DNA of 64,000 bases. Source: Pseudanabaena sp. FACHB-2040. GTDB taxonomy: Bacteria > Cyanobacteriota > Cyanobacteriia > Phormidesmidales > Phormidesmidaceae. Where the stretch lies: the NCBI RefSeq assembly GCF_014696715.1, contig NZ_JACJQO010000002.1:124001-188000 (forward strand), given 5' to 3'. The translations under genes and the position numbers were made by a program. The notes beneath the pieces are model-generated. The model did no database searches and was not told the DNA's origin. It saw only the letters and a list, made by a program, of their open reading frames with translations. This document shows positions 1 to 64,000 of the stretch, piece by piece; position 1 is the stretch's first letter, and every line of letters begins with the position of its first letter.

Positions 1-423
1 AATCAAAAACGTCAGTGGCGTACCGGCCAGCCAGGGATCGGGGATGCCTGCAATACCGCGAACACCATTGGTCAGCCAGGCTTCATTCTTGAGCACTAAT
101 CGGACGATTTCGGAGATGCCGATAGTTGCGATCGCAAGATAGTCCGATCTCAGCGTCACCGTGACCAGGCCAATTAAAAAGGCCAGCAGCCCAGCAATCG
201 CCATCGCCACGATAGCCCCCACAATAAAAGGGGCATCAAAGCCACCCAGGTAGTTGGTGCTGTCAGGCGTAGTTACAATCGCGCTAGAGTAGGCACCTAT
301 GGCAAAAAATGCGCCAATGCCGATATTGAGAATGCCAGCATAGCCCCACTGAATATTTAGGCCCAAAGAGAGCACGGCGTAGATGCTAGATAGAGTCAGA
401 AAGAAAATTAGATAGTTAATCAT
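1..423 (-). CDS. livM: Branched-chain/neutral amino acid ABC transporter permease LivM (partial)
   Basis: The reading frame begins with ATG at 423 and runs off the left edge, so only the N-terminal 141 residues are visible. It is an inner-membrane permease subunit of the LivHMGF/Nat family, which imports branched-chain or neutral amino acids. Visible hallmarks are the first membrane segments (YLIFFLTLSSIYAVLSLGLN), the GYAGILNIGIGAFFAIGAY stretch typical of LivM, and the LRSDYLAIATIGISEIVR segment. Its start codon overlaps the stop of livH in a TGATG junction, implying translational coupling. The ATPase and binding-protein genes are not in view. NatC/NatD naming would also apply in cyanobacteria. 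Confidence 0.93.
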   Translation of the reverse strand, partial: MINYLIFFLTLSSIYAVLSLGLNIQWGYAGILNIGIGAFFAIGAYSSAIVTTPDSTNYLGGFDAPFIVGAIVAMAIAGLLAFLIGLVTVTLRSDYLAIATIGISEIVRLVLKNEAWLTNGVRGIAGIPDPWLAGTPLTFLI

Positions 424-1280
424 CACCGTCCCCCGAAGAGACCTGTGGGCCTCACAATTAGCATAGCGACCAGAATGGCAAAGGCAACGGCAGCCTTATA
501 CTCTGGGGAGATAAATAGAGTCGAGAGTTCAGAGGCCAAGCCCAGCACCAACCCACCTGCGATCGCACCATAGGGGCTGCCGATGCCGCCCAGAATCGTG
601 GCCGAAAAGATTGGGAGCAGCACCCGCCAGCCCATCACTGGGTTAATCTGCGTGTCTAGTCCTAAAAACACCCCTGCAGCACAGGCCATAATCGCGCCCA
701 AAACCCAAGTCCAGGTGACGACTCGCTCCGTATCAATGCCCGTCACCTTAGCCAGATCAACATTATCGGCCATCGCCCGCATCGCTTTGCCGGTTCTGGT
801 GTACTGCAGAAACAGGTGCAGCCCCAGCATTAGCCCAACCGCTCCCAGCACGATAGTGATCTGATCGGGGCGGAGGTTCAGCCCGGCCAAAGCCACGGGG
901 CGCTGAATGCCCTGCCGGTAAACCAGCTGGTTAGAACCCCAGACCAACTGAATCAGGCTGCGGAAAATTAGCGCAATGCCAAAGGACGAAATCAGCAGAA
1001 TCACCGGCGGCCGACGGCGCAGCTTGCGAAACACCAGCTTGTCTGTCACGACCGCCGTCAGGGCTGTTGCCCCGCAGGCCACCAGGAAGCCCAGCCAGAA
1101 GGGCAAGCCTAGCGTCACCCCTAGGGTGAAAGCAAAATAGGCCCCAATGGTCATCAGGTCGCCGTGGGCAAAGTTGGCAAATCGCAAAATTCCAAAGGTC
1201 AGCGAAACGCCGATAGCCCCCAGCGCCAAAATACTCCCTGACACAATGCCATAAAAGATGAGCTGAAAAAAGTCGGTCAC
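423..1280 (-). CDS. livH: Branched-chain/neutral amino acid ABC transporter permease LivH
   Basis: This 285-residue inner-membrane permease partners LivM. It has about eight hydrophobic segments, and the signature GAIGVSLTFGILRFANFAHG near the N-terminus is characteristic of LivH. The C-terminal half contains GWRVLLPIFSATILGGIGSP, the conserved loop that contacts the ATPases. The start is GTG. Family length is about 290, so the protein is complete. It is the first visible gene of a leftward operon with livM. No binding protein is adjacent upstream, where the next gene (yggT-like) is divergent. A Nat-type neutral amino acid importer is the likely system; exact substrate cannot be read. Confidence 0.94.
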   Translation of the reverse strand: MTDFFQLIFYGIVSGSILALGAIGVSLTFGILRFANFAHGDLMTIGAYFAFTLGVTLGLPFWLGFLVACGATALTAVVTDKLVFRKLRRRPPVILLISSFGIALIFRSLIQLVWGSNQLVYRQGIQRPVALAGLNLRPDQITIVLGAVGLMLGLHLFLQYTRTGKAMRAMADNVDLAKVTGIDTERVVTWTWVLGAIMACAAGVFLGLDTQINPVMGWRVLLPIFSATILGGIGSPYGAIAGGLVLGLASELSTLFISPEYKAAVAFAILVAMLIVRPTGLFGGR

Positions 1281-1441
1281 GGTCTTTGCACACAGCTGAA
1301 AGCATTAAAGCATCGTAGACAATTTTTTACTTCATAACTCCCAGCAAGCAGAGGCGAATGTCCCTTTTCTAGGACAATCTACTGAAATGTGTCTGCCGGA
1401 AGACGTAATTAGATGACTATCTGGCATTCTTATAGATAGAA

Positions 1442-1924
1442 GTGAAAGTTTCAGGCAAACCCGTGAGTCACTCTGATCGTCCGTCCGATCGCGATCGCGC
1501 CTATTCGTCAGACCAGCCTCCTGCCTACAACTACGAGATAGCTCAGCAGCGAATGCGCCAGGAATCTCAGGAGCGCGAGTACCAGCGGCTGCGGTTTGAA
1601 GAAGATCAGTTTGCTAGAGCCCGTCGCCGAGCTATTGTTCATAGAATCATTTGGGGCATTACCTATCTGGTAGGAGCCCTGCAAATTCTGCTGGGGTTGC
1701 GCTTTTTACTGCGCTTGACCGCCGCCAACCCCGACAACACCTTTGCAGGCTTTATTTACAGTCTGTCGCAGCCCTTCGTAGCGCCCTTCTCCACCCTATT
1801 TATCAGCCCAACCTTCGACGGCAACACTCACATCTTCGATGTGAATATTTTGGTGGCGATGATCGCTTACTTGGTGCTGGCCCTGCTCGCGATCTGGCTA
1901 GTGCGCATACTGAGCAACCGATAG
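1442..1924 (+). CDS. YggT family integral membrane protein
   Basis: The 160-residue product has a charged, glutamine/arginine-rich N-terminal 65 residues and then the YggT/YlmG domain. Membrane segment one (IIWGITYLVGALQILLGL, about 68-90) is followed by the family signature RFLLRLTAANPDNTFAGFIY and the SQPFVAPF motif. A second helix lies near the C-terminus. YggT/YlmG proteins of cyanobacteria and plastids are linked to membrane organisation, nucleoid distribution or division, but this copy has only one repeat unit. The start is GTG; a second in-frame GTG lies 21 bases further on. It is divergent from livH. Confidence 0.85.
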   Translation: MKVSGKPVSHSDRPSDRDRAYSSDQPPAYNYEIAQQRMRQESQEREYQRLRFEEDQFARARRRAIVHRIIWGITYLVGALQILLGLRFLLRLTAANPDNTFAGFIYSLSQPFVAPFSTLFISPTFDGNTHIFDVNILVAMIAYLVLALLAIWLVRILSNR

Positions 1925-1974
1925 CCGATCAAACCTAGTCTCAGTGGAGCCGTTTCCCGATCGTTTCTCGCCCT

Positions 1975-2394
1975 ATGGCTCCGATTTACCAGTACGAGTT
2001 CGTCGTGCCCACCGAGGTCATCGACGAAAACAACCATATCAACAACGTTGCCTATGTGCAGTGGATGCAGGATGTTGCGATCGCACATTCCAACCATGTT
2101 GGCGGCACCCAGGCCACGCAGCAGGTTGGGGCCACCTGGGTAGCTCGCTCCCATCAGATTGAGTATCTCCGGCCTGGATTCGCAGGCGATCGCATCCGCA
2201 TTCTCACCTGGATAGCCGATTTTCGCAAAGCCCGTTCACGCCGCAAGTACAAATTCCTGCGCCTGGAAGACAACATCGTCTTAGCGCCAGGAGAAACCGA
2301 TTGGGTATTTATTGACAGCAAGACAGGACGGCCTCGATCAGTTCCAGAAGCCGTCCTGTCTTGTTACGAAATCCTGACAGAAGCAGAACCTTAA
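1975..2394 (+). CDS. Acyl-CoA thioesterase, hot-dog fold (4HBT family)
   Basis: The 139-residue protein has the hot-dog thioesterase layout: a first strand (YQYEFVVPTEVIDENNHINN), then the long central helix beginning VAYVQWMQDVAIAHS. The D-x-N-x-H-x-N-N segment occupies the position of the catalytic Asp region in 4-hydroxybenzoyl-CoA thioesterases. It probably hydrolyses a small acyl- or aryl-CoA. Cyanobacterial phylloquinone synthesis uses a related DHNA-CoA thioesterase, but nothing here ties this copy to that pathway. It begins 50 bases after the YggT gene on the same strand and could be co-transcribed with it. Confidence 0.8.
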   Translation: MAPIYQYEFVVPTEVIDENNHINNVAYVQWMQDVAIAHSNHVGGTQATQQVGATWVARSHQIEYLRPGFAGDRIRILTWIADFRKARSRRKYKFLRLEDNIVLAPGETDWVFIDSKTGRPRSVPEAVLSCYEILTEAEP

Positions 2395-2404
2395 GGAGGT
2401 ACGG

Positions 2405-2596
2405 CTACCGATCGAGATCCGGCTGCAGCTTTTCGGCCTGTTTCTCCATTGTCTCGGCCGCACCTTGAGCCCGATCAATAGCCCCGGTAGGTGCAGTTCT
2501 AGACGCTTCAGACTTCATGCCCTGAATCGCTAAAACGCCCACTATTGAAAAGGCCACCAAAAATCCAACAGCTGTCAGTCCTCGCATTACCGTCAC
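2405..2596 (-). CDS. Small single-span membrane protein of unknown function
   Basis: The 63-residue product has a hydrophobic N-terminal segment (GLTAVGFLVAFSIVGVLAIQ, about 6-25) followed by a polar alanine/glutamate-rich tail likely to form a helix outside the membrane. I do not recognise a family. Codon use matches neighbours and the gene sits convergent to the thioesterase, 10 bases from its stop. It could be an anchored signal peptide or a small membrane protein. It is read in the same direction as the lipoprotein gene, which ends 40 bases upstream of this start, and may share its transcript. Confidence 0.55.
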   Translation of the reverse strand: MTVMRGLTAVGFLVAFSIVGVLAIQGMKSEASRTAPTGAIDRAQGAAETMEKQAEKLQPDLDR

Positions 2597-2636
2597 CTCA
2601 CGGATTGAATACGCTACCTAAGTTTAATTTACCCAG

Positions 2637-3458
2637 CTAAGGAATATCTATCTTTAGAGTGTAGGCAGCATTGCCCCGAGTTCCTCCGACTACGACCTGA
2701 TATTCCCCAGTCTGGGATAGCAGCACATCTCCAGAGGTACTCTCTCGCTCCAGCACAAATCCACTGGGCGAGATCACATCAAAGACAGCATTATCTTCGA
2801 GAGAAGTGATGTCTAAAAACATTTGCTGCCCCCCCTGAGCATCCACTCGGTAAACGTTTCGTTCGCCCTGTACTACAGCGCCTTCTAGCACCACAGACGA
2901 CGTTCCTGGCTCAAATTGCACCTGCTGAGGGCGAATCGTTACTCCCTCTAGCAAGTCAGACGCCTCTAGCCCATCTGGGCCCACAAACCGCTCTTGGGCA
3001 GTGGCACAGTCGATAGCTGTAAAAGTTCTCTGCTCAGTTTTAAGGGTTTCTGGAGTCACTGTCCACACTTCCTGGCTCTCCTGCAGGTCATACTCAATCC
3101 AGGTCGTGACATCCATTGAAATTTGTCCCGCCCGCAAGATCCCCTCTAGCTTCTGAGCATAAGACGAGTAATAGCCCTCCGAATCAGCATGGATGGTCGC
3201 GCTGCTGTCTCCAGTCACGCTTTGGCTTTCCTCCACCGCCAAACGGATAACGCCACTGAGATCTTCAGATTCAATTCCATAGCAGTAACGCCCTGGAGAT
3301 AGAGAGGCCGAGTCAGAACCAGTCTGAGCTGCTGTAGAGGCCGAAGTACTGGCTGAGGTAGGGCTTTGCGAGGAGCGATTTCCTTCGGGCGGGGTGCAAC
3401 CCAGCAGCATAAGCGCTAGGCCAACGGGGAGAGCACAAAGAACTTTAACTGAAGCCAT
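2637..3458 (-). CDS. Putative lipoprotein with C-terminal beta-sandwich (PPC-like) domain
   Basis: The 273-residue product begins with a lipoprotein signal: hydrophobic VGLALMLLGC with the lipobox cysteine at about residue 21. A Ser/Thr-rich linker follows. The middle part (about 55-165) contains a Tyr/Cys segment (PGRYCYGIESED) and a second cysteine (IDCATAQERF) that could form a disulfide. The last 95 residues resemble bacterial pre-peptidase C-terminal domains (YRVDAQGGQQMFLDITS; GEYQVVVGGTRGNAAYTLKI). It is probably anchored to a membrane facing the periplasm or exterior. Function is unknown. A minus-strand promoter must lie in the divergent region shared with the TPR gene. Confidence 0.75.
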   Translation of the reverse strand: MASVKVLCALPVGLALMLLGCTPPEGNRSSQSPTSASTSASTAAQTGSDSASLSPGRYCYGIESEDLSGVIRLAVEESQSVTGDSSATIHADSEGYYSSYAQKLEGILRAGQISMDVTTWIEYDLQESQEVWTVTPETLKTEQRTFTAIDCATAQERFVGPDGLEASDLLEGVTIRPQQVQFEPGTSSVVLEGAVVQGERNVYRVDAQGGQQMFLDITSLEDNAVFDVISPSGFVLERESTSGDVLLSQTGEYQVVVGGTRGNAAYTLKIDIP

Positions 3459-3904
3459 TGAGAGATAAAAGAGATCAAGGTCATCCTTATGTATCCCTCA
3501 CCGATCTCCAACGGCCACTCTGCAAGAAATTGTCACACTGAAACTTCAAATACATCAGTGCTAAAACTTAAGAAGTTGAACTTCCAAACAGCTCGCAGAA
3601 CAACACTATGGGTTACAAGGTCTGCGAAGAGGCTGGGATCACAGTTCCCAAGGCCAGCTTAGACCTAATTAGATATACAGTTCTGCTGGAATAGAAAGAT
3701 TTGCTTGAAACAACAGATTTTCTTGGCAATAGCCAGTAATATCACCATGCATCCTCCTTAGGATATATCTGAAATATTTTGCTTAAATCTGGAGCCCCAG
3801 AAGCTTTAGCGCTTCTCTGTTGGGGCATTAGGGGAGCAATCCCTTTTCCCTCTGTATGTCTAGGGTCTATTTTTCCATCAGAGTGTTTACAACTGTCACA
3901 CCCC
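3459..3904. other. Divergent intergenic region
   Basis: This spacer separates the leftward lipoprotein gene from the rightward NTPase-TPR gene and must hold both promoters. The frame of the TPR gene stays open for 42 codons upstream of its ATG (a TTG at 3779 is possible), but that extension is cysteine/proline-rich and unlike the family. AT-rich stretches lie around 3480-3580 and 3690-3780. I see no convincing terminator, repeat or small gene. Confidence 0.5.
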
Positions 3905-6079
3905 ATGCCAGGTGCCTCTATCTCCGTTCCCCACAACCTTCCGCATCAAGGTACAGCCCGTTTCATTGGCCGCGGCCAAGCCCTACAGAGGCTGCGGCAT
4001 GAGCTGCAGCACGGAGGGCGAGTCACAATTGCTCCAACCGACTACTCATCCGGTATTGGCAAAACAGAACTGGCGCTTCAATATGCCCAAACTTATTGGA
4101 GCGAATACCCTGGCGGTATTTGCTGGATTAACGCTCAGGTGGGCCGCATTGAGGAACAGGTGCTTGAGTTTGTTAAATACCAGCTAGAGCTAGAACCGCC
4201 TTCGACGTTGGCAGGATCTGTGCTCACTCTGCCGCAGCAGTTAGACTGGTGCTGGCAGCACTGGCGACCAGACGAGCGGGTGCTGATTGTTATTGATGAA
4301 GCGACTGACTTGGCAACCTGCCGCAGAGTTTTACTGCCGCAGGCAAATCAGTTTCATATTATTGTGACGAGTCTTGAGCCAGATTTGGTTCCTCGCAGCT
4401 CTACCCTAATTTTAGAAGGGCTATCGCCCACCACCTCTCTCCAGCTCCTCTACCCTGATAAAGTCGCAACCTCCCTAGAAAATACAGCGGCAACGAAAGC
4501 GGCAGCAGCTCTTTGTCAGTGGTCAGCCCAGCTTCCCCTGACCCTCAAGCTGTTAGCAGCATACCTAGCCCAACCGCCAAAGCCCTCTCCTGCTCAAGTT
4601 CAGGCACAGCTAGATTTAATTGAGCGACACCAAGCCCAGAATGTTGGCTATAGCGTTCATTTTCGGGAGATGGCCGGCTCTAGATTGAGAGCTGTTTTGG
4701 AGTTAATCTGGGCGGTTCTAGAACCTGAAACTCAGAGTGCGGCTTGCCTGCTAAGCCTCTTTGCGCCAGAGGCCATTCCTCTCGACCCAGCTGAATGGGC
4801 TCTGCAGGGAATAACTGGCGAGAACTACTGTATTCGCCCGTCTCTTGAGCAGCTCCAATCCTTTGCTTTGCTAGAGCCCGCTCAGGCCCCTGTACCCGCA
4901 CTATCGCTGCATCCGTTGATTAGAACATTCTTCCGCGAAAAGCTAGCGCTCGGCGCAGAATCAATCATTCCACAGCAGATTTTGGAGCGGGCCCTAGCTG
5001 CCACTTTGGCTGGGATTGCCCGCGCAATTCCTCAGGAGTTGACGCCTGAGATGACGGTGGCACTATCCCCGATCTCAGGCCATTTAGCTGAAGTCGTTCA
5101 GCACCATCCCAATCGGTTGAGTGATGAAAATTTGATTTGGCCTTTTATTGGGTTGGGTCGGTTTTACCAAAGCCAAGGGCTTTTTAGCTTGGCTGAACCC
5201 TGGTGGCAGGCTTGTTTGGTAGCGACCCAACAGCGGTTTGGGGAAACCCACCCAGATGTGGCTTTTAGCTTGAATAACTTAGCGCTGATTTACAGGCACC
5301 GGGGCTACGTCGAGAAGGCAGAAGCTTTTTACCAGCAGTTTATCGAGAAGATTAGCCAGCTATTTAAGGAAGAGCACCCAACCCGGGCTACAGGGCTAAA
5401 CAATTTGGCTGCCCTCTATCGCTCCCTGGGGCGCTTAGAAGAAGCTGAAATGCTGTACCAGAAGGCTCTTGTAGAAGAGCATCCACCCGAAAACGATCAT
5501 CTTTCAGTAGTTACCAGTCTGAACAATTTGGCTGATCTCTACCGCTGCCAAGGACGCTGCAGCGAAGCTGAGCCCCTGTACCAAAAAGCTCTGGCGATGG
5601 CTCAGCGACTGCTTGGCAGCGAGCATGCTGTTGTTGCTACTTGCTTGAACAACTTGGCTCAACTCTACTGTGCCCAAAAGCGCTACAAAGAAGCCGAAGC
5701 TCTGCATACGCAGGTGCTCAATATGAGGCGGCGACTGTTTGGAAAAGAACATGTTGCGATCGCAACTAGTCTAAACAATCTAGCAGAGCTCTATCGGATT
5801 CAGGAGCGCTATCGCAAAGCGGAAAGCTTATACACCCAGTCGCTAGAGATGATCAGGCGAATTTCAGGAGAGGAGCATCCAACTTTTGCCAGTGGTCTAA
5901 ATAATCTGGGCGTTCTCTATGCCCGTTTGAGGCGTTTTGACCAGGCGATTAACCTACTGCAACAGGCCCTGACAAAACAACTGCAGCTACTGGGGGAGTC
6001 TCACCCAGATACTCAACGAACCCTGCATAACTTAGACAACGTGCGAGCGGCTAAGCGGCAAAAAAAATGGGTGAGGTAG
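3905..6079 (+). CDS. STAND/NB-ARC-like NTPase with C-terminal kinesin-light-chain TPR repeats
   Basis: With the ATG at 3905 the protein has 724 residues. Residues about 10-30 (NLPHQGTARFIGRGQALQRL) match the entry motif of cyanobacterial NB-ARC/TPR proteins. The P-loop reads YSSGIGKTELALQY, with lysine 53; the first glycine of GxxxxGKT is replaced by tyrosine 47. A Walker B-like RVLIVIDEATDL follows at about 120, then a winged-helix region. The C-terminal 300 residues hold about seven 42-residue TPRs with the core SLNNLA-LY-----R--EAE-LY. Such proteins are signal-responsive scaffolds. No effector domain is fused and no obvious partner gene adjoins. The earlier TTG start is less likely. Confidence 0.85.
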   Translation: MPGASISVPHNLPHQGTARFIGRGQALQRLRHELQHGGRVTIAPTDYSSGIGKTELALQYAQTYWSEYPGGICWINAQVGRIEEQVLEFVKYQLELEPPSTLAGSVLTLPQQLDWCWQHWRPDERVLIVIDEATDLATCRRVLLPQANQFHIIVTSLEPDLVPRSSTLILEGLSPTTSLQLLYPDKVATSLENTAATKAAAALCQWSAQLPLTLKLLAAYLAQPPKPSPAQVQAQLDLIERHQAQNVGYSVHFREMAGSRLRAVLELIWAVLEPETQSAACLLSLFAPEAIPLDPAEWALQGITGENYCIRPSLEQLQSFALLEPAQAPVPALSLHPLIRTFFREKLALGAESIIPQQILERALAATLAGIARAIPQELTPEMTVALSPISGHLAEVVQHHPNRLSDENLIWPFIGLGRFYQSQGLFSLAEPWWQACLVATQQRFGETHPDVAFSLNNLALIYRHRGYVEKAEAFYQQFIEKISQLFKEEHPTRATGLNNLAALYRSLGRLEEAEMLYQKALVEEHPPENDHLSVVTSLNNLADLYRCQGRCSEAEPLYQKALAMAQRLLGSEHAVVATCLNNLAQLYCAQKRYKEAEALHTQVLNMRRRLFGKEHVAIATSLNNLAELYRIQERYRKAESLYTQSLEMIRRISGEEHPTFASGLNNLGVLYARLRRFDQAINLLQQALTKQLQLLGESHPDTQRTLHNLDNVRAAKRQKKWVR

Positions 6080-6088
6080 CCTCACCCA
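6068..6088 (+). repeat. Perfect hairpin whose loop is the stop codon of the TPR gene
   Basis: A 9-base arm (6068-6076, TGGGTGAGG) and its exact complement (6080-6088) flank TAG at 6077-6079, which is the stop codon. No U-tract follows, so this is not a canonical intrinsic terminator. It may stabilise the 3' end or contribute to Rho-dependent arrest; chance is possible. Confidence 0.6.
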
Positions 6089-6588
6089 CAAAATACAGGA
6101 GTTAATGAGGAGATTACGACTACAGTCAAAACTGGCTTGGTGACTATTTCATTGGCCTGAACGCCTGATAACGGCTGGATGCTTTAGGTTCTTTACGGAG
6201 CTACTAGAGCACTCAACGTTTTCCGCGCCTTGCCATTGATTACAGTCAATATGACCTAGCCACTTGATATAGCCAAATCTATGTTTACATTTCAGCAGAA
6301 AAACTTGGATTGTGCAACCCTCAAGTCAAAAAACTGAGCTCACTGAGCAAGAAAGCTTTGCATAGCTTAATTTTGGTTTACTATTAGCCAGCATTAAAAG
6401 GGATTTGCAATGAGCTGTCAGTCTGTTTCGTAACACCTGCTGACGACCTCAGAAACCCCGGCTTGTCAAGGCTTGCAGCGATTGGCGGGCTATCCTCACA
6501 CGCCCAGAACGCTAGGCAAAAAACTCAAGACAGAACTCTGCGATTTGCCGTGGCCGTACAATAAACGTACTCACCTATTGCAAAAAAT
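6089..6588. other. Non-coding stretch of about 500 bases
   Basis: No frame with cyanobacterial codon character crosses this stretch on either strand. The region is moderately AT-rich around 6240-6400 and ends with a likely promoter area for the small gene at 6589. I find no tRNA, recognised riboswitch or repeat. A small RNA is possible but there is no direct sign of one. Confidence 0.4.
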
Positions 6589-6804
6589 ATGCCTGTCGAA
6601 GCCGTCGGAAACCCACCACCCGAAGCCGATCAACTCCGCTCTGCTCTAGAAAAGCAGCTTCCCGAAATCATTGCCAGCTTCAATCAAGTCTTGCGCGAGC
6701 AGTATGGTCTCTCAGGCATCAGCGTAGGCGGCTTTACCGTCGTTCCTGAGGGGACTGTTCCCAGCACCGTCATCTGTGACCAAGAGAGCTGCTCTGTTGA
6801 GTAG
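6589..6804 (+). CDS. Small hypothetical protein
   Basis: The 71-residue product is acidic and soluble. A helical N-terminal half (DQLRSALEKQLPEIIASFNQ) is followed by a glycine/valine-rich segment and ends with two cysteines (VICDQESCSVE). I do not recognise the family. There is no clear Shine-Dalgarno sequence before the ATG, but the frame and composition look coding. The C-terminal C-x4-C could bind a metal or form a disulfide. It is convergent with the EamA-like gene downstream. Confidence 0.5.
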   Translation: MPVEAVGNPPPEADQLRSALEKQLPEIIASFNQVLREQYGLSGISVGGFTVVPEGTVPSTVICDQESCSVE

Positions 6805-6875
6805 GCTGACCAAAGCCTCTATAAAGTCGTTTGCATCACTGGCTAGAGTGCTACGGATGCCCCTGTATTCTCGGC

Positions 6876-7277
6876 CTATCGGGAAGCAACCAGGGCCACT
6901 CCGCACACAATTAGACCTAGCCCTACTGCTCGCCCCAAGGAGATCGATTCATTGAAGACAAAATAGCCCGCCAGCACCGAGATTAAATAAATTAAAGAGG
7001 CTGAAGGCGCGGCAACAGACAACTTTACCCGCGTCAGCAGCAGAATATACAGAATAGCCCCAACCCCATAGGCCATCAGTCCGGCAACCAGGGCGGGGGT
7101 GGTAGCAATTTTGAGAATGTGGCCTATGGCGTTGTCTGAGGTAACCGCACCCAGCTTTAGGGCACCCAGCTTCAAAAAAATCTGCCCCAGGGAGCTCGCT
7201 ACTACAGCAATTAGCAGCAGTCCAAATTCCGCTAAGCTCAAGACCCAATCATCCCTGTGAATCGAGACAGCTCTCAT
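6876..7277 (-). CDS. EamA/SMR-type four-helix membrane transporter
   Basis: The 133-residue protein has four hydrophobic helices, the length of small multidrug resistance or half-size EamA transporters. Helix one contains the SLGQIFLKLGALKLG motif and helix four the GRAVGLGLIVCGVALVAS ending common in EamA-like proteins. The FNESISLGRAVG segment before the last helix is typical of the drug/metabolite transporter superfamily. These act as homodimers or paired subunits. Substrate cannot be predicted. It lies downstream of ndk on the same strand but is separated from it by a strong hairpin, so it probably has some independent expression. Confidence 0.75.
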   Translation of the reverse strand: MRAVSIHRDDWVLSLAEFGLLLIAVVASSLGQIFLKLGALKLGAVTSDNAIGHILKIATTPALVAGLMAYGVGAILYILLLTRVKLSVAAPSASLIYLISVLAGYFVFNESISLGRAVGLGLIVCGVALVASR

Positions 7278-7294
7278 CCTAAATGAAATTTCTC

Positions 7295-7324
7295 AGCAGA
7301 GACGCGATTGATCGCGTCTCTGCT
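7295..7324 (-). terminator. Perfect 14-bp hairpin after ndk
   Basis: The arms 7295-7308 and 7311-7324 are exact complements with two central bases, placed 7 bases downstream of the ndk stop. On the minus strand it is followed by GAGAAATTTCATTT, a weak T-rich tail. It probably ends or attenuates the ndk transcript before the EamA-like gene. The stem contains a HIP1-like GCGAT/ATCGC core. Confidence 0.65.
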
Positions 7325-7331
7325 AGGAGAA

Positions 7332-7781
7332 TTATTCGTACAGCCAGCCTTTAAGGGTAGGTTCCCAAGACGCCAGTTCCTCAGGTTTGAACCAGAGGGC
7401 GATTTCAGTCTGGGCGGTTTCGGGGGCATCAGAACCGTGAATGATATTGCGGCCAATGGTTACACCAAGGTCGCCTCGAATGGTTCCTGGTTCTGCGGTC
7501 AGCGGGTTGGTGGCCCCAATGATCTTGCGGGCCGAGGCAATCACGCCATCGCCTTCCCAAACCATGGCTACGACTGGGCCAGAGGTGATGAAGTCAACTA
7601 GCCCAGCAAAAAAGGGCCGCTCCCGGTGTACACCGTAATGCTCCTCAGCCAGTTCGCGGGAAACTGTCATCAATTTCAGGCCAACCAGGGTAAAGCCTTT
7701 GGTTTCAAAGCGGCGAATGATTTCTCCGACCAGGTTCCGTTGAACCCCATCGGGCTTAATCATCAAAAACGTCCGTTCCAC
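7332..7781 (-). CDS. ndk: Nucleoside-diphosphate kinase
   Basis: The enzyme transfers the gamma-phosphate of ATP to nucleoside diphosphates through a phosphohistidine intermediate. The 149-residue length is normal. The entry motif [20 protein letters not shown] carries lysine 9. The active-site segment [18 protein letters not shown] holds catalytic histidine 115. The Kpn-loop region and C-terminal W-x-x-x-x-x-x-WLYE ending are present, so the protein is complete and should be active in the cytosol. Transcription runs leftward and appears to stop at the strong hairpin just after the gene. Confidence 0.97.
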
Positions 7782-7953
7782 AGATTCCTGCTCCTAAGGT
7801 GCATGACAAACCTTCTCTATGCTCAGAAACGAGGTGTACCTTTGTAAAGCACCTCGACCAATCTTTTGATTTAACTTTCCTATGGGTCGCCTGCGCCTCC
7901 GGACAAGGTTTACGGTAAGCGGCAAAGGCTTACCGACTCTTTATCACGGTCGC

Positions 7954-8571
7954 TTAGGCCAGCGGAAAAAACTGATCGGCCAACGGATCATACCTCCAGG
8001 ACTGCCCCTCTGGGTCTCGTTCGCCCGACCAGGAGCCAAAATCGGTGGCCCATTTCTTCTGGTGCAGCAGAGCGGTTGAACACTTCAGTCGGGCGGCCAG
8101 TTGATCTGGCAAAATGGGCGGCTCGGGAACTGAGCTGGGATCTACTGCGATCGCAAGTGCCCCCTCACTCCCCGTTTGAATTCCCGGCGAAGAGAAAGTG
8201 TAGAGAATATCGCCCTGCTCCGTCGGCTCAAAGTTGGCATAAAACTCGCGGGCACGAGCATCGAGAAAAGTGCGGGCCTGGGGGCCGGTGAGGCGGGCTG
8301 CGATCGCAAAATCCAACACGCTAATACGACCACCGCTAGAGCGAATCAGCTGATAAAAAAGCTGGTGCAAATCCTGCTGCCGCTGCTGCTGCCGTTGCCA
8401 AAGCCAAAAAACCGCGCCAAACAGGGCCGCCAAGACCAGCCAGGGCAGCAAAATTTGCAGAATCACCAGCAGCAGCAAGACCGAGCCAATTAACACTATT
8501 GCCTGCAGTAGCCGGTTTTCCACAGTCAAAGGAAAAGAATAGGATTTACGACGGGGCATTACGATAGGCAT
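7954..8571 (-). CDS. Cyanobacterial membrane protein with cytosolic C-terminal domain, unknown function
   Basis: The 205-residue product starts with a basic N-terminus (MPRRKSYSFP), then a long hydrophobic stretch of about 40 residues (LLQAIVLIGSVLLLLVILQILLPWLVLAALFG), likely a helical hairpin. A glutamine-rich linker follows. The C-terminal 140 residues are soluble, and the segment SSGGRISVLDFAIAARLTGPQARTFLDARA looks like a winged-helix start. I do not know the function. A second ATG at 8559 (MPRRKS) is an equally good start. The upstream neighbour is divergent. Confidence 0.7.
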   Translation of the reverse strand: MPIVMPRRKSYSFPLTVENRLLQAIVLIGSVLLLLVILQILLPWLVLAALFGAVFWLWQRQQQRQQDLHQLFYQLIRSSGGRISVLDFAIAARLTGPQARTFLDARAREFYANFEPTEQGDILYTFSSPGIQTGSEGALAIAVDPSSVPEPPILPDQLAARLKCSTALLHQKKWATDFGSWSGERDPEGQSWRYDPLADQFFPLA

Positions 8572-8652
8572 AGAGTCTCTATGACCCTATTAAGAGTTTA
8601 GTCAGCTCTTTCCGGAGAGTCATCTGACTGTGAAGTATTGCGGGGTGCCCTA

Positions 8653-9153
8653 ATGAAACCCATGCCCACCTTTGCCGACCCGTTCCAGCAGCACCAGGCC
8701 GAACAGCTGCTGCAGCCAGTGCTGATTCGAGTTGTAGACAACCTGCGCAAGGCGATGGAAGCCTCCAACTGGATAGGTACCTACGAGGAGCACCTGCTCT
8801 GGCCCGAAGGTACCACCACCGCCGAACAAGAGCAAGTCCGCCAAATCGCCGCCCAACTAGAAGACGCCGACCCAGAAGCAGCCCAGCACTTGCAGGAACA
8901 GCTAAGCCACCTGCCCATGCCCTTCCCCGGCTACGAACTGCGACTCAGCCAAGGAGAGCACACCCAGCGCATCGACGTCTGGAACCTCTGCTACCAAGTC
9001 TGCTTCACCCACTACGACCCTGACACCCCAGCCGAAGTCGATCCCCACCTGCTCGACGAAGTCGGCGACGTAGACTGGCTAGCCCTAGATGAAAAAGCCC
9101 AGCAGCTTGTACAGGTAGCTTTTGAACAGTTGGGAGAGGGAAGAAAGGATTAA
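8653..9153 (+). CDS. Conserved hypothetical cytosolic protein
   Basis: The 166-residue protein is soluble, acidic and rich in glutamine and alanine. It has predicted helices at the N-terminus (HQAEQLLQPVLIRVVDNLRKAMEAS) and a tryptophan/tyrosine-rich C-terminal half (RIDVWNLCYQVCFTHYDPD, VDWLALDEKAQQLVQVAFEQL). No membrane segment or signal peptide is seen and I recognise no catalytic motif. The ATG at 8653 is preferred to a TTG 15 bases upstream. It is followed by a PHP-family gene on the same strand. Confidence 0.65.
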   Translation: MKPMPTFADPFQQHQAEQLLQPVLIRVVDNLRKAMEASNWIGTYEEHLLWPEGTTTAEQEQVRQIAAQLEDADPEAAQHLQEQLSHLPMPFPGYELRLSQGEHTQRIDVWNLCYQVCFTHYDPDTPAEVDPHLLDEVGDVDWLALDEKAQQLVQVAFEQLGEGRKD

Positions 9154-9254
9154 AGGTAAAGGGTAGAAGGTAAGAGCCTCCTCAACCTTCCCTGGTGCTG
9201 CCCTTCTCCCCCGTTCCGGTGTCCCCTGTCTCCCGTCCTCCTCCCCCACGCAAC

Positions 9255-10079
9255 ATGCTAGAACTCCACTGCCACACCACCTACTCCGATGGCACTCTTA
9301 CCCCGCAGGAACTGATTGCTGCTGCCCTCAAGGCGGGCGTTAAAGCCTTGGCCATCACCGACCACGACACGTTGGCAGGCTGGGACGATGCCTTTCAAGC
9401 GGCTGCTGATACGCCGCTAGAGATTGTGCCGGGGCTGGAACTCAGCACCGTTTATAACGACCGTTCGCTTCACATTCTGGGCTTCTACCCCGACCGAGCC
9501 AAGCTGGAGCCACCGCTACAAGAGCGAATTGCTGGGCGGCATCGGCGAGCCCGTGAAATGGTCGAAAAACTGGCAGCGCTAGGCTACCCCATCGAGCTGC
9601 CGTCGATGTCGGGCAACATGGCCCCAGGTCGGCCCCACGTTGCCGCTGCTCTGGTTAAAGCGGGCTACGTAAGCTCTAACCAAGAAGCCTTTACCCGTTG
9701 GCTGGGAGAACGAGGGCCAGCCTATGTGCAGTACGACAAGTTTTCAGCCGAAGACGGCATCCGTCTGCTGCTAGACTGTGGGGCTGTGCCGGTGTGGGCT
9801 CACCCTTACCTGTTTCGCGGTGGCACTGTGCAGACAATTTTGCCCAAGCTGGTAGAGGCTGGGCTGAAAGGCGTTGAAGTTTACCACCCTCACCACAGCC
9901 CCAGCGACGAGCGGAAGCTAGAGGAAGCCTGCGAGGACTATGGTTTGCTCATGACCGGAGGCAGTGACTACCACGGCCCTGCTAGCGCCGGAGTGAATAA
10001 TTCCGTAGGGCTCAACCAGCTACAGGTGCCGCTAGATTTGCTGCCTCCGCTTAAAGCAGCAGCGGCAGCCCTGCGCTGA
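9255..10079 (+). CDS. PHP-domain metal-dependent phosphoesterase (TrpH/RNase AM-like)
   Basis: The protein (274 residues from the ATG at 9255) has the full PHP motif set. Motif I is ELHCHTTYSDGTLTP, motif II is ITDHDTLAG, histidine and acid ligands appear in VPGLELSTVYNDRSLHILGFY, and the C-terminal GGSDYHGP is motif IV. Residues 'VWAHPYLFRGG' form motif III. Enzymes of this type hydrolyse 3',5'-nucleoside bisphosphates or degrade RNA 5'-3'. An upstream in-frame GTG at 9195 would add a proline-rich tail from a pyrimidine-rich spacer and is not credible. Probably cytosolic. Confidence 0.88.
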   Translation: MLELHCHTTYSDGTLTPQELIAAALKAGVKALAITDHDTLAGWDDAFQAAADTPLEIVPGLELSTVYNDRSLHILGFYPDRAKLEPPLQERIAGRHRRAREMVEKLAALGYPIELPSMSGNMAPGRPHVAAALVKAGYVSSNQEAFTRWLGERGPAYVQYDKFSAEDGIRLLLDCGAVPVWAHPYLFRGGTVQTILPKLVEAGLKGVEVYHPHHSPSDERKLEEACEDYGLLMTGGSDYHGPASAGVNNSVGLNQLQVPLDLLPPLKAAAAALR

Positions 10080-10185
10080 GGAAGGTGGGCTTCAGTGGTT
10101 TAGCTTGCTTGATGCCAGCAGGCGATCGCAATATTTATAAAAAGCAAAACTATGCCCTCACCTACCCTGTCGCAAGGCAGGTAGT

Positions 10186-12099
10186 TTAACTGGCCAGACT
10201 GCGAGTAGCCTGCAGTTCCTGAATGCGATCTAGGCTGCCAATCGGAATGGCGCTGATGAGCTGGCGGGTGTAGGGCTGCTGAGGCTGGCGGTAGACCTGC
10301 TCAGCGGGACCAATTTCTTCAATCTGTCCCTGGTTCATCACCATAATGCGATCGCTCATAAACTTGACTACCGCTAGGTCATGGGAAATGAAGATGTAGG
10401 TCAGGTTAAACTCACTCTGCAGCTCTTTGAGCAGATTGAGCACCTGAGCCTGCACCGACACGTCCAGTGCCGACACCGACTCATCGCAAATGATGAACTT
10501 GGGGTTTAAGGCCAGAGCGCGGGCAATGCAGATGCGCTGACGCTGCCCCCCCGAGAACTCATGGGGGTAACGGTTCATGCAGTCGCCGGACAGACCTACT
10601 CGCTCCAGCAGATAGCTCACCCGCTCCTGCTGGTGACGACGACTCTTAATCACTTTGTGGATCTTTAGCGGCTCTGCGATCGCATCCCCCACGTTCATGC
10701 GCGGATCGAGAGAGCTAAAGGGGTCCTGAAAAATGATCTGCATATCTCGGCGCAAAACCCGCAGCTGACGATTGTCTAGACCGAGAACATCTTTGCCGTC
10801 AAACCAAATGCGGCCACCGAGAGTAGGCACCAACCGCAGCAAAGCTCGGCCCAGGGTAGTTTTGCCGCAGCCCGACTCGCCCACCAGACCAAAGGTTTCT
10901 CCCTGGTGAATTTGGAAAGAGACCTTATTGACCGCCATGACGTAGCGTTGCGTGTTGCCAAAAACTCCCCGAACCGGATATCCCACCTCTAGGTTTTCTA
11001 CAGTGAGCAGGGAGGCATTTTGCTCCAGCTGAGTCATGCGATCGCGAATCTCAGTTTCGCTAATCTCGCTTCGAAACTGGATAACTTTACTTTCATCCAG
11101 CACCTTTTCGCGAATCTGCACCTGCCCGCTGCTGGTAGTTTCGACCTCCATAAAGTCAGCCACTGTAGGCAGTCGCCGCAGCCGCTGATCGGGCTTGGGG
11201 CGACAGGCCAATAGACCCTTCGTATAAGGGTGCTGAGGGTTGGAGAAGATCTCCCAGACTGGCCCCGCTTCAACAATTTTGCCCTGGTACATCACTGCCA
11301 CCTGGTCAGCAATTTCAGCAATGATGCCCAGGTCGTGGGTAATAAAGATTAGAGACATGCCGCGCCGGTCGCGCAGTTCCCGCAGCAGATCGAGAATAGT
11401 GGCCTGCACCGTCACATCGAGAGCCGTAGTCGGTTCGTCGGCGATCAGCAGCGAGGGATTGCAGCAGATCGCCATCGCAATCATCACCCGCTGAATCTGG
11501 CCGCCCGACAATTCATGGGGATAGCGGTTGAGAATAGCCTGCTTGCGGCGATTAACTTCTTGCTGCGCCTGCCGGTCGGTAAGCTTGGGCTGGCTCTTGA
11601 GCACAACCGCCTGCAGTTCACTGTCCGAGGGCAGCAGTTTGACTTCCTGCAGCCCTGCGATCGCAATCCGCTGCGCCTCTTCCTTAGAGACGTTTTGGTG
11701 CCGCAAAATCGCCTCAGTCAGCTGAAAGCCACAGGTATAAACCGGGTTTAGCGAGCTCATCGGCTCTTGAAAAATCATCGAGACTTTGCCGCCCCGGTAA
11801 GCCTGCATTTGGCTAGGCGAAAGGCGGCTCAAATCAACTGGGCTCACTCCCCGGCTACCGTCTTGCACAACCCCGTCTTGAAACAAGATTTCTCCGTCCA
11901 CAATTTTGCCGGGAGGGTTGGGAATTAGGCCCATCACAGCCAGAGACGTCACCGATTTACCCGATCCAGACTCGCCCACGATCCCCAGGGTTTGCCCTCG
12001 CTGCACCTGAAAGGAAATGCCATCGACAGCGGGGATAATGCGGTCGTCGATCTGAAACTGAACCTTGAGATTGCGAACGTCGAGAATCGGGTCTTTCAT
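10186..12099 (-). CDS. Dipeptide/oligopeptide ABC transporter, fused double ATPase
   Basis: The 637-residue protein contains two complete ATP-binding domains of the DppD and DppF type, as in GsiA/YejF. Domain one has Walker A GESGSGKS (about 43-50), signature LSGGQIQRV and Walker [13 protein letters not shown]. Domain two has [18 protein letters not shown] and [12 protein letters not shown]; the P to S change after DE is common in this subfamily. Each domain ends with the peptide-importer tail ([31 protein letters not shown]). An insertion of about 20 residues sits before the first signature. Permease and binding-protein genes are not adjacent, so partners are encoded elsewhere. Confidence 0.93.
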
Positions 12100-12271
12100 C
12101 GGGATTAGCTGCGTCGTTCTCGAAAGCCTACGGTTGAATTAGATGCATCATAGCAGCGCCGCTCTGAGGATTGAGTTCATAGAGGACGTCTAAGCTGTTA
12201 TGTGACTAATCACTTTACACAAAGGCGCAAGATTTTTTGTCGGTAGGGCACTTTTTGAAGGCTGAGAGGTC

Positions 12272-12442
12272 ATGGCACTGTGTTTCCTATCGTCTCCTCC
12301 AGTTACAGCTATGTGGTGTCATCGTCTCGGCGCAGTTTTACTGGTTGTGGTCTCTGCAACGGCTTTGCGGGTAAGCTTCGTTCCTGCTATGGACGGGCTG
12401 ATTCAAAGCCAGATTCAAGAGCACGTGGCGACTCTACGGTGA
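12272..12442 (+). CDS. Candidate small membrane/secreted protein (56 residues)
   Basis: An ATG-initiated frame encodes 56 residues with a basic residue (MWCHRLG) before a hydrophobic stretch (AVLLVVVSATALRVSFV) and a polar, amphipathic tail (DGLIQSQIQEHVATLR). The pattern suits a signal peptide or a one-span small protein. Overlapping frames here are longer but have poor composition. No clear ribosome-binding site precedes it, and the family is unknown. It ends 125 bases before the next gene. Confidence 0.35.
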   Translation: MALCFLSSPPVTAMWCHRLGAVLLVVVSATALRVSFVPAMDGLIQSQIQEHVATLR

Positions 12443-12508
12443 AGCGGCCCGGCGCGGGAGGACGCTTGCCTAAGTCCACCTTGGGGCCTAAAAATTTCTG
12501 TCGAAGGG

Positions 12509-12537
12509 TTGATGGTATAGTACAAGTGTTCTATACT
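12509..12537 (+). promoter_or_regulatory. Promoter with embedded LexA-type box
   Basis: TTGATG (12509-12514) and TATACT (12532-12537) are separated by exactly 17 bases. The spacer holds AGTACAAGTGTTCT (12519-12532), which fits the cyanobacterial LexA/SOS consensus RGTACNNNDGTWCB at every position and touches the -10 box. The ATG of the next gene lies 29 bases after the -10 element. Confidence 0.7.
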
Positions 12538-12566
12538 CAACTGAGTTTGCTTAGAGAAGTCCCCCC

Positions 12567-13247
12567 ATGACTCCCTATCGAGATAACGACAGAACTAGCC
12601 TTTCCGAGTCTCAGTACCAGTACCCAAAGCCCCAGCACTCAAAGCTCCAGTACTCAAAGCCTCAGCACCCAAAATCTGACTACCATCGCCAGTCTCACTC
12701 CAATCACTATTACCAACAGCACGCGTTGCCCAGATCTGTGCCTGCTCTAGATGGCGGGACTGGAGCAGGGGCGGCAAAGCCGTCAGTTCCCAGACCAGTG
12801 CTGGCTCGGCAGCGCCCAGTAGCACCGGCTAGGTCTGTAGTTCACCCAGCGTCTCCCCATGCTGTCCCCCCGCGAAGGGGCAGGCCCGGTGGCTATGTTC
12901 TGGCCGGGGGGACGATGATGCTGGCGCTGATGGCCTTTTTGCTGCCGCAGAATTTTAAGTCGCAAGCCCCTGCCAAAGCCGAGGTCTGCCAGCAGGAGGT
13001 GCAGGCACAGTCAGTTCTTTCCCGCACCGAGCTTTCTGAGTTGCTTTCTGTTCCTGAGCGCTCAGCTAAAGAAGCCGTGCGGCAGGTAATCGCCGAACCC
13101 TTCTGTTTAATGTCTTCAGTTGAAGTTCGTGAAGGCGCTGTAGCTGAGCGGGAAGCCTATCCTTTGGCGTTTGACCCGCAGACTTGGCTGGTGATTCTTT
13201 ACGAGGGCGATGAATACGCTGGCTACGACTTTAGCTTCCGGCGATAG
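12567..13247 (+). CDS. Proline-rich single-span membrane protein behind a LexA-type promoter
   Basis: The 226-residue product has an unusual, low-complexity N-terminal 60 residues rich in Tyr, Gln, His, Ser and Pro, with short imperfect repeats of the type PKPQHSK/LQYSK. A basic proline-rich segment (about 70-112) precedes one membrane span (GGYVLAGGTMMLALMAFLLP). The C-terminal 90 residues form a soluble, probably periplasmic domain with two cysteines (EVCQQEV, EPFCLMSS) and the ending WLVILYEGDEYAGYDFSFRR. I do not recognise the family and no SOS function can be inferred from the protein itself. The start lies just behind the promoter described above. Confidence 0.7.
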   Translation: MTPYRDNDRTSLSESQYQYPKPQHSKLQYSKPQHPKSDYHRQSHSNHYYQQHALPRSVPALDGGTGAGAAKPSVPRPVLARQRPVAPARSVVHPASPHAVPPRRGRPGGYVLAGGTMMLALMAFLLPQNFKSQAPAKAEVCQQEVQAQSVLSRTELSELLSVPERSAKEAVRQVIAEPFCLMSSVEVREGAVAEREAYPLAFDPQTWLVILYEGDEYAGYDFSFRR

Positions 13248-13447
13248 TGCTTTCTCCAGCTGACAGCTGCGCTGACCTGTAAGGTAGACGGCACCTGGAT
13301 ACCGATCGAGGCCCCTGAAGAAGTGCTCAAACCGAGGGTAAACCAGTGGTTTTAGGGACTTGGTGTCTGGCACAGCGGGCATACCCTATGACAGAATTTC
13401 TTTGCTAAAGTGGCAGGGCATCTGCGGAAGGGTAGACGGGTACACAC

Positions 13448-15268
13448 ATGTTTCTTTCTAAAAGACCTCCTCTTTTGCTGACGGTTGGGGCTGCCCTGTT
13501 GCTAATAGGGGGAGGGGCAGTGGCCTATTGGGGGCTGTCTCGCCGCAATACACTGGCCCAAAATCTGCCGGTTGGGGTGCAGGCTGTTCCTGAAGATGCG
13601 GTCATGGCCTTTTCCCTCAGCACCGATGAGGCGGAGTGGCGCAGGCTGCGGCAGTTTGGCACCCCCAAGACCCAAGAGCAGTTTGACCAGTTCTTGGCTA
13701 AGTGGCGCGATCGCATTCTCACCGATAACGGTTTGACCTTCGCTGCTGATATTGAGCCTTGGGTGGGGCCAGAGGTAACGGTTGCCGTGTTGCCCGACCA
13801 AGAGGGCACTGACACTGAGCCTACCCCCCTACCGCTGCCTGAGGATGTCGCCAACACCCTGATGATTGTGCCCATCGCCGATCCGGCAGAGGCTCAGGCG
13901 CGATTCTCAGCCCAAATCGAGCGATCCCAGGCGGGAGCAGCTCAAGATTATAAGGGGGTGGCCATCCAGCCGCTAGCAGGCGCTGAGGGGACAACTCTCT
14001 ACGCTGCTGTGCTGGGTACTGAGCTGGTAGTTTTAAGCAATCAGTTTGTCACGGTAGAGCGCTCTATTGACGCATTTAAAGGAGGCAAGTCGCTGGTCGA
14101 TTTGCCCGGTCTAAATCGGTCGTTTGAACAGCTCAAGGGCTCTGCTGCTTTCTCTCGCTTCTATATCAATGTGCCCTCTGCTGTACAAACCCTAGCCAGC
14201 ACTTCCCAACCCCTGCTGCCCCCGGCTCAACTAGAAACCTTCAAAACAGATCGGGGACTGGTGGGAGCGATCAATCTGGAGGCTCGGGGCGTGCGGTTAG
14301 AGAGCGTTAGCTGGCTCCCTCCGGGCACGGACCAAACCTTTCCTCAAGACAATGGCACTACGCAGTTAACCCAGCGGGTTCCCACAGAGGCGCTGCTGTT
14401 TGCCTCAGGAGGTAACTTCCAGCGGTTTTGGGAAGACCTTAAAGCCGGCCAGTCTCTAGCTAGCCTGCTGCCCATTGACCCCGAGAACCTGTCGGTAAGT
14501 CTGCAGGCAGCCACTGGCCTCACGCTAGAAGAAGACCTGTTGCCCTGGACTCAGGGTGAGTTTGCCCTGGGGATTTTGGCTCCTCCCCAAGCCTCTGCTG
14601 CAACCCCAGATCAGGAGGCTTTGCCCAATCCGGCCCTGGTGCTCATGCTGAAGGCGAGCGATCGCAAAGCCGCCGAGACCACTCTGGCTCAGCTTAATGA
14701 AGTGATGGAAACTCGGTACCGCTATGCCGTCAACACAGCGGACTTAAAGGGAGTGGCCGTCACTCGCTGGACTTCGCCTTTTCAATCGCTCGCCATGAGC
14801 TACGGGTGGCTGGAGGGCGATGTTGTCTTTCTGTCGCTGGGTGAAGGCATTGAGAGTGCGATCGCACCCCTGCCCCGGCAATCCCTGGCCCAAAACAGCC
14901 TCTTTCAGCTCACGACTACCCAGGCTCCTCGGGTCAACAACGGCCATTTCTTCCTCAACTTAAAGGCCATGGCCGAGGCTCAAAACAATCTGCTGTTGCC
15001 GCCCCTGCCTCAAGATGGCATCATTGCCTCCCAAGCCGTTGAGGGCATTGGCGTAACGGCAACGGCCCTAGGAGAGCGGCAGGTGCGCTACGACCTGTTT
15101 GTCGCGCTGAACCGAGGCAACCGCCCCGGAGATCTCCCCCAGCTCAAAGATGCCACCCCCAATCCAGATCCTGATGCAAGCCCCAATGCGAGCCCTGATG
15201 CGGATCCTGATGCCGCCCCTGAGACAGAGCCTACGCCAGAAACTTCGCAACCCCCTACTGATGAGTAA
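13448..15268 (+). CDS. DUF3352 domain protein, membrane-anchored
   Basis: The 606-residue protein has an N-terminal signal anchor ([21 protein letters not shown]) and a long extracytoplasmic domain matching cyanobacterial DUF3352 proteins. Marker segments are [34 protein letters not shown] and a late GYGWLEG-type strand region. The last 45 residues are a low-complexity Asp/Pro/Ala tail built from imperfect repeats of NPDPDASP. Function is unknown; the family is widespread in cyanobacteria and resembles an exported beta-rich scaffold. It precedes ccsB on the same strand with 71 bases between them, in which a 13-base direct repeat occurs. Confidence 0.85.
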
Positions 15269-15339
15269 GCATTCGGCTGCTCAAAGTCTGTAGGATAGAA
15301 GTCTGTAGGATAAAACCAAGCGATTTTGCAAGCAGCGTC

Positions 15340-16335
15340 ATGGATCTGATTACCCTCCAGGGCTGGCTAGACAATCTTTCTTTTGCCGTTCTCTTTGTCA
15401 CTCTGCTTCTGTACTGGAGCGGCGCGGCTTTCCCCCGGTTCACCTGGCTGCCCAGCCTAGGCACTGCAGGCATGGCCGTCGCGAACCTAGCGATGGCAGC
15501 TCTGCTGCTGGCTCGCTGGATTGAGGCTGGCTATTTCCCAATGAGCAATCTCTACGAATCGCTCTTTGCCCTGGCTTGGGGGGTAACAGCTATGCACCTG
15601 GTGGCCGAGCGCATGAGCCGTAGTTCTTTGGTAGGCACCGTTACTGCCCCAGTGGCGATGGGCATTGCTGCCTTTGCCACCCTGACTTTGCCCGACACTA
15701 TGCAGGCCTCCGAGCCCCTGGTTCCGGCGCTCAAGTCAAACTGGCTCATGATGCACGTCAGTGTCATGCTCCTGAGCTATGCGGCGCTGATGGTGGGAGC
15801 ACTGCTTGCGATCGCATTTCTGGTAGTCACTCGCGGTCAGGCGATTGAGTTGAAAGGTAGCTCTGTAGGCACCGGCAGCTTCCGCAACGTCAAGCTGCAG
15901 CGCCATAGTGAAACCGTCGCCCAACCGGCAGCTGCAATGAGCACTGCTGATGGCGGTACCGCTGTCCTAGAAAAAGTACAGTCCACCTCCGCAGAGCCCC
16001 TGTCACCCCAACGGCTGACCCTAGCCGACACGCTCGACAACATCAGCTACCGCATTATCGGCTTGGGCTTTCCCCTGCTAACTATCGGCATTATTGCCGG
16101 AGCCGTCTGGGCTAACGAAGCCTGGGGCTCCTATTGGAGCTGGGACCCCAAAGAGACTTGGGCGCTAATCACCTGGTTGGTATTTGCCGCTTACCTCCAT
16201 GCCCGCATTACTAAGGGCTGGCAGGGCCGTCGCCCCGCTATCTTGGCTGCGTCTGGTTTTGTCGTGGTATGGGTCTGCTATCTGGGAGTCAACCTGCTGG
16301 GCAAGGGGCTACACAGCTATGGCTGGTTCTTTTAA
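15340..16335 (+). CDS. ccsB: System II cytochrome c biogenesis protein CcsB (plastid CcsA, ResC-type)
   Basis: The 331-residue polytopic membrane protein carries the haem-handling WWD motif [18 protein letters not shown] near its C-terminus, flanked by conserved histidines ([18 protein letters not shown]). It works with Ccs1/ResB to carry haem across the thylakoid or plasma membrane and attach it to apocytochromes such as cytochrome f and c6. A variable soluble loop of about 60 residues lies between transmembrane segments around residue 170-230. Length and ending match the family. The partner Ccs1 gene is not in view. Naming differs: cyanobacterial CcsB corresponds to chloroplast CcsA. Confidence 0.94.
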
Positions 16336-16350
16336 CCCCTCGCTTGAGGC

Positions 16351-17019
16351 CTAAGCGACCTGAGCAAACAGCTCCTGAAAGGATTTTGGCTCTGCCGACT
16401 CCTCAGCCACAATCTCTACAATCTTGTTGCGAGCGTTGGCCTGAAAAAGGGCCTCTACGCAGGTTTCCGCTACCTTCAAGCGCGGCACATTACCCTCGGA
16501 GAGAGAATCGGCGGAGGCCATCACTAGGGGCCGTTCATCAGCGTCCTCATTCTTCAGGCCGCCAGGACGAACAATAGTGTAGACCAGGCCGCTTTTTTGC
16601 AGGTACTCCTCCGCCTGCTTTTTCCACACGAGAATCAGCCAAAAGAGGTTGAGCGGGTGGAAAAACTGCGACGTACATAGAGAAGAGACCATGACAAAGT
16701 GTTCAATTCCGCTCTCTTTGGCCGCATCAACCAGGTTTTTCGTCCCTTCGTAGTCCACCTTATAGGGGCCTGTTGGGTCTAGGCTGGGTCGGGCACCTGT
16801 GGCAGACAGCAAAACTGTGCAGTCTGCGATCGCAAGCCGCATCGCCTCACGATCCGTTACATCTCCCTGGGCTAGCTCCACTTCGATTGGCAAGATAGTG
16901 CGCGCCTTCAGCGCATCTCGCACTAATGCCTTGACCGGTATGCCTCGCTGCACCAGCGTCCGCACAATTCGCTGTCCCGTTTCTCCAGTTGCTCCTGCTA
17001 CAAAGGCTTTCATAGACAC
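16351..17019 (-). CDS. NAD(P)-binding atypical SDR / NmrA-like protein
   Basis: The 222-residue protein has a Rossmann fold with the atypical-SDR nucleotide motif GATGETGQRI at the N-terminus and the second-strand VKALVRDALKA pattern. The substrate region contains YTIVRPGGLKNEDADERP, as in Ycf39/Tic62-like proteins, and there is no YxxxK catalytic pair of classical SDRs. It probably senses NAD(P)H or acts as an assembly or redox factor rather than a dehydrogenase. The start can be MSMKAF or, two codons later, MKAF. It ends 15 bases from the ccsB stop, in convergent orientation. Confidence 0.82.
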   Translation of the reverse strand: MSMKAFVAGATGETGQRIVRTLVQRGIPVKALVRDALKARTILPIEVELAQGDVTDREAMRLAIADCTVLLSATGARPSLDPTGPYKVDYEGTKNLVDAAKESGIEHFVMVSSLCTSQFFHPLNLFWLILVWKKQAEEYLQKSGLVYTIVRPGGLKNEDADERPLVMASADSLSEGNVPRLKVAETCVEALFQANARNKIVEIVAEESAEPKSFQELFAQVA

Positions 17020-17368
17020 ACTGCCTCCCGTTTAATCATTGTGAACTGCTAAATCTCAAGCGCCATCGGTCTTAGACCTCGCTAGGCACCGCCAAATTAC
17101 GTAGTAAATACCCTCATTCCAAAAATAGAAAAGAATTTCTCCGTAGATCGCTCTATGAAGCTTTCTTGCGAATCGGGTTATGGTGTGACTGATTCTGTAA
17201 AGGGACTGCCATCCCGTGACACCCGTCACAGATTCATTCTTTTGGACCAGATTAGGATGTGCCTGACCTGGTTAAGTCAGGTAAGGAACCATACAATGGA
17301 ACCTTATACTGATTCCCGGGAATGGCGCATCTCCTGATTTGCTGATTGTGGTTTAGTTCTGCTCACCT
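17020..17368. other. Divergent intergenic region with CRP-like site
   Basis: This region lies between the leftward Rossmann-fold gene and the rightward DUF1997 gene. It holds CGTGACACCCGTCACA at 17215-17230, nine of ten defined positions of the CRP-type consensus TGTGAN6TCACA. A second small inverted repeat (CCTGAC...GTCAGG) is near 17262-17281. No credible gene is seen, and the frame from 17155 has poor composition. Confidence 0.45.
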
Positions 17369-18088
17369 ATGCAGTCATCGTCGACCAACCCCTATTCCTC
17401 ATCCGCGCCTGATCAGTTCATTGAGGCAGTCTCCGGGATCATCGAAAGTTCCGAAAACCCTCATGCGACCGATGGCTTCATGAACGCCGTTGCTTTTGAA
17501 GGACAATACGTCGGGCAAATGGACATGACGGCTGACCCGGCCACTGTTGCCCGCTACCTGGATGTTCACCAGGAGTGGTTTAAGCGATGTGCCCAGCCGA
17601 TGGAAGTTGAACCCATTACCGAAAATGGGTATGCCCTCTTAATCGGCCACTTCGGTGCCCTTGGTTACGAGGTAGACCCTCAAATTGGGCTGCACCTGCT
17701 GCCCCAAGACCAGGGTGTTTACCGCATCGAGACTATTCCCATTCCGGGATACACTCCACCGGGGTACGACGTCGATTTTCGAGCAGCCCTACAGCTCAAA
17801 GAGTCTACCAATGAGGCTGCCCTAAACGGCATCGGCACCCAGGTAGAATGGGAGCTACACCTCACTGTCAAAATTCAGTTTCCTCGCTTTATCCACTCCC
17901 TGCCAGGTTCACTGGTCAAAGTGTCGGGCGATCGCCTGCTCAACCAAATCGTCCGGCAGGTGTCAAAGCGGCTGACCCGTAAAGTGCAGGAAGACTTTCA
18001 TGAGTCTTTAGGCCTGCCTTTGCCTCAGAGCTACCACGGACATCATTTTTGGTCTGGTTGGGGCAAAGGACAGGCTAGCGAAGATTAG
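17369..18088 (+). CDS. DUF1997 domain protein
   Basis: The 239-residue soluble protein corresponds to the cyanobacterial and plastid DUF1997 family. Typical strands are seen in GQYVGQMDMTADPATVARYLDVHQEWFKRC and in the central IGLHLLPQDQGVYRIETIPIPGY. The C-terminal region contains PRFIHSLPGSLVKVSGDRLLNQIVRQVSKRL, the family's conserved helix. The fold resembles START/SRPBCC-like lipid or pigment binding modules, but no ligand is known to me. A possible CRP-like site lies about 140 bases upstream. Confidence 0.82.
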   Translation: MQSSSTNPYSSSAPDQFIEAVSGIIESSENPHATDGFMNAVAFEGQYVGQMDMTADPATVARYLDVHQEWFKRCAQPMEVEPITENGYALLIGHFGALGYEVDPQIGLHLLPQDQGVYRIETIPIPGYTPPGYDVDFRAALQLKESTNEAALNGIGTQVEWELHLTVKIQFPRFIHSLPGSLVKVSGDRLLNQIVRQVSKRLTRKVQEDFHESLGLPLPQSYHGHHFWSGWGKGQASED

Positions 18089-18164
18089 GGCAGAAATGGG
18101 AAGGCAGAGGGCAGAAGGGAAATCCTGGTGCTTGCGCTTTTTCTCCAGCTGTTAATCGATAAAA

Positions 18165-18200
18165 GATAGGTGCCCATAACTTTAGTTATGGGCACCTATC
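18165..18200 (-). terminator. Strong bidirectional hairpin terminator
   Basis: The arms 18165-18181 and 18184-18200 are perfect complements (17 bp) with a two-base centre. On the minus strand the stem is followed by CTTTTATCG, giving a U-tract after the DUF4079 gene. It sits between two convergent genes and could also stop the DUF1997 transcript. Confidence 0.8.
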
Positions 18201-18219
18201 GTGTTGACTACCGCTACGT

Positions 18220-18681
18220 CTAAAAATCGGCTAGAATCCGCTGCACAATCTGTACCCCGGTAACGGCCTGCCAACCAAACAACCCGACGAGTGCTCCATT
18301 CAGCGCAATGTGGGTATAGCGGGCAGTATCATTGCCCTTCTGCATAAAGGGAACCATCGCGGTTGAAGTGGCGATAATGCCCGTCATGCCCAGCCCCACG
18401 AGCAAGTGCGGCCCAAAAAACAGCTTGCCGTTGTTGATATAGGTGACCGCCATTCCTCCAATACTGCCGACGATCATCAGGGCTAACAGCAGCGATCCGA
18501 TTTGGTGATGGCGAATATTAAAGCGACCTTTCAACAGCTCTTTTTTGGCATCGCCTTCAGACAGGCGGGTTTTGCGCCACTTCATACCTAGGTAGAAGGC
18601 GTAGAGGGTCAGGGCCAGCAAACCCCACATCATTAGAGGATGAATGAAATTCAGATAAGGCTTAATCGACTCGATACTCAT
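18220..18681 (-). CDS. DUF4079 membrane protein
   Basis: The 153-residue product (from the ATG at 18681; an upstream in-frame start at 18708 is possible) has four hydrophobic helices. The region IKPYLNFIHPLMMWGLLALTLYAFYLGMKWRKTR, and histidines in NIRHHQIGSLLLALM, GPHLLVGLG and YTHIALNG, match the cyanobacterial/plastid DUF4079 family. The fold resembles cytochrome b561 or ferric-reductase-like transmembrane modules, so haem binding is conceivable, but this is inference. A strong terminator follows. Confidence 0.85.
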   Translation of the reverse strand: MSIESIKPYLNFIHPLMMWGLLALTLYAFYLGMKWRKTRLSEGDAKKELLKGRFNIRHHQIGSLLLALMIVGSIGGMAVTYINNGKLFFGPHLLVGLGMTGIIATSTAMVPFMQKGNDTARYTHIALNGALVGLFGWQAVTGVQIVQRILADF

Positions 18682-18877
18682 AAAGTTTAAGGCGGCACGA
18701 CTTAACAAAAATTATAGAATCAGTGATCCCGATGACGCAAAGGTCGAGGCAGCATAAGTTATGTCTCACAGGAACTTCCGGCATTATCACTAGCTGGTAA
18801 TTTAGGGCTGAAACAGCCCTCAGAACGCATCTCCAGCCATTCATAAGAACTATCGAATCTCCCAAAGGACGTTGAGC

Positions 18878-20623
18878 ATGAAATCTTGGCAGCGGTTTCT
18901 GTCGGCCCTCATGGCAGGGTTGCTTATTGCTTGCTTGACCGGCCAGGGCACTCCTTTTCAGCCACACTCAGTGAGGGCAGCAGAACCGTCAGCCGAGCCA
19001 GCAGCGTCTCCCTCCGAACCCTCTTCTAGTCCAGGTAATGCAGGCTCTCTTGAGGTAGAGGGAGCTTCCACAGGTGACACGCTGCCAGTTCCTACAGCAG
19101 AACCGCCTGACGGCACGATTAAGGTGCCAGAGGAGTTGCGATCGCCTTTTCCCGAAACCGTCAGCCCTGAGGCTGAAGCGGTTCCAGAAGCCCCAGCAGA
19201 GGCAGAGACCACAGTCGACTCGCTGCTAGTAGGGATGGAGCCAGAGGCCGCCGCCCGAGCCCAACTCCTGATGCAGGCTGATCAGCTTTACCTAGCCGGA
19301 GACACAAGAGCAGCCGAACCGCTCTACCGCCAGGCCAAAGACCCTGAATGGAACGCTGAGATGGATCTGCCTATTCAGGTTGAGCCTGTTACCGACCCAG
19401 CAGCCCTGCCGCCAGCAGCAGCAGTCTATTGGCGCGAGGCCCATGCTGGAGCAGAAGCTGGTCTGCCCACCCGGATTCGGGTGCCGCTGGAGCTGCTGGT
19501 CAAGGAATATCCCGAGTTTTTGCCAGGGCAAACGCTGTACATCGAGTACCTACTGCAGCAGAACCGAGCCGAAGAGGCGCAGCAGGTAATGGAGGCTGCG
19601 ATCGCACGTTACCCCTTCAACCCCGACCTGATCAAAGTCCAAACTCAGGTCTTAATGCACCAAGAGAAATGGCTAGAGGCTGCCATCACCGCCCGTCAAT
19701 TTACCCTGTTCAACCCCGACCACCCCGAAAACGAGGCGATGCTGCAGCTCTCGCAGAACAACTCCAATCGGTTTCGCTCAGCCCTCAACGAGCGGCTGAC
19801 AGGCAACCTGATCAGCAACATTATTACTGGAGCGGCAGGCTACATTCTCACAGGGGGCTTGCTAGGGCCATTTACTGCCATTAATTCCAGCATGATCCTG
19901 CTGCAAGGAGAAAGTGGCATCGGCGCTCAAGTAGCCAATCGGGCCGTTGAACAGCTACCGGTGACTAAAGATCCTGCTGTCGTTGCCTACGTTGATTCGA
20001 TTGGTCAGAAGCTAGCCGCACTGGCCGGACGAGACGAATTCGATTACGACTTCCACGTGGTCTTAGACGACACGCTAAACGCCTTTGTTCTCCCTGGCGG
20101 AAAAGTGTTTGTCAACGCTGGAGCCATCATGAAAACCGAGTCGGAAGCTGAGTTAGCCGGTCTGCTGGGCCATGAGATCTCCCACGCCGCCCTTTCCCAC
20201 GGCTTTCAGCTAGTCACCCAAGGTAATTTGACCACCAGCCTGGCAGCCTTTATTCCCATTCCTGAGGTAGCTGGCCTAACGGCAAATCTGATTGTCTCCA
20301 GCTACTCACGGGAGATGGAGCGGCAGGCTGATGTGCTGGGCACTCAAATTTTGGCGGCTGGAGATTACGCGGCCGATGGTTTGCACAACCTAATGGTCAC
20401 GCTGGGAGAGGAAAACCGGGAGCGCTCTGGCGGCTTAAACTGGTTTGCCTCCCATCCGGCCCCAGATGACCGCGTGGGCTACCTCAAGCAGCTAGTGGAG
20501 CAGGGCGGCTTCAACCGCTTTGCCTATGAGGGGGTTGAACCACACCTAAAAATTCGTCAGCAGGTTAGCAAGCTAGTGGCAGATTACGAGCGGGAAAAGC
20601 CCAGAAACGAAAGACGACGTTGA
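18878..20623 (+). CDS. Secreted M48 family metalloprotease with TPR-like helices (BepA-like)
   Basis: The protein (581 residues from the ATG at 18878) begins with a signal sequence (FLSALMAGLLIACLTGQG). A Pro/Glu/Ser-rich low-complexity segment runs to about residue 105, followed by helical TPR-like repeats (about 125-290). The M48 catalytic domain has H432-E-I-S-H436 (AGLLGHEISHAALSHG) and the third zinc ligand E479 in SREMERQADVLG. Periplasmic M48 proteases such as BepA/YfgC act in outer-membrane protein quality control, and here TPRs precede rather than follow the protease. It likely acts in the periplasm. A TTG two codons upstream is a less likely start. Confidence 0.88.
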   Translation: MKSWQRFLSALMAGLLIACLTGQGTPFQPHSVRAAEPSAEPAASPSEPSSSPGNAGSLEVEGASTGDTLPVPTAEPPDGTIKVPEELRSPFPETVSPEAEAVPEAPAEAETTVDSLLVGMEPEAAARAQLLMQADQLYLAGDTRAAEPLYRQAKDPEWNAEMDLPIQVEPVTDPAALPPAAAVYWREAHAGAEAGLPTRIRVPLELLVKEYPEFLPGQTLYIEYLLQQNRAEEAQQVMEAAIARYPFNPDLIKVQTQVLMHQEKWLEAAITARQFTLFNPDHPENEAMLQLSQNNSNRFRSALNERLTGNLISNIITGAAGYILTGGLLGPFTAINSSMILLQGESGIGAQVANRAVEQLPVTKDPAVVAYVDSIGQKLAALAGRDEFDYDFHVVLDDTLNAFVLPGGKVFVNAGAIMKTESEAELAGLLGHEISHAALSHGFQLVTQGNLTTSLAAFIPIPEVAGLTANLIVSSYSREMERQADVLGTQILAAGDYAADGLHNLMVTLGEENRERSGGLNWFASHPAPDDRVGYLKQLVEQGGFNRFAYEGVEPHLKIRQQVSKLVADYEREKPRNERRR

Positions 20624-20842
20624 GGAATGTTGCAATTCTTAAACCCCCTTCTTTCCCAGCAGTTCCATTGATAGACTAAGTCTCAGGGTTTGGGTACACT
20701 CAAACGCCCTGCTATTGTAGACTTCAGCCAATTTTAGGGTCACTCCTCGGCTGGGCAGCTCTGTAACATTGGTGTATCCCTGTGGGCTGGTTCCTACGGC
20801 TGACACACTAAGGTGGACACATAAATACGCGACAACGGACTC

Positions 20843-21919
20843 ATGGTAGATTCCCTAAAAAAGCCTGATCTTCAAGAAATTCGGCCCGGTGTCAAGGCTC
20901 CGGCCAAAGATACCATCCTGACACCGAGGTTTTATACCACCGACTTTGATGAGATGGCCCAGATGGACCTCTCCCTCAACGAAGAGGAACTACTCGCCAT
21001 TCTCGAGGAGTTGCGGACTGACTATAACCGCCACCACTTCGTGCGCAGTGATGTCTTTGACAAATCCTGGGATTGCATTAGCGGCGAAACCCGGCAGGTA
21101 TTTGTGGAATTTCTGGAGCGCTCCTGCACCTCCGAGTTCTCCGGCTTCTTGCTCTACAAAGAACTGAGCCGTCGCCTCAAGGGCAAAAACCCCATGCTGG
21201 CCGAGTGCTTTGACCTGATCTCGCGTGATGAGGCGCGTCATGCGGGCTTTCTCAACAAGGCCATGTCTGACTTCAACATGCAGCTAGACCTGGGCTTTTT
21301 GACCAAGAGCAAGAAATACACCTTCTTTAAGCCCAAATTCATCCTCTACGCCACCTACCTATCGGAGAAGATTGGCTACTGGCGCTATATCACTATTTTC
21401 CGCCACCTTGAGTCTCACCCCGAGAACGAGATCTACCCCATCTTCCGCTTCTTTGAGAACTGGTGCCAGGACGAAAACCGCCACGGCGACTTCTTCTCGG
21501 CCCTGATGAAGTCCCAGCCCCAAATTCTCAACGACTGGAAGGCTAGGCTGTGGTGCCGCTTCTTTTTGCTGTCGGTGTTTGCCACCATGTACCTCAACGA
21601 CCTCCGAGCCAGCGGCTTCTACGCCGCCCTAGGTTTGAATGCCCGTGAGTACGACATTGAAGTCATCGAGAAAACCAACAAAACCGCTGGCCGCGTGTTC
21701 CCGGTTATTCTCAATGTGGATCATCCCGACTTCTTTAAGCGGCTAGATGTGGCAGCAACGGCAAATGCCAAGCTCACTGCAGTGGCTGAGTCAAACCAGC
21801 CCGCCCCTCTGAAAGCGCTTCGCAAGCTGCCCCACATCGTCAACATTGGCTGGCAGATCGCATCTCTCTACTTCATGAAGCCCATTGATATGGTCACCAA
21901 GCGCGGTGAAGTTTACTAA
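20843..21919 (+). CDS. acsF: Mg-protoporphyrin IX monomethyl ester oxidative cyclase
   Basis: This is the aerobic cyclase that forms the fifth ring of chlorophyll from Mg-protoporphyrin IX monomethyl ester, using oxygen and a di-iron centre. The 358-residue length is normal. The two iron-ligand motifs are D129-E-A-R-H133 and D210-E-N-R-H214, with further conserved text ([39 protein letters not shown]). It associates with the thylakoid or inner membrane and needs a Ycf54-type partner not seen here. The gene is monocistronic, ending at a strong terminator. Cyanobacteria often carry two copies tuned to oxygen; this cannot be resolved here. Confidence 0.97.
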
Positions 21920-21950
21920 TTAATTGCTCGGGTTTTTAACCCCCTGAGGT

Positions 21951-21981
21951 GCGGTTCTGCCACTGGCAGAACCGCTTTTTT
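21951..21981 (+). terminator. Intrinsic terminator of acsF
   Basis: An 11-bp perfect stem (21951-21961 with 21965-21975, GCGGTTCTGCC and complement), a three-base loop and a run of six T residues follow acsF by about 30 bases. Confidence 0.92.
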
Positions 21982-22105
21982 GTGTCATCAGATTTTAAGG
22001 AGCATTTGCCAGTATTCTTGTAAAGATTCACCCCTCATGCCACTATTTTCCTCGGATTCTTCGAGAAACGGCAGACAAGTTCTGGAAAGACTGGGCAGCT
22101 AGCCA

Positions 22106-22984
22106 ATGAACGACTGGAAAGCAGGATTCTCTAAATTCTCCCACGTAAGTATTTTGAGTGCCTCGGCGCTGCTCGGGGGGTGGGAAGCCGTCTATGCTCA
22201 AGACCTGCCGTCTCAGCCCTTGCCGCGCTCTGAGAGCTGCCCTACTCCTGAAATAGCGGTCTGCTCTGAAGAACTCGCCCAATTTTTAGCCCAAACCCCT
22301 GAAGTTGTCCCAACCCCTGATGCTGGCAGTGAGCCGGCAGAACCGCTCGTTCCCCTACCCGAACAGATAGAGCCTGCTCCAGCAACTCCCCTCGATTTGC
22401 CCCCTGAAGCCATTGAAAATAGCCCAGTCTTGCGAGAATGGTTGGAGCGCACTCCCGATATTGCTGACGAAATTGCCAACGACCCTAGCTTTCGCACTCG
22501 GCTGCGGTTGGGCCATGCCCAGTTTCCCTCCAGCGGTAATGTCAGTGGTTTTAATGCTGGGGTCGAAGATGTTTTTGTCTGGCCAGGAACGGGGTTGACC
22601 GTAAGTGGTGACTATGCCCGCAGTTGGAATGGCGATCGAGAGTCCTACGGGGCAGAGGCCCGATACTACGTTTTCCCCCTGGGCGGCTACGTTAACTTTG
22701 CCCCCGTAGTGGGCTACCGCCAGCTTTCTACCCCGCGATACAGCACCAGCGGCGTCACCGTGGGCATGCGGCTGATGATCATTCCCTCGCGCGGTGGTGG
22801 GGCCGATGTCAGCCTTAGTCAGACCTGGGTCGCTCCCGGCACCGACGAAGAAGTGGGCTTAACCGGAGCCTCAGTCGGCTATGCGGTGACAAATCGTCTG
22901 CGCTTGTCCACAGACCTGCAGTTTCAAAACTCCCGCTTTGGCCAGGACAGCCGCCTCGGTATCAACCTGGAATGGCTGCTGTAA
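22106..22984 (+). CDS. Putative outer-membrane beta-barrel protein
   Basis: The 292-residue product has a signal peptide ending near the alanine of YAQDL (about residue 33). A Pro/Glu-rich linker (about 60-105) follows. The C-terminal 160 residues alternate polar and hydrophobic residues as in a small beta-barrel (LTVSGDYARSW, EARYYVFPLGGYVNFAPVVGYRQL, RLRLSTDLQFQNSRFG) and the protein ends in the hydrophobic strand LGINLEWLL. This looks like an outer-membrane protein of 10-12 strands. No specific family is recognised. It is transcribed independently downstream of the acsF terminator. Confidence 0.68.
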   Translation: MNDWKAGFSKFSHVSILSASALLGGWEAVYAQDLPSQPLPRSESCPTPEIAVCSEELAQFLAQTPEVVPTPDAGSEPAEPLVPLPEQIEPAPATPLDLPPEAIENSPVLREWLERTPDIADEIANDPSFRTRLRLGHAQFPSSGNVSGFNAGVEDVFVWPGTGLTVSGDYARSWNGDRESYGAEARYYVFPLGGYVNFAPVVGYRQLSTPRYSTSGVTVGMRLMIIPSRGGGADVSLSQTWVAPGTDEEVGLTGASVGYAVTNRLRLSTDLQFQNSRFGQDSRLGINLEWLL

Positions 22985-23015
22985 AGGCATTACAGGGAGC
23001 GAGGGCAGCCGCTCG

Positions 23016-24056
23016 CTAAGCCTCGGGATTGACCTCGGCAGGCACGATCTCTAGGTGTAGCTTTTCACCCCGACGCAGCAGGGTCAGTTGCGATCGCACC
23101 CCCACCTGATCCTCAGTCAAAACCCGATGTAGGTCATCGATGCTGCCCAGGGGCACCTCGTCAAACCCGACCAGCAGATCCCGCTCCTGCAGCCCTGCTT
23201 GTTCAGCAGGACCCTCCTTAGCCACCGAGAGAATCAGGATGCCCGACTCAACCGTTAGGCTGTGGGCTAGCTGTAGCCGCCGAGGCAAGGGTACGGTGTG
23301 GGCCGAAATGCCTAGGTAGCTGCGGCGCACTCGTCCCTCCCGCAGTAGGGCACTGGCGACCCACTTAGCCGTATTGATAGGAATGGCAAAGCAGATACCT
23401 TGGGCCGTGGGAATAACCGCCGTATTGATACCCACCACTTCTCCCTGAGAGGAGACTAGGGGCCCGCCTGAGTTGCCGGGGTTGAGCGCGGCATCGGTCT
23501 GAATGATATTGTCGATCAGCCGCCCGGTGCTGGCTCGAAACGAGCGGCCCAAAGCGCTAATGATGCCTGCTGTAACCGTGTACTGAAAACCGTAGGGGTT
23601 GCCGATTGCGATCGCAACCTGCCCCGGCTGCAGCGTCCCAGAATCCCCCAGCCGAGCTACCGCTAGCTTATCTGCGTGAATGCGAATTATGGCTAGGTCA
23701 GTATCAGGATCCAACCCGATTAGCTGAGCCTGACAGCGCCGCCCATCTGCCAGCGTTACCTCAATCTGAGCTGCATCTTGAACGACATGGCTATTAGTCA
23801 AAATATAGCCATCCGGTGTAAAAATTACGCCAGAACCACTGCCAGACACCAAACGGGACTGTCGATTTCTGCTGCCTGGCTGCAGCCGCTGTACTTCAAT
23901 ATTGACAACCGCCGGGCCTATCTGAGCTACAGCCCCAGTCACTGCACTAGAGTAGGCATCAAGCAACCCCCGATCCCGATTCTCCTCAACCAGATTCCCT
24001 AGGGCTGAATCCTGCATTGTCCCTTCATGGGCAAGTTGTTGCAGCGATAAAACCAT
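23016..24056 (-). CDS. HtrA/Deg-type serine protease with PDZ domain, no signal peptide
   Basis: The 346-residue protein has a trypsin-like domain with catalytic H90 (TNSHVV), D120 (DPDTDLAII) and S196 (NPGNSGGPL). One PDZ domain occupies about residues 245-340 (GILILSVAKEGPAEQAGLQERDLLVGFDEVPL). Classical HhoA/HhoB/HtrA carry an N-terminal signal or membrane anchor, but residues 1-40 here are polar and charged, so this copy looks cytosolic or needs a different export route. Substrates are unknown. The active site appears intact. The next gene on the strand is 170 bases upstream. Confidence 0.9.
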   Translation of the reverse strand: MVLSLQQLAHEGTMQDSALGNLVEENRDRGLLDAYSSAVTGAVAQIGPAVVNIEVQRLQPGSRNRQSRLVSGSGSGVIFTPDGYILTNSHVVQDAAQIEVTLADGRRCQAQLIGLDPDTDLAIIRIHADKLAVARLGDSGTLQPGQVAIAIGNPYGFQYTVTAGIISALGRSFRASTGRLIDNIIQTDAALNPGNSGGPLVSSQGEVVGINTAVIPTAQGICFAIPINTAKWVASALLREGRVRRSYLGISAHTVPLPRRLQLAHSLTVESGILILSVAKEGPAEQAGLQERDLLVGFDEVPLGSIDDLHRVLTEDQVGVRSQLTLLRRGEKLHLEIVPAEVNPEA

Positions 24057-24226
24057 GATGGTGCTCCCCTTGGTGCATGTATAAAGCCCATCGTGGCGAT
24101 CTCAGCTGCATATCAACAAGTTCGGTCTTCACCTCTCCTACCGGATAGGCACAATACGGTCATGCTTAAGCCCGGTCTACAGCGCTGCTGTTAGATGGGA
24201 ACTCTAGCCGTTCAAGGGCGACATTT

Positions 24227-24838
24227 TTAGTTAGATTCCTGCCGGAAGGGAAAATTTTGGGCAATCTGCCAGCGGTACCCATCGTGGATGAGCAAAGTCA
24301 ATTCCGGCACAGTAAAGTCTGCCCGAAAGGGCCGATGCTCGAACTCCGGCCAGGCATGACGGAACGCCCCAGGCTTGAGATCTCGAAACGCAACCGTTAA
24401 ATGGGGAGAGAAAGGGCGATTTTTAGAGCGAGCATTAGCGATTCCCAACCTAACTTCCAGCCAATCCATCAAAGTAGGTTGAAGGGCCATGAGTTCCGCA
24501 GTTTTGACCACATTAATGAAGATCACCCTAGGCGGGAAGGCACTAAACCCAGAGAGCCCCATCGGCACGGGGGGTTGGTTCAGGGCAAAGGCTGCCAGAG
24601 CTTGAAAAAGCTGATCGAGATCATCCTTGGCCCACTCAAAAGGCGGCTGCAGAGTGATGTGAGGAGGAGAGCGCAGGGCCGCCTGACTCTGGTAGTGCTC
24701 CTGAAAATAGGTCTTGATAGCGGTCGCCTCTGCCTGCACTTCGGTGGGGGGCAGCAGGGCCACGAAGAAGCGGTGTTTTTCGGCTTTTTTCGATTCCGAT
24801 CTGTTAGAGGGGCCTGCCATGCCAGGTGTATGAGCCAT
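24227..24838 (-). CDS. 2'-5' RNA ligase / 2H phosphoesterase family protein
   Basis: The 203-residue protein has the two H-x-T motifs that define the 2H superfamily: H60-I-T62 (SPPHITLQPPFEW) and H146-L-T148 (FSPHLTVAF). The stretch HRFFVALLPPTEV at about 22-34 is the usual first strand, so the first 20 basic residues are an extra tail and a later start at 24820 is possible. Family members hydrolyse or ligate 2',5' bonds or cyclic phosphates in RNA or nucleotides. The physiological substrate is unknown. It diverges from the YciI-smpB pair. Confidence 0.82.
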   Translation of the reverse strand: MAHTPGMAGPSNRSESKKAEKHRFFVALLPPTEVQAEATAIKTYFQEHYQSQAALRSPPHITLQPPFEWAKDDLDQLFQALAAFALNQPPVPMGLSGFSAFPPRVIFINVVKTAELMALQPTLMDWLEVRLGIANARSKNRPFSPHLTVAFRDLKPGAFRHAWPEFEHRPFRADFTVPELTLLIHDGYRWQIAQNFPFRQESN

Positions 24839-24957
24839 TGGGGATGGGATGATTTTAAGTTTTCACCGTTTTAACGCCAAGAGCGCCCATAATTCAGATT
24901 CCAAAATCCATAATTTACAACGGACACCGCAATTTCCAGTTCTGGAGGATCTAAAAA

Positions 24958-25224
24958 ATGCCCTGGTTTGTCAAGATCGAGAGAGGCATCGTCAACAAGC
25001 CAATTTTCGACCAGCATGTTTCTGCGCACAAAAACTATGTTCGGCAGCTAATCGATCAAGGCTATCAGGCCCGTACAGGCTACTGGGCTGAATTTGGCGG
25101 TGGTATGCTGTTATTCCAAGCATCCTCTTTAGAAGAGGCTAAAGCTATCGTAGAGGCAGATCCTCTAATTCAAAATCAATGCGTAGAATATGAACTCCAC
25201 GAGTGGCGAGTTGTTGTTGAGTAA
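24958..25224 (+). CDS. YciI-like protein
   Basis: The 88-residue protein matches the YciI/YCII dimeric alpha-beta barrel family. The markers are an HVSAHKNYVRQLIDQGYQARTGYW helix and GGGMLLFQASSLEEAKAIVEADPL, the typical strand and following helix. Histidine 20 is in the position of the conserved residue. YciI proteins are small putative enzymes or stress proteins without firm function. A good Shine-Dalgarno (GGAGG) lies upstream. The next gene, smpB, begins 12 bases later, so the two are probably co-transcribed. Confidence 0.82.
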   Translation: MPWFVKIERGIVNKPIFDQHVSAHKNYVRQLIDQGYQARTGYWAEFGGGMLLFQASSLEEAKAIVEADPLIQNQCVEYELHEWRVVVE

Positions 25225-25236
25225 GGGGGATAAGCT

Positions 25237-25707
25237 ATGCCAGCCGAATCCGGCGATGGCTATAAGGTAATCAGCGATAACCGACAGGCCCGCTATGAGT
25301 ACGAAATTCTAGAGACGTTTGAAACAGGTTTGGAGCTGCTAGGCTCTGAGGTCAAGTCTATCCGGCAGGGCAAGGTTAATCTGCGGGACGGGTTTGCCCT
25401 GATTCGCGATGGTGAAGTTTGGCTCCACAACGTTCACATCTCCCCCCACGAAACTACAAACAAAGCCTACAACCACGAGGCCAAGCGCACTCGCAAGCTG
25501 CTGATGCGCCGGGATGAGATTCGCAAGCTGATTGGCAAGGTAGAGCAGCAAGGCCTGACTCTCGTGCCCCTGAAGATGTACCTCAAGCGCGGCTGGATCA
25601 AGCTCAACTTGGCCCTGGTTAAGGGCAAGAAACTCCACGACAAGCGGGAAAGTGTCAAACAGAAGGAAGCCAAACGAGAAATCGACCGGGCAATGAAACA
25701 GTACTAA
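25237..25707 (+). CDS. smpB: SsrA-binding protein SmpB
   Basis: SmpB binds tmRNA and delivers it to stalled ribosomes for trans-translation. The 156-residue protein contains the canonical core ARYEYEILETFETGLELLGSEVKSIRQGKVNLRDGF, NPHE-like HISPHETTNKAYNHE and the RTRKLLMRRDEI helix. The basic C-terminal tail (KLHDKRESVKQKEAKREIDRAMKQY) is the part that enters the mRNA channel and is complete. The tmRNA gene itself is not adjacent. It forms an operon with the YciI-like gene. Confidence 0.97.
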   Translation: MPAESGDGYKVISDNRQARYEYEILETFETGLELLGSEVKSIRQGKVNLRDGFALIRDGEVWLHNVHISPHETTNKAYNHEAKRTRKLLMRRDEIRKLIGKVEQQGLTLVPLKMYLKRGWIKLNLALVKGKKLHDKRESVKQKEAKREIDRAMKQY

Positions 25708-25737
25708 GAGCCTGGTTGAGAGTTTAGTTGTAACCCG

Positions 25738-25950
25738 CTAAGACCGCTCCACAATACTCCGATTCAAACGAGCTTCTACTGAGGGTGGCTCAAAGAGAAT
25801 GACAAAGGTTCCAGCAGGAATCAGGTAGCGTAGGAGGCGGGCGTGGTTCTCGGCTTCGCGGCGATGGCGAAAGCGGGCTACGGTAATGCGCTGGGCTTGG
25901 GGCAGCAGGCGAACGATATGCCAATGGTAGAGGCGATTGCGGTAGCTCAT
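25738..25950 (-). CDS. Small conserved cyanobacterial protein
   Basis: The 70-residue product is basic and aromatic (MSYRNRLYHWHIVRLLP) with an arginine-rich helix (ARFRHRREAENHARLLRYLIP) and a hydrophobic strand (TFVILFEP). I recall similar short proteins in other cyanobacteria and the composition is coding-like, but the role is unknown. It may bind nucleic acid, given its charge. It is convergent with smpB, 31 bases from its stop. Confidence 0.6.
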   Translation of the reverse strand: MSYRNRLYHWHIVRLLPQAQRITVARFRHRREAENHARLLRYLIPAGTFVILFEPPSVEARLNRSIVERS

Positions 25951-26101
25951 GGGAGTTTTGCGGGTAAAGGAAAAGTGGGCAGGACAAATCAGCAGCCTGC
26001 CAGAGCCGCTAATTCATTCCGCGAGATGAGAGACTATGAAATGGCAGCTTTCAAAGAGGCTTGGAGCTGCTTGTAGGACTCACTAATTTCGTTACAGGTA
26101 T

Positions 26102-26156
26102 TAGAACTAAAGTTACGCAACTCTAGCTATGTAACTCTAGTTCTATAGCTAGAGTT
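26102..26156. promoter_or_regulatory. Interlocked inverted repeats upstream of the XRE gene pair (candidate operator)
   Basis: The first repeat pair is TAGAACTAAAGTTAC (26102-26116) with its near-complement at 26131-26145 (14 of 15 positions). The second is AACTCTAGCTAT (26119-26130) with a perfect complement at 26145-26156. The shared half-site is AACT(C/A)TAG. The array ends five bases before the ATG of the first XRE gene, so bound regulator would block transcription start or translation. No Shine-Dalgarno fits in the gap. Confidence 0.65.
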
Positions 26157-26160
26157 TAAT

Positions 26161-26400
26161 ATGAGCGCTGGAGATAATCAACTAACTCTCAAACAATTAA
26201 GAGAACGGGCTGGATTAACCCAGCGTCAGTTAGCCGATGTTCTAGGAGTAACTGTTACAACGATCAGTAGCTGGGAGCGCGGTGTTAAAAAGCCGAGCCT
26301 TAGCTTTGCTCAGGTTCAGAAAATTATAGAAACACTTGGCTGTACCCTTGCAGAGCTTGTAGAGGCCACTCAGCCTGGTGACAACGAGGTTGAGTCATAG
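26161..26400 (+). CDS. XRE-family helix-turn-helix regulator (first of tandem pair)
   Basis: The 79-residue protein is almost entirely a Cro/C1-type helix-turn-helix. The DNA-reading part is LTQRQLADVLGVTVTTISSWERGVKKPSLSF. The C-terminal KIIETLGCTLAELVEAT completes the five-helix domain. There is no room for an effector domain, so it probably works as a dimer on short palindromes. It likely binds the inverted repeats directly upstream. The following gene begins one base after its stop and encodes a paralogue. Confidence 0.85.
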   Translation: MSAGDNQLTLKQLRERAGLTQRQLADVLGVTVTTISSWERGVKKPSLSFAQVQKIIETLGCTLAELVEATQPGDNEVES

Positions 26401-26401
26401 G

Positions 26402-26704
26402 ATGTCTGCCAACAGTGAGCAATTAACCCTTGCAGATCTCCATAAACAGGCTGGATTGACACAACAGCAGCAATCTATGGGCAAATCTGAACGGCCAACG
26501 CTAGCGGATTTAAGAAAAGAGGCCAGCCTGACTCAGCGCCAGGTTGCTGATTTGCTCAACGTCACTGTCACCACCGTCGGCGCTTGGGAGCGGGGAGCCC
26601 AGGTGCCTCGATTGACATTTGCTCACATACAGAAATTGCTTGAGGCGTTTGACTGTGCGATTCAGGATTTGGTTGAGGCGACCAACCAGCGGGAAGGTTC
26701 TTAG
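26402..26704 (+). CDS. XRE-family helix-turn-helix regulator (second of tandem pair) with internal duplication
   Basis: The 100-residue protein starts with ATG one base after the stop of the first XRE gene. Residues about 30-95 form a full helix-turn-helix (LTQRQVADLLNVTVTTVGAWERGAQVPRLTF) closely related to its neighbour. The first 25 residues (QLTLADLHKQAGLTQQQ) are a truncated copy of the domain's own beginning (PTLADLRKEASLTQRQ). This suggests replication slippage or unequal exchange. Pairs of small XRE proteins sometimes act as activator and repressor; no toxin domain is present. Confidence 0.82.
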   Translation: MSANSEQLTLADLHKQAGLTQQQQSMGKSERPTLADLRKEASLTQRQVADLLNVTVTTVGAWERGAQVPRLTFAHIQKLLEAFDCAIQDLVEATNQREGS

Positions 26705-26744
26705 GACTAGCTGATTAACATGTCATCGCTAAAAGTGTGCAGTT

Positions 26745-26778
26745 GTAGGGGCGTCACGCGTTGCGATGACGCCCCTAC
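26745..26778. repeat. Palindromic repeat after the XRE pair
   Basis: The arms 26745-26756 (GTAGGGGCGTCA) and 26767-26778 are perfect 12-bp complements around a ten-base loop. The GTAGGGGCG...CGCCCCTAC form resembles dispersed palindromes frequent in cyanobacterial spacers. It lacks a T-tract on either side but separates convergent genes and may act in termination. Confidence 0.6.
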
Positions 26779-26813
26779 CAGTAAATGCACTCCCTAAATT
26801 GGGCCAAATGCCA

Positions 26814-28367
26814 CTACGATTGAGTTGCTTTGTCTAAGGCGGCAGCAACCTGATGGTAAATATCTTCGGCTTGCTGAGGGCTGTTGCCAATGCTGGTAAT
26901 GCCAAGTTTGCCGTACTCCGACAGGCAGCCCATCAGGTGAAAAGCTGCGCCAGTGCCGTTGATGGAGTTGAAGTGCAGCCGTTCTGCCACGATGATATCC
27001 ATCAGGTCGCTGGGCAGCAGCCCTCGGTAAGACTCGTTTTGCAGGTTGTCTGAAGCACGGTAGTACTTTGCCTGACCCTGCCGGGTGTAAAACAGGCCAT
27101 CAGCAAGGTTGTAGCTGCCTTCAGTTAGCAGCTTCAGAGCCATAAAAGGGTGGGTAGTACCGCCTTTGCGGAGGTTAATTTCGATCGCATAGAGCTTCCA
27201 GGGCTCAGGACTGCCGGGGGGCTGTTTGACAGCAATAAAATCTACTCCGTAGCGCTCTAACGCTCCCTTGGCGGCAAGCTGTTCACCCACTAAGCGCCCC
27301 ATCTCCTGAATCTCTAGCCGATAAGCGGCATCGGCCGGGAAGGAGCAGCCCAGAAAAATCTGGCCGTCTGGCCCACCTAGGATTTGGTCGTGGGTAGAGA
27401 GCATTTCTACCTCGCCAAAGGGAGTAATACGCCCCTGAGCACTGGGGGAGAGCTTTTCGTCACCCTCGATAAAGGCTTCTGCGATCGCACCTAAATCCCC
27501 AACCTTGAGGTAGAAATTTTCCCACGTCTCGGTTTCGCACTGGAAGCGCAGCTCTGGCAGCACCGAGCGTAGAGTAGAGAGGCGCTCTCGATGGCTAGCG
27601 GCACCAGGGGCAATGTCAGTAAGCGATCGCAAGTCCAGCAGCGCGTTACCCTCTCCAGAGAAGCCCTGATTGAGCTTGATCACCATCCGCTTCAGGTCAG
27701 GCTGACGTTCCCAGACATCAGAGATCGCCTGGGCTAGATCCTCCTGGGTGTGCACCAGTTCGCTGCCGTCGGGGTGAGGAATACCGCAGGCCGCAAAAAT
27801 CTCGCGACTGCCGCTCTTAGTGCCCCAGTAGAGCAAATCTGGGTCCAGGGCCAGCAGGGGAATGTCTAGTGCTAGGGCCAGCTGGCGCTCTAACTCAGTA
27901 GAGTTGTAGCAGACCATATAAGCCTGCTCAGGATTTAAAGTCTTGCGGATCTTCTCCAGTAGCCGAGGCCGATCTAGAAGCTTTTGCGAGAGCGGCTTTT
28001 TAGAAGCATCGTAGGCGGCAAAAAGCTCGAGCCGGTTGCGGGCATGGGAGCTGGGAATGCCCGGTAGCAGCTCCAGATAGTAGTCCACAATGCTGGGATG
28101 CAGCGGTTGAGACGTAACATACACCAGCCGCGTGTTGGGATTGCGCAGCCGGATCAGCGAAAACAGCAGCCGCTCCTCGTAGTAGTGCACCCCAGCAATC
28201 TTTTGCAGCTCCTCCTGATCCATGCTGAGGGAAGGCACCACCAGGATCTGGCGCTCCTGATCATCGAAATCATCCGCAGGCAGCCAGCGCTGCCGCAGCT
28301 GAGTCTGCAGCTGCCTAAATCGAGTGGCCTGATCCAACTCAGGGTAAGAGGGTGCGTTAATAATCAT
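26814..28367 (-). CDS. ATP-grasp ligase related to peptide ligase PGM1
   Basis: The 517-residue soluble protein resembles the cyanobacterial PGM1-related ATP-grasp family. The N-terminal half contains ILVVPSLSMDQEELQKIAGVHYYEERLL. The ATP-grasp part begins with the lysine strand RMVIKLNQGFSGEGNALL, where SGEG is the small nucleotide loop, and ends with WKLYAIEINLRKGGTTHPF, carrying the metal-binding E-x-N. The last 100 residues may form the PGM1 C-terminal domain. ATP-grasp ligases join a carboxylate to an amine, but substrates are unknown here. No peptide precursor gene is evident nearby. Confidence 0.75.
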   Translation of the reverse strand: MIINAPSYPELDQATRFRQLQTQLRQRWLPADDFDDQERQILVVPSLSMDQEELQKIAGVHYYEERLLFSLIRLRNPNTRLVYVTSQPLHPSIVDYYLELLPGIPSSHARNRLELFAAYDASKKPLSQKLLDRPRLLEKIRKTLNPEQAYMVCYNSTELERQLALALDIPLLALDPDLLYWGTKSGSREIFAACGIPHPDGSELVHTQEDLAQAISDVWERQPDLKRMVIKLNQGFSGEGNALLDLRSLTDIAPGAASHRERLSTLRSVLPELRFQCETETWENFYLKVGDLGAIAEAFIEGDEKLSPSAQGRITPFGEVEMLSTHDQILGGPDGQIFLGCSFPADAAYRLEIQEMGRLVGEQLAAKGALERYGVDFIAVKQPPGSPEPWKLYAIEINLRKGGTTHPFMALKLLTEGSYNLADGLFYTRQGQAKYYRASDNLQNESYRGLLPSDLMDIIVAERLHFNSINGTGAAFHLMGCLSEYGKLGITSIGNSPQQAEDIYHQVAAALDKATQS

Positions 28368-28502
28368 GGGCCTGTGGGCCTACCTCATGCGAACCTGTCA
28401 GCGTAGGTCCCATCGGGTGAGACTGCTATGCAAAGAGTATAGGCGAAACGTAAGCCTGGCAGGCGTTTAGAGCAGCCCTCTAGTTAACAACTCGTCACAA
28501 AC

Positions 28503-28532
28503 GAAAAAGGAAGGAACCGTTAAGTTCCTTCC
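28503..28532 (-). terminator. Intrinsic terminator of sigF
   Basis: A perfect 9-bp stem (28509-28517 with 28524-28532, GGAAGGAAC and complement) with a six-base loop is followed on the minus strand by CTTTTTCG. It lies about 48 bases beyond the sigF stop. Confidence 0.85.
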
Positions 28533-28579
28533 GAGTCGATGCTGACACACCCTGGCAAGCTGGAGATGTCTTGAAATGC

Positions 28580-29365
28580 TTAGGAGTCAGACTGTGCGGC
28601 TTGGGGCTGTAGATAAGCCACCATCTGGTCAATGCCGCGTTGAATTCTACGAGTGACCGTCATTGGGCTAACCCCAATTTTTTCAGCGACTTCCTTGCGA
28701 GATAGGCCGTTGAAGAAGACAAATTCAATGGCAGAGCGGGTTTTGTCTTCTAGCTGATTGAGAGCCCGCTGAAGCTGCTGGCGGTCTTCTTCAAGCAGCT
28801 GTAAGAGCTGATAGTGGGTATCGGGCAGCGTATCGCCCAACGTGATAGAGGAATCTACCTGCTGGCTCACGGTTGCATCGAGGCTGAGGGGCAGACGGTT
28901 TCTATGAGCCATTTTGACTTCGCGCCACTCTTCGACGGCAACCCCCATGGCCTGGGCCACTTCAAAATCATTGGGGGTGCGGCCTAGCTCTCGGGTAAGC
29001 TCGCTCTGAACTTTTTGGGCCTCTTTTTGTAGATCTTGCCAGCGGCGGGGAATCTTAACAGTGGTGCCCCGGTCTCTCAGGTAGTGGAGCATTTCACCCC
29101 GGATATAGGGAACCGCGAAGGAGCTAAAGGCACACCCCTGCCCGGGATTGAACCGCTCAATGGCACGAATCAGGCCGATAAAGCCAATTTGCTCTAGGTC
29201 CTCGTAGGGTTCAGAACACTGATGGCTGACTCGGTGAGCAATCTTACGGACTAGACCGGCATTCAACCGCACCAGCTTGTTACGCAGGGGTACAGAGGGA
29301 GCCTGCTTGTACTCCATGAGTAGTTCCATACCATGGGAGCGGAGGGCAGAAGTTTCAGTAGCCAT
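28580..29365 (-). CDS. sigF: Group 3 RNA polymerase sigma factor, SigF type
   Basis: The 261-residue protein has the sigma-70 group 3 layout. Region 2 includes YEDLEQIGFIGLIRAIERFNPGQGCAFSSFAVPYIRGEM, region 3 includes LTRELGRTPNDFEVAQAMGV, and the region 4 helix-turn-helix is GLSRKEVAEKIGVSPMTVTRRIQRG. There is no region 1.1. In Synechocystis SigF drives pilA and motility genes, and its targets here cannot be seen. The gene has its own terminator and a 390-base upstream spacer, consistent with independent regulation. Confidence 0.9.
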   Translation of the reverse strand: MATETSALRSHGMELLMEYKQAPSVPLRNKLVRLNAGLVRKIAHRVSHQCSEPYEDLEQIGFIGLIRAIERFNPGQGCAFSSFAVPYIRGEMLHYLRDRGTTVKIPRRWQDLQKEAQKVQSELTRELGRTPNDFEVAQAMGVAVEEWREVKMAHRNRLPLSLDATVSQQVDSSITLGDTLPDTHYQLLQLLEEDRQQLQRALNQLEDKTRSAIEFVFFNGLSRKEVAEKIGVSPMTVTRRIQRGIDQMVAYLQPQAAQSDS

Positions 29366-29759
29366 ATCGGTGTGTCCTTGGGAGAGCGAGTCATCGAGAA
29401 CTGTATCTATTCTCGGGAGTGGCCCTGCTCAGCACCATCGTTAATACACGGTAGTCCTAACGCCTCTATCGAAAGAAATACGTGATAACACGGGGATGCT
29501 CTCAGTGAAGTATCGTGGCCAAAGACGTCTAGAAGGCTGCTAGGACTCGCAGAAATACTAGAGGAGCTACTCTAAGACTGTGCTAAACCCCAGAAAATCA
29601 GGCACTTAGAGGAGAGCACCCTAGAATCTGTGGGCGGTCGCGGTAAGCTAGAAACGTTAGTAACAAAATCGCAATAGTTATTTGCGAGGATTGTCTTCAG
29701 GGGGCAATGGTCCTCTGGGAGCATCGCAGCCCTACCCAGTTTCCTGTTCCATTTACCGT
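29366..29759. other. Divergent intergenic region between sigF and the HAD gene
   Basis: This spacer should hold the sigF promoter on the minus strand and the promoter of the HAD-oxygenase pair on the plus strand. A short inverted repeat CGAGAA...TTCTCG (about 29394-29414) lies close upstream of sigF. The HAD frame stays open 26 codons upstream of its ATG (from 29682), but that extension is not family-like. Nothing else is recognised. Confidence 0.4.
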
Positions 29760-30491
29760 ATGCCTCTCAAAGCGGTTCTGCTTGACTTCAATGGCATTGT
29801 CATTAACGACGAGGGCCTACATAAGTACCTGATTGAGCAGCTGCTTTTGGAAGAAAATTTGCGGCCTGACTCAGCAGAGTACAACTTGGTGTGCCTAGGC
29901 CGGAGCGATCGCGCCTGTGTTGCAGACATCCTAAGCCGCCGAGGTCGCCTGGTTACCGATGCTTACCTCGATCAGCTGCTAGAGAAAAAATCAGCCAACT
30001 ACCGCATTGAGATGGCAACCCTAGACCAGCTGCCCCTGTATCCTGGCCTGGATGATTTGATTTTCCGGATCCGAGCAGCCCAGCTCAAGCTGGCGGTTGT
30101 ATCAGGAGCCCGCCGATCTGAGATTGAGTGGGTGCTTGAGAAAATCGGTCTGAGGCAGACTGTCTCCGTGATTGTCTCCTGTGATGATATTTCTGTAAAA
30201 GCCAGCAAGCCAGCCCCAGACGGGTATTTAATGGCAATCGAGCAGCTAAATCAGCACTTTTCTGAATTGGCTTTAAAACCCGCTGACTGTCTCGCCATTG
30301 AAGACTCCTTTGCCGGAATTGAGGCTGCTAAGCAGGCGGGGGTGCCAGTGATGGGCGTAGCTCACACCTACCCATACCAGATGATTCATCGGCGGGCGAC
30401 TTGGGTCGTAGATTATCTCAGTGAAATTGACCTGGACTGGCTGCGGCGCTGGTATGAGCCCACCCTGAACCCTATCGGCAGTCAAGGTTAA
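29760..30491 (+). CDS. HAD-superfamily hydrolase, beta-phosphoglucomutase-like, with D-x-N active site
   Basis: The protein (243 residues from the ATG at 29760) has the HAD fold. Motif I reads LLDFNGIVINDEGLHK, so nucleophile D9 is present but the usual acid/base aspartate is N11. Motif II is VVSGARRSE, motif III lysine is in ISVKASKPAPDGY and motif IV is AIEDSFAGIEAAKQAG, all as in the beta-PGM subfamily. The cap helices after motif I are present. The Asp to Asn change should weaken classical phosphatase turnover. It is followed after three bases by a 2OG oxygenase gene. Confidence 0.82.
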   Translation: MPLKAVLLDFNGIVINDEGLHKYLIEQLLLEENLRPDSAEYNLVCLGRSDRACVADILSRRGRLVTDAYLDQLLEKKSANYRIEMATLDQLPLYPGLDDLIFRIRAAQLKLAVVSGARRSEIEWVLEKIGLRQTVSVIVSCDDISVKASKPAPDGYLMAIEQLNQHFSELALKPADCLAIEDSFAGIEAAKQAGVPVMGVAHTYPYQMIHRRATWVVDYLSEIDLDWLRRWYEPTLNPIGSQG

Positions 30492-30494
30492 GCA

Positions 30495-31484
30495 ATGGAA
30501 ATTCCCGTTATCGACTTCAGATGCTTCAGGGTGCCGGCAACTTTCCCGCGCAGGGCAGGCCAGCCGACTCAGAGCGATAAATTCGATGAATTCGCTTGCC
30601 AAACCATCGCTAATCAAGTCGCTCAAGCCTGCCAGTCAATGGGTTTCTTTTACCTGATTGGGCACGATATCTCCTCTGAGCAAAGAGCAGCGGCCTTTAA
30701 AGAATCGGCTCGGTTCTTTCAGCTTCCGCCTGAGGAAAAAAGCGCGCTCAGCTGGTCTTCCACAGAAAGCAACTTGGGATATGTAGGGGTAGGGAGAGAG
30801 AGCCTGAACCCTGGCCAGACTATAGATCTCAAAGAAGCGTTTAATATCGGTTCTGACAATAATCCGGGCAACCCCAATCGCTGGCCGCCGGCGTTGCCCT
30901 CTTTTCGAGAAACTCTGCAAGCCTTCTATCAAAGCGCGAATAATTTGGCCTGGCAGGTTTTACAGGCCCTGGCTCTAGCCTTACAGCTACCGAAAGATTT
31001 CTTTGTCAAACACCATCAGCAACCTGCCCATACCCTGCGTCTGCTGCACTATCCACCCTACGATTCGCTTGCGGCTCAAACGCTTGAGGGTGAACATATT
31101 CGAGCCGGGGAGCACAGCGACTATGGCAGCATTACCCTGCTTTTTCAAGATGCCCAGAGCGGCCTACAGGTAAAGACCCCAGCTGGAGAGTGGATCGCAG
31201 CCACGCCCAAGGGCGACGCGGTATTGGTAAACCTAGGAGATCTGATGCAGCGCTGGAGCAATGATCGCTTTCGCTCAACGCCACATCGGGTTGTGCTGCC
31301 GACGGGTGCGGCTGTAAGCCAATCCCGCTATTCTATGGCGCTGTTTTGCGATCCTGATCCGCAAACGCTGGTGACGGCTGTGGCCGACTTAAATGGCTCC
31401 CAGAGCAACTTTCTAGACAAGCCTCAGTATGAGCCAATCACAGCCGGGGATTACCTGAAGAGCCGCCTGCAGGCAACTTACTGA
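30495..31484 (+). CDS. 2-oxoglutarate/Fe(II)-dependent dioxygenase, isopenicillin N synthase family
   Basis: The 329-residue protein has the IPNS-type N-terminal domain (MEIPVIDFRCF; ACQSMGFFYLIGHDIS) and the double-stranded beta-helix. The iron ligands are H207 and D209 (GEHSDYGSITLLF) and H264 (STPHRVVL). R278 in SRYSMALF should bind 2-oxoglutarate. All catalytic residues are intact. Cyanobacterial relatives are usually of unknown substrate. The three-base gap to the HAD gene indicates one operon, so the two may modify the same metabolite. The frame remains open for about 55 codons after the stop without a start codon. Confidence 0.88.
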   Translation: MEIPVIDFRCFRVPATFPRRAGQPTQSDKFDEFACQTIANQVAQACQSMGFFYLIGHDISSEQRAAAFKESARFFQLPPEEKSALSWSSTESNLGYVGVGRESLNPGQTIDLKEAFNIGSDNNPGNPNRWPPALPSFRETLQAFYQSANNLAWQVLQALALALQLPKDFFVKHHQQPAHTLRLLHYPPYDSLAAQTLEGEHIRAGEHSDYGSITLLFQDAQSGLQVKTPAGEWIAATPKGDAVLVNLGDLMQRWSNDRFRSTPHRVVLPTGAAVSQSRYSMALFCDPDPQTLVTAVADLNGSQSNFLDKPQYEPITAGDYLKSRLQATY

Positions 31485-31663
31485 TCCTCAGGAGGAGATT
31501 CGAGGGGCGTACTCGATTCTCTGGCGATTGATAGATGGGCTAAAGCTGACCCTAAAGTTACGGTTACCCCAGTAGTCAGTGATCAGCTCAAAAGCCTGGG
31601 AGCGCACGATACCGGCTATTTTGAGAGACTCACTGGCGCTGTGCAGTTTTAGGAAGGTACTTT

Positions 31664-32149
31664 ATGGCTTATACCAACGCAGTTAATAACACCGATAACG
31701 CCCTTGAAAATTTTCGGCAGTTGGGCACTGATGAACAGCTTGCCTGGCTATGGTTTGTTTATGAGCAAATGGGCGATGCGGTTACGCCAGCTGCTCCCGG
31801 TGCGGCGTCTCCTGAGATTGCAGGGGGTCTGTTTGAGCAAGTGAAGGAGCAGTCTCACGAGCAGCAGCTCGATACGATGCGTGCGATCGCAAACCGCGAT
31901 GCCAACAACCAGATCTGTCGTGAGTATGGATCTCTCAGTGCCAACACCAAACTAGCTTTCTGGTTCTTCCTGTCCTGCGGGATGGATGAAGGCACCATCA
32001 TCCCTATGCCCGATGACTATAAGATGTCTGACGAAGGTCAGAACTTGCTGTCAGCCCTAGAGTCAATGGAGCTGGAGCAGCAAATCCGCGTACTGCGCGA
32101 TGCAGTCGCTGGGATGGGGGCTGAGCCTGCTGCCGGAGCAGCAATTTAA
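31664..32149 (+). CDS. Helical carotenoid protein (OCP N-terminal domain paralogue)
   Basis: The 161-residue, all-helical protein matches the N-terminal carotenoid-binding domain of the orange carotenoid protein and lacks the NTF2-like C-terminal domain. Conserved features are LAWLWFVYEQMG with Y33 (equivalent to OCP Y44), TPAAPGAASPEIAGG, and LSANTKLAFWFFLSCGMDEGT with W100 (equivalent to W110). Helical carotenoid proteins quench singlet oxygen or phycobilisome excitation, depending on clade. It is cytosolic and stromal-side. The gene has its own terminator. No OCP C-terminal homologue or FRP is near. Confidence 0.92.
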   Translation: MAYTNAVNNTDNALENFRQLGTDEQLAWLWFVYEQMGDAVTPAAPGAASPEIAGGLFEQVKEQSHEQQLDTMRAIANRDANNQICREYGSLSANTKLAFWFFLSCGMDEGTIIPMPDDYKMSDEGQNLLSALESMELEQQIRVLRDAVAGMGAEPAAGAAI

Positions 32150-32174
32150 TTTCATTCATTAGTACTTGTAATAG

Positions 32175-32212
32175 GCGGGCGCATCCCTTGAGGATGCGCC
32201 CGCTATTTTTTG
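32175..32212 (+). terminator. Intrinsic terminator of the helical carotenoid protein gene
   Basis: A 12-bp GC-rich perfect stem (32175-32186 with 32192-32203), a five-base loop, and TATTTTTTG immediately after it form a canonical Rho-independent terminator 26 bases past the stop. Confidence 0.93.
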
Positions 32213-32270
32213 CGCTGAGCTTAATTGGCTTTGAGGGGATAAGTAGGAGAAAGGCCTAATTTCTCGTTTC

Positions 32271-32299
32271 TTGGAATTGCCGTATTTTTAATGTAGTAT
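32271..32299 (+). promoter_or_regulatory. Candidate promoter of the ABC-F gene
   Basis: TTGGAA (32271-32276) and TAGTAT (32294-32299) are separated by 17 bases in an AT-rich stretch. If used, transcripts would carry a leader of about 145 bases before the ABC-F start codon. Confidence 0.45.
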
Positions 32300-32385
32300 A
32301 TTATGTAGCATTAGTTTTTGAGTTTTCAAACCAGCCATGAGCCTGATCTCTGCATAGCCTGGCTAAACGTGCCTGAGAGTTTCAA

Positions 32386-32436
32386 ATGACGGAGCTTAGC
32401 TGCTCCGCGCAAGCTTCATTCACTCTAATTTCATAG
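32386..32436 (+). CDS. Possible 16-residue leader peptide of the ABC-F gene
   Basis: ATG at 32386 opens a frame reading MTELSCSAQASFTLIS, ending 16 bases before the ABC-F ATG. A 6-bp hairpin (CGGAGC...GCTCCG, 32390-32407) lies inside it. Leader peptides with ribosome-stalling control are known for several ABC-F antibiotic-resistance genes; that role here is inference, and the frame may be chance. Confidence 0.25.
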   Translation: MTELSCSAQASFTLIS

Positions 32437-32452
32437 CTATAAGGAGGTCTTG

Positions 32453-34057
32453 ATGCCCCGGCAGCCCTACATATTGGCTGACGGCTTGGCCTACGAATTG
32501 CCGCCCGACCGCACCCTTTTTAAGCATGTGCAGGTCAGCCTTTCGGCGAGCGATCGCATTGCCTTAGTCGGCGCAAATGGCGTCGGTAAATCAACGCTGC
32601 TGCAGATTTTGGCAGGGCAGGTTGCGCCTACTACTGGTTCAGTGCAGCGCCACGGCCTAGTATATTACCTGCCCCAAATCAGCACGATCCGGCAGCACAT
32701 TAAAGAAGACACAGTTCTGAACTTTCTAACGAGTTGTTCTGAGGAATGGTGGACTATTGCCAATCTGCTAGAAACCCAGTTCAACATGTCCCTAGATTTA
32801 TCTCTGCCCCTTTCTAAACTCAGTGGTGGCGAGCTGACTAAGCTCTTCCTATCCGTCGGCCTGGCCCGTCAGCCCAATGTGCTGCTGCTAGATGAGCCGA
32901 CAAACCATCTAGACTATGCTGCGCTGGAGGAACTTCGGCAATTTTTGACGCAATTTAAGGATGCGTTTTTGATTGTTTCGCACAAGCCGTTTTTTCTAGA
33001 TCAGGTGGTTGATACTGTTTGGGAGTTGGGCCCTGAAGGGATCACGATCTACGGCGGCAATTTCTCTGCCTACCGGCAGCAGCGGCAGGCGGCGCTAGAG
33101 GCGCAGGTGCGATCGCACGAGGTTGCTCAGAAGACTCTAAAACGGGCTAAGACCAGCGCCCTGCAGGAGCAGCAGCGAGCGGCCCAGTCTCGCCGCAGCG
33201 GGCAACTCAAGGCAGGCAGTATGCCCAAAGTTGTAGCTGGAGCCCTGCAGCGAAAAGCCGAAGTCACTGCCGGAGCGCTCAAGCAAAAGCACGAAGCAGC
33301 TATTGCAGCAGCTACCCAAAAAGTGGCTGAAACTAAAGTCAGAACCCACCGGACATCGAGCATCCAGCTAGAGGAAAGCAGTCTCAAGCACAGACATTTG
33401 CTTGAGATTCAGGGAGCCGACCTGAACGTAGGCGATAGAGTGCTGTTGCGACAGATTCAACTGCACCTAGCAGCGGGGGATCGAGTTGCGATCGCAGGCG
33501 CGAACGGCTGCGGCAAATCGAGTTTGGCTAAGGCTATCTTGAACTGCTACCAGCCAAGCAGCGAAGCTTCTTTGATAGTGGGCGAGATCTTGCTAGCGCC
33601 TCAGATCAAGAGCGTGTACCTCGATCAAGCCTACGACTTGGTCAACCACGACCTTACGCTATTAGAGAATATGCAGTCAGTTAACCCCGATCTCGACTAT
33701 CAACTCATTCGCCAGCAGCTAGGGCATTTTCTTTTCTTTAATCAGGAGGTCTACAAATCAGCTTCAGTTTTGAGTGGCGGTGAGTTGGCTAGATTGGCTC
33801 TAGCCATGATCAGCATTTCTGCTATTGATTTGCTGATTTTAGATGAGCCGACCAATAACCTAGACATCGGCACAGTCGATCAGATGGTAGATGCTCTTAA
33901 TGATTATCAGGGAGCTCTCCTAGTCATCTCCCACGACCTGGATTTTCTCAGCCGGATCAACATTGGCAGCGCCTTTCAGGTGAAGGGGCAGACCCTGCAA
34001 AGGATGACGTATTTACCCAATGAGCCAGACCTCTACCACCATGAGTTGGCTCCCTGA
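32453..34057 (+). CDS. ABC-F family ribosome-associated ATPase
   Basis: The protein (534 residues from the ATG at 32453) has two ABC domains and no membrane part. Domain one has Walker A GANGVGKST, signature LSGGELTKLFLS and Walker B LLLDEPTNHLD. Domain two has GANGCGKSS, LSGGELARLALA and LLILDEPTNNLD. The linker (about 210-320) is long, basic and alanine/glutamine-rich, as expected for the P-site tRNA interaction motif. ABC-F proteins relieve stalled ribosomes or protect against antibiotics. It does not obviously match EttA, Uup or a named resistance factor. A very good AAGGAGGT site precedes the ATG. Confidence 0.9.
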   Translation: MPRQPYILADGLAYELPPDRTLFKHVQVSLSASDRIALVGANGVGKSTLLQILAGQVAPTTGSVQRHGLVYYLPQISTIRQHIKEDTVLNFLTSCSEEWWTIANLLETQFNMSLDLSLPLSKLSGGELTKLFLSVGLARQPNVLLLDEPTNHLDYAALEELRQFLTQFKDAFLIVSHKPFFLDQVVDTVWELGPEGITIYGGNFSAYRQQRQAALEAQVRSHEVAQKTLKRAKTSALQEQQRAAQSRRSGQLKAGSMPKVVAGALQRKAEVTAGALKQKHEAAIAAATQKVAETKVRTHRTSSIQLEESSLKHRHLLEIQGADLNVGDRVLLRQIQLHLAAGDRVAIAGANGCGKSSLAKAILNCYQPSSEASLIVGEILLAPQIKSVYLDQAYDLVNHDLTLLENMQSVNPDLDYQLIRQQLGHFLFFNQEVYKSASVLSGGELARLALAMISISAIDLLILDEPTNNLDIGTVDQMVDALNDYQGALLVISHDLDFLSRINIGSAFQVKGQTLQRMTYLPNEPDLYHHELAP

Positions 34058-34119
34058 GGTTGGCCCCTTGCAGCTACCTTTACAATGGGGCTGCAGGAAT
34101 AGTGGCAGGGTTTACGGCT

Positions 34120-34536
34120 ATGAATCGCTCGTGGGGAATCGGTCTGATTGCCTGGGTCCAGTTCTTTATCAGCGGGCTTTCTTTAATTACCGGAGCGCTA
34201 CTGATTTTGCTACTGACGGGCCAGGTTGAGCTATTCTCGGCTGACCTGACCCGGCTCTCACCGTTCTTTAAGGGCTTGGTGGTTGCCGGGTTTCTCATCA
34301 GCATTTTGGGTATGGTGTCTGCCGTTGGGCTGTATCAGCTAAAGCGGTGGGGCTGGGTTGGGTCTCTGCTATTTCAGGGCCTGTGCCTGCTGAACAATGG
34401 ACTGGCGCTGCTCGGGGGGCAGGCTCCCTCTTTTGGTGTGTATTTCTCAGCGACGCTATGTACGGCTATTATTGCTGGGCTCTGTCAGCCCAGCATTCGC
34501 TCTGTGGTCTTGCCTCAGCAATCTGAGGTGCTGTAA
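34120..34536 (+). CDS. Four-helix membrane protein of unknown function
   Basis: The protein (138 residues from the ATG at 34120) has four hydrophobic segments: WGIGLIAWVQFFISGLSLIT with its continuation, FFKGLVVAGFLISILGMVSA, WVGSLLFQGLCLLNNGLAL, and a last one near YFSATLCTAIIAGL. The motif VGLYQLKRWGWVGSL is typical of small DoxX/YccF-like integral proteins, but I cannot assign a family. It begins 62 bases after the ABC-F stop and may be co-transcribed. A frame extension to a TTG at 34060 is unlikely. Confidence 0.6.
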   Translation: MNRSWGIGLIAWVQFFISGLSLITGALLILLLTGQVELFSADLTRLSPFFKGLVVAGFLISILGMVSAVGLYQLKRWGWVGSLLFQGLCLLNNGLALLGGQAPSFGVYFSATLCTAIIAGLCQPSIRSVVLPQQSEVL

Positions 34537-34559
34537 CTGTCAGTTCAAACCAACTGCAT

Positions 34560-35780
34560 TTAAGGGGTACTTTGCAACCTCGCCAAAATGCCGCTGTAGA
34601 GCCGAGACAGGGCAGTTTCATCGAGGCTTTGGGTAGAGCTGTTCCAAGTAGCAGAGACGCAGTAGGAAGTGCCGCTGTGCGATCGCACCCAACTAGTCAA
34701 ATTCAGCACCCCCGGTTCTGAGCCGCCTTTGAATGAGATCGCATCCCAGTCCTGCGGGTTAGCCACTCCTGGATTAACCTGCATCAGCGGCAGTTCGGCA
34801 ACCTGAGCCATCAAAGCACACAGTTCTTGGGCTGAGAAAAACCACTCCACATCCAGCGCTACCGGATTTCCGGCAAACACACTGGCATCGGGCAGAGGCG
34901 CAGTTGCTAGTTCTTCCAGCAGTGCCCGCTGGTCGGCTTCATTACCCGCCCGAAACCGAGACAAAAGCAAGGCATTCTGCGGATTCTTCAGCGCAAAAAA
35001 ATCACGGGTAGTCAGAAAGGGGTGGTTGCGCGGGCTGAGAACCTCGATCGGCTGACGCCCCACGGTGTGAATCAGCGCATCGGTAGCCGTATTGTCGCTG
35101 AGAGAGATCATCAGGGTAGCGAGTGTTTCTACAGTCAAAGCAGTGCCATCGGGCCAGTCCTGCAGCAGACCGCTGGGCAAACTTTTCCAGCCTGGTTGCA
35201 GAGTTACAACCTCATCCCAACGATGACGGCCCTGCTCAATCTCGCCCTGGAGTGCCGCTAAAACAGCCAATTTGAAGGCAGAACCGACGGCCAACGGCTG
35301 CTCGGCGTTAACATTAGCCAACTCTCGCTCCGCTTGTAGCACCAGCAGGCTTGCCTCCCCCGGAAAGGAACGGACGGCTGCGATCGCATCCTCTAATGCC
35401 ACCGGAATCTCGGGAGGTGCAAAGTAGAGCGCGGTGATTTGTCCCTGAGCATTAAGGGAAATTTGCGATCGCACCCGGCCCTGTTCAAACTGCAGCTCAA
35501 ACCCATCTGGACCTGGGCGAATTTCCTGCAACTCCCCCAGTGACTGCTTTAGATCATCCAGTAGTGGTTGAATGCCTGCAAGAGGTACCTGCCTAAGAAA
35601 GGACTCCGCAAACCAACCAGACTGAGCTTGAGACTCGACAAATAGGCGTTCTAGGGCTTGCTGAGGCGATTGCTGGGGTAGCATGGGCTGCTGTCGAGCC
35701 AAAGAATTGGGCGTTGTTGGCGCGGCTACAGCCGGCAGCGGCAGCAGCAGTAGTACGAAAATTAGAACAAAAGCAAGCAT
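34560..35780 (-). CDS. Secreted serine hydrolase with class A beta-lactamase fold
   Basis: The protein (406 residues from the ATG at 35780) has a clean signal peptide (LAFVLIFVLLLLPLPAVAAP). A small N-terminal domain (about 40-125) resembles the ORF12-like domain found before some beta-lactamase folds. The catalytic motifs are S167-A-F-K170, S228-D-N230 and K351-G-G353, the last in place of K-T/S-G. The omega-loop glutamate is not evident. It may be a weak beta-lactamase, a cell-wall peptidase or a non-lytic sensor. An upstream TTG start would add a second hydrophobic segment and is less likely. It is convergent with the four-helix protein gene. Confidence 0.82.
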   Translation of the reverse strand: MLAFVLIFVLLLLPLPAVAAPTTPNSLARQQPMLPQQSPQQALERLFVESQAQSGWFAESFLRQVPLAGIQPLLDDLKQSLGELQEIRPGPDGFELQFEQGRVRSQISLNAQGQITALYFAPPEIPVALEDAIAAVRSFPGEASLLVLQAERELANVNAEQPLAVGSAFKLAVLAALQGEIEQGRHRWDEVVTLQPGWKSLPSGLLQDWPDGTALTVETLATLMISLSDNTATDALIHTVGRQPIEVLSPRNHPFLTTRDFFALKNPQNALLLSRFRAGNEADQRALLEELATAPLPDASVFAGNPVALDVEWFFSAQELCALMAQVAELPLMQVNPGVANPQDWDAISFKGGSEPGVLNLTSWVRSHSGTSYCVSATWNSSTQSLDETALSRLYSGILARLQSTP

Positions 35781-35980
35781 TTCAAATCGAGGGCTACAGC
35801 TAGATAGGGTCAAAAATAGCATCTGCCCAAGAAACCAGCCTAGTAATCCAACCAAGCTCAAGCGGGGTAAGCCTTCCCTAGGTTGGAGAAGAACGCAAAG
35901 AAGCGACTTTAAGGAGGACAGATTAGCAGCGCCAGTGAGTCACAAATTCTTAACATTTTCAGCGGTATTTTTTGAAAATC

Positions 35981-35994
35981 GTAGTGTATTATAC
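35981..35994. promoter_or_regulatory. NtcA-binding site in the gifB promoter
   Basis: GTAGTGTATTATAC fits the NtcA consensus GTAN8TAC exactly. It contains the candidate -10 sequences TATTAT and TATACA, so bound NtcA would occlude RNA polymerase. NtcA represses gif genes in Synechocystis, which agrees with this placement. Confidence 0.75.
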
Positions 35995-36008
35995 AGAAGT
36001 AAGCAAAT

Positions 36009-36098
36009 CGTTCATCTCTTAACTGTCGCAGCTATAGATCGAAGCTAAAGACGCGCTCAAGAGACGGAAGTAGGGGTCTGATCCCCCCGAAGGAACGC
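36009..36098 (+). promoter_or_regulatory. Glutamine riboswitch (glnA RNA motif) upstream of gifB
   Basis: The leader shows the glnA-motif conserved core. P1 pairs CGTTC (36009-36013) with GAACG (36093-36097). P2 pairs TCTCTT (36015-36020) with AAGAGA (36059-36064). The signature ACGGAAGTAGG follows, then a GGGG/CCCC P3 hairpin and CGAAGGAACGC. The stretch 36021-36058 is a longer than usual P2 loop. In cyanobacteria this aptamer turns on GS inactivating factor translation when glutamine is high. Confidence 0.9.
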
Positions 36099-36145
36099 GC
36101 CCCAATGCACGGATCAATACGTTTGATTCTTTTGGAGGCGACATC

Positions 36146-36601
36146 ATGCAACTTTCTTATCGTGGCGTTAAGTACGAATACACCCCTCCCGTCGTAGCAG
36201 CAAAATCGACGGATGAAACGGGCACGTTCCGAGGTGTAGATATCCGGTTCCGCACCATTGCCAAGGCTCCTGTGCAGCAGTCCACTCTGGACCTAATGTA
36301 TCGGGGTGTTGGCTATCGAACAGGTGAAACGGCTGCTCCTGTAGCACAACCTGTGACAGCGCCTGCTGCGATCGCAGCGCCTGCCGCCCCTGTCGCAACC
36401 CGCACAACTGAAGACCGAGCTCGAATGATGCTGATCAACCATCACCGGTTGGTGAAGCGCCGTCAGCAGTCCATGCTAAGCCGGAGCGCGACCGAAGCCG
36501 GAATGCCCGCCGATGCCTCCCGCTACTGGAATCACATCCAGGGCAAAGTGCATCCTAGCTTCTGGGCTACCTACGATCGCGGTCATGCCTCTGCCAGCTA
36601 A
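36146..36601 (+). CDS. gifB: Glutamine synthetase inactivating factor IF17-like protein
   Basis: The 151-residue protein has two parts. The N-terminal 60 residues are DUF4278-like, with YRG repeats (LSYRGVKYEY, DLMYRGVGYRTG). After an alanine/proline linker, the last 65 residues (RARMMLINHHRLVKRRQQSM, then LSRSATEAG and TYDRGHASAS) closely match the inactivating factor IF7/IF17 of Synechocystis, which binds glutamine synthetase through conserved arginines and shuts it down. NtcA should repress transcription when nitrogen is scarce, and the glutamine riboswitch should raise translation when glutamine accumulates. Automatic pipelines may label it only DUF4278. GGAGG precedes the ATG and a terminator follows. 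Confidence 0.9.
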   Translation: MQLSYRGVKYEYTPPVVAAKSTDETGTFRGVDIRFRTIAKAPVQQSTLDLMYRGVGYRTGETAAPVAQPVTAPAAIAAPAAPVATRTTEDRARMMLINHHRLVKRRQQSMLSRSATEAGMPADASRYWNHIQGKVHPSFWATYDRGHASAS

Positions 36602-36654
36602 GCCTGGGGTGAAACTTTATCTTTCAGCAAAACTAGTTAGCCATCGCTAATCCT

Positions 36655-36684
36655 AAGCCTGGGTCCAATGACCTAGGCTTTTTT
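36655..36684 (+). terminator. Intrinsic terminator of gifB
   Basis: An 11-bp stem with one G-U pair (36655-36665 with 36670-36680), a CAAT loop and a T-run to 36684 follow the gene by about 55 bases. Confidence 0.88.
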
Positions 36685-36698
36685 CATGGCTGTCCAGA

Positions 36699-37913
36699 TT
36701 ACGCAGCCTTTAAGGGCCGACCCCGCCAAGTCCAGCCCCAGCCGGTCTTGGTTTTGATGACAGAGACAAGGGCAATAGCTATTACCAAAATGCCGCCCAC
36801 TGCGCTCAACCACCAGTAGCGTATGGGGACGCTGACCCGCCGATGACCAGTAATGCGCAGCAGCCAGTAAAGCAGCAGAGTCACCGCAGTTAAGCCATAG
36901 AGGCTAAGGGTGGGATAATAGGCGACCGCAATAGCGTTGATCTGTGGCAGGCTCAGGAGCAAACTAGCGAGTAGGCCGACCCAGGGCATGACAAACACCA
37001 TGCCAATTGCAAAGGCCGAAAGGAGCGTCAGCGGCAGATTTTCCTGAGTTCCTAAGTAGTAATTTTTTGTCCAGCCCTCCCACAAGGCACCAAAAGACGA
37101 GTACATTCGCAGGTCAATCAGATCAACTCCCAGGACATAGCGCAGAGTTAACCCCTTAGCGCGGATTTGACGCGCTAACTCAACATCTTCTACAACCTGA
37201 TCATGGACGGCGGCATGGCCACCAATGGTTTCATAGGCCGTTCGCCGAAAGAGCATGAAAGGTCCAGCGGCAAAGGCATCTTCTAAACGCTTAGAAGTGT
37301 TAATCGCCTCAAAGTCAAAGTTGATTGCGATCGCACTCATCATGATCGGCTGAACTAGCCACTCCGAAAAGCAGCTGCACTCAATCTTGGGCGCGCAGCT
37401 CAGCAGATCGGTTTTGTAAGTTTGGGCTTCGGCAAGAGCAGCAGATATAGCTCCTGGCGTGAGCCGCACGTCAGCATCTAGAAACAGTAGGTAATCAGTT
37501 TCGGCAAACTGAACAGCGTGGGCGCAGGCCCAGTTCTTGCCGCGCCAAATTTCATCGCTGGGGCGAGGTGGGCCGGTGAGAGCGCTGACGTTGGCATGTT
37601 CCTCTGCCAGTGCTTGGGCGATCTTGCCTGTATCGTCTGTGGACTGGTCATCGGCAATCCAAATCTTAAAGTGAGTTGCTGCGGGCAGTTCTGTCGTCAG
37701 CGCTGCCTCAACACAGGCCCGCAAATTGCCCGCCTCGTTATAAGCCGGAATGATCAGGGCCAGCGACAGGTCAGGGTTAGGCAGACTTGCTGTAGGCTGC
37801 AAGCGCGGCGCGGATTTTAGGGATCGCAGTAGAAGGGCGTAGAAGGCTGCGATCGCAATCAGCGAAATCAGCAGCAGCCCATCTAGAACGAGAATAAAGT
37901 TAGACAAAACCAT
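36699..37913 (-). CDS. Family 2 glycosyltransferase, membrane-bound
   Basis: The protein (404 residues from the ATG at 37913) has an N-terminal membrane helix, a GT-A domain and four C-terminal helices. Motifs are LALIIPAYNEAGNLRACVEAAL, the D-x-D-like LLFLDADVRLTP, the acceptor-site EDVELARQIRAKG, and the C-terminal TWRGRPL that substitutes the usual QxxRW element. The arrangement resembles hopanoid HpnB-like and carotenoid glycosyltransferases of CruG type. Either a lipid or a carotenoid acceptor is possible; I cannot separate them. It is convergent with gifB. Confidence 0.82.
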   Translation of the reverse strand: MVLSNFILVLDGLLLISLIAIAAFYALLLRSLKSAPRLQPTASLPNPDLSLALIIPAYNEAGNLRACVEAALTTELPAATHFKIWIADDQSTDDTGKIAQALAEEHANVSALTGPPRPSDEIWRGKNWACAHAVQFAETDYLLFLDADVRLTPGAISAALAEAQTYKTDLLSCAPKIECSCFSEWLVQPIMMSAIAINFDFEAINTSKRLEDAFAAGPFMLFRRTAYETIGGHAAVHDQVVEDVELARQIRAKGLTLRYVLGVDLIDLRMYSSFGALWEGWTKNYYLGTQENLPLTLLSAFAIGMVFVMPWVGLLASLLLSLPQINAIAVAYYPTLSLYGLTAVTLLLYWLLRITGHRRVSVPIRYWWLSAVGGILVIAIALVSVIKTKTGWGWTWRGRPLKAA

Positions 37914-38208
37914 TGGTAAATACGAGCCTGGGTAAACGCGAGGTGCAGCACCGCCCCATGACACCCTGCTACTTTGATCGGGGACGATTTCTAGCCTGGT
38001 TCCCTGAGTTGCCTCTCCGCAAGTGCCTTAAGAATTACTTGCGCCTGTATTTGAAGCCGGCCAGTTAAGTCCGCGATTTCAAATAATCCCAGCAGAGCAG
38101 CCGACCCGAACCAATCTCTGCGAATATTTCCCAAAATACAATCTTGGGCCATCCCCCTCGTAAGATAGCCGCACTTATGTGTGTTCCTTTAGGTGTAGGA
38201 GTAGATCA

Positions 38209-38715
38209 ATGCCCATCGAGACGCTAACTCACCACGCCGATGTCTTAGAAGTCAAAATCTTAGACCGATTCTCATGCCTCTCAGGGAGATACCGATTCTC
38301 ATGCCTCTCAGGGAGATTCTGAACTGGCAGGAACCGATACTGAAACCTCATTAGCCGGCAAAATCCAGTAACTGTTCACAAGCAGGTCGATCTGCCCGGC
38401 ACCATTTTGGAAGACCTGTATTACCCGTTGCTAGAAACAGACGATGAGTTTATCGTTCATGGCTTTAGCTACGCCAACTATCTTGAAGAGCTAGGTGAAA
38501 CTTCCCAGCGAGATATCTATGGGCAGTCTTCCATGGACAAAGCTATGCGCGATGCCTTTCGCAAGATGCATCATTTTCTAATGACTACCCAAGGAATGTC
38601 TAAGGATGAAGCAATTTCCCTCATGTCTGTAGCCGCTGACTTTGGTGTGACTCAAATTGTAGACGGCAACTGGGGCGTTCATGGAGTAATCAAAAAGAAC
38701 ATTATGCCAGGTTAA
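38209..38715 (+). pseudogene. Degraded acetamidase/formamidase gene
   Basis: An ATG at 38209 begins MPIETLTHHADVLEVKILD, resembling two separated parts of FmdA/AmdA joined by a deletion. A 27-base tandem duplication follows, then a frame change. In another frame QGDSELAGTDTETSLAGKIQ is followed by a stop, and one base shift restores TVHKQVDLPGTILEDLYYPL. The rest (to 38715) is a recognisable C-terminus: DAFRKMHHFLMTTQGMSKDEAISLMSVAADFGVTQIVDGNWGVHG. About two thirds of a normal enzyme is missing, including the zinc-binding core, so no activity is expected. Confidence 0.8.
38264..38317 (+). repeat. 27-base perfect tandem duplication inside the pseudogene
   Basis: The unit 38264-38290 is repeated without change at 38291-38317. 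It encodes the peptide RFSCLSGRY twice in the first frame, which then stops at TGA. The perfect identity indicates a recent slippage event. Confidence 0.95.
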
Positions 38716-38864
38716 GAATGCCGCCTCGAACGGCAAATTCCTCTATTCTGGATATACGCAATCGCTAGTCGTTGATGAAAAGAAGGGATGTAGGCTGTGA
38801 TTCTAAAGAGGTTTCCCTGCCTATACCCCATTCACATCTCAACCAAAATTGCCGCAGTACAAAA

Positions 38865-39602
38865 ATGTTAAAGAGGAAACTGCGCGTGGGACGCATCGAA
38901 AAATCTCAAGGGAAATCTCAGCTGCACTCCCTGGCCTGGTCCGTTGCTTGGGTTAGTGGGGCCATTATCAGCGGCTTTGCGCCACTCGCTGCAAAAGCGG
39001 CTGAGCCAGGCGCTCAAACCGCCATTCCCGCTGTTTGGCAAAGAGCCACTCCAGCAGATCAAAACCAAATTTGGGAGTTTATCTTAAATAGTCCACTGGG
39101 TATTGCAGCCCTCAATCAGCTGGCTATTGAAGGGTTTATCAACCCTACCTGCCAAAAGACCCTCTACACCCATGCTGAATACGGCAGCTTCCAAAGTCTA
39201 TTGCAGGTTGAGTGCCCAACTCATCGGGGTATTTCTACAGCCCGTTCCTATGGGGAAATGCGGGTCACCTTTAATCGATTTGAAGACACCATTCTTGATT
39301 TTAAGGTGGAACGGATTTACGAAGACGACGAGGCAGATCTGCCCAGTACCGTTGCTCAAGCAATTGTGCAAACAGCAGCCCAGCAGCTTGAAGTTGAGCC
39401 TGCAACACTACAGGTAATTCAGGCAGAAGAACGCACCTGGACAGACGGTTGCTTTGGCCTAGGGGGACCCGCAGAACTTTGCTTGGCGGCCCTGGTTGAG
39501 GGGTGGCGCGTGGTAATTTCTGACGGCGATCAGAACTGGGTCTTTCGCACGAACGCTGAGGGTAATCAGGCGCGGCTCGAAGAAGCCGTCTCAACACCTT
39601 AG
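38865..39602 (+). CDS. Exported protein of unknown function
   Basis: From the ATG at 38865 the product has 245 residues with a signal peptide (SLAWSVAWVSGAIISGFAPLAAKAAEP). The mature part has four cysteines that could pair (NPTCQKTL, QVECPTHRG, DGCFGLGGPAELCLAALV) and two similar strand-helix units, one around QAIVQTAAQQLEVEPATLQVIQAEERTW. The ending WRVVISDGDQNWVFRTNAEGNQ recalls PepSY-like exported domains, but I cannot assign it. Earlier starts at 38772/38775 would add a charged leader. It is convergent with the LysR gene. Confidence 0.7.
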   Translation: MLKRKLRVGRIEKSQGKSQLHSLAWSVAWVSGAIISGFAPLAAKAAEPGAQTAIPAVWQRATPADQNQIWEFILNSPLGIAALNQLAIEGFINPTCQKTLYTHAEYGSFQSLLQVECPTHRGISTARSYGEMRVTFNRFEDTILDFKVERIYEDDEADLPSTVAQAIVQTAAQQLEVEPATLQVIQAEERTWTDGCFGLGGPAELCLAALVEGWRVVISDGDQNWVFRTNAEGNQARLEEAVSTP

Positions 39603-39640
39603 CCAAAGCGTGTCGCCATGCATTGCTGTGTAAGGACTGC

Positions 39641-40546
39641 CTACTGAAGCCGATGAGCCGCATTTTTAAGCAGGTCGAGAAAGGCATAGGCCGCTGGAGT
39701 CAGCAGCGCTTCCTTTAAAGCAGCAATGCAAATCACTCGATGCATGGGCACTGGCAATTGGTAAACCTTGACCCCCGTAGGGATAGGCTCGGCTGCAAGT
39801 CGGGGGCTGAGGGCAGCGCCTAATCCCTTAGCCACCATGTTCATAATTGTCGCGTCTGATCGGATTTGATAGGTTGGCCGCAGGCTAATCCCGTGCTTTT
39901 CACAGTGGGCATACATCATGGCGTCACAGCTATCACCGTCTGGGGCCATGATCAGCGGGTACGCGGCTAGCTCTGCCCAAGCCAGTTGGTCAGTTTGGGG
40001 TTCAAAATCAGGGGGAAAGAGTGCCACAATCTCGTCTCTCATCAGGTCCCAAGTCTCAAACTCAGCGCTGGTAGGCAGATAGGTGATGCCAAGATCGGCT
40101 CGGCCTTTACGCAGGTCTTCTTCAACGTCAGGACGGTCATCATAGTCAGCAATGCTGACAGCGATCGCAGGGTAAAGGCGGCAAAATTCAGCAATCACTT
40201 CAGGCAAGATGTGAGTTGCGGCACTGCGAAATGAAGAGATGCGCACGTGCCCACCGCTCAATCCCCTAGCTAGATTGGCCTGCTTGAACATCTCCTCTAG
40301 CAGGTAGCTTACCTGTCGGGCGCGATCTACAATCTGCTCTCCCACCGGAGTCAGCTGCGCCCCAAAGCGACCCCGCAACAGCAAAACTACGCCCAGATCT
40401 TGTTCTAGGCTTGCGATCGCATAGCTGACTGCCGACTGAGACACCTGCAGCTGCAGGGCTGCTTCACTAAAGCTGCTGCAGTCTGCCACTGTGATTAAAA
40501 CCTGCAGTTGAAACAGCTTGAGCTGATGGTGACGGCCATAACCCAT
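39641..40546 (-). CDS. LysR-family transcriptional regulator
   Basis: The 301-residue protein has the LysR winged helix at the N-terminus (LQVLITVADCSSFSEAALQLQVSQSAVSYAIASLEQDLGVVLLLRG) and a periplasmic-binding-like effector domain (about 95-300) with GHVRISSFRSAATHILPEVIAEF. No obvious target is divergent from it. The nearest leftover locus is the acetamidase/formamidase pseudogene, 0.9 kb away on the other strand, so it may be an orphan of a lost amide-use module. The DNA-binding domain is intact. Confidence 0.92.
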   Translation of the reverse strand: MGYGRHHQLKLFQLQVLITVADCSSFSEAALQLQVSQSAVSYAIASLEQDLGVVLLLRGRFGAQLTPVGEQIVDRARQVSYLLEEMFKQANLARGLSGGHVRISSFRSAATHILPEVIAEFCRLYPAIAVSIADYDDRPDVEEDLRKGRADLGITYLPTSAEFETWDLMRDEIVALFPPDFEPQTDQLAWAELAAYPLIMAPDGDSCDAMMYAHCEKHGISLRPTYQIRSDATIMNMVAKGLGAALSPRLAAEPIPTGVKVYQLPVPMHRVICIAALKEALLTPAAYAFLDLLKNAAHRLQ

Positions 40547-40741
40547 AGCAGTAACCTGAGCAACGCCTGAATTGTCGCAGAAACAAACGACCGAGGAAAC
40601 CTTTACCTATCAATTCCATTGATGGATGTAATGCACTCTGCCTCTTGCCGCTCTTAGGCAGGCGCACTTAGAGTGTGCCTGTCTGTCTCAAACTCTTTAA
40701 TCTCGGCGTCATTTATAGGCATTAACTAGGAGTTGCAACTG

Positions 40742-41035
40742 ATGAAACCTTCAATGAATAGATCGGAATATCAGAGGCTAGAACTCATTGTTCCGCCTAA
40801 ATGGGACTACAAAGTTAGGAAATTAATATCGAAATTGCTGATAGTCACAGGGCGTTTTTTCAAACAGCGGCTGTTTGCGTGCCAAGAAACTCGAGTTTGG
40901 CGAACCGGTGACGAGGAGGGAAATATTTGGTGGAGTGCCTACGATCCTGTCTTGGATTGCTTTATTGATCGGCTCTCGGAAGAGCAAATGCGGAACTGGC
41001 TTGAGCAGAGGCATCTCAACTCTGACGCTGAGTGA
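40742..41035 (+). CDS. Small hypothetical protein
   Basis: The product has 97 residues from the ATG at 40742. It has a basic helical centre (WDYKVRKLISKLLIVTGRFFKQRLF) and an aromatic C-terminal part (TRVWRTGDEEGNIWWSAYDPVLDCFIDRLSEEQMRNWLEQR). I recall similar short proteins in cyanobacteria with the WWSAYDP pattern, but their role is unknown. It is soluble. The gene stands alone between the LysR gene and an AT-rich spacer. Confidence 0.6.
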   Translation: MKPSMNRSEYQRLELIVPPKWDYKVRKLISKLLIVTGRFFKQRLFACQETRVWRTGDEEGNIWWSAYDPVLDCFIDRLSEEQMRNWLEQRHLNSDAE

Positions 41036-41431
41036 TTACGACGATTGAATTTCCAACTTGGGAGGGTTCAGAGTGGAGGTGCGATCGCAAAGCCCCTCAA
41101 CCCAGCATTTCGCTGATCGGGCAGAAAGCGGCTCATTTGCTCACGACCCAGATCCCACCACCCATCGCAGAACCGACCGCAGCATAGATGCTGTTTGCTT
41201 TCGAGCTAAACATAAAGTTGCAACCATGCGAGTGGCACTGCTGACTTAAAAAATAATTGACAACTATCAAGAACAAATGTTTTTCTTGATTCTATTTCAC
41301 AAAATAAAAGGCTTAATTGTTAATTGTGGGGCAACACATCGATACTTTCCTATATTGTTCACTGCCAATTTAGTTAAATCAGCGATTAAGAAGATTAAGG
41401 AAACACCTTTTACTTAAACATGGAGAGAAAG
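41036..41431. other. AT-rich spacer before the DUF1816 gene
   Basis: The first half could encode a 63-residue peptide, but composition argues against it. The second half is clearly AT-rich and holds an 8-bp inverted repeat (ATCAAGAA at 41266-41273 with 41283-41290). This probably includes the promoter of the DUF1816 gene. No RNA gene is recognised. Confidence 0.4.
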
Positions 41432-41686
41432 ATGAACAGCACAGCAGATTACTTCCCCCAATTCGGTACCGGAACTTGGTGGGTTGAAATCACCACCTTT
41501 AAGCCGCCTTGCACCTATTATTTTGGCCCATTCTACAGCTACCGAGAAGCCGAACTGCACAGCCCTGGTTATATCGAGGACTTGGTTAAAGAAGGAACGG
41601 GAGAAATGCTTTCTTTAATCAAATGCTGTAACCCAACAGAGTTGACGGTTTCACTTGAAGAAACAAATCAGACAGTTCCAGTCTGA
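41432..41686 (+). CDS. DUF1816 domain protein
   Basis: The product has 84 residues from the ATG at 41432, preceded by GGAGA; an ATG four codons earlier is also possible. The core GTWWVEITTFKPPCTYYFGPFYSYREAELHSPGYIEDLVKEG is diagnostic of cyanobacterial DUF1816 proteins, which resemble the CpcD-like linker fold. Their function is not established; phycobilisome or stress-related roles have been suggested by genome context only. The upstream spacer is AT-rich, suggesting regulated expression. Confidence 0.8.
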   Translation: MNSTADYFPQFGTGTWWVEITTFKPPCTYYFGPFYSYREAELHSPGYIEDLVKEGTGEMLSLIKCCNPTELTVSLEETNQTVPV

Positions 41687-41796
41687 CTACTCGTATCCCC
41701 CGTAAACTTTCTCTCATCGTCAAAAAATCTGGCGAATCCGGAAATATTCCGACCTACCATAGGGCTGAAACCCCCGAATTCACTGAGTTTGACTAA

Positions 41797-41870
41797 CGGG
41801 ACTGGCGGGATTCGAACCCTCGACCTGCCGCTTAGGAGGCGGCCGCTCTATCCAGCTGAGCTACAGCCCC
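41797..41870 (-). tRNA. tRNA-Arg (anticodon CCT)
   Basis: Read on the minus strand, the cloverleaf runs GGGGCTG acceptor, D-arm GCTCAGCTGGATAGAGC, anticodon stem GCCGC with loop CTCCTAA, and T-arm GAGGGTTCGAATCCCGC. It closes with CAGTCCC and discriminator G. The anticodon CCT decodes AGG. The CCA end is not encoded. No integrated element is visible beside it. Confidence 0.95.
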
Positions 41871-41932
41871 AGGTTTACTGCGATTGTACACCGGGATTTT
41901 GCCAAGAGGGCAGTTTTTTGTGCCGCTCTAAG

Positions 41933-42691
41933 TTAGTGAAAGTAGGAGGCTCCATTGACGTCAAAGGTAGCTCCGGTGGCATGGGGAGCTAGCCCAGCAG
42001 CCAGAAAGGCAATTAGGTTGGCAATATCGTGGGGGTCAGCAGGCACACCGATGGGAATGTCGCGGGTGACGTACTCTGCCCCGCGCTCCTGCATCACTTC
42101 CTCAATGCGATCAGTGCGAACGAAACCGGGTGCGATCGCATAAGCCAGCACCCCATCTTGAGCAAAGCCCCGAGCAATCGTGCGCGTGAGGCTAATAATG
42201 CCGCCCTTAGAAGCAGCGTAGGGCATAAACTCAGGAGCATCGCCGCGAAAAGCGGCACGGCTAGCTAGGTTGATCAAAATGCCTCCTGGCCCAGCCTGAA
42301 AATGGCGAATGGCCTCGCGGCAGAGGTCAGCGACAGCGACCAGATTGACCTGCAGCGTATTCTGCCAAGCGGTTGACCAGATATCCCAGTCAGCGTTAAC
42401 GGCAGCAGCCGGCATGGTAGCGGCATTGTTGACTAGAACATCGATACGACCGTGAACTGCGATCGCATCTTCCCACAGCGACTCCGCAATACCTGGAAGA
42501 GAGAGATCTGCCTGCAGCAGGTGAGTGCGATCGGGCTCCAAATTCGCTATTACAGCCTCAGCTTCCGTCTGGCCCTGCCCATAGTGCAAGATGATCGATC
42601 CGCCAGCTTGATGCAGTACTTTTGCCGTAACTGCCCCAATGCCGCGTGAGGCCCCAGTAATGAGAATAACTTTACCGCTTAAATCAATCAT
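41933..42691 (-). CDS. Short-chain dehydrogenase/reductase (FabG-like)
   Basis: The 252-residue protein is a classical SDR. The cofactor motif is ITGASRGIGAVTA, the NNAAT segment follows the fourth strand, and the active site is LASRAAF...YAASKGG with tyrosine and lysine in place. The C-terminal GFVRTDRIEEVMQERGAEY loop and the late ITGATFDVNGAS-like ending (HATGATFDVNGASYF) are normal. It probably reduces a ketone or oxidises an alcohol with NADP(H). Substrate is unknown; it could be a FabG paralogue. Confidence 0.88.
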   Translation of the reverse strand: MIDLSGKVILITGASRGIGAVTAKVLHQAGGSIILHYGQGQTEAEAVIANLEPDRTHLLQADLSLPGIAESLWEDAIAVHGRIDVLVNNAATMPAAAVNADWDIWSTAWQNTLQVNLVAVADLCREAIRHFQAGPGGILINLASRAAFRGDAPEFMPYAASKGGIISLTRTIARGFAQDGVLAYAIAPGFVRTDRIEEVMQERGAEYVTRDIPIGVPADPHDIANLIAFLAAGLAPHATGATFDVNGASYFH

Positions 42692-42876
42692 GCCGAAAGT
42701 TCACCCGTCATAGAGAGCACCTAGACCAGGAGCACTCTCCCAGTATGCCTGGCTAAGAAGCAGCTGTGAAAAGAGAAAATATAGCCCCAGCAACGTTAAA
42801 TTGTATGAAGACCTTGTCTTCATACTGCTGTTCTTAGCTTTGCCGTAAAAGTGATTGATCTGAGGCAATTGATCTT

Positions 42877-43512
42877 ATGGATGTGGGAGCGCTACGCCGG
42901 GAGTACACCCAAAAAGGGCTGACACGAGAAGATCTGGCAGCAGATCCTTTTGACCAGTTTGACCTGTGGTTCAAGCAGGCGTGCGATGCCGAGTTGCTAG
43001 AGCCCAACGCTATAGTACTTTCTACTGTTTCGCCAGAGGGCTATCCCTTTCAACGAACGGTGCTCCTGAAGTACTTTGACCGCAGTGGGTTCGTCTTTTT
43101 TACTAACTACAGCAGCCGCAAAGCCCAGCACATTGAGGAAAACCCTCACGTTTCGATTCTGTTTCCTTGGTACCCTCTGGAGCGGCAGCTAACCATCTTA
43201 GGCACCGTCACCAAAGTCTCAGCAGCAGAGTCTTTCAAGTACTTTTCCTCTCGTCCTAGGGGCAGCCAGATCGGAGCCTGGGTCTCGCAGCAGAGCAGCG
43301 TGATTTCCTCGCGGCAGCTGCTGGAGATGCAGTTCGAGAAGATCAAAGAGAAGTTTCTCAACCAGGAGATCCCGCTACCAGACTTTTGGGGCGGTTATCG
43401 AATTGTGCCGACCAGCTTTGAATTTTGGCAGGGCCGACCCAGTCGACTGCACGATCGGTTCTTGTACGAGAAAGGTGAGACGGCATGGGAGACTAAGCGG
43501 CTGTCCCCTTAG
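42877..43512 (+). CDS. pdxH: Pyridoxamine 5'-phosphate oxidase
   Basis: The FMN enzyme converts pyridoxine or pyridoxamine 5'-phosphate to pyridoxal 5'-phosphate. The 211-residue length is typical. Family segments are ADPFDQFDLWFKQACDAEL, GFVFFTNYSSRKAQHIEENP, RPRGSQIGAWVSQQSSVI and the C-terminal FEFWQGRPSRLHDRF, which holds the PLP-contacting RLHDR. It is complete. Its last 20 bases overlap the 3' end of the convergent DUF6875-like gene. Confidence 0.96.
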   Translation: MDVGALRREYTQKGLTREDLAADPFDQFDLWFKQACDAELLEPNAIVLSTVSPEGYPFQRTVLLKYFDRSGFVFFTNYSSRKAQHIEENPHVSILFPWYPLERQLTILGTVTKVSAAESFKYFSSRPRGSQIGAWVSQQSSVISSRQLLEMQFEKIKEKFLNQEIPLPDFWGGYRIVPTSFEFWQGRPSRLHDRFLYEKGETAWETKRLSP

Positions 43513-44275
43513 TAAATAGCCTTCTATAGGCTGCCGCTAATCGAGCAAAAGGGCACTTACTTGCTGGCTGTCTGAGCTGAGTAGAAAGTGGTTCGATTCG
43601 ACTTTGAGCTAACATCAAAGCCGTTTGAGCATGCCGCAGTTTTTGTTCCTCAAGTCCTGCACCTAAGCGGTTTAAATAAGCCTTCAGGTAGCAGGCTCGA
43701 ACCTGAGGATCATCGGTTAGCCGGTCTAGAAAAGGTAAATCAGACTCTACCATAAAGCGAATTGCGAGCATAGGAAGGGGGCTTTGCAAAGGGCGAAACT
43801 GAGCGTTGTGTAGGCCAGGAGTTTGATTCCACTCATGGAATTCTCCAATCATCAAGCCTTCCTCTACAAAGAAGGGCTTCAACCTCTGCTGAATTTCATC
43901 AATCAGGCTAGCCTCTTCCTCTTTTTCTAAATCGGGAAAGATCAGCATAATTGCTTTATATACTGCCATCTCTCCTCGATTAGGCTGCAGCTCCAGAAAA
44001 ACATTTCGGTACTGTTGAACGATGGCTTCGATCTGTGACGCGTTCAAGTCTTTAGTCCGAACCACGGCTAATCGAATAGCATCTAGCTTCAAAGCACGGG
44101 GTAAAAAAGGGCAAACTGGGCCTGATCTTCCTAGTTGAGGATGAGGTCTGGCTAGGAATTGTTTGGTCCAAGCAGCAGTTTTCTTCAAAGAGGGCAAGTC
44201 ATTGCCCTGAAGATTACGGAGATCAGAAAGAGTATAAATTTGGGGTGTACAAGTTTGAGTTGAATATATCTGCAT
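43493..44275 (-). CDS. DUF6875-like protein divergent from the NRPS gene
   Basis: The 260-residue soluble protein has LARPHPQLGRSGPVCPFLPRAL near the N-terminus, with one invariant-looking cysteine. A central acidic helix (FPDLEKEEEASLIDEIQQRLKPFFVEEGLMIGEFH) follows, then NAQFRPLQSPLPMLAIRFMVESDLPFL. I recall this pattern as DUF6875, though I cannot check it. The C-terminus carries a second cysteine (ASKCPFARL). No catalytic motif is recognised. Its divergent position, 335 bases from a one-module NRPS, suggests a joint pathway, possibly as a tailoring or carrier-interacting protein. Confidence 0.65.
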   Translation of the reverse strand: MQIYSTQTCTPQIYTLSDLRNLQGNDLPSLKKTAAWTKQFLARPHPQLGRSGPVCPFLPRALKLDAIRLAVVRTKDLNASQIEAIVQQYRNVFLELQPNRGEMAVYKAIMLIFPDLEKEEEASLIDEIQQRLKPFFVEEGLMIGEFHEWNQTPGLHNAQFRPLQSPLPMLAIRFMVESDLPFLDRLTDDPQVRACYLKAYLNRLGAGLEEQKLRHAQTALMLAQSRIEPLSTQLRQPASKCPFARLAAAYRRLFTKGTAA

Positions 44276-44610
44276 CAGCTTGGATGTCCTCTAAACCCTT
44301 TAGACAAGACTTTCTGAATCATTGCAAAGCCCTTCTGCTAGCTCTTCTGAGCAGAAACAGAGCCCCATACGTTTTGAGAAATCTTCTGCCTTATCGATGC
44401 AGACGCGAAAATCTCAGGGAAATCACCCAGGCTTCCTATGTATATTTAGCTACTCTCAGTCTGGTCGTCACCCTATAACGTCGGTATTTGCGGAAACTTT
44501 GTTTAATCGTTGACAGAAGTGAAGATACTACCTACCGGGTTCGTGAGAGGTTAGATAGTTCCACCCCTGCTTACTACACTGGTGAGCGAGTGATCCCATT
44601 GGATAAATAG
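44276..44610. other. Divergent promoter region between the DUF6875-like and NRPS genes
   Basis: Short overlapping frames here have poor composition and are rejected as genes. A TTGACA hexamer is at 44510-44515 on the plus strand, but no good -10 follows at 16-18 bases. No NtcA or Fur-type box is recognised. No Shine-Dalgarno lies before the NRPS ATG. Confidence 0.4.
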
Positions 44611-47295
44611 ATGAGCCAAGGTGAAGGGTTAGAGACCGAACTAGCAAGCCGACAGGCAGAATTCTTGACAGCAGTTGCGTCAATGTCTCCTTCGGTGAGC
44701 TGGAGTGATTCGCGTGCCTTTTTCCCTGAAAGCCTATGCGTTCACCAACTGTTTGAAGCCCAAGCCAAACAAACTCCAGATGCTGTTGCTGTTACGTTTA
44801 ACGATCTGCAGTTAACCTATCAGCAGCTCAATCAGCGAGCAAATCAATTGGCTCACTATCTGCGAGCTATAGGTGTAGGATTAGAGACGCTGGTTGGCCT
44901 CTATGAGGAGCGTTCTTTAGACATGCTCGTGGGCCTATTAGGCATTCTTAAAGCCGGAGGCAGCTATGTCCCGTTAGATCCGGCTTATCCCTCTGAACGA
45001 CTAGCATTTATTCTGCAAGATACGCAGGCTCCAGTTATCTTAACTCGGGCATCTCTGTCAGGCTCCCTACCACCCCATCAGGCCAAGGTAATTTGCTTAG
45101 ATACTGACTGGAACCGTGTTGCTAAAAGCCCCTCAGAAAATCCAATTTGTGTGGCTGATAGCAGCACCTTGATGTATACAATTTATACCTCTGGATCAAC
45201 GGGCCAACCTAAGGGCGTCATGATTACGCATGGCAGCATTTACAATCAGCTGCATTGGCGACAGACGACGTTCCCCCTATCGGCAGCAGATCGGGTTTTA
45301 CAGAATATTTCGCTGAGCTTTGATCCTTCGGTCTGGCAGATCTTTTGGCCGCTGTCTTTTGGGGCCCAACTGGTGCTGCCGCGTCCAGGTGGCCAGCAGG
45401 ATGTCGCATACCTGGTTCAACTGATTGCTCAGCAACAGGTTTCGGTGATTGCTCTGGTGCCCTCTCTTCTGCGAGTTTTTCTAGAGGCAAAGGGACTGGA
45501 TCAATGCCGTTCTCTAAAGCATGTGTTTTGCGGTGGAGAGGCTCTAACCTTAGACTTGCAGGAGCGTTTTTTTGAGCGCTTTAGCGCTGACACGTTGCTG
45601 CACAACGTGTATGGGCCTACGGAAGCAGCTATTGATGCCACCTACTGGACCTGCGATCGCAACCGCCCCTACCCAATCGCTCCCATTGGTCAGCCTATTC
45701 TCAATGCCCAAGTCTACGTTCTAGACGATCAGCTGCAACCCTTGCCAGCAGGAGAGGCCGGTGAACTGCATATCGGGGGAGCAGGGCTGGCTCGAGGTTA
45801 CCTCAATCGCCCTGATCTAACGGCTGAGAAGTTTATTACCAATCCTTTTAGGGCAGAGCCAAGCGAGCGGCTTTACAAAACTGGGGATTTAGTTTCCTAT
45901 TTGCCTGACGGCAACATCGAGTTTTTAGGCCGAATCGATCACCAGGTCAAAGTCCGAGGCTTTCGGATTGAGCTAGAGGAGATTGAGGCCACGCTCACCC
46001 AACACCCTGATGTGCAGCAAAGCGTAGTAGCGGCTTGGGAGAATACGCCGGGTGATAAGCGTCTAGTGGCTTACTTTGTCTCCGAACAGTCCAATTCCAG
46101 CGTGGGGGATCTTCGCGCTTGGCTGCAGGCAAGGCTGCCCGACTACATGGTGCCTGCCGCCTTTGTTCAGCTAAAAGCCTTGCCGCTAAATCCCAATGGC
46201 AAGGTTGACCGCCGCGCCCTGCCCACGCCTGGGGTAGAGCGTCCTGCCGTAGACAGCTCTTGGGTTGCTCCACAAAACCAGACCGAGCACCAGCTAATAG
46301 CTATTTGGGAAGAGGTGCTCCAGGTTCAGCCCATCGGAGTGCAAGACAACTTCTTTGATTTAGGCGGTAACTCGCTTTTAGCCACAGCTTTATTCACTAA
46401 AATTGAGCGAGTTTTGGGTCGGGAACTGCCGGTTTCCTTGCTGTTTGACTATCCGACAGTAGGGCAACTGGCAAACTTTCTGCAGCAGGGAGAACAGACG
46501 GTTCAGGTGCGATCGCTAGTTGCCATTCGACCAGGCCAGGCCAAGCCGCCGCTCTTTTGTATGCACACTCGCACGGGTCAAATCTTTGAATACTATGGGT
46601 TGACAAAGTATTTAGAAGCCGATCAGCCCGTTTATGGCCTGCAGCCTACCCCCACGATGCGAGGGCAGGCTCCATCCTATCAGCCGCTTGAAGAGATGGC
46701 CGCTGACTATATTCAAGACATTCGATCTCTTCAGCCGAACGGACCTTACTTCCTCTGTGGCTACTCGTTTGGCGGCTTGTTGGCCTATGAAATTGCCCAA
46801 CAGCTATCAGCCCAGGGACAGCCAATTGCCCTACTGGTTCTAATCGATGCTTTTAATACCCCTCAACCGTGGTTTGGCCCCATACCACTGCACACCAAGG
46901 TAGCTGTACATCTGAAAAATCTAAAACCACTCAGCCTCAAGGAGCGAGTTGCCTATCTGTGGAATAGAGCGTGGAAACTAGACGAAGCCAATCCCTCTCC
47001 TGAACTCCTGGCTCAGAGAGCCAACGAGCAGTACTTTGAGCGAGTTGCCCAAAACTATAGGCCTCAACCCTACGCAGGGCAAGCCGTTCTGTTTAAAGCA
47101 ACCCAACTCCCCAGCGAATATCACCTAAAACCGACTCCCAGCGATCCACATTTAGGCTGGAGCGAGCTAGTCGGAGGCAGCCCGGAAATTGAAACGTTTC
47201 CCTGCAACCACTTCAGAATGTTTGAGGAACCTACGCTGGCTGCCTTGGCGGCAAAACTACAGGTGTATCTCAAGGCGTCGCAGCTTAGAAGCTAA
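44611..47295 (+). CDS. Single-module NRPS-like enzyme, adenylation-carrier-thioesterase
   Basis: The 894-residue protein has no condensation domain. Residues 30-60 resemble a C-A linker (FFPESLCVHQLFEAQAKQTP). The adenylation domain (about 45-540) has YTSGSTGQPKG, D238, YGPTE, the LYKTGDL motif and K531. The inferred pocket code is D-P-W-A-F-G-V-I-D-K. The carrier domain has LGGNS with S588 for phosphopantetheine. The type I thioesterase has G-Y-S719-F-G-G, D746 and H867. All active sites look intact. The product may be a hydrolysed, dimerised or cyclised amino-acid derivative. No PPTase or exporter is adjacent. It converges on tldD with one base between stops. Confidence 0.93.
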   Translation: MSQGEGLETELASRQAEFLTAVASMSPSVSWSDSRAFFPESLCVHQLFEAQAKQTPDAVAVTFNDLQLTYQQLNQRANQLAHYLRAIGVGLETLVGLYEERSLDMLVGLLGILKAGGSYVPLDPAYPSERLAFILQDTQAPVILTRASLSGSLPPHQAKVICLDTDWNRVAKSPSENPICVADSSTLMYTIYTSGSTGQPKGVMITHGSIYNQLHWRQTTFPLSAADRVLQNISLSFDPSVWQIFWPLSFGAQLVLPRPGGQQDVAYLVQLIAQQQVSVIALVPSLLRVFLEAKGLDQCRSLKHVFCGGEALTLDLQERFFERFSADTLLHNVYGPTEAAIDATYWTCDRNRPYPIAPIGQPILNAQVYVLDDQLQPLPAGEAGELHIGGAGLARGYLNRPDLTAEKFITNPFRAEPSERLYKTGDLVSYLPDGNIEFLGRIDHQVKVRGFRIELEEIEATLTQHPDVQQSVVAAWENTPGDKRLVAYFVSEQSNSSVGDLRAWLQARLPDYMVPAAFVQLKALPLNPNGKVDRRALPTPGVERPAVDSSWVAPQNQTEHQLIAIWEEVLQVQPIGVQDNFFDLGGNSLLATALFTKIERVLGRELPVSLLFDYPTVGQLANFLQQGEQTVQVRSLVAIRPGQAKPPLFCMHTRTGQIFEYYGLTKYLEADQPVYGLQPTPTMRGQAPSYQPLEEMAADYIQDIRSLQPNGPYFLCGYSFGGLLAYEIAQQLSAQGQPIALLVLIDAFNTPQPWFGPIPLHTKVAVHLKNLKPLSLKERVAYLWNRAWKLDEANPSPELLAQRANEQYFERVAQNYRPQPYAGQAVLFKATQLPSEYHLKPTPSDPHLGWSELVGGSPEIETFPCNHFRMFEEPTLAALAAKLQVYLKASQLRS

Positions 47296-47296
47296 A

Positions 47297-48697
47297 TCAT
47301 TCCAAGGCTTCGCCACCCACAACCACATTGCGAATGCGGAGGCTAGGACCACCACAGCCGACCGGCAGGCCGTTTTGCCCGCCTTTGCCGCAGCCGCCCG
47401 ACTCATCCCAATAAAAGTCATCGCCGATCGCTTCGATGTCTCCCAAGGTGCGAAATACGTTGCCTGAGAGAGTCACGTCGCGAACGGGTTCGGCCAATTC
47501 GCCATTGCGGATCATCCAGGCTTCTCCCGCGGTGAAGGTAAACATTTCGCCGTTGGTCATGCCACCCAGCCAGTTACGGGCGTAGACGCCTTCTTTAATG
47601 TCAGAGAAGAGATCTTTGACCGGCGTGGTGCCCCGCTCGATCCAGGTGTTGGTCATGCGCACCAGGGGAGAATAGTGGTAATTCAGGCAGCGGGCATTAC
47701 CGGTGGGTGCTTCTTCGAGCTTGCCAGCCGTTTCGCGTGAGTGCAGCCGCCCCACCAGCACGCCGTCTTTGATTAGCTGAGTAGTGCTGGCCGGAGTGCC
47801 CTCATCGTCGTAGAAGTAGCTGCCCCGGTGGCCCTCAGGGGCAGCACCATCAAAGATCTGTAGAAAGTCTGGCCCAAACCGCCGACCCAGGGTCATGACC
47901 TCCATTAGATCAGGATTTTCGTAGGTCATATCGGCCTCTGAGAGGTGACCAAAGGCTTCGTGAACAAATAGCCCAGTCAAGATGGGGTCGATTACGACCT
48001 GGTAATTGTTACCCCTAACGGCAGGCAGAGCTAATGCCTCGACAGCTCGTTGGGCAGCTTCGCGCACTTGGTCATCGAGGTTTTCTAAATCTTCGTAGGC
48101 ACGGCGAGAGCCGGTGGTTTCTCTCCCGGTTTGCACTGTTTCGCCATTGCGGGCGGTGGCAGCATAGCGCATTTCCATATCAGACCAGGATTGCTCAATG
48201 AGCGTGCCGTCCGAGGTGGCCAGCAGCACCTGCTGGGTGACGTCGCCATAGCGCACTGAGGTCGTCGTGATGCGGTCGTCTACGCTCTGGAGAATGTCAG
48301 CGTAGTGGCTACAGAGGTCTTTTTTGCGAGAAATGGAGATTTGGCGGGGGTCGGTGCCGGTCAGCGGCAACACCAGGCTAGCTTGAACGGCTTCAATGGA
48401 AGCCAGCAGGGTTTCATCGTCGCCGACTAAATGAGCAGCAAGAATTGCTTCTTCTACCCGGCTAGCTAGGCTCTCTAAAGTGTTGAAGCTGGCAAAGCCC
48501 CAGCCGCCTTTGTAGCAGGCGCGAACGTGCCCGCCCAAGGAAATGCCTTCGCTTAGGGTTTCGATTTTGCCACCCCGCAGCAGGATGTCGGTAGCTTCTG
48601 ATTTCTCCAGCCGAATGGCTAGATAGTCAGCGCGATCGCAATTGCGTTGAATCAGCTCAACCAGCCTATCTTTAGCCTGCTCAAAGGAAGAAGTCAT
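47297..48697 (-). CDS. tldD: TldD metallopeptidase subunit
   Basis: The protein (466 residues from the ATG at 48697) is the TldD half of the TldD/TldE (PmbA) peptidase, a tubular protease that trims unfolded small peptides and processes some RiPPs. The metal-binding motif is VHEAFGHLSEAD, with further family text such as GSYFYDDEGTPA and RCLNYHYSPLVRMTNT. The C-terminal cysteines and glycines in ESGGCGKGGQNGLPVGCGGP are conserved. The PmbA partner is not seen here. Convergent contact with an NRPS gene may be coincidental. Confidence 0.93.
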   Translation of the reverse strand: MTSSFEQAKDRLVELIQRNCDRADYLAIRLEKSEATDILLRGGKIETLSEGISLGGHVRACYKGGWGFASFNTLESLASRVEEAILAAHLVGDDETLLASIEAVQASLVLPLTGTDPRQISISRKKDLCSHYADILQSVDDRITTTSVRYGDVTQQVLLATSDGTLIEQSWSDMEMRYAATARNGETVQTGRETTGSRRAYEDLENLDDQVREAAQRAVEALALPAVRGNNYQVVIDPILTGLFVHEAFGHLSEADMTYENPDLMEVMTLGRRFGPDFLQIFDGAAPEGHRGSYFYDDEGTPASTTQLIKDGVLVGRLHSRETAGKLEEAPTGNARCLNYHYSPLVRMTNTWIERGTTPVKDLFSDIKEGVYARNWLGGMTNGEMFTFTAGEAWMIRNGELAEPVRDVTLSGNVFRTLGDIEAIGDDFYWDESGGCGKGGQNGLPVGCGGPSLRIRNVVVGGEALE

Positions 48698-48811
48698 AAA
48701 TCCTTTACCTGCTGGGGAGTGGCCCGTTAGAGGGGTTTTTCCCATTGTGCCGTTAAACTCCCCAAACCGCACAGCAGTCTCTAGGGCAACCTTGAACTAC
48801 AATTTTTAGGT

Positions 48812-49396
48812 ATGAGCAGTGAACTTGAGTACTCCCTTCCCCCCGCAGTCCGACGCATTTCCGGCTCCTTCCGGCTGGTCGGCTGGATTAGCTTTTGGAG
48901 CCAAGTGGTCCTGAGTGTAGTCTCTAGCAGCGTTTTGCTGTTTTCTACCTTCAGCCTCACTTCTCGGTCTGCTAATGGGGCCAACCCTGGCACTGGTGCA
49001 GGGCTGCTGTTTGCCGGTCTAGGGCTGATAGCGGTCTATGCCGGTGCTTTTTGGGCATTTCGCTACACGCGCCTAGGGCGGCGGCTCCGCAGTCAAGATT
49101 CGGGGCGCAGGCCTACCCCAAAAGAAGCGATTCAGGCGCTGCGACTGGGCCTGCTGATCAGCCTGACAGGGATGCTGCTGACCTTAGTGGGCGGACAAGC
49201 CCTCGTAGGCGCGCTCCTGGGTAAAGCCCTAGCGCAGCCCCAGGGCGGCGCAGCTATTTTTACTCCTGGCAATATCAATCAGTACGTCGAAGCCTTTGAT
49301 ATTTTTATTATTCAAGCAAATATCAATACCCTGCTGGCTCACTTCGTCTCCCTAGTAGCGACTCTCTGGCTACTGCGAACGGTCAACCGAGCCTGA
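48812..49396 (+). CDS. DUF3611 membrane protein
   Basis: The 194-residue product has four hydrophobic helices and the N-terminal LPPAVRRISGSFRLVGWISFWSQVVLSVVS of the cyanobacterial/plastid DUF3611 family. The charged loop RYTRLGRRLRSQDSGRRPTPKEAIQALRLG and the later FDIFIIQANINTLLAHFVSL are conserved. Function is unknown. It is divergent from tldD. Confidence 0.85.
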   Translation: MSSELEYSLPPAVRRISGSFRLVGWISFWSQVVLSVVSSSVLLFSTFSLTSRSANGANPGTGAGLLFAGLGLIAVYAGAFWAFRYTRLGRRLRSQDSGRRPTPKEAIQALRLGLLISLTGMLLTLVGGQALVGALLGKALAQPQGGAAIFTPGNINQYVEAFDIFIIQANINTLLAHFVSLVATLWLLRTVNRA

Positions 49397-49417
49397 GTAG
49401 GGAGGCTATTCTTCGAT

Positions 49418-50062
49418 TCAGTAACCCTCTAGCAGGCCAGCTGGCGGATCGATCTCCACATAGCCCTGCTCCAAATTCACGACGGGGACGATTTCATGCA
49501 CAAACGGCACTAGCACCGGCAAAGGCTTTTTAGAACCTTTAGGGGAGCGAGTGGGCTTTTTAGGCGAATCGTCTGCTGCAAGTTCTGTGGAGTCGTCTGC
49601 TGGAGCCTCCGTTGGGAGCTCTGCGGTAGGGTATAGCTCTACCGCTAGCAGGTCATTGCCCGCTGCATACATTTCTACGACAGTACCGATCTCGGCCTGG
49701 CTCTGATGCAGAATTACCTTTAGGCCAATCAGGTCAGACACCATAAATTCCCCAGGCTCCAGTTCTGGCCGCTCGGTATCGGGCACCAGCAGAGTAGCGT
49801 TGTGCAGGTTTTCGGCCTGCGTGCGATCGCAAATCTCCTTAAACTGCACCACAAACAGCCCTTTACCCGGCAGGTCTCGTCCCCGCACTAGCTCTACTTC
49901 CTCAAGCGCCTCCGAATTGGCCCGCCGAATCCAGCGTCGCCCTGGCTTGAGAAACCGTTCTGGGAAATCACTGCTGGGGTAAATTCGCACTTCGCCCCGC
50001 ATTCCCTGGGCCCCAACGATGCGGCCTACTTCTAACCATGAAGATTCAGTAGTCATTGGCAT
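49418..50062 (-). CDS. rimM: Ribosome maturation factor RimM
   Basis: RimM helps assemble the 30S subunit head by binding S19. The product has 214 residues from the ATG at 50062 (a second ATG is two codons later). The N-terminal domain shows WLEVGRIVGAQGMRGEVRIYPSSDFPERF, and the PRC-barrel domain shows GEFMVSDLIGLKV and PFVHEIVPVVNLEQGYVEIDPPAGLLE. A charged Ala/Asp/Lys linker of about 30 residues is inserted in the barrel, a cyanobacterial feature. It starts four bases after the avtA stop, so the two are co-transcribed. Confidence 0.94.
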   Translation of the reverse strand: MPMTTESSWLEVGRIVGAQGMRGEVRIYPSSDFPERFLKPGRRWIRRANSEALEEVELVRGRDLPGKGLFVVQFKEICDRTQAENLHNATLLVPDTERPELEPGEFMVSDLIGLKVILHQSQAEIGTVVEMYAAGNDLLAVELYPTAELPTEAPADDSTELAADDSPKKPTRSPKGSKKPLPVLVPFVHEIVPVVNLEQGYVEIDPPAGLLEGY

Positions 50063-50066
50063 TTCC

Positions 50067-51368
50067 CTAAGCCACGTTGGCCGGCTGGCGCTGGCTGGGC
50101 TGGCCCTGGTAAATCTCATCGGTGAGCCGGGCCAAATGCCGCAGAGCGGTGACAATTTCCTCGTTGCTAGCGGTCAGGCTGATGCGAATACACTGCTTGG
50201 CATGGGCCCAGTCCTCCCGCAAACCGGGGAAGAAGGGGCTGCCCGGCACCACAATTACGCCGTATTGTTTCAGCTGCTGGTACAGTTCCCAATCAGTCAT
50301 GGGCAGTTCGTCAAACCAGAGCCAGGCAAAGATCGAGCCTTCGCCCCGGTGCAAATACCAGGGCACTGACTGGGGCATGGCTTCTGCCAGCGTCGTTTCT
50401 AGCACGTCAAATTTTTGCTGGTAGTAGGGCCGAATCACCTGCTCAGAGATCTGGGCTAGTGCCCCCGATGCGATCGCACGGGCCGCAATCGCCTGACCAT
50501 AGCGCGAAGAGTGGATACACAGATTCGTCTGAAAGCACTCCAGCACCCGAATAATTGATTCATCGCCAATGGCAATGCCCACTCGCTCACCGGGCAGCCC
50601 AGCCTTAGACAGGCTCATGCAGTGCACCACGGTTTTGCCAAATAGGGGCGTCATTTCAGTAAAGTTGAGAGCTGGGAAGGGCGCAGCATAGGCCGAATCA
50701 ACAAAAAGCGGCACATTCTGAGCAGCCGCGAGATCGGCAATTCGGCTAATCTCCTCATCAGTCATCACGTTGCCGGTTGGGTTACAAGGCCGGGAGAACA
50801 GCACAAAGCCCGTGTTTTCGTTGACCTCGAACTGGTCAAAATCGGGCCGATACTTAAAGCGGTGCCCAGCTTCGTCAATATCTAGAGAAGGCTTATACGC
50901 CTTCAGCGCCTCAGGAACCAGCGAGACGCCGCCGTAGCCGGTATAGTCGGGGCTAAGAGGCAGCACAATATCTTTGAGCTGACCAGCTTGGGTATAGCCG
51001 CCAAAGGCATTGGCCGCAAAGAAATAGAGAGACTGGCTACCAGGGGTGATGAGAACGTTGCGATCGCTCAGGCTCAGTCCATAACGCTGGTTAAAATCTT
51101 GCACGACTGCTGCGATGAGCGGTTCATAGCCCTGGCTAGAGCCGTAGCGGCACACCACCTCACCGTACTCCGGGCTGGCCAGCAAATCTTCAGTGCAGCC
51201 GCGCCAGAGCTGTTCCACCTCGGGCAAAATAACCGGGTTGCCCGCACTCAGGTTAATAAATTCTTGACCGGCTCCCGCCCGTAGCGTTTCAATAATGTCC
51301 TTCATAATGGCGCGCACCCCGGTCAGGTGCGACATCTGATCACCAAACTGCGTCAGGACGGGATTCAT
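50067..51368 (-). CDS. avtA: Valine-pyruvate transaminase (AvtA-type, class I/II PLP enzyme)
   Basis: The 433-residue protein is a fold type I aminotransferase. It begins NPVLTQFGDQMSHLTGVRAIMKDI as in AvtA. Active-site features are INLSAGNPV, RPCNPTGNVM, FVDSAYAAPF with the aspartate that contacts the pyridine, and the PLP lysine in CMSLSKAGLPGERVG. It transfers the amino group between valine, alanine and their keto-acids. It is in an operon with rimM, an unusual pairing that may reflect only shared expression. Confidence 0.9.
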   Translation of the reverse strand: MNPVLTQFGDQMSHLTGVRAIMKDIIETLRAGAGQEFINLSAGNPVILPEVEQLWRGCTEDLLASPEYGEVVCRYGSSQGYEPLIAAVVQDFNQRYGLSLSDRNVLITPGSQSLYFFAANAFGGYTQAGQLKDIVLPLSPDYTGYGGVSLVPEALKAYKPSLDIDEAGHRFKYRPDFDQFEVNENTGFVLFSRPCNPTGNVMTDEEISRIADLAAAQNVPLFVDSAYAAPFPALNFTEMTPLFGKTVVHCMSLSKAGLPGERVGIAIGDESIIRVLECFQTNLCIHSSRYGQAIAARAIASGALAQISEQVIRPYYQQKFDVLETTLAEAMPQSVPWYLHRGEGSIFAWLWFDELPMTDWELYQQLKQYGVIVVPGSPFFPGLREDWAHAKQCIRISLTASNEEIVTALRHLARLTDEIYQGQPSQRQPANVA

Positions 51369-51585
51369 AGGATACTGATAGAGCGAAGGTAAACAGCACT
51401 AGACGGAGGCTCGCCCTAAAATGCCTCAGCATTCAATGGGAGCCTGTATACAAGAAATATTCGATCAACTATAGCAGCCTGATTGCTGCCAGTACCGGGA
51501 CACTTTAGGTGACTTTCTCGGTAAAGCTGTATTTTTTTTGAGAGAGAATTAAGGCTAGACTGCGGCACAAAAAGGCAATAACCGT

Positions 51586-52359
51586 ATGGATACAATCATG
51601 CTGGGCTTTTGGGCAAGCTTGCTAGCAGGCTTGGGAACAGGAGTCGGGGCGCTCCCTGTTTTACTGCCCTACCAACCGTCAGAGCGCACCCAGGGAATAT
51701 TGTTGGGGTTGGGCGGCGGCATCATGCTGGCAGCCAGCTCGTTTTCTTTGATTGTGCCGGGAACTGAAGCTGCCATTGAGTTGGGCGCGTCTCCGGCAGG
51801 AGCAGCGGGCATCATGCTGGTCGGCGTACTTTTGGGTGGGGGCTTTCTCTGGCTGGCCCACAACACCTTTCCCCACGAGCACATTTTCAAGGGCCAGGAA
51901 GGTCCAGTGGCCCAAAACTTCAAGCGCATCTGGCTATTTGTCATTGCCATTACCCTGCACAACTTCCCAGAGGGGTTGGCGGTAGGTGTGGGCTTTGGTG
52001 GGGGCGACCAGGCCAGCGCGATCGCACTGGCTTTGGGCATTGGGCTACAGAACATGCCGGAGGGGCTGGTGGTTGCGATCGCACTGCGCGAGCTCAAATA
52101 CTCCGCCCGTTATGCCTTTGGTGTTGCAACACTAACCGGCCTTGTAGAACCTGTGGGCGGACTGGTGGGAGCCAGTATTGTCAGCGTCGCCCAACCCGTT
52201 TTGCCGTGGGCAATGGCCTTTGCTGCCGGAGCCATGCTCTTCGTAATTGTGGACGATATTATTCCCGACATTGACCAGAAAAGCTTTGGCCAGCGCGGCA
52301 CCCTGGGCGTTATGGTGGGCTTTGTAGTGATGATGTTTTTAGACATTGCTCTGGGCTAA
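51586..52359 (+). CDS. ZIP-family metal transporter
   Basis: The 257-residue polytopic membrane protein has eight hydrophobic helices of the ZupT type. The metal-binding motifs are TLHNFPEGLAVGVGFGGGD and LQNMPEGLVVAIALRE, with H/N and E residues in place. It probably imports zinc or iron across the inner membrane. The short hydrophilic loop contains HNTFPHEHIF, a small histidine cluster. No Zur or SmtB-like box is recognised upstream. Confidence 0.9.
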   Translation: MDTIMLGFWASLLAGLGTGVGALPVLLPYQPSERTQGILLGLGGGIMLAASSFSLIVPGTEAAIELGASPAGAAGIMLVGVLLGGGFLWLAHNTFPHEHIFKGQEGPVAQNFKRIWLFVIAITLHNFPEGLAVGVGFGGGDQASAIALALGIGLQNMPEGLVVAIALRELKYSARYAFGVATLTGLVEPVGGLVGASIVSVAQPVLPWAMAFAAGAMLFVIVDDIIPDIDQKSFGQRGTLGVMVGFVVMMFLDIALG

Positions 52360-52563
52360 CCGTCGAGGCTTACGCTTCAAGTTGAAACAGTAGCCGCAAC
52401 AATACTGCAAGAAACCTGGATCTAAGACCTAAGGTTCCCTATTTAGAAAGTCGCTGGTTTACTTGCCGATCTCATAAAATCTTTATGGTTTAGCGTGGCA
52501 GCTAATCTCCTTCCCACAAGTAAGTGGGAACACTAAAACAACCGGCTAAACCCAGTAACTACA

Positions 52564-54759
52564 ATGGATAAACCTTCTCCTGTCTCTAAGGCTTGTGCAT
52601 GCCGCAAGGTAACTCGCTGTCAGTCCGGAGAGGCAGGCAAGCTCTTCTTCTGGTTTCCTGTTCAACATACCCTGAAAAAAGTTACTGCTCATCTGCAGCA
52701 GTTTGCGCTTCCCTATGAACTGATGAGTGAGCGACCGGGCCTCAGCGTTAGCTGTAGACCTGGGCAAGCCCAAGAAATCTCCCATAAACTAGCCCAACAC
52801 CTCACGCCGAGAGAACTCAAAGAAACTCAGGTTCTATTTATCCGAGGCGCAATTCAACCTCAGATTCAAGATTTCAGCGATATTGCTCCGCTTCAGCGCT
52901 TCATTACATTCAATCAAGCGGACGGGCTGATTGATATGCTGTCAGCAGAGCGCTTCACTAGCCACTTCCAGCCGATTGTTTCAATTCAAAACACCTCCGA
53001 AATCTTTGGCTACGAAGCTCTCTTGCGCGGGTTAGATGCTCAAGGTAATCTACTGCCGCCAGGGCCAATTTTTGAGTTAGCTGCAGAGGCAGGTTTGCTG
53101 CCACAGCTAGATCGCATCGCCCGACTCAGTGCCATCAGTCAGTTCAGCCAGTATCCCGTCAGCGGACAAATTTTCATTAATTTTACGCCAACAGCACTGT
53201 ATGACCCCGTGGCCTGTCTACGCAGCACGGTGGAGGCGGTTGATCAGGCCGGTATTTCACACGATCAGGTTGTTTTTGAAGTTGTAGAGTCAGATAATCC
53301 TCAGGATCTAGCCCACCTCAAGGCAGTGCTGAAGTATTACCGTGACTCTGGCTTTCGGGTAGCGCTTGACGATCTCGGTTCTGGCTACTCCGGCTTGAAC
53401 CTGCTGCATCAGCTGCGGCCTGATTTTATTAAGCTAGATATGGAGCTGATTCGAGATGTCCATGAGAACCCATACAAGGCTTCAATTACCGGAAAAATCT
53501 TAGAAATTGCCCAAAAGCTCAATATTCAAACCGTAGCTGAAGGCATTGAGTGTGTTGAAGAATTGAACTGGCTGCAGGAGCACGGCGCGTCGTTTGCTCA
53601 AGGCTATCTGATCGCCAAACCCAGTGCTATCCCAGTCTCTACGACCCCCTGCTTTGATGCGATCGCACTGCCCCCTGAACCTGTCTGGAGCCAGCACAGC
53701 TGGCCTGGCGTTCAGCACCAGAGTGAGGCTGAGCGGGTCGTTGCTGCAGTCACCCATCGGATTCGTCAGTCGCTGGAGTTAGATGAGATTCTGCAGACCA
53801 CAGCCGATGAAGTCCGGCAGCTCTTTGAGGTCGATCGGGTCATCATCTATCGGTTTGAGCCAGACTGGAGCGGGCTGGTTGCGGTCGAATCGTTGAGGGA
53901 GGGCTGCCCGTCCATTCTCGGAGCCCATGTCATGGACACCTGCTTCAAATCGACCCATGCCGCTCACTACCAGCAGGGTAATTCAAGAGCCATTAGCGAC
54001 ATCGAAACCGCAGGGCTATCACCCTGCCACAGGGAGTTGCTGACCAGTTTGAAAATTCGGGCCAATCTAGTCGTGCCCATTCTGCAGCAAGATTGCCTAT
54101 GGGGGCTGCTGATTGCTCACCAGTGTCGCGGGGAGCGGCCGTGGGTGCAGGCAGAGATCAACCTGCTCAACCAGCTTGCCGGCCAAGCTGCGATCGCAAT
54201 TCAGCAGTCAGAGCTATACCACCAGCTGCAGCAGGCAAACCAGGAGCTGCAGCGGCTAGCCTCTTCCGATGGATTAACTCAGGTAGCCAATCGTCGCTGC
54301 TTTGACAATACCCTTAAACTGGAATGGCAGCGGCTCGCCCGTGAGCAAACAGCGCTATCCCTCATCCTGTGCGATGTAGACTGCTTCAAACTCTACAACG
54401 ACACCCACGGGCACTTAGCGGGTGATGATGTGTTGCGGCACATTGCCCAAGCCATCTCTCAAACAGTCCAACGCACTACTGATTTGGTGGCTCGCTATGG
54501 CGGCGAGGAATTTGCCGTCGTTCTGCCCAATACTGATGCAGTAGGTGCGATCGCAATTGCCAAAAAAATTCAGGCCCGCATTCAGGCGCTGCAGCTGTCT
54601 CACCCCAGTTCCCCCAGCGGGAGTTTCGTCACCCTAAGCTTGGGCTTAGCCACCCTAATTCCAGATAGCCAAACCTCTCCAGAAACCTTGATCGCCGCTG
54701 CCGATCAGGGGCTCTATCAGGCAAAAGCCTTAGGACGAAACCGCTTGGTGCAGGTATAG
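52564..54759 (+). CDS. Cyanobacteriochrome-regulated cyclic di-GMP enzyme, EAL-GAF-GGDEF
   Basis: The 731-residue cytosolic protein has three modules. The EAL domain (about 118-360) keeps E151, N206, E239, D269-D270, K290, E326 and Q346. The GAF domain (about 390-555) has the cyanobacteriochrome pair: D458-T-C460-F461 (DXCF) and C488-H489. The cysteine spacing of 28 equals that of TePixJ, and [10 protein letters not shown] follows. The C-terminal GGDEF domain has R637-T-T-D640 (I-site) and G-G-E-E-F (646-650). The protein could make and break c-di-GMP under blue/green light. EAL precedes the sensor, unlike GAF-GGDEF-EAL proteins. The first 115 residues are unassigned. Confidence 0.9.
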   Translation: MDKPSPVSKACACRKVTRCQSGEAGKLFFWFPVQHTLKKVTAHLQQFALPYELMSERPGLSVSCRPGQAQEISHKLAQHLTPRELKETQVLFIRGAIQPQIQDFSDIAPLQRFITFNQADGLIDMLSAERFTSHFQPIVSIQNTSEIFGYEALLRGLDAQGNLLPPGPIFELAAEAGLLPQLDRIARLSAISQFSQYPVSGQIFINFTPTALYDPVACLRSTVEAVDQAGISHDQVVFEVVESDNPQDLAHLKAVLKYYRDSGFRVALDDLGSGYSGLNLLHQLRPDFIKLDMELIRDVHENPYKASITGKILEIAQKLNIQTVAEGIECVEELNWLQEHGASFAQGYLIAKPSAIPVSTTPCFDAIALPPEPVWSQHSWPGVQHQSEAERVVAAVTHRIRQSLELDEILQTTADEVRQLFEVDRVIIYRFEPDWSGLVAVESLREGCPSILGAHVMDTCFKSTHAAHYQQGNSRAISDIETAGLSPCHRELLTSLKIRANLVVPILQQDCLWGLLIAHQCRGERPWVQAEINLLNQLAGQAAIAIQQSELYHQLQQANQELQRLASSDGLTQVANRRCFDNTLKLEWQRLAREQTALSLILCDVDCFKLYNDTHGHLAGDDVLRHIAQAISQTVQRTTDLVARYGGEEFAVVLPNTDAVGAIAIAKKIQARIQALQLSHPSSPSGSFVTLSLGLATLIPDSQTSPETLIAAADQGLYQAKALGRNRLVQV

Positions 54760-54848
54760 TGCCACCTGGGGAGCGCCCTAAAGTCCGAGCTTAACCCTAG
54801 AGCCGCTCTATCCCGCCAATAGAAGCTCAGGCGCTGACACGGTTGCCC

Positions 54849-55277
54849 CTACAGTTGGCACGGATCACAAAGACCGTGAACAGTCACCTCATAGCGTTCG
54901 GGCTGCAGTCCCGGGCGCAGGCAGTTCAGCGCCAGAGGAGGAAACGCCGCCCAGTCAATATCTTCGATGTGCCCGCACTGCCGACAGCGAAAGTGATGAT
55001 GGGGCTGCACGTTGGCATCGTAGCGAGAGACCCCCTCTTCCAGCAGCACTTCACGAATCAATCCAGCCTCCTGCAGCGCCTTGAGGGAGCTGTAAACCGT
55101 AGCTTGAGAAGACACCGGAAAGTTTTTGTTTAAATCAACGACCAGCTGCTCCACTGTGGGGTGGTCGCAGCGGCTGAGCAGGTTGGCATAAACCGCGTAG
55201 CGCTGGGGCGTAACCCGCAGCCCCTTGAGTTTAAGCGCCTGGACAATAATCTCTGAGGTTAGACCCACCATAGACAT
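54849..55277 (-). CDS. perR: Fur-family peroxide regulator PerR
   Basis: The 142-residue protein has the Fur winged helix (LKGLRVTPQRYAVYANLL; SSQATVYSSLKALQEAGLI). The dimerisation domain has the structural zinc site C98-x2-C101 and C137-x2-C140. Regulatory metal candidates are H39, D87, H93, H95 and D106/D108, matching PerR rather than Fur or Zur. It is divergent from a peroxiredoxin whose promoter has a Per-type box. It likely represses that gene, and peroxide oxidation of a metal-bound histidine would release it. Confidence 0.85.
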   Translation of the reverse strand: MSMVGLTSEIIVQALKLKGLRVTPQRYAVYANLLSRCDHPTVEQLVVDLNKNFPVSSQATVYSSLKALQEAGLIREVLLEEGVSRYDANVQPHHHFRCRQCGHIEDIDWAAFPPLALNCLRPGLQPERYEVTVHGLCDPCQL

Positions 55278-55401
55278 GATTTCTCTGAACCTTGTCCATC
55301 CAGTTTAGCTTTATCAGCCTAACCTTTATTACTTAAGAATGGTTCCGATCTCGGCACCAACAGAAAGAGTAAGCAATTATGCTTATTGAACAATTGTTAA
55401 G

Positions 55402-55416
55402 TTAGAATTATTCTGA
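55402..55416. promoter_or_regulatory. Per/Fur-type box upstream of peroxiredoxin
   Basis: TTAGAATTATTCTGA is a 7-1-7 inverted repeat with six of seven pairs matching. It resembles the Fur-family Per-box consensus TTATAATNATTATAA. It lies 71 bases before the peroxiredoxin ATG and 125 bases from the perR start, so it could regulate either gene. Confidence 0.65.
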
Positions 55417-55486
55417 GTTATATGGCTGACAGAGTCAGTTAGACGTTTTTGAGTTTTCTTGCCAACTCTATTAGGAGGATTTTGAA

Positions 55487-56038
55487 ATGCATATCACCCA
55501 CGTACCCAACGTTGTTTTCAAGACCCGGGTTCGAGACGAGTCCGTTGGCGGCCCCAATCCCTATCGCTGGCAAGATCTCTCTACCCAAGACATCTTTGGC
55601 GGCAAGCGGGTTGTGGTCTTCTCCCTACCCGGCGCTTTTACTCCTACCTGTTCTTCCAGCCATCTGCCCCGCTACGAAGAGCTTTATGAAGAAATTAAAG
55701 CGCAGGGCGTTGATGCCGTAATTTGTCTTTCGGTCAATGACGCTTTCGTCATGTTCCAGTGGGGCAAGCAGCAAGGGGCGAAGAATGTCTTTTTGCTGCC
55801 CGACGGCAATGCTGACTTTACCCGCAAAATGGGGATGCTGGTAGACAAGGCCAACCTAGGCTTTGGCATGCGCTCCTGGCGGTATTCCATGGTTGTGGAC
55901 GACTGCAAAATCGAAAAAATGTTCGTTGAAGCTGACTTTGACGACAACTGCCCCACAGACCCCTTCGAAGTGTCCGATGCCGACACTATGCTGACTTACC
56001 TGAAGGAAGCTAGGAAGCCCGCAGCAGTCGGTGTCTAG
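55487..56038 (+). CDS. Type II peroxiredoxin (Prx5/AhpC-TSA)
   Basis: The enzyme reduces hydrogen and alkyl peroxides. The 183-residue protein has peroxidatic C55 in PGAFTPTCSSSHLPRYEE. A second cysteine (VICLSVNDAFVMFQWG) and two later ones (DDCKIEK, DDNCPTDPF) are resolving candidates. Glutaredoxin- or glutathione-dependent turnover is typical of this class, which fits the gor gene downstream. AGGAGG lies nine bases before the ATG. It is probably controlled by the divergent PerR. Confidence 0.93.
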   Translation: MHITHVPNVVFKTRVRDESVGGPNPYRWQDLSTQDIFGGKRVVVFSLPGAFTPTCSSSHLPRYEELYEEIKAQGVDAVICLSVNDAFVMFQWGKQQGAKNVFLLPDGNADFTRKMGMLVDKANLGFGMRSWRYSMVVDDCKIEKMFVEADFDDNCPTDPFEVSDADTMLTYLKEARKPAAVGV

Positions 56039-56176
56039 AGACGTCTAGGCTAGTAAACATAAGGGACAGGCAAACACCTCGGCCTAAAGCTGAGCTGCAG
56101 GAGCCGATGGGCACGTTCACCGTGGAGGCTAGCCCGATCTCGAGGAGAAGAACTCTCAGGACTCGAAATCTTCAGT

Positions 56177-56201
56177 GAGGAGGTTAGCAGCTAGCCTCCT
56201 C
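56177..56201 (+). terminator. Hairpin between peroxiredoxin and gor
   Basis: An 11-bp stem with one G-U pair (56177-56187 with 56191-56201) lies after the peroxiredoxin gene. The tail GCTAGACTTT has few T residues, so it is a weak or regulatory terminator. Some read-through into gor is plausible. Confidence 0.5.
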
Positions 56202-56234
56202 GCTAGACTTTAAATGAGGCTATTGGATAAGGCT

Positions 56235-57587
56235 ATGAGTTACGACTTTGACCTATTTGTCATCGGTGCCGGTTCAGGGGGTATCGCCGCAGCCCGCCGT
56301 GCTGCCGAGTACGGTGCTAAGGTCGGGTTGGCTGAAGCGGGCCGCCTGGGCGGTACCTGCGTTAATCGGGGATGTGTTCCCAAAAAGTTGATGGTCTATG
56401 CCGCCAACTTCACAGAGATGTTTGAAGCAGCACCTGGCTACGGCTGGAGCCCGATAGAGAGCACCTTTGACTGGCCCCACTTAATCGATGCTGTCGAGGC
56501 CGAAGTGACTCGGCTGAATGGGATCTATCAGCGCATGCTGGATAACAGCAAAGTGCAGCTTTTTCGGTCCTACGCCAGCTTTGTAGACGAGCACACTCTG
56601 TTGGTAGGAGACGAGAAAGTTACTGCCGACAAAATTCTCATTGCTGTGGGCGGTAGGCCAGTGCGGCCCGAGATTCCAGGAATTGAGCATACGCTGACCT
56701 CAGACGATATCTTTTTGCTCAAGGACAAGCCCAGACGAATGGTTATTCTAGGCGGCGGCTACATCGGCTGTGAGTTTGCCGGGGTTTTGCACCGCTTGGG
56801 CTCTGAGGTCACGCAGATCATCCGTTCCGACAAGATCCTGCGAGGCTTTGACGACGAAATTCGAGGCGAAGTTCAAACGTCAATGGAGCAGGCAGGCATT
56901 CACCTAATGACCAACAGCAAGGTGATGTCCATCAAGAAGGTTGATAGCGGTGTAGACGTGATGGTATGCACCGAGCACGGCAAGGAGCACATCTTTGCTG
57001 ATGCGGTTAGCCTAGCGGCTGTAGGCCGTCGACCCAACACCGACAAGCTGGGCCTGGAAAACACAGGGGTGGAGTTGACGGCAGGTGCGATCGCAGTCGA
57101 TGACCACAGCGCTACCAACATCTCCAACATCTTTGCGGTAGGAGACTGCACCAACCGTATCAACCTGACTCCGGTCGCCATTAAGGAAGGCCGCATCTTT
57201 GCCGATACCTACTTTGGCAACAAGCCTGCAGTGATGGCCTATGACAACGTACCCACCGCAGTTTTCACCATTCCCGAAATTGGCACAGTGGGAATGACTG
57301 AGGAAGAGGCCAAAGCCGAGTATGGCGAGGAGTCCATCAAGGTGTACCGCTCTCGCTTCCGGCCCATGTTCTACACGCTGCCCAATATGGAGGCCAAGAC
57401 CCTGATGAAGCTGGTCGTGCACCAACCCACCGATCGGGTGCTAGGAGCACACATGGTCGGGGATCACGCGGCAGAGATTATTCAGGGCATTGCGATCGCA
57501 GTCAAAATGGGCGCTACCAAGGCTCAATTCGATGCAACCGTTGCCATTCATCCCAGCTCTGCCGAGGAATTTGTCACCATGCGATAG
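56235..57587 (+). CDS. gor: Glutathione-disulfide reductase
   Basis: The flavoenzyme reduces GSSG with NADPH. The protein has 450 residues from the ATG at 56235 (MSYDFDLFVIGAGSGG), preferred over the one at 56214. The FAD motif is GAGSGG and the redox disulfide is C42-V-N-R-G-C47. The nucleotide-binding motif is LGGGYIGCEFAGVL, the second FAD motif is NIFAVGDC, and the C-terminal base is H439 with E444 (HPSSAEEFVTM). All are intact. It follows the peroxiredoxin on the same strand, about 200 bases away, giving an antioxidant cluster with perR. Confidence 0.95.
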   Translation: MSYDFDLFVIGAGSGGIAAARRAAEYGAKVGLAEAGRLGGTCVNRGCVPKKLMVYAANFTEMFEAAPGYGWSPIESTFDWPHLIDAVEAEVTRLNGIYQRMLDNSKVQLFRSYASFVDEHTLLVGDEKVTADKILIAVGGRPVRPEIPGIEHTLTSDDIFLLKDKPRRMVILGGGYIGCEFAGVLHRLGSEVTQIIRSDKILRGFDDEIRGEVQTSMEQAGIHLMTNSKVMSIKKVDSGVDVMVCTEHGKEHIFADAVSLAAVGRRPNTDKLGLENTGVELTAGAIAVDDHSATNISNIFAVGDCTNRINLTPVAIKEGRIFADTYFGNKPAVMAYDNVPTAVFTIPEIGTVGMTEEEAKAEYGEESIKVYRSRFRPMFYTLPNMEAKTLMKLVVHQPTDRVLGAHMVGDHAAEIIQGIAIAVKMGATKAQFDATVAIHPSSAEEFVTMR

Positions 57588-57640
57588 TGGCTCCCAGCCC
57601 TCCCTAGCCCCCAGCCAGAGGGGGCAACAGCCCTTTTACA

Positions 57641-57681
57641 AAGCAGCGGTAGAGAAAACTCTGTCGCTGCTTTTTTCTTTT
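57641..57681 (+). terminator. Intrinsic terminator of gor
   Basis: A 14-bp stem containing two G-U pairs (57641-57654 with 57659-57672), an AAAA loop and a long T-rich tail (TTTTTTCTTTT) make a strong terminator 54 bases past the stop. Confidence 0.9.
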
Positions 57682-58103
57682 GACTAAAGGCAATTGCTAA
57701 TAATCTTTTCATAAAAATTACCCGTAGGTTCTCGAGTAATTTCCGTATAATTACTCATCGTTTAGCCCTCTTATCAGTCAGTGATTGAGGAAGCTCAATT
57801 CGGGATCAATTTACGATTAGCTCAAGCCAATCATCTGCCGAGGGGACGATGCAGAAAGTGTCTAAGAGTCGTGCAAAAAATCTTTTTTCTCCTCAGAATA
57901 GTTATGGGTGAACTTCTCAGGGCCTGACCCACCGATAGGATACCTTTCGGCCTTCTACAGAGTCCGCTTCACAAGAGCTTTAGCGAACCAGCACCACTTT
58001 TTGCTAAGCCTTCACCCGTTTTTGATGAGTGAACTTTAGTTTGGAAAAGGGAAAGCTATCTAGGCTACGAAGTTTACTTGCTAAGCAGTTAATTTTGTGT
58101 GTA
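57682..58103. other. Intergenic spacer
   Basis: The region is AT-rich at 57690-57770. An in-frame GTG at 58029 would extend the next gene by 25 residues, but the added part lacks family resemblance. No RNA gene, repeat or small coding frame is recognised. Confidence 0.4.
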
Positions 58104-58421
58104 ATGAACAGTTCTACTTCCCAAGCTTTTTGTCCGTTTAAGTCATCGCAGCCCTCCTCCAGCTTTGACATGCTCAATCCCTTCCGTCAGTGGATTAGCC
58201 ACGTTCAAGTCGGCAGCCCTCGCATCGCCCACCGGATCGCCCGTTTAATTCCTGCCCAGTGTCCGTTTGAGCGCGACATTGTTGTATTTGGTCGCCAGGT
58301 CGCCCACATTCCCCCCCTGTGCAAGCTGAACCCGCTGTACGATGAGCTAGTTGAACTCCGGTTTAAGGCCCTTTGCTATCTAGCAGACGAGTGCGGCGAA
58401 GACATTTCTGCCTACATTTAA
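58104..58421 (+). CDS. Mo-dependent nitrogenase C-terminal domain-like protein
   Basis: From the ATG at 58104 the product has 105 residues. The core FRQWISHVQVGSPRIAHRIARLIPAQCPFERDI, with HIPPLCKLNPLYDELVELRFKALCYLADECGED, matches a domain annotated as nitrogenase C-terminal in cyanobacterial databases. Despite the name, it is a free-standing small protein with conserved cysteines, present also in non-fixers. It does not by itself show nitrogen fixation, and no nif genes are in view. Function is unknown. Confidence 0.8.
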   Translation: MNSSTSQAFCPFKSSQPSSSFDMLNPFRQWISHVQVGSPRIAHRIARLIPAQCPFERDIVVFGRQVAHIPPLCKLNPLYDELVELRFKALCYLADECGEDISAYI

Positions 58422-58685
58422 CGGCTAGTTCAGATAACTCACTTCAACTTCATTTCGGTAGCTCATTTCTGAGTTATCAGCTTCAAAGTCTTTCAAGCTA
58501 TCCTGACCGGGCAATCTCAACCGGATGACTCTGCTTTCTCAGCTACAGAGCAGACAAGTATCCAGGAATACAAGTCAAAAGATTACAAGTTGGAATCTGC
58601 CTTTTGGAAGAGGCTAGGATGCGGTCATCCTATTTGGAGAACAACTACAGTGACCGCTCGAGATTTTATTCGACCCACAAAAGTT

Positions 58686-58997
58686 ATGCTGACCACCCTG
58701 GAAGGGGTTCCTGGGCACACCATCACCGATCACCTAGGGTTAGTTCAAGGCAGCACAGTTCGAGCTAAGCATCTGGGTCGAGACATTGCAGCTGGTTTAA
58801 AGAATCTGGTTGGAGGCGAGCTCAAAGGCTACACTGAGCTGCTTCAAGAAGCCCGCCAGGAAGCCACTGACCGCATGGTTCAGCAGGCGGTTCAGATGGG
58901 AGCTAATGCGGTAATTAACGTGCGCTACAGCACTTCCTCGCTCACCGCAGGCGCAGCCGAACTTTTTGCCTACGGCACAGCAGTCAAGGTGCAGTAG
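58686..58997 (+). CDS. YbjQ/UPF0145 family protein (first of tandem pair)
   Basis: From the ATG at 58686 the product has 103 residues, the usual YbjQ length. Typical segments are MLTTLEGVPGHTITDHLGLVQGSTV, GRDIAAGLKNLVGGELKGYTELLQEARQEA and GANAVINVRYSTSSL. YbjQ forms pentamers and is often called a heavy-metal-binding domain, though function is unclear. Upstream in-frame starts add sequence without homology. The paralogue begins two bases after this stop. Confidence 0.85.
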   Translation: MLTTLEGVPGHTITDHLGLVQGSTVRAKHLGRDIAAGLKNLVGGELKGYTELLQEARQEATDRMVQQAVQMGANAVINVRYSTSSLTAGAAELFAYGTAVKVQ

Positions 58998-58999
58998 GG

Positions 59000-59443
59000 A
59001 TGGATAGCCTAATTATCTTCGCCGTTTTGATCGGCGTTGGCTACTTCGTGGGGAAGAGCCAAGAAAAAAAACACTTTGCCTCTCTGCGGCTGCGAGAAAG
59101 CCAGACCCACCAGCTTGCCCTAACCAATACAGGGCGGCTACAGCCTCTTCCTGATGCTGCTGGGGCCCAAATGGTTGTTGGCAGCGTAGTTATTGCCTCC
59201 GACTACTTCAAGACCTTTGCAGCAGGTATCTTGAGCCTCTTTGGGGGCCGCCTAACAGTCTACGAGAGCCTGCTAGAGCGGGGGCGGCGCGAGGCTATCC
59301 TGCGGATGAAGGAGGAGGCGCTGGCCTGGGGCGCAACTCGCGTCATCAATGTTCGGCTAGAGAGCGCCGATTTAGGGAGTCAAGGCAGCAGCAATGGCCT
59401 GGTCTCAGTAGAGGTAATTGCCTACGGCACGGCCCTAAAATAG
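59000..59443 (+). CDS. YbjQ family protein with N-terminal membrane anchor (second of tandem pair)
   Basis: The 147-residue product has an N-terminal hydrophobic helix (SLIIFAVLIGVGYFVG) and a charged linker (KSQEKKHFASLRLRES), followed by a YbjQ domain (VVGSVVIASDYFKTFAAGILSLFGGRL; ERGRREAILRMKEEALAWGATRVINVR). It is a membrane-tethered paralogue of the preceding protein. The two-base gap implies co-translation, and a mixed oligomer recruited to the membrane is possible. Confidence 0.82.
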   Translation: MDSLIIFAVLIGVGYFVGKSQEKKHFASLRLRESQTHQLALTNTGRLQPLPDAAGAQMVVGSVVIASDYFKTFAAGILSLFGGRLTVYESLLERGRREAILRMKEEALAWGATRVINVRLESADLGSQGSSNGLVSVEVIAYGTALK

Positions 59444-59446
59444 GGG

Positions 59447-60352
59447 TCAACTGGGGCAGGCCACGTTGGTTAGCAGCGTCAGCGGCCCGATTTCTTTAAG
59501 CAACGCCATCTGTTCCTCGTTCTTGACCAGCAGTGACCCAGCAAACCCCAGGGAATTAACCGGGATAGACTGGTAGCTTTCCTGACAGCGAGGCACGGCC
59601 AGCATCCAGAAGCGGGTGATGAGCAGGTTGTAGGGCCGATCGGGCAGCGGTGCCTCTAGGTCTAGCCCAATGGCCGCCATGAGCTGCCGGTAGCAGGTTA
59701 GCAGGTACTTGCCAGCAGTAGGCGCAGCCAGCCAATCAACCGACAAACGCATGGCTGCATGGACAAAGGGCAGGTCACTCAGGGCCTCTACAGTGTTTTC
59801 GAGGTCCACAGCCTGCATTAGGGCATCTAGGGGCAGCGAACTGCCGTCAGGGGTCATTGGCAGCGGCACCAGCTGAAGATGCTTGTGCCGCTGGCTGGCT
59901 CCGGCTAGGCTACCGCCATTGTAAAAGGCCAACCCGTCGATCTCGGCCATGCAAGCCTGTAGGGCCTCAAAATCTTGGGCTGTGAGCCAACTATCCTGCT
60001 CGTCGAAGGCCCGAGTCACAATCAGAATATGGTTGTCTACCACGTTGTACTTGTTGAGCAGGCAAAGGTGGGTTGAGGTGAGATTGGATACGAAGAGTTC
60101 GCTGTCGTAGGGCAGAAAGGGGTTGATCTCTTTTCCCTTAGCCTGCGACTTGGTCTCTTGAGCAACTTTTGCCTGCTCTTTACGAGCAAGGTTGGCCAGC
60201 TTTCTGACCAAGAAGCGAAGATTGCCCTGATGAAGAAACTCAAACTCGGTTTCGATCGGCTGCAGAGCTGAGCAGGCTAAAGCCTGCTCAGCTCTGTGCT
60301 GCACCTTAGCCAAGAGGGTTCCTGGTTCAAAAAGCAGAACAGGGGAGTGCAT
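59447..60352 (-). CDS. apa: ATP adenylyltransferase / Ap4A phosphorylase
   Basis: The product has 301 residues from the ATG at 60352. It belongs to the HIT superfamily branch that phosphorolyses diadenosine tetraphosphate to ATP and ADP. The catalytic stretch is GGSLAGASQRHKHLQLVPLP, with H-x-H-x-Q. The N-terminal substrate segment KGKEINPFLPYDSELFVSNLTSTHLCLLNKYNVVDNHILIVTR is well conserved. It converges with the YbjQ pair and diverges from the deacetylase gene. Confidence 0.9.
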   Translation of the reverse strand: MHSPVLLFEPGTLLAKVQHRAEQALACSALQPIETEFEFLHQGNLRFLVRKLANLARKEQAKVAQETKSQAKGKEINPFLPYDSELFVSNLTSTHLCLLNKYNVVDNHILIVTRAFDEQDSWLTAQDFEALQACMAEIDGLAFYNGGSLAGASQRHKHLQLVPLPMTPDGSSLPLDALMQAVDLENTVEALSDLPFVHAAMRLSVDWLAAPTAGKYLLTCYRQLMAAIGLDLEAPLPDRPYNLLITRFWMLAVPRCQESYQSIPVNSLGFAGSLLVKNEEQMALLKEIGPLTLLTNVACPS

Positions 60353-60508
60353 AGTTGGGGCTTCTTCTAGTAGCAGTCCACCTTGCACTTTATCAAATCA
60401 GCTTGCTGCCTTAGTCTTCGATGTTGGCAGGATCTGGTGGGATTGGGGCCGCTTTTAGGGTTAGGGCCAGGCTGTATGGTAGTCTGCTTTCGTCTGTGTA
60501 GTCTGGGC

Positions 60509-61438
60509 ATGTGTAGCCTGGGGGATGAGGAGCGGCAGGTGGCGTTAGAGAGTCATGGGCGGTATACCTATTCAGCCATTACCCAGCGACCCAGCTATAG
60601 TTGGCCAGGAGGCAAGCGCCTGGCAGTCTATGTGGCGCTGAACCTGGAGCATTTTGCCTTCGGAGCAGGATTGGGGGCGGCCCTAACTCCAGGGGGTTCT
60701 CAGCCCGATGTTTTGAACTATGCCTGGCGCGACTACGGCAACCGAGTAGGCGTATGGCGGCTGCTGGAGCTGTTTAACGAGCTAGAGTTGCCGGTAGCAC
60801 TGCTGGTTAATTCCGCTATCTATGACTACTGCCCGGAAGTAGTAGAAGCATTTCGCGATCGCAACACCGAAATCGTGGCCCACGGTTACACCAACTCCGA
60901 GGCCCAAGGCGACCTGAGTGAACCCGAAGAGGCAGCCCTGATTCAAAAAACTACCCAGCAGATTACTCAGCAGGAGGGCGTAATGCCCCAGGGTTGGCTA
61001 GGCCCCTGGATTTCCCAAAGCCGGGTGACGCCTGACTTGCTCCAGGAGGCAGGCTATACCTACCTGTTGGACTGGTGCTGCGATGACCAGCCGATCTGGT
61101 TCAAAACACGTAAGGGCCGCATCCTGTCGATTCCCTACCCTCAAGAGATCAACGATATTCCGGCTATCGTCACCCGTCGGGCAAGCGCATCGGAGTTTGC
61201 CGACATGATTGTGGACAGCTTTGATGAGATGGTCGAGCAGTCTGTGCAGCAGCCGCTGGTTTTCGGCATTGCCCTACACGCCTACATCGTCGGCCAGCCC
61301 TTTAGGCTGCGGCACCTGCGCTGGGCGCTGCGCCACATCGTCACCCATGCCGCCAATGCCGAAAACCGCGTGTGGCTGACGACGCCAGGTGCGATCGCAA
61401 GCTACGCCCTGGCCTTGCCAGAAGGGACTGTGCCTTAG
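60509..61438 (+). CDS. Polysaccharide deacetylase-like hydrolase (PuuE/allantoinase-type)
   Basis: From the ATG at 60509 the product has 310 residues. The NodB-like fold is seen in KRLAVYVALNLEHFAFGAG, DYGNRVGVWRLLELFNELELPVALLVNSAI and EIVAHGYTNSEAQGDLSEPEEAALIQ, where the HG-x-x-N metal motif lies. Another marker is the histidine in FGIALHAYIVGQPFRLRHL. This subfamily includes metal-dependent allantoinases, but the canonical first-motif aspartate pair is not clear (NLEHF), so substrate and even activity are uncertain. No signal peptide is seen. Upstream starts at 60383 and 60476 are less likely. Confidence 0.78.
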   Translation: MCSLGDEERQVALESHGRYTYSAITQRPSYSWPGGKRLAVYVALNLEHFAFGAGLGAALTPGGSQPDVLNYAWRDYGNRVGVWRLLELFNELELPVALLVNSAIYDYCPEVVEAFRDRNTEIVAHGYTNSEAQGDLSEPEEAALIQKTTQQITQQEGVMPQGWLGPWISQSRVTPDLLQEAGYTYLLDWCCDDQPIWFKTRKGRILSIPYPQEINDIPAIVTRRASASEFADMIVDSFDEMVEQSVQQPLVFGIALHAYIVGQPFRLRHLRWALRHIVTHAANAENRVWLTTPGAIASYALALPEGTVP

Positions 61439-61474
61439 AAGGAACTTTAGTAAGGCGTTCTCTCTAATCTCCGC

Positions 61475-63055
61475 TTAAGCAGTTCTCACCATTTGAGCCT
61501 GCCGTAGGGGAATTACCACACAAAACTCTGTTCCTTCCCCAGGCGCGGAGTGGCAGAGAAGCCGCCCCCCATGAGTTTCAACAATAATCTGATGGCTAAT
61601 CGAAAGCCCCAATCCAGTGCCTTCCCCTGCTGGCTTAGTCGTGAAAAACGGATCAAACAGGCGCGAGCGAATCTCAGGGGGAATACCCGGTCCATTGTCT
61701 CGAATTCGAACAAAGGCGTAGGACTCTTTAACCTCAGTGGCAATGGTAATTTCAGGAGGCACCTGCTGTTTACCTGAGCCATCTTGCTGGCTGACCTGCT
61801 GCTCTAGTACATCAAAGGCATTGGTCAAAATATTCAGGAACACCTGATTAAGCTGACTTGGATAGCACTCTATCAGGGGCAAAGTGCCATAGTCTTTACG
61901 AAGCTGAACGGGCGGCCATTGCCGATTGTCCCTAAGGCGATGCTGCAGCAACAGCAGGGTGCTATCAATGCCCTCATGGATATCAACCGCTTTCATGTCA
62001 GATTCGTCTAGACGAGAAAAGGTACGTAGAGACAACACAATCTGACGAATCCGCTCAGAGCCAACTTTATAGGACTTCAGAATATCCTGCAGGTCGCCCA
62101 GCATAAAATCCAGCTCTACCGCTTCAATCTGGTCAGCAATAGGCTGGACAGGCTCAGGGTAATGCGTTCTGTAGAGGTTGACTAAATGAGTCAACTCCTG
62201 GATGTAAGTTCTGAGATAGCCGACGTTACCGTAAATAAAGTTGACTGGATTGTTGATTTCGTGGGCAATGCCTGCCACTAGCTGTCCCAGACTTGACATC
62301 TTTTCGGTCTGAACCAGCTGAGCCTGCGTCTTTTTCAGCTTCTGTAGCGCTGCCTCTAACTGAGTTGCCTGCTGCTGGGCAAGTCGGGCACTGGTAGTAG
62401 CCTGCTTGTAGAGTTCAGCCTGCCGAATCGCAACCCCAACCTGCTCAGCTAAAGCCTGCAGCAGCTCGGTCTCACTTTCCCGCCACTGGCGAGGTGCGGA
62501 GCAATGATGGGCAATCAGCAGGCCCCACAGTTGGTCTCTCACGAGGACCGGCACGATCAGGTTTGCCCGCACCTGTAAGCTCTTGAGATAGTCCATATGG
62601 CAGGTATCTAAACCCGCCGTCTCAATATCATCAATCGCCCGGACGTAACCACGGCCATACAGTTCCGCATATCCTCGAGGGAAGCAGCTGTCTGCTCCCA
62701 TTTGCCCCAAAGTTTCTCGCCAGGGGGGAATCACATCCTCAATGACTACTTGCCCCTGCCAATTTTCGCCAAATCGATAAATCAGTACCCGGTCAGTTTC
62801 TAGAAGACAGCGAACCTGACAAACCGTGGTTTGGAGAATCTGATCAAGCTGTAATGATTGCCGAATCTGCTGAGAAATTCGATAGAGCAGCTCATTTTGC
62901 CGGGCCAGTTCTCGGAATTTAGCCTCTGACTGCTTCAGTCTGTCTTCTTCTGAGGGCTGTACCACACCAGTCAATGATAGAAAAGGTCCTTGGGTGGGGG
63001 AGAGATCCGAGCTTTTTGAGCAAGGATCGGGGTGAGCACTAACACCGGAGTACAT
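61475..63055 (-). CDS. Cyanobacteriochrome sensor histidine kinase
   Basis: The product has 526 residues from the ATG at 63055. The GAF domain (about 50-215) has D122-S-C124-F125 (DXCF) and C152-H153. The 28-residue cysteine spacing equals TePixJ, and VRANLIVPV and [13 protein letters not shown] follow. A coiled-coil linker (about 218-250) leads to the HisKA dimerisation helix with H265 ([16 protein letters not shown]). The HATPase part has N-box N408/N412, DNGPGIPP and [19 protein letters not shown]. It should attach a bilin, respond to blue/green light and phosphorylate a response regulator not encoded nearby. No transmembrane segment is seen. Confidence 0.9.
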
Positions 63056-63943
63056 AGAAACCACGGGAACAAACCAATGAGAATGAAGTGACGATTTTCC
63101 TAAAGCTAACCCCAATCTGGTCGCCTACTTGAAAATTCAGCCAGAGTACGCAGGCTTTAAACTACCTAACTGCAAGCAGCAGATCAGGCAGATCTCCATT
63201 GGAAAAACCATTGGAGCATTACCTGAAATAGCTTTTTGTCAGCTCACAAACTGCAGTTTTTCTGCATGATTTCCTGAGCTGGGGTGGCTGATGACCCGGA
63301 GATGGACTTAGGGCTAGGGTAGCTTGTGATCTACTAGTGACCTATGGGGTTTATAGAAACCGGTAAATGCCCGTGACGAATCTTAATGGTAGGAATTCAC
63401 TCAAATGTAGACTCTGAATGCCTTTGAGCTTATCTACCGAAAGAAACAGTCTTCTGTAACGGTAGACTCTGATCGCCTTTGGGCCTATCTACCGAAAGGA
63501 ATAGTCTTCTATAACAGCTGGCAGTGTAGCATTTTTTACCAAGGCTTTTGAAATTCAGGAAAGAGTCTTTTACTCTTGGTTTCTGACCGATCTTGCTACG
63601 TGAAGGGGAATTAGATGGTCAAGCTTATTTGAGCAGAACACTTTTTCAGCTTTCAAGTTGCGATTAAAGGGCGTATGGCTGCAATAATCTCCCGAAAGCG
63701 AGAAGCCTGGGCCAAATTCAATCCCTTATTTTAGTTTTACAGGATTTCACCATTCTGTAGCAAGACTGGCCTGTAGCAAGTGTTGACTGCCGGGGCAAAG
63801 ACAAGGTCTACAAACCCCAGTGTACCCATGTTCGCCTGCTTATCTACCAAGCAGTTAGGCGTAACAAAGCCTAAAGGCCCCCTGACAACGGACTGAGCTG
63901 CAGGCCATGATGGATGAAAAAACAACAGGCTCAACGGTAAAAC
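63056..63943. other. Mostly non-coding right-hand region
   Basis: No frame with convincing codon character lies here on either strand. A minus-strand frame at 63737-63952 has unlike composition and no family resemblance. The region holds the 55-bp tandem repeat described separately. The kinase promoter must be in its left part. Confidence 0.45.
63407..63516. repeat. Two tandem copies of a 55-base imperfect repeat
   Basis: Unit one (63407-63461) and unit two (63462-63516) share most positions, starting with GTAGACTCTGA and containing TCTACCGAAAG. Each unit has an inner inverted repeat, GGTAGA/TCTACC, so both could fold into hairpins. It is upstream of the cyanobacteriochrome kinase, about 350 bases from its start. 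Confidence 0.85.
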
Positions 63944-64000
63944 ATGAGGCAATGGGCACAGGAGTGGAGCCAGAGACAGGCTGCTCGTTATCGTTACCGG
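63944..64000 (+). CDS. Possible start of a gene cut by the right edge
   Basis: ATG at 63944 opens MRQWAQEWSQRQAARYRYR to the end of the window. A competing frame from ATG at 63907 also stays open. Too little sequence is present to decide. Confidence 0.2.
   Translation, partial: MRQWAQEWSQRQAARYRYR

Follow-up and report, generated by a model that had tools for sequence, protein, structure and literature searches.

The DNA analysed here (the window, by which the whole stretch of 64,000 nucleotides is meant) comes from Pseudanabaena sp. FACHB-2040 and contains a gene on the forward strand that codes for a 731-aa protein composed of an N-terminal domain (NTD), an EAL domain, a GAF domain of the two-Cys cyanobacteriochrome (CBCR) type and a GGDEF domain. 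The Pfam scan gives the order EAL 124-353 (2.1e-57), GAF 405-546 (4.1e-24) and GGDEF 567-727 (8.4e-51), with neither a PHY domain nor any further kind of domain in the 731 residues, and the start codon of this ORF agrees with the N-termini of its orthologues. The features of the gene are the following:

52564..54759, + strand: whole gene, ORF starting with ATG, 731 aa, NTD - EAL - two-Cys CBCR GAF - GGDEF
52594..52620, + strand: N-terminal Cys motif C11-x-C13-x5-C19 (C64 lies further on), from conservation in 64 distinct rows
52630..52917, + strand: N-terminal domain, residues 23-118, without a Pfam family, predicted ferredoxin-like fold (AlphaFold2 model of the NTD alone)
52933..53622, + strand: EAL domain (124-353) with the full set of catalytic residues, from Pfam, structure-based alignment and conservation
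53632..53727, + strand: EAL-GAF linker (residues 357-388), variable and probably flexible, from low pLDDT and length variation
53776..54201, + strand: cyanobacteriochrome GAF domain (405-546), from Pfam, PDB matches, tree and alignment
53935..53946, + strand: DXCF motif D458-T-C460-F461 (second Cys), aligned with the DPCF of TePixJ and conserved
54025..54030, + strand: canonical chromophore Cys C488 and H489, from the TePixJ alignment and conservation
54148..54264, + strand: continuous GAF-GGDEF signalling helix (529-567), helical in the AlphaFold2 model and of fixed length
54262..54744, + strand: GGDEF domain (567-727), from Pfam and conservation
54472-54483, + strand: I-site RTTD (637-640), within the GGDEF domain
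54499-54513, + strand: GGEEF (646-650), within the GGDEF domain

The first-pass annotation had named D458-T-C460-F461, C488-H489, GGEEF, the RxxD I-site and the EAL residues, and all of them are present as it stated, both in the translation and in the alignments. The flanking genes in the window code for a ZIP transporter, a FUR-type regulator and a peroxiredoxin. A search of eight neighbour proteins of the window against the orthologue flanks gave no conserved operon, only one weak match (TldD, 24%, at one locus), and ZIP, FUR and peroxiredoxin genes were absent from the orthologue flanks searched (some of them at most 1.5 kb long), so that the flanking genes say little on function. A promoter scan for the gene found none, a result that is uninformative either way.

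Proteins with both halves were searched in 388 genomes sampled from the window's class, requiring one protein to match the two halves at a threshold of 1e-105, and were found in 24 of them (its own included). One of these (G253, family code f26) is a degenerate copy ended by the contig end, the remaining 22 relatives share 67-76% identity with the window protein, and the 23 intact proteins fall in family codes f1, f15, f24, f25, f28 and f32. Identical cores at shared loci (L035/L112 and L005/L111) suggest that Nodosilinea sp. FACHB-131 and Phormidium tenue FACHB-1052 have the family code of the window's genome, f1. In a search of a named collection, the best 80 of 306 confirmed stretches were examined, and for 52 of these the match range is a single stretch that spans practically the full query; they come from Nostoc, Mojavia, Chlorogloeopsis, Calothrix, Tolypothrix, Nodosilinea, Leptolyngbya, Pantanalinema, Myxacorys and others. 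One of the 52, L121, has a broken frame, and L157, whose match runs over separate ORFs, is not among them. The joined alignment has 75 rows (24 + 51), without L121, the partial row L131 and L132, a repeat of L048; these rows contain the same genomes twice, and all counts given below use the 64 rows, window included, that are distinct over residues 190-715. The expression 'EAL-GAF-GGDEF' occurs in none of the open-licence PMC articles searched and, among the matches listed there, no study is recognisable from its title or the start of its abstract as one of the window protein or its orthologues; earlier spectroscopy on an orthologue is possible, and surveys of the Nostoc punctiforme CBCRs reportedly exist.

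The GAF domain was aligned with known cyanobacteriochromes, as the first-pass annotation had proposed, using solved references that we take to be TePixJ, AnPixJ, Slr1393, NpR5113 and PPHK (6oap), since the entries bear generic molecule names; 3vv4, labelled 'methyl-accepting chemotaxis protein' in the entry itself, is presumably TePixJ. The DXCF Cys of 3vv4 stands opposite C460 and its canonical Cys opposite C488, matching the cysteine positions of TePixJ, and 28 residues separate the two cysteines in both proteins, which bears out the earlier claim that this spacing equals that of the TePixJ chromophore cysteines. D458, C460, F461 and C488 are jointly kept in 62 of the 64 distinct full-length orthologue rows (C460 in 62, C488 in 63), a degree of conservation that rules out a chance occurrence of the DXCF/CH motif, and residue 489 is His in 62 rows and Tyr in two. 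The two rows without the cysteine pair belong to a Nostoc lichen cyanobiont (L088), in which Gly replaces the DXCF Cys, and to a Thermosynechococcus MAG (L048), which has His at both cysteine positions and SGGEF as cyclase motif, with the EAL domain kept. The domain shows the features of a DXCF two-Cys CBCR (the canonical Cys, the DXCF Cys 28 residues before it and a lone GAF domain without PHY) and is very probably a functional one, as far as its sequence tells. The genome has one heme oxygenase match and one bilin reductase match, and a supply of phycocyanobilin is therefore expected.

In the trees, the window GAF groups with its orthologues in a single clade (support 100/99), whose neighbours are less clear. 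In the PDB, the best sequence match of the domain is 6oap (dual sensor histidine kinase, 185 bits), followed by 6bhn and, in third place, 6mgh (miRFP670nano), with 3vv4 lower, at 111 bits; the miRFP-nano proteins derive from NpR3784 (PMC10357936). In a larger tree (74 rows), the 6oap/NpR3784 and XRG references are closer to the clade than TePixJ is, with moderate support (93/89, an open fork). In a pruned tree of 47 rows, from which 27 long or redundant rows were dropped, the sister group of the clade is open, and four alternative groupings are not rejected by the AU test (p = 0.247 when it is joined with 6oap/6mgh, 0.346 with TePixJ, 0.369 with XRG and 0.312 with the Cph2-like GAFs), so that the colour pair is unreadable from the phylogeny and no claim of lineage is made. 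The XRG (extended red/green) cyanobacteriochromes carry a WXDXXL motif, with a Trp two residues before the Asp (PMC11284453); Trp is found at the corresponding residue 456 in 0 of the 64 distinct rows, which rules out membership of this lineage. This residue is Val in the window protein and in 57 of the 64 rows, and Ile in TePixJ. Val at the Trp position of WXDXXL is conserved in the red/green NpR3784 lineage (PMC11284453), which shares it with the window GAF but lacks the second, DXCF Cys that the window GAF has in C460.

The bilin of DXCF cyanobacteriochromes is typically phycocyanobilin isomerised to phycoviolobilin, with a blue/green colour pair (PMC11284453), and the two-Cys CBCR of Cph2 is also termed blue/green, although phycocyanobilin is listed for it in one review (PMC5812497, PMC8846402). 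By analogy, a blue/green pair, typical for a DXCF domain, would be the likeliest one here, with a probability slightly above even. Another pair (for example violet or blue with orange or red, if phycocyanobilin were not isomerised) in a two-Cys CBCR that likewise acts on the cyclase is unlikely: the ranking of 6oap and 6mgh above 3vv4, the Val at 456 and the lineage left open by the pruned tree speak for it, against the usual phycoviolobilin chemistry of DXCF domains and the blue/green naming of the Cph2 domain, the latter tempered by that same review.

The two enzymatic domains that surround this sensor are well preserved. The best solved matches of the EAL domain are 6ifq and BlrP1 (3gfx), and its motifs EALLRG, N206, E239/E242, D269D270, K290, E326 and Q346 line up with those of BlrP1 and of other EAL domains of known structure. 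N206, E239, E242, D269, D270, K290, E326 and Q346 are each kept in 64/64 distinct rows and E151 in 63/63 readable ones, these being the residues that presumably bind metal and substrate; the DDxGxGYS loop and the metal- and substrate-binding positions are present, and the domain is probably an active phosphodiesterase. In the GGDEF domain, 63 of 64 distinct rows have an intact A-site GGEEF (646-650). The I-site (R637 and D640) is present in only 32 rows, and 26 have His at 637. An intact active site in both enzymes is seen in 63/64 rows. There is good support for the view that a putative two-Cys cyanobacteriochrome sits between two opposing enzymes, both intact. The earlier suggestion that one protein may both make and destroy c-di-GMP stands to this extent, that alignment and conservation place such a sensor with an intact EAL and an intact GGDEF domain on one chain, the two activities themselves being predicted.

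SesB and SesC of Thermosynechococcus combine a CBCR with GGDEF and EAL domains, as the window protein does, but in the order GAF-GGDEF-EAL, with the EAL domain downstream of GGDEF, whereas in the window protein it is N-terminal. SesA, which also bears CBS domains, and a CBS4-GAF-GGDEF protein of Aphanothece (L140) have the CBCR GAF directly before an intact GGDEF domain, as in the window protein, but have no EAL domain on the chain. The first-pass annotation had regarded the EAL-GAF-GGDEF order as a departure from the SesB/SesC group, a view that has to be given up as far as uniqueness is concerned, because the C-terminal end of Cph2 from Synechocystis sp. PCC 6803 is EAL-CBCR-GGDEF (PMC5812497) and because the same genome as the window encodes a 1291-aa Cph2-like protein (L161) with an EAL-GAF(DEPCF, CH)-GGDEF end, DEPCF...CH lying in its third GAF and GGEEF in its terminal GGDEF domain. 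The N-terminal part of this protein has Cph2 itself as best match (4bwi, 3.6e-74), its GAF-GGDEF part shares 52% identity with that of the window protein, and against the Pfam EAL model it scores 268 bits, higher than the 197 bits of the window EAL. In Cph2, the C-terminal CBCR binds its bilin through two cysteines, blue light renders the adjacent GGDEF domain active, and the EAL domain is active (PMC5812497). The window protein shares with Cph2 the order EAL, two-Cys CBCR, GGDEF, and differs from it in the absence of the N-terminal GAF-GAF(PHY)-GGDEF red/far-red module, in whose place there is a short Cys-marked NTD; the phytochrome module and the first GGDEF domain are present in the separate Cph2-like protein. 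Far-red responses have been assigned to other GAF sensors, Cip1 and the GAF-PHY of Cph2 (PMC8846402, Table 1).

Bifunctionality also has a precedent in SesC, a single CBCR protein by which c-di-GMP is made in blue light and degraded in green light (PMC5871770, PMC8846402), so that neither the order, found in Cph2, nor the double function is new. Judged from its sequence, the window protein is a compact, widespread variant of the C-terminal architecture of Cph2: this EAL-CBCR-GGDEF layout exists not only within a six-domain phytochrome, it is also a compact 731-aa protein in filamentous and heterocystous cyanobacteria. Its interest lies in a series of fusion and loss and in an unexplained NTD, rather than in the order of its domains.

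The full-length AlphaFold2 model (48 sequences, pLDDT 80.6, pTM 0.47) contains a single long helix, 529-567, that runs from GAF to GGDEF, and pLDDT falls below 50 at 367-386, between EAL and GAF. The EAL-GAF linker varies between 27 and 52 residues, with a commonest-residue frequency of 0.59, whereas the GAF-GGDEF helix has a fixed 38 residues over 529-566 and a mean commonest-residue frequency of 0.94 (64 rows). The spacing from LWG to DGLT is 57 in the window protein, in the Cph2-like protein of the same genome and in the Aphanothece CBS4-GAF-GGDEF protein, as well as in 16 of 23 other GAF-GGDEF loci, the rest giving 50 or 56, or being unreadable because the pattern matched earlier. Since the linker is variable and of low confidence and the helix is of fixed length, light more likely acts chiefly on the GGDEF side. 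At pTM 0.47 the model leaves the packing of the domains, that of EAL against GAF included, undefined, and a direct light control of the EAL domain would be possible; strong control of this kind is somewhat doubtful.

The explanation that best fits these data, to which we give rather better than even confidence, is that of a bifunctional light-regulated c-di-GMP enzyme laid out as the C-terminal half of Cph2 with a different NTD; the bilin adduct, the colours, the sign of the regulation and the physiological output are parts of it that we infer. A bilin (phycocyanobilin, perhaps isomerised to phycoviolobilin) would be bound at C488, and in the dark a second thioether, from C460, would make it blue-absorbing; light would break the bond to C460 and give a form absorbing at longer wavelength, probably in the green. 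The photostate would pass through the helix 529-567 to the GGDEF dimer, and blue light would raise the diguanylate cyclase activity, as for Cph2, SesA and SesC. The EAL domain, an intact phosphodiesterase that a flexible linker ties to the rest of the chain, would most likely provide a co-localised, largely light-independent degradation (perhaps regulated by the NTD) that sets a floor and resets the c-di-GMP pool. Activation of the cyclase by blue light is favoured, with reasonable though limited confidence, by analogy with SesA, whose cyclase is blue-induced (PMC5812497), and with the other blue-activated cyclases, SesC and that governed by the CBCR of Cph2 (PMC5871770, PMC8846402, PMC5812497). 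Blue light need not raise c-di-GMP, as the LOV-GGDEF/EAL protein of Synechococcus elongatus is a blue-activated phosphodiesterase (PMC5812497) and SesB is described as a light-controlled phosphodiesterase, also upregulated by GTP, that lacks cyclase activity (PMC5871770) and is controlled by its CBCR (PMC8846402). Points against the explanation are also the four groupings of the GAF clade that the AU test does not reject, the Val at 456, the I-site present in only 32 of 64 rows and the Gly at the DXCF Cys in one Nostoc orthologue.

A symmetric switch, in which the cyclase would be on and the phosphodiesterase off in one light state, and the opposite in the other, so that the sensor drives both enzymes, is rather improbable. 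The EAL domain is here N-terminal to GAF, joined by the variable, low-confidence linker of 27-52 residues, whereas that of SesC comes after GGDEF, and EAL-only relatives persist without any sensor; in favour of such a switch, 63 of 64 distinct rows have the two active sites intact. SesC does work in this way (PMC5871770, PMC8846402).

Residues 1-124 have no counterpart in Pfam, even at E 10, and what is newly seen here is that this Cys-marked NTD, which Pfam does not recognise, is common to the EAL-CBCR-GGDEF protein and to stand-alone EAL proteins. C11 and C13 are present in 61/61 readable rows, C19 in 59/61 and C64 in 62/63 (among the 64 distinct rows); all 20 stand-alone NTD-EAL outgroup rows printed in register have a CxxC at the matching place, and the counterpart of C64 is not constant in that outgroup. 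The AlphaFold2 model of the NTD alone (pLDDT 80) is ferredoxin-like. Its best VIA-align hits reach Z 8.0, with rmsd 2.5-2.6 over 72-73 residues and PII/PstA tied at the top, which equals the background for common folds, and its best Foldseek match, UreE (E 0.013), is also at background level. A metal or redox role of this domain is a guess.

Stand-alone NTD-EAL proteins, found in many cyanobacteria, share the NTD and the EAL domain with the window protein and have neither GAF nor GGDEF on the chain. Among the best 80 of 306 stretches, Microcoleus, Tychonema, Kamptonema and others have such proteins, with 50-55% identity. Aphanothece (L140) carries an NTD-EAL gene (390 aa) divergent from the adjoining CBS4-GAF(DTCF)-GGDEF gene (697 aa), whose GAF-GGDEF part carries DTCF and CH and is 58% identical to that of the window protein, and in Argonema (L143) and a Chroococcidiopsidaceae MAG (L157) a GAF-/GGDEF-coding stretch, broken up in the latter, follows the NTD-EAL gene. 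The window protein probably originated by fusion of an NTD-EAL protein to a CBCR-GGDEF protein. A tree of 48 NTD-EAL sequences places seven short forms, with 65-76% identity to the window protein, at three or more separate points within the full-length clade, and one fusion followed by at least three losses of the CBCR-GGDEF half would be the simplest reading. The tree alone cannot separate loss from regain of this half. No GAF or GGDEF stretch (E <= 1) was found near seven of the eight short-form loci searched (L134, L136-L139, L050, L053 and L054), the flanks being short for some (0.3 kb downstream in L138). Loss is supported in one case, Shackletoniella (L136), because a 21-aa GAF relic (residues 391-411, 76% identical, E 7e-5) lies just past the stop codon.

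That the protein is mainly a phosphodiesterase, with CBCR-GGDEF as a light- or GTP-sensing regulator of the EAL domain and no significant cyclase, is quite improbable: it would agree with the short forms nested in the full-length clade (one with a GAF relic), with the Thermosynechococcus MAG protein that keeps EAL but lost both cysteines and reads SGGEF, and with SesB, which is such a case (PMC5871770), but 63 of 64 distinct rows retain GGEEF, and the length of the GAF-GGDEF helix is fixed. An extension of the favoured reading, light acting on the cyclase with the phosphodiesterase as companion, is a widespread, apparently undescribed dual-input family, in which a metal-/redox-responsive, Cys-marked ferredoxin-like NTD would govern the phosphodiesterase and the two-Cys CBCR the cyclase, formed by fusion of separately encoded enzymes and followed by repeated loss of the light-gated cyclase. 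This is a tentative proposal, more probably wrong than right; if it were true, the two inputs could be taken apart by using relatives that already exist in nature, with no engineering. Natural comparisons are available in the forms with the halves as neighbouring genes, fused, lacking CBCR-GGDEF, with the DXCF Cys replaced, or with both cysteines and the GGDEF signature lost, and through them one could test whether the target of light is the cyclase, the phosphodiesterase or both, and to which signal the Cys-marked NTD responds. NTD-EAL matches also occur, at 47-49% identity, in MAGs labelled Myxococcaceae and Chloroflexia, the Myxococcaceae-labelled one having two stop codons in the given frame.

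The N-terminal domain and EAL (NTD-EAL) and a CBS4-GAF(DTCF)-GGDEF protein are encoded in Aphanothece by two separate divergent genes (locus L140, 3765-7134), an arrangement that is pre-fusion-like. In Shackletoniella antarctica, a 21-aa GAF relic (L136, 7146-7208) lies immediately past the stop of an EAL-only orthologue, and is a trace left by the loss of the cyanobacteriochrome (CBCR)-GGDEF half. NTD-EAL proteins sharing 47-49% identity also occur in MAGs labelled Myxococcaceae and Chloroflexia (L158 and L160), where either transfer or mis-binning may account for them.

The chromophore cysteines are altered in some orthologues. In that of Nostoc sp. 'Peltigera membranacea cyanobiont' 210A (L088), the DXCF motif reads DTGF, its Cys being replaced by Gly, and the canonical Cys is retained. 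A divergent copy in the Thermosynechococcus sp. WC_1 MAG (L048 / L132) carries His at both positions and SGGEF instead of GGEEF as its cyclase motif, its EAL catalytic residues being retained over the portion of the protein covered. In some Nostoc, a second DXCF CBCR is found upstream of the EAL-GAF-GGDEF gene; at L082 (1962-5797) it takes the form of a PAS-GAF-histidine kinase, and the gene after it encodes a response regulator/kinase. Related GAFs are present in L084 and L098.

The genome that encodes the window protein (G000) also contains a full Cph2-like protein:

L161, 979-4854 (G000:C13): full Cph2-like protein

Its domain order is GAF-GAF(PHY)-GGDEF-EAL-GAF-GGDEF, in which the first GGDEF reads HGDGF and is degenerate, the last GAF contains DEPCF...CH, and the terminal GGDEF has the motif GGEEF. 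This genome has 26 matches to EAL above the Pfam cut-off, among them a split pair with a stop codon within (C27:14699-15396).
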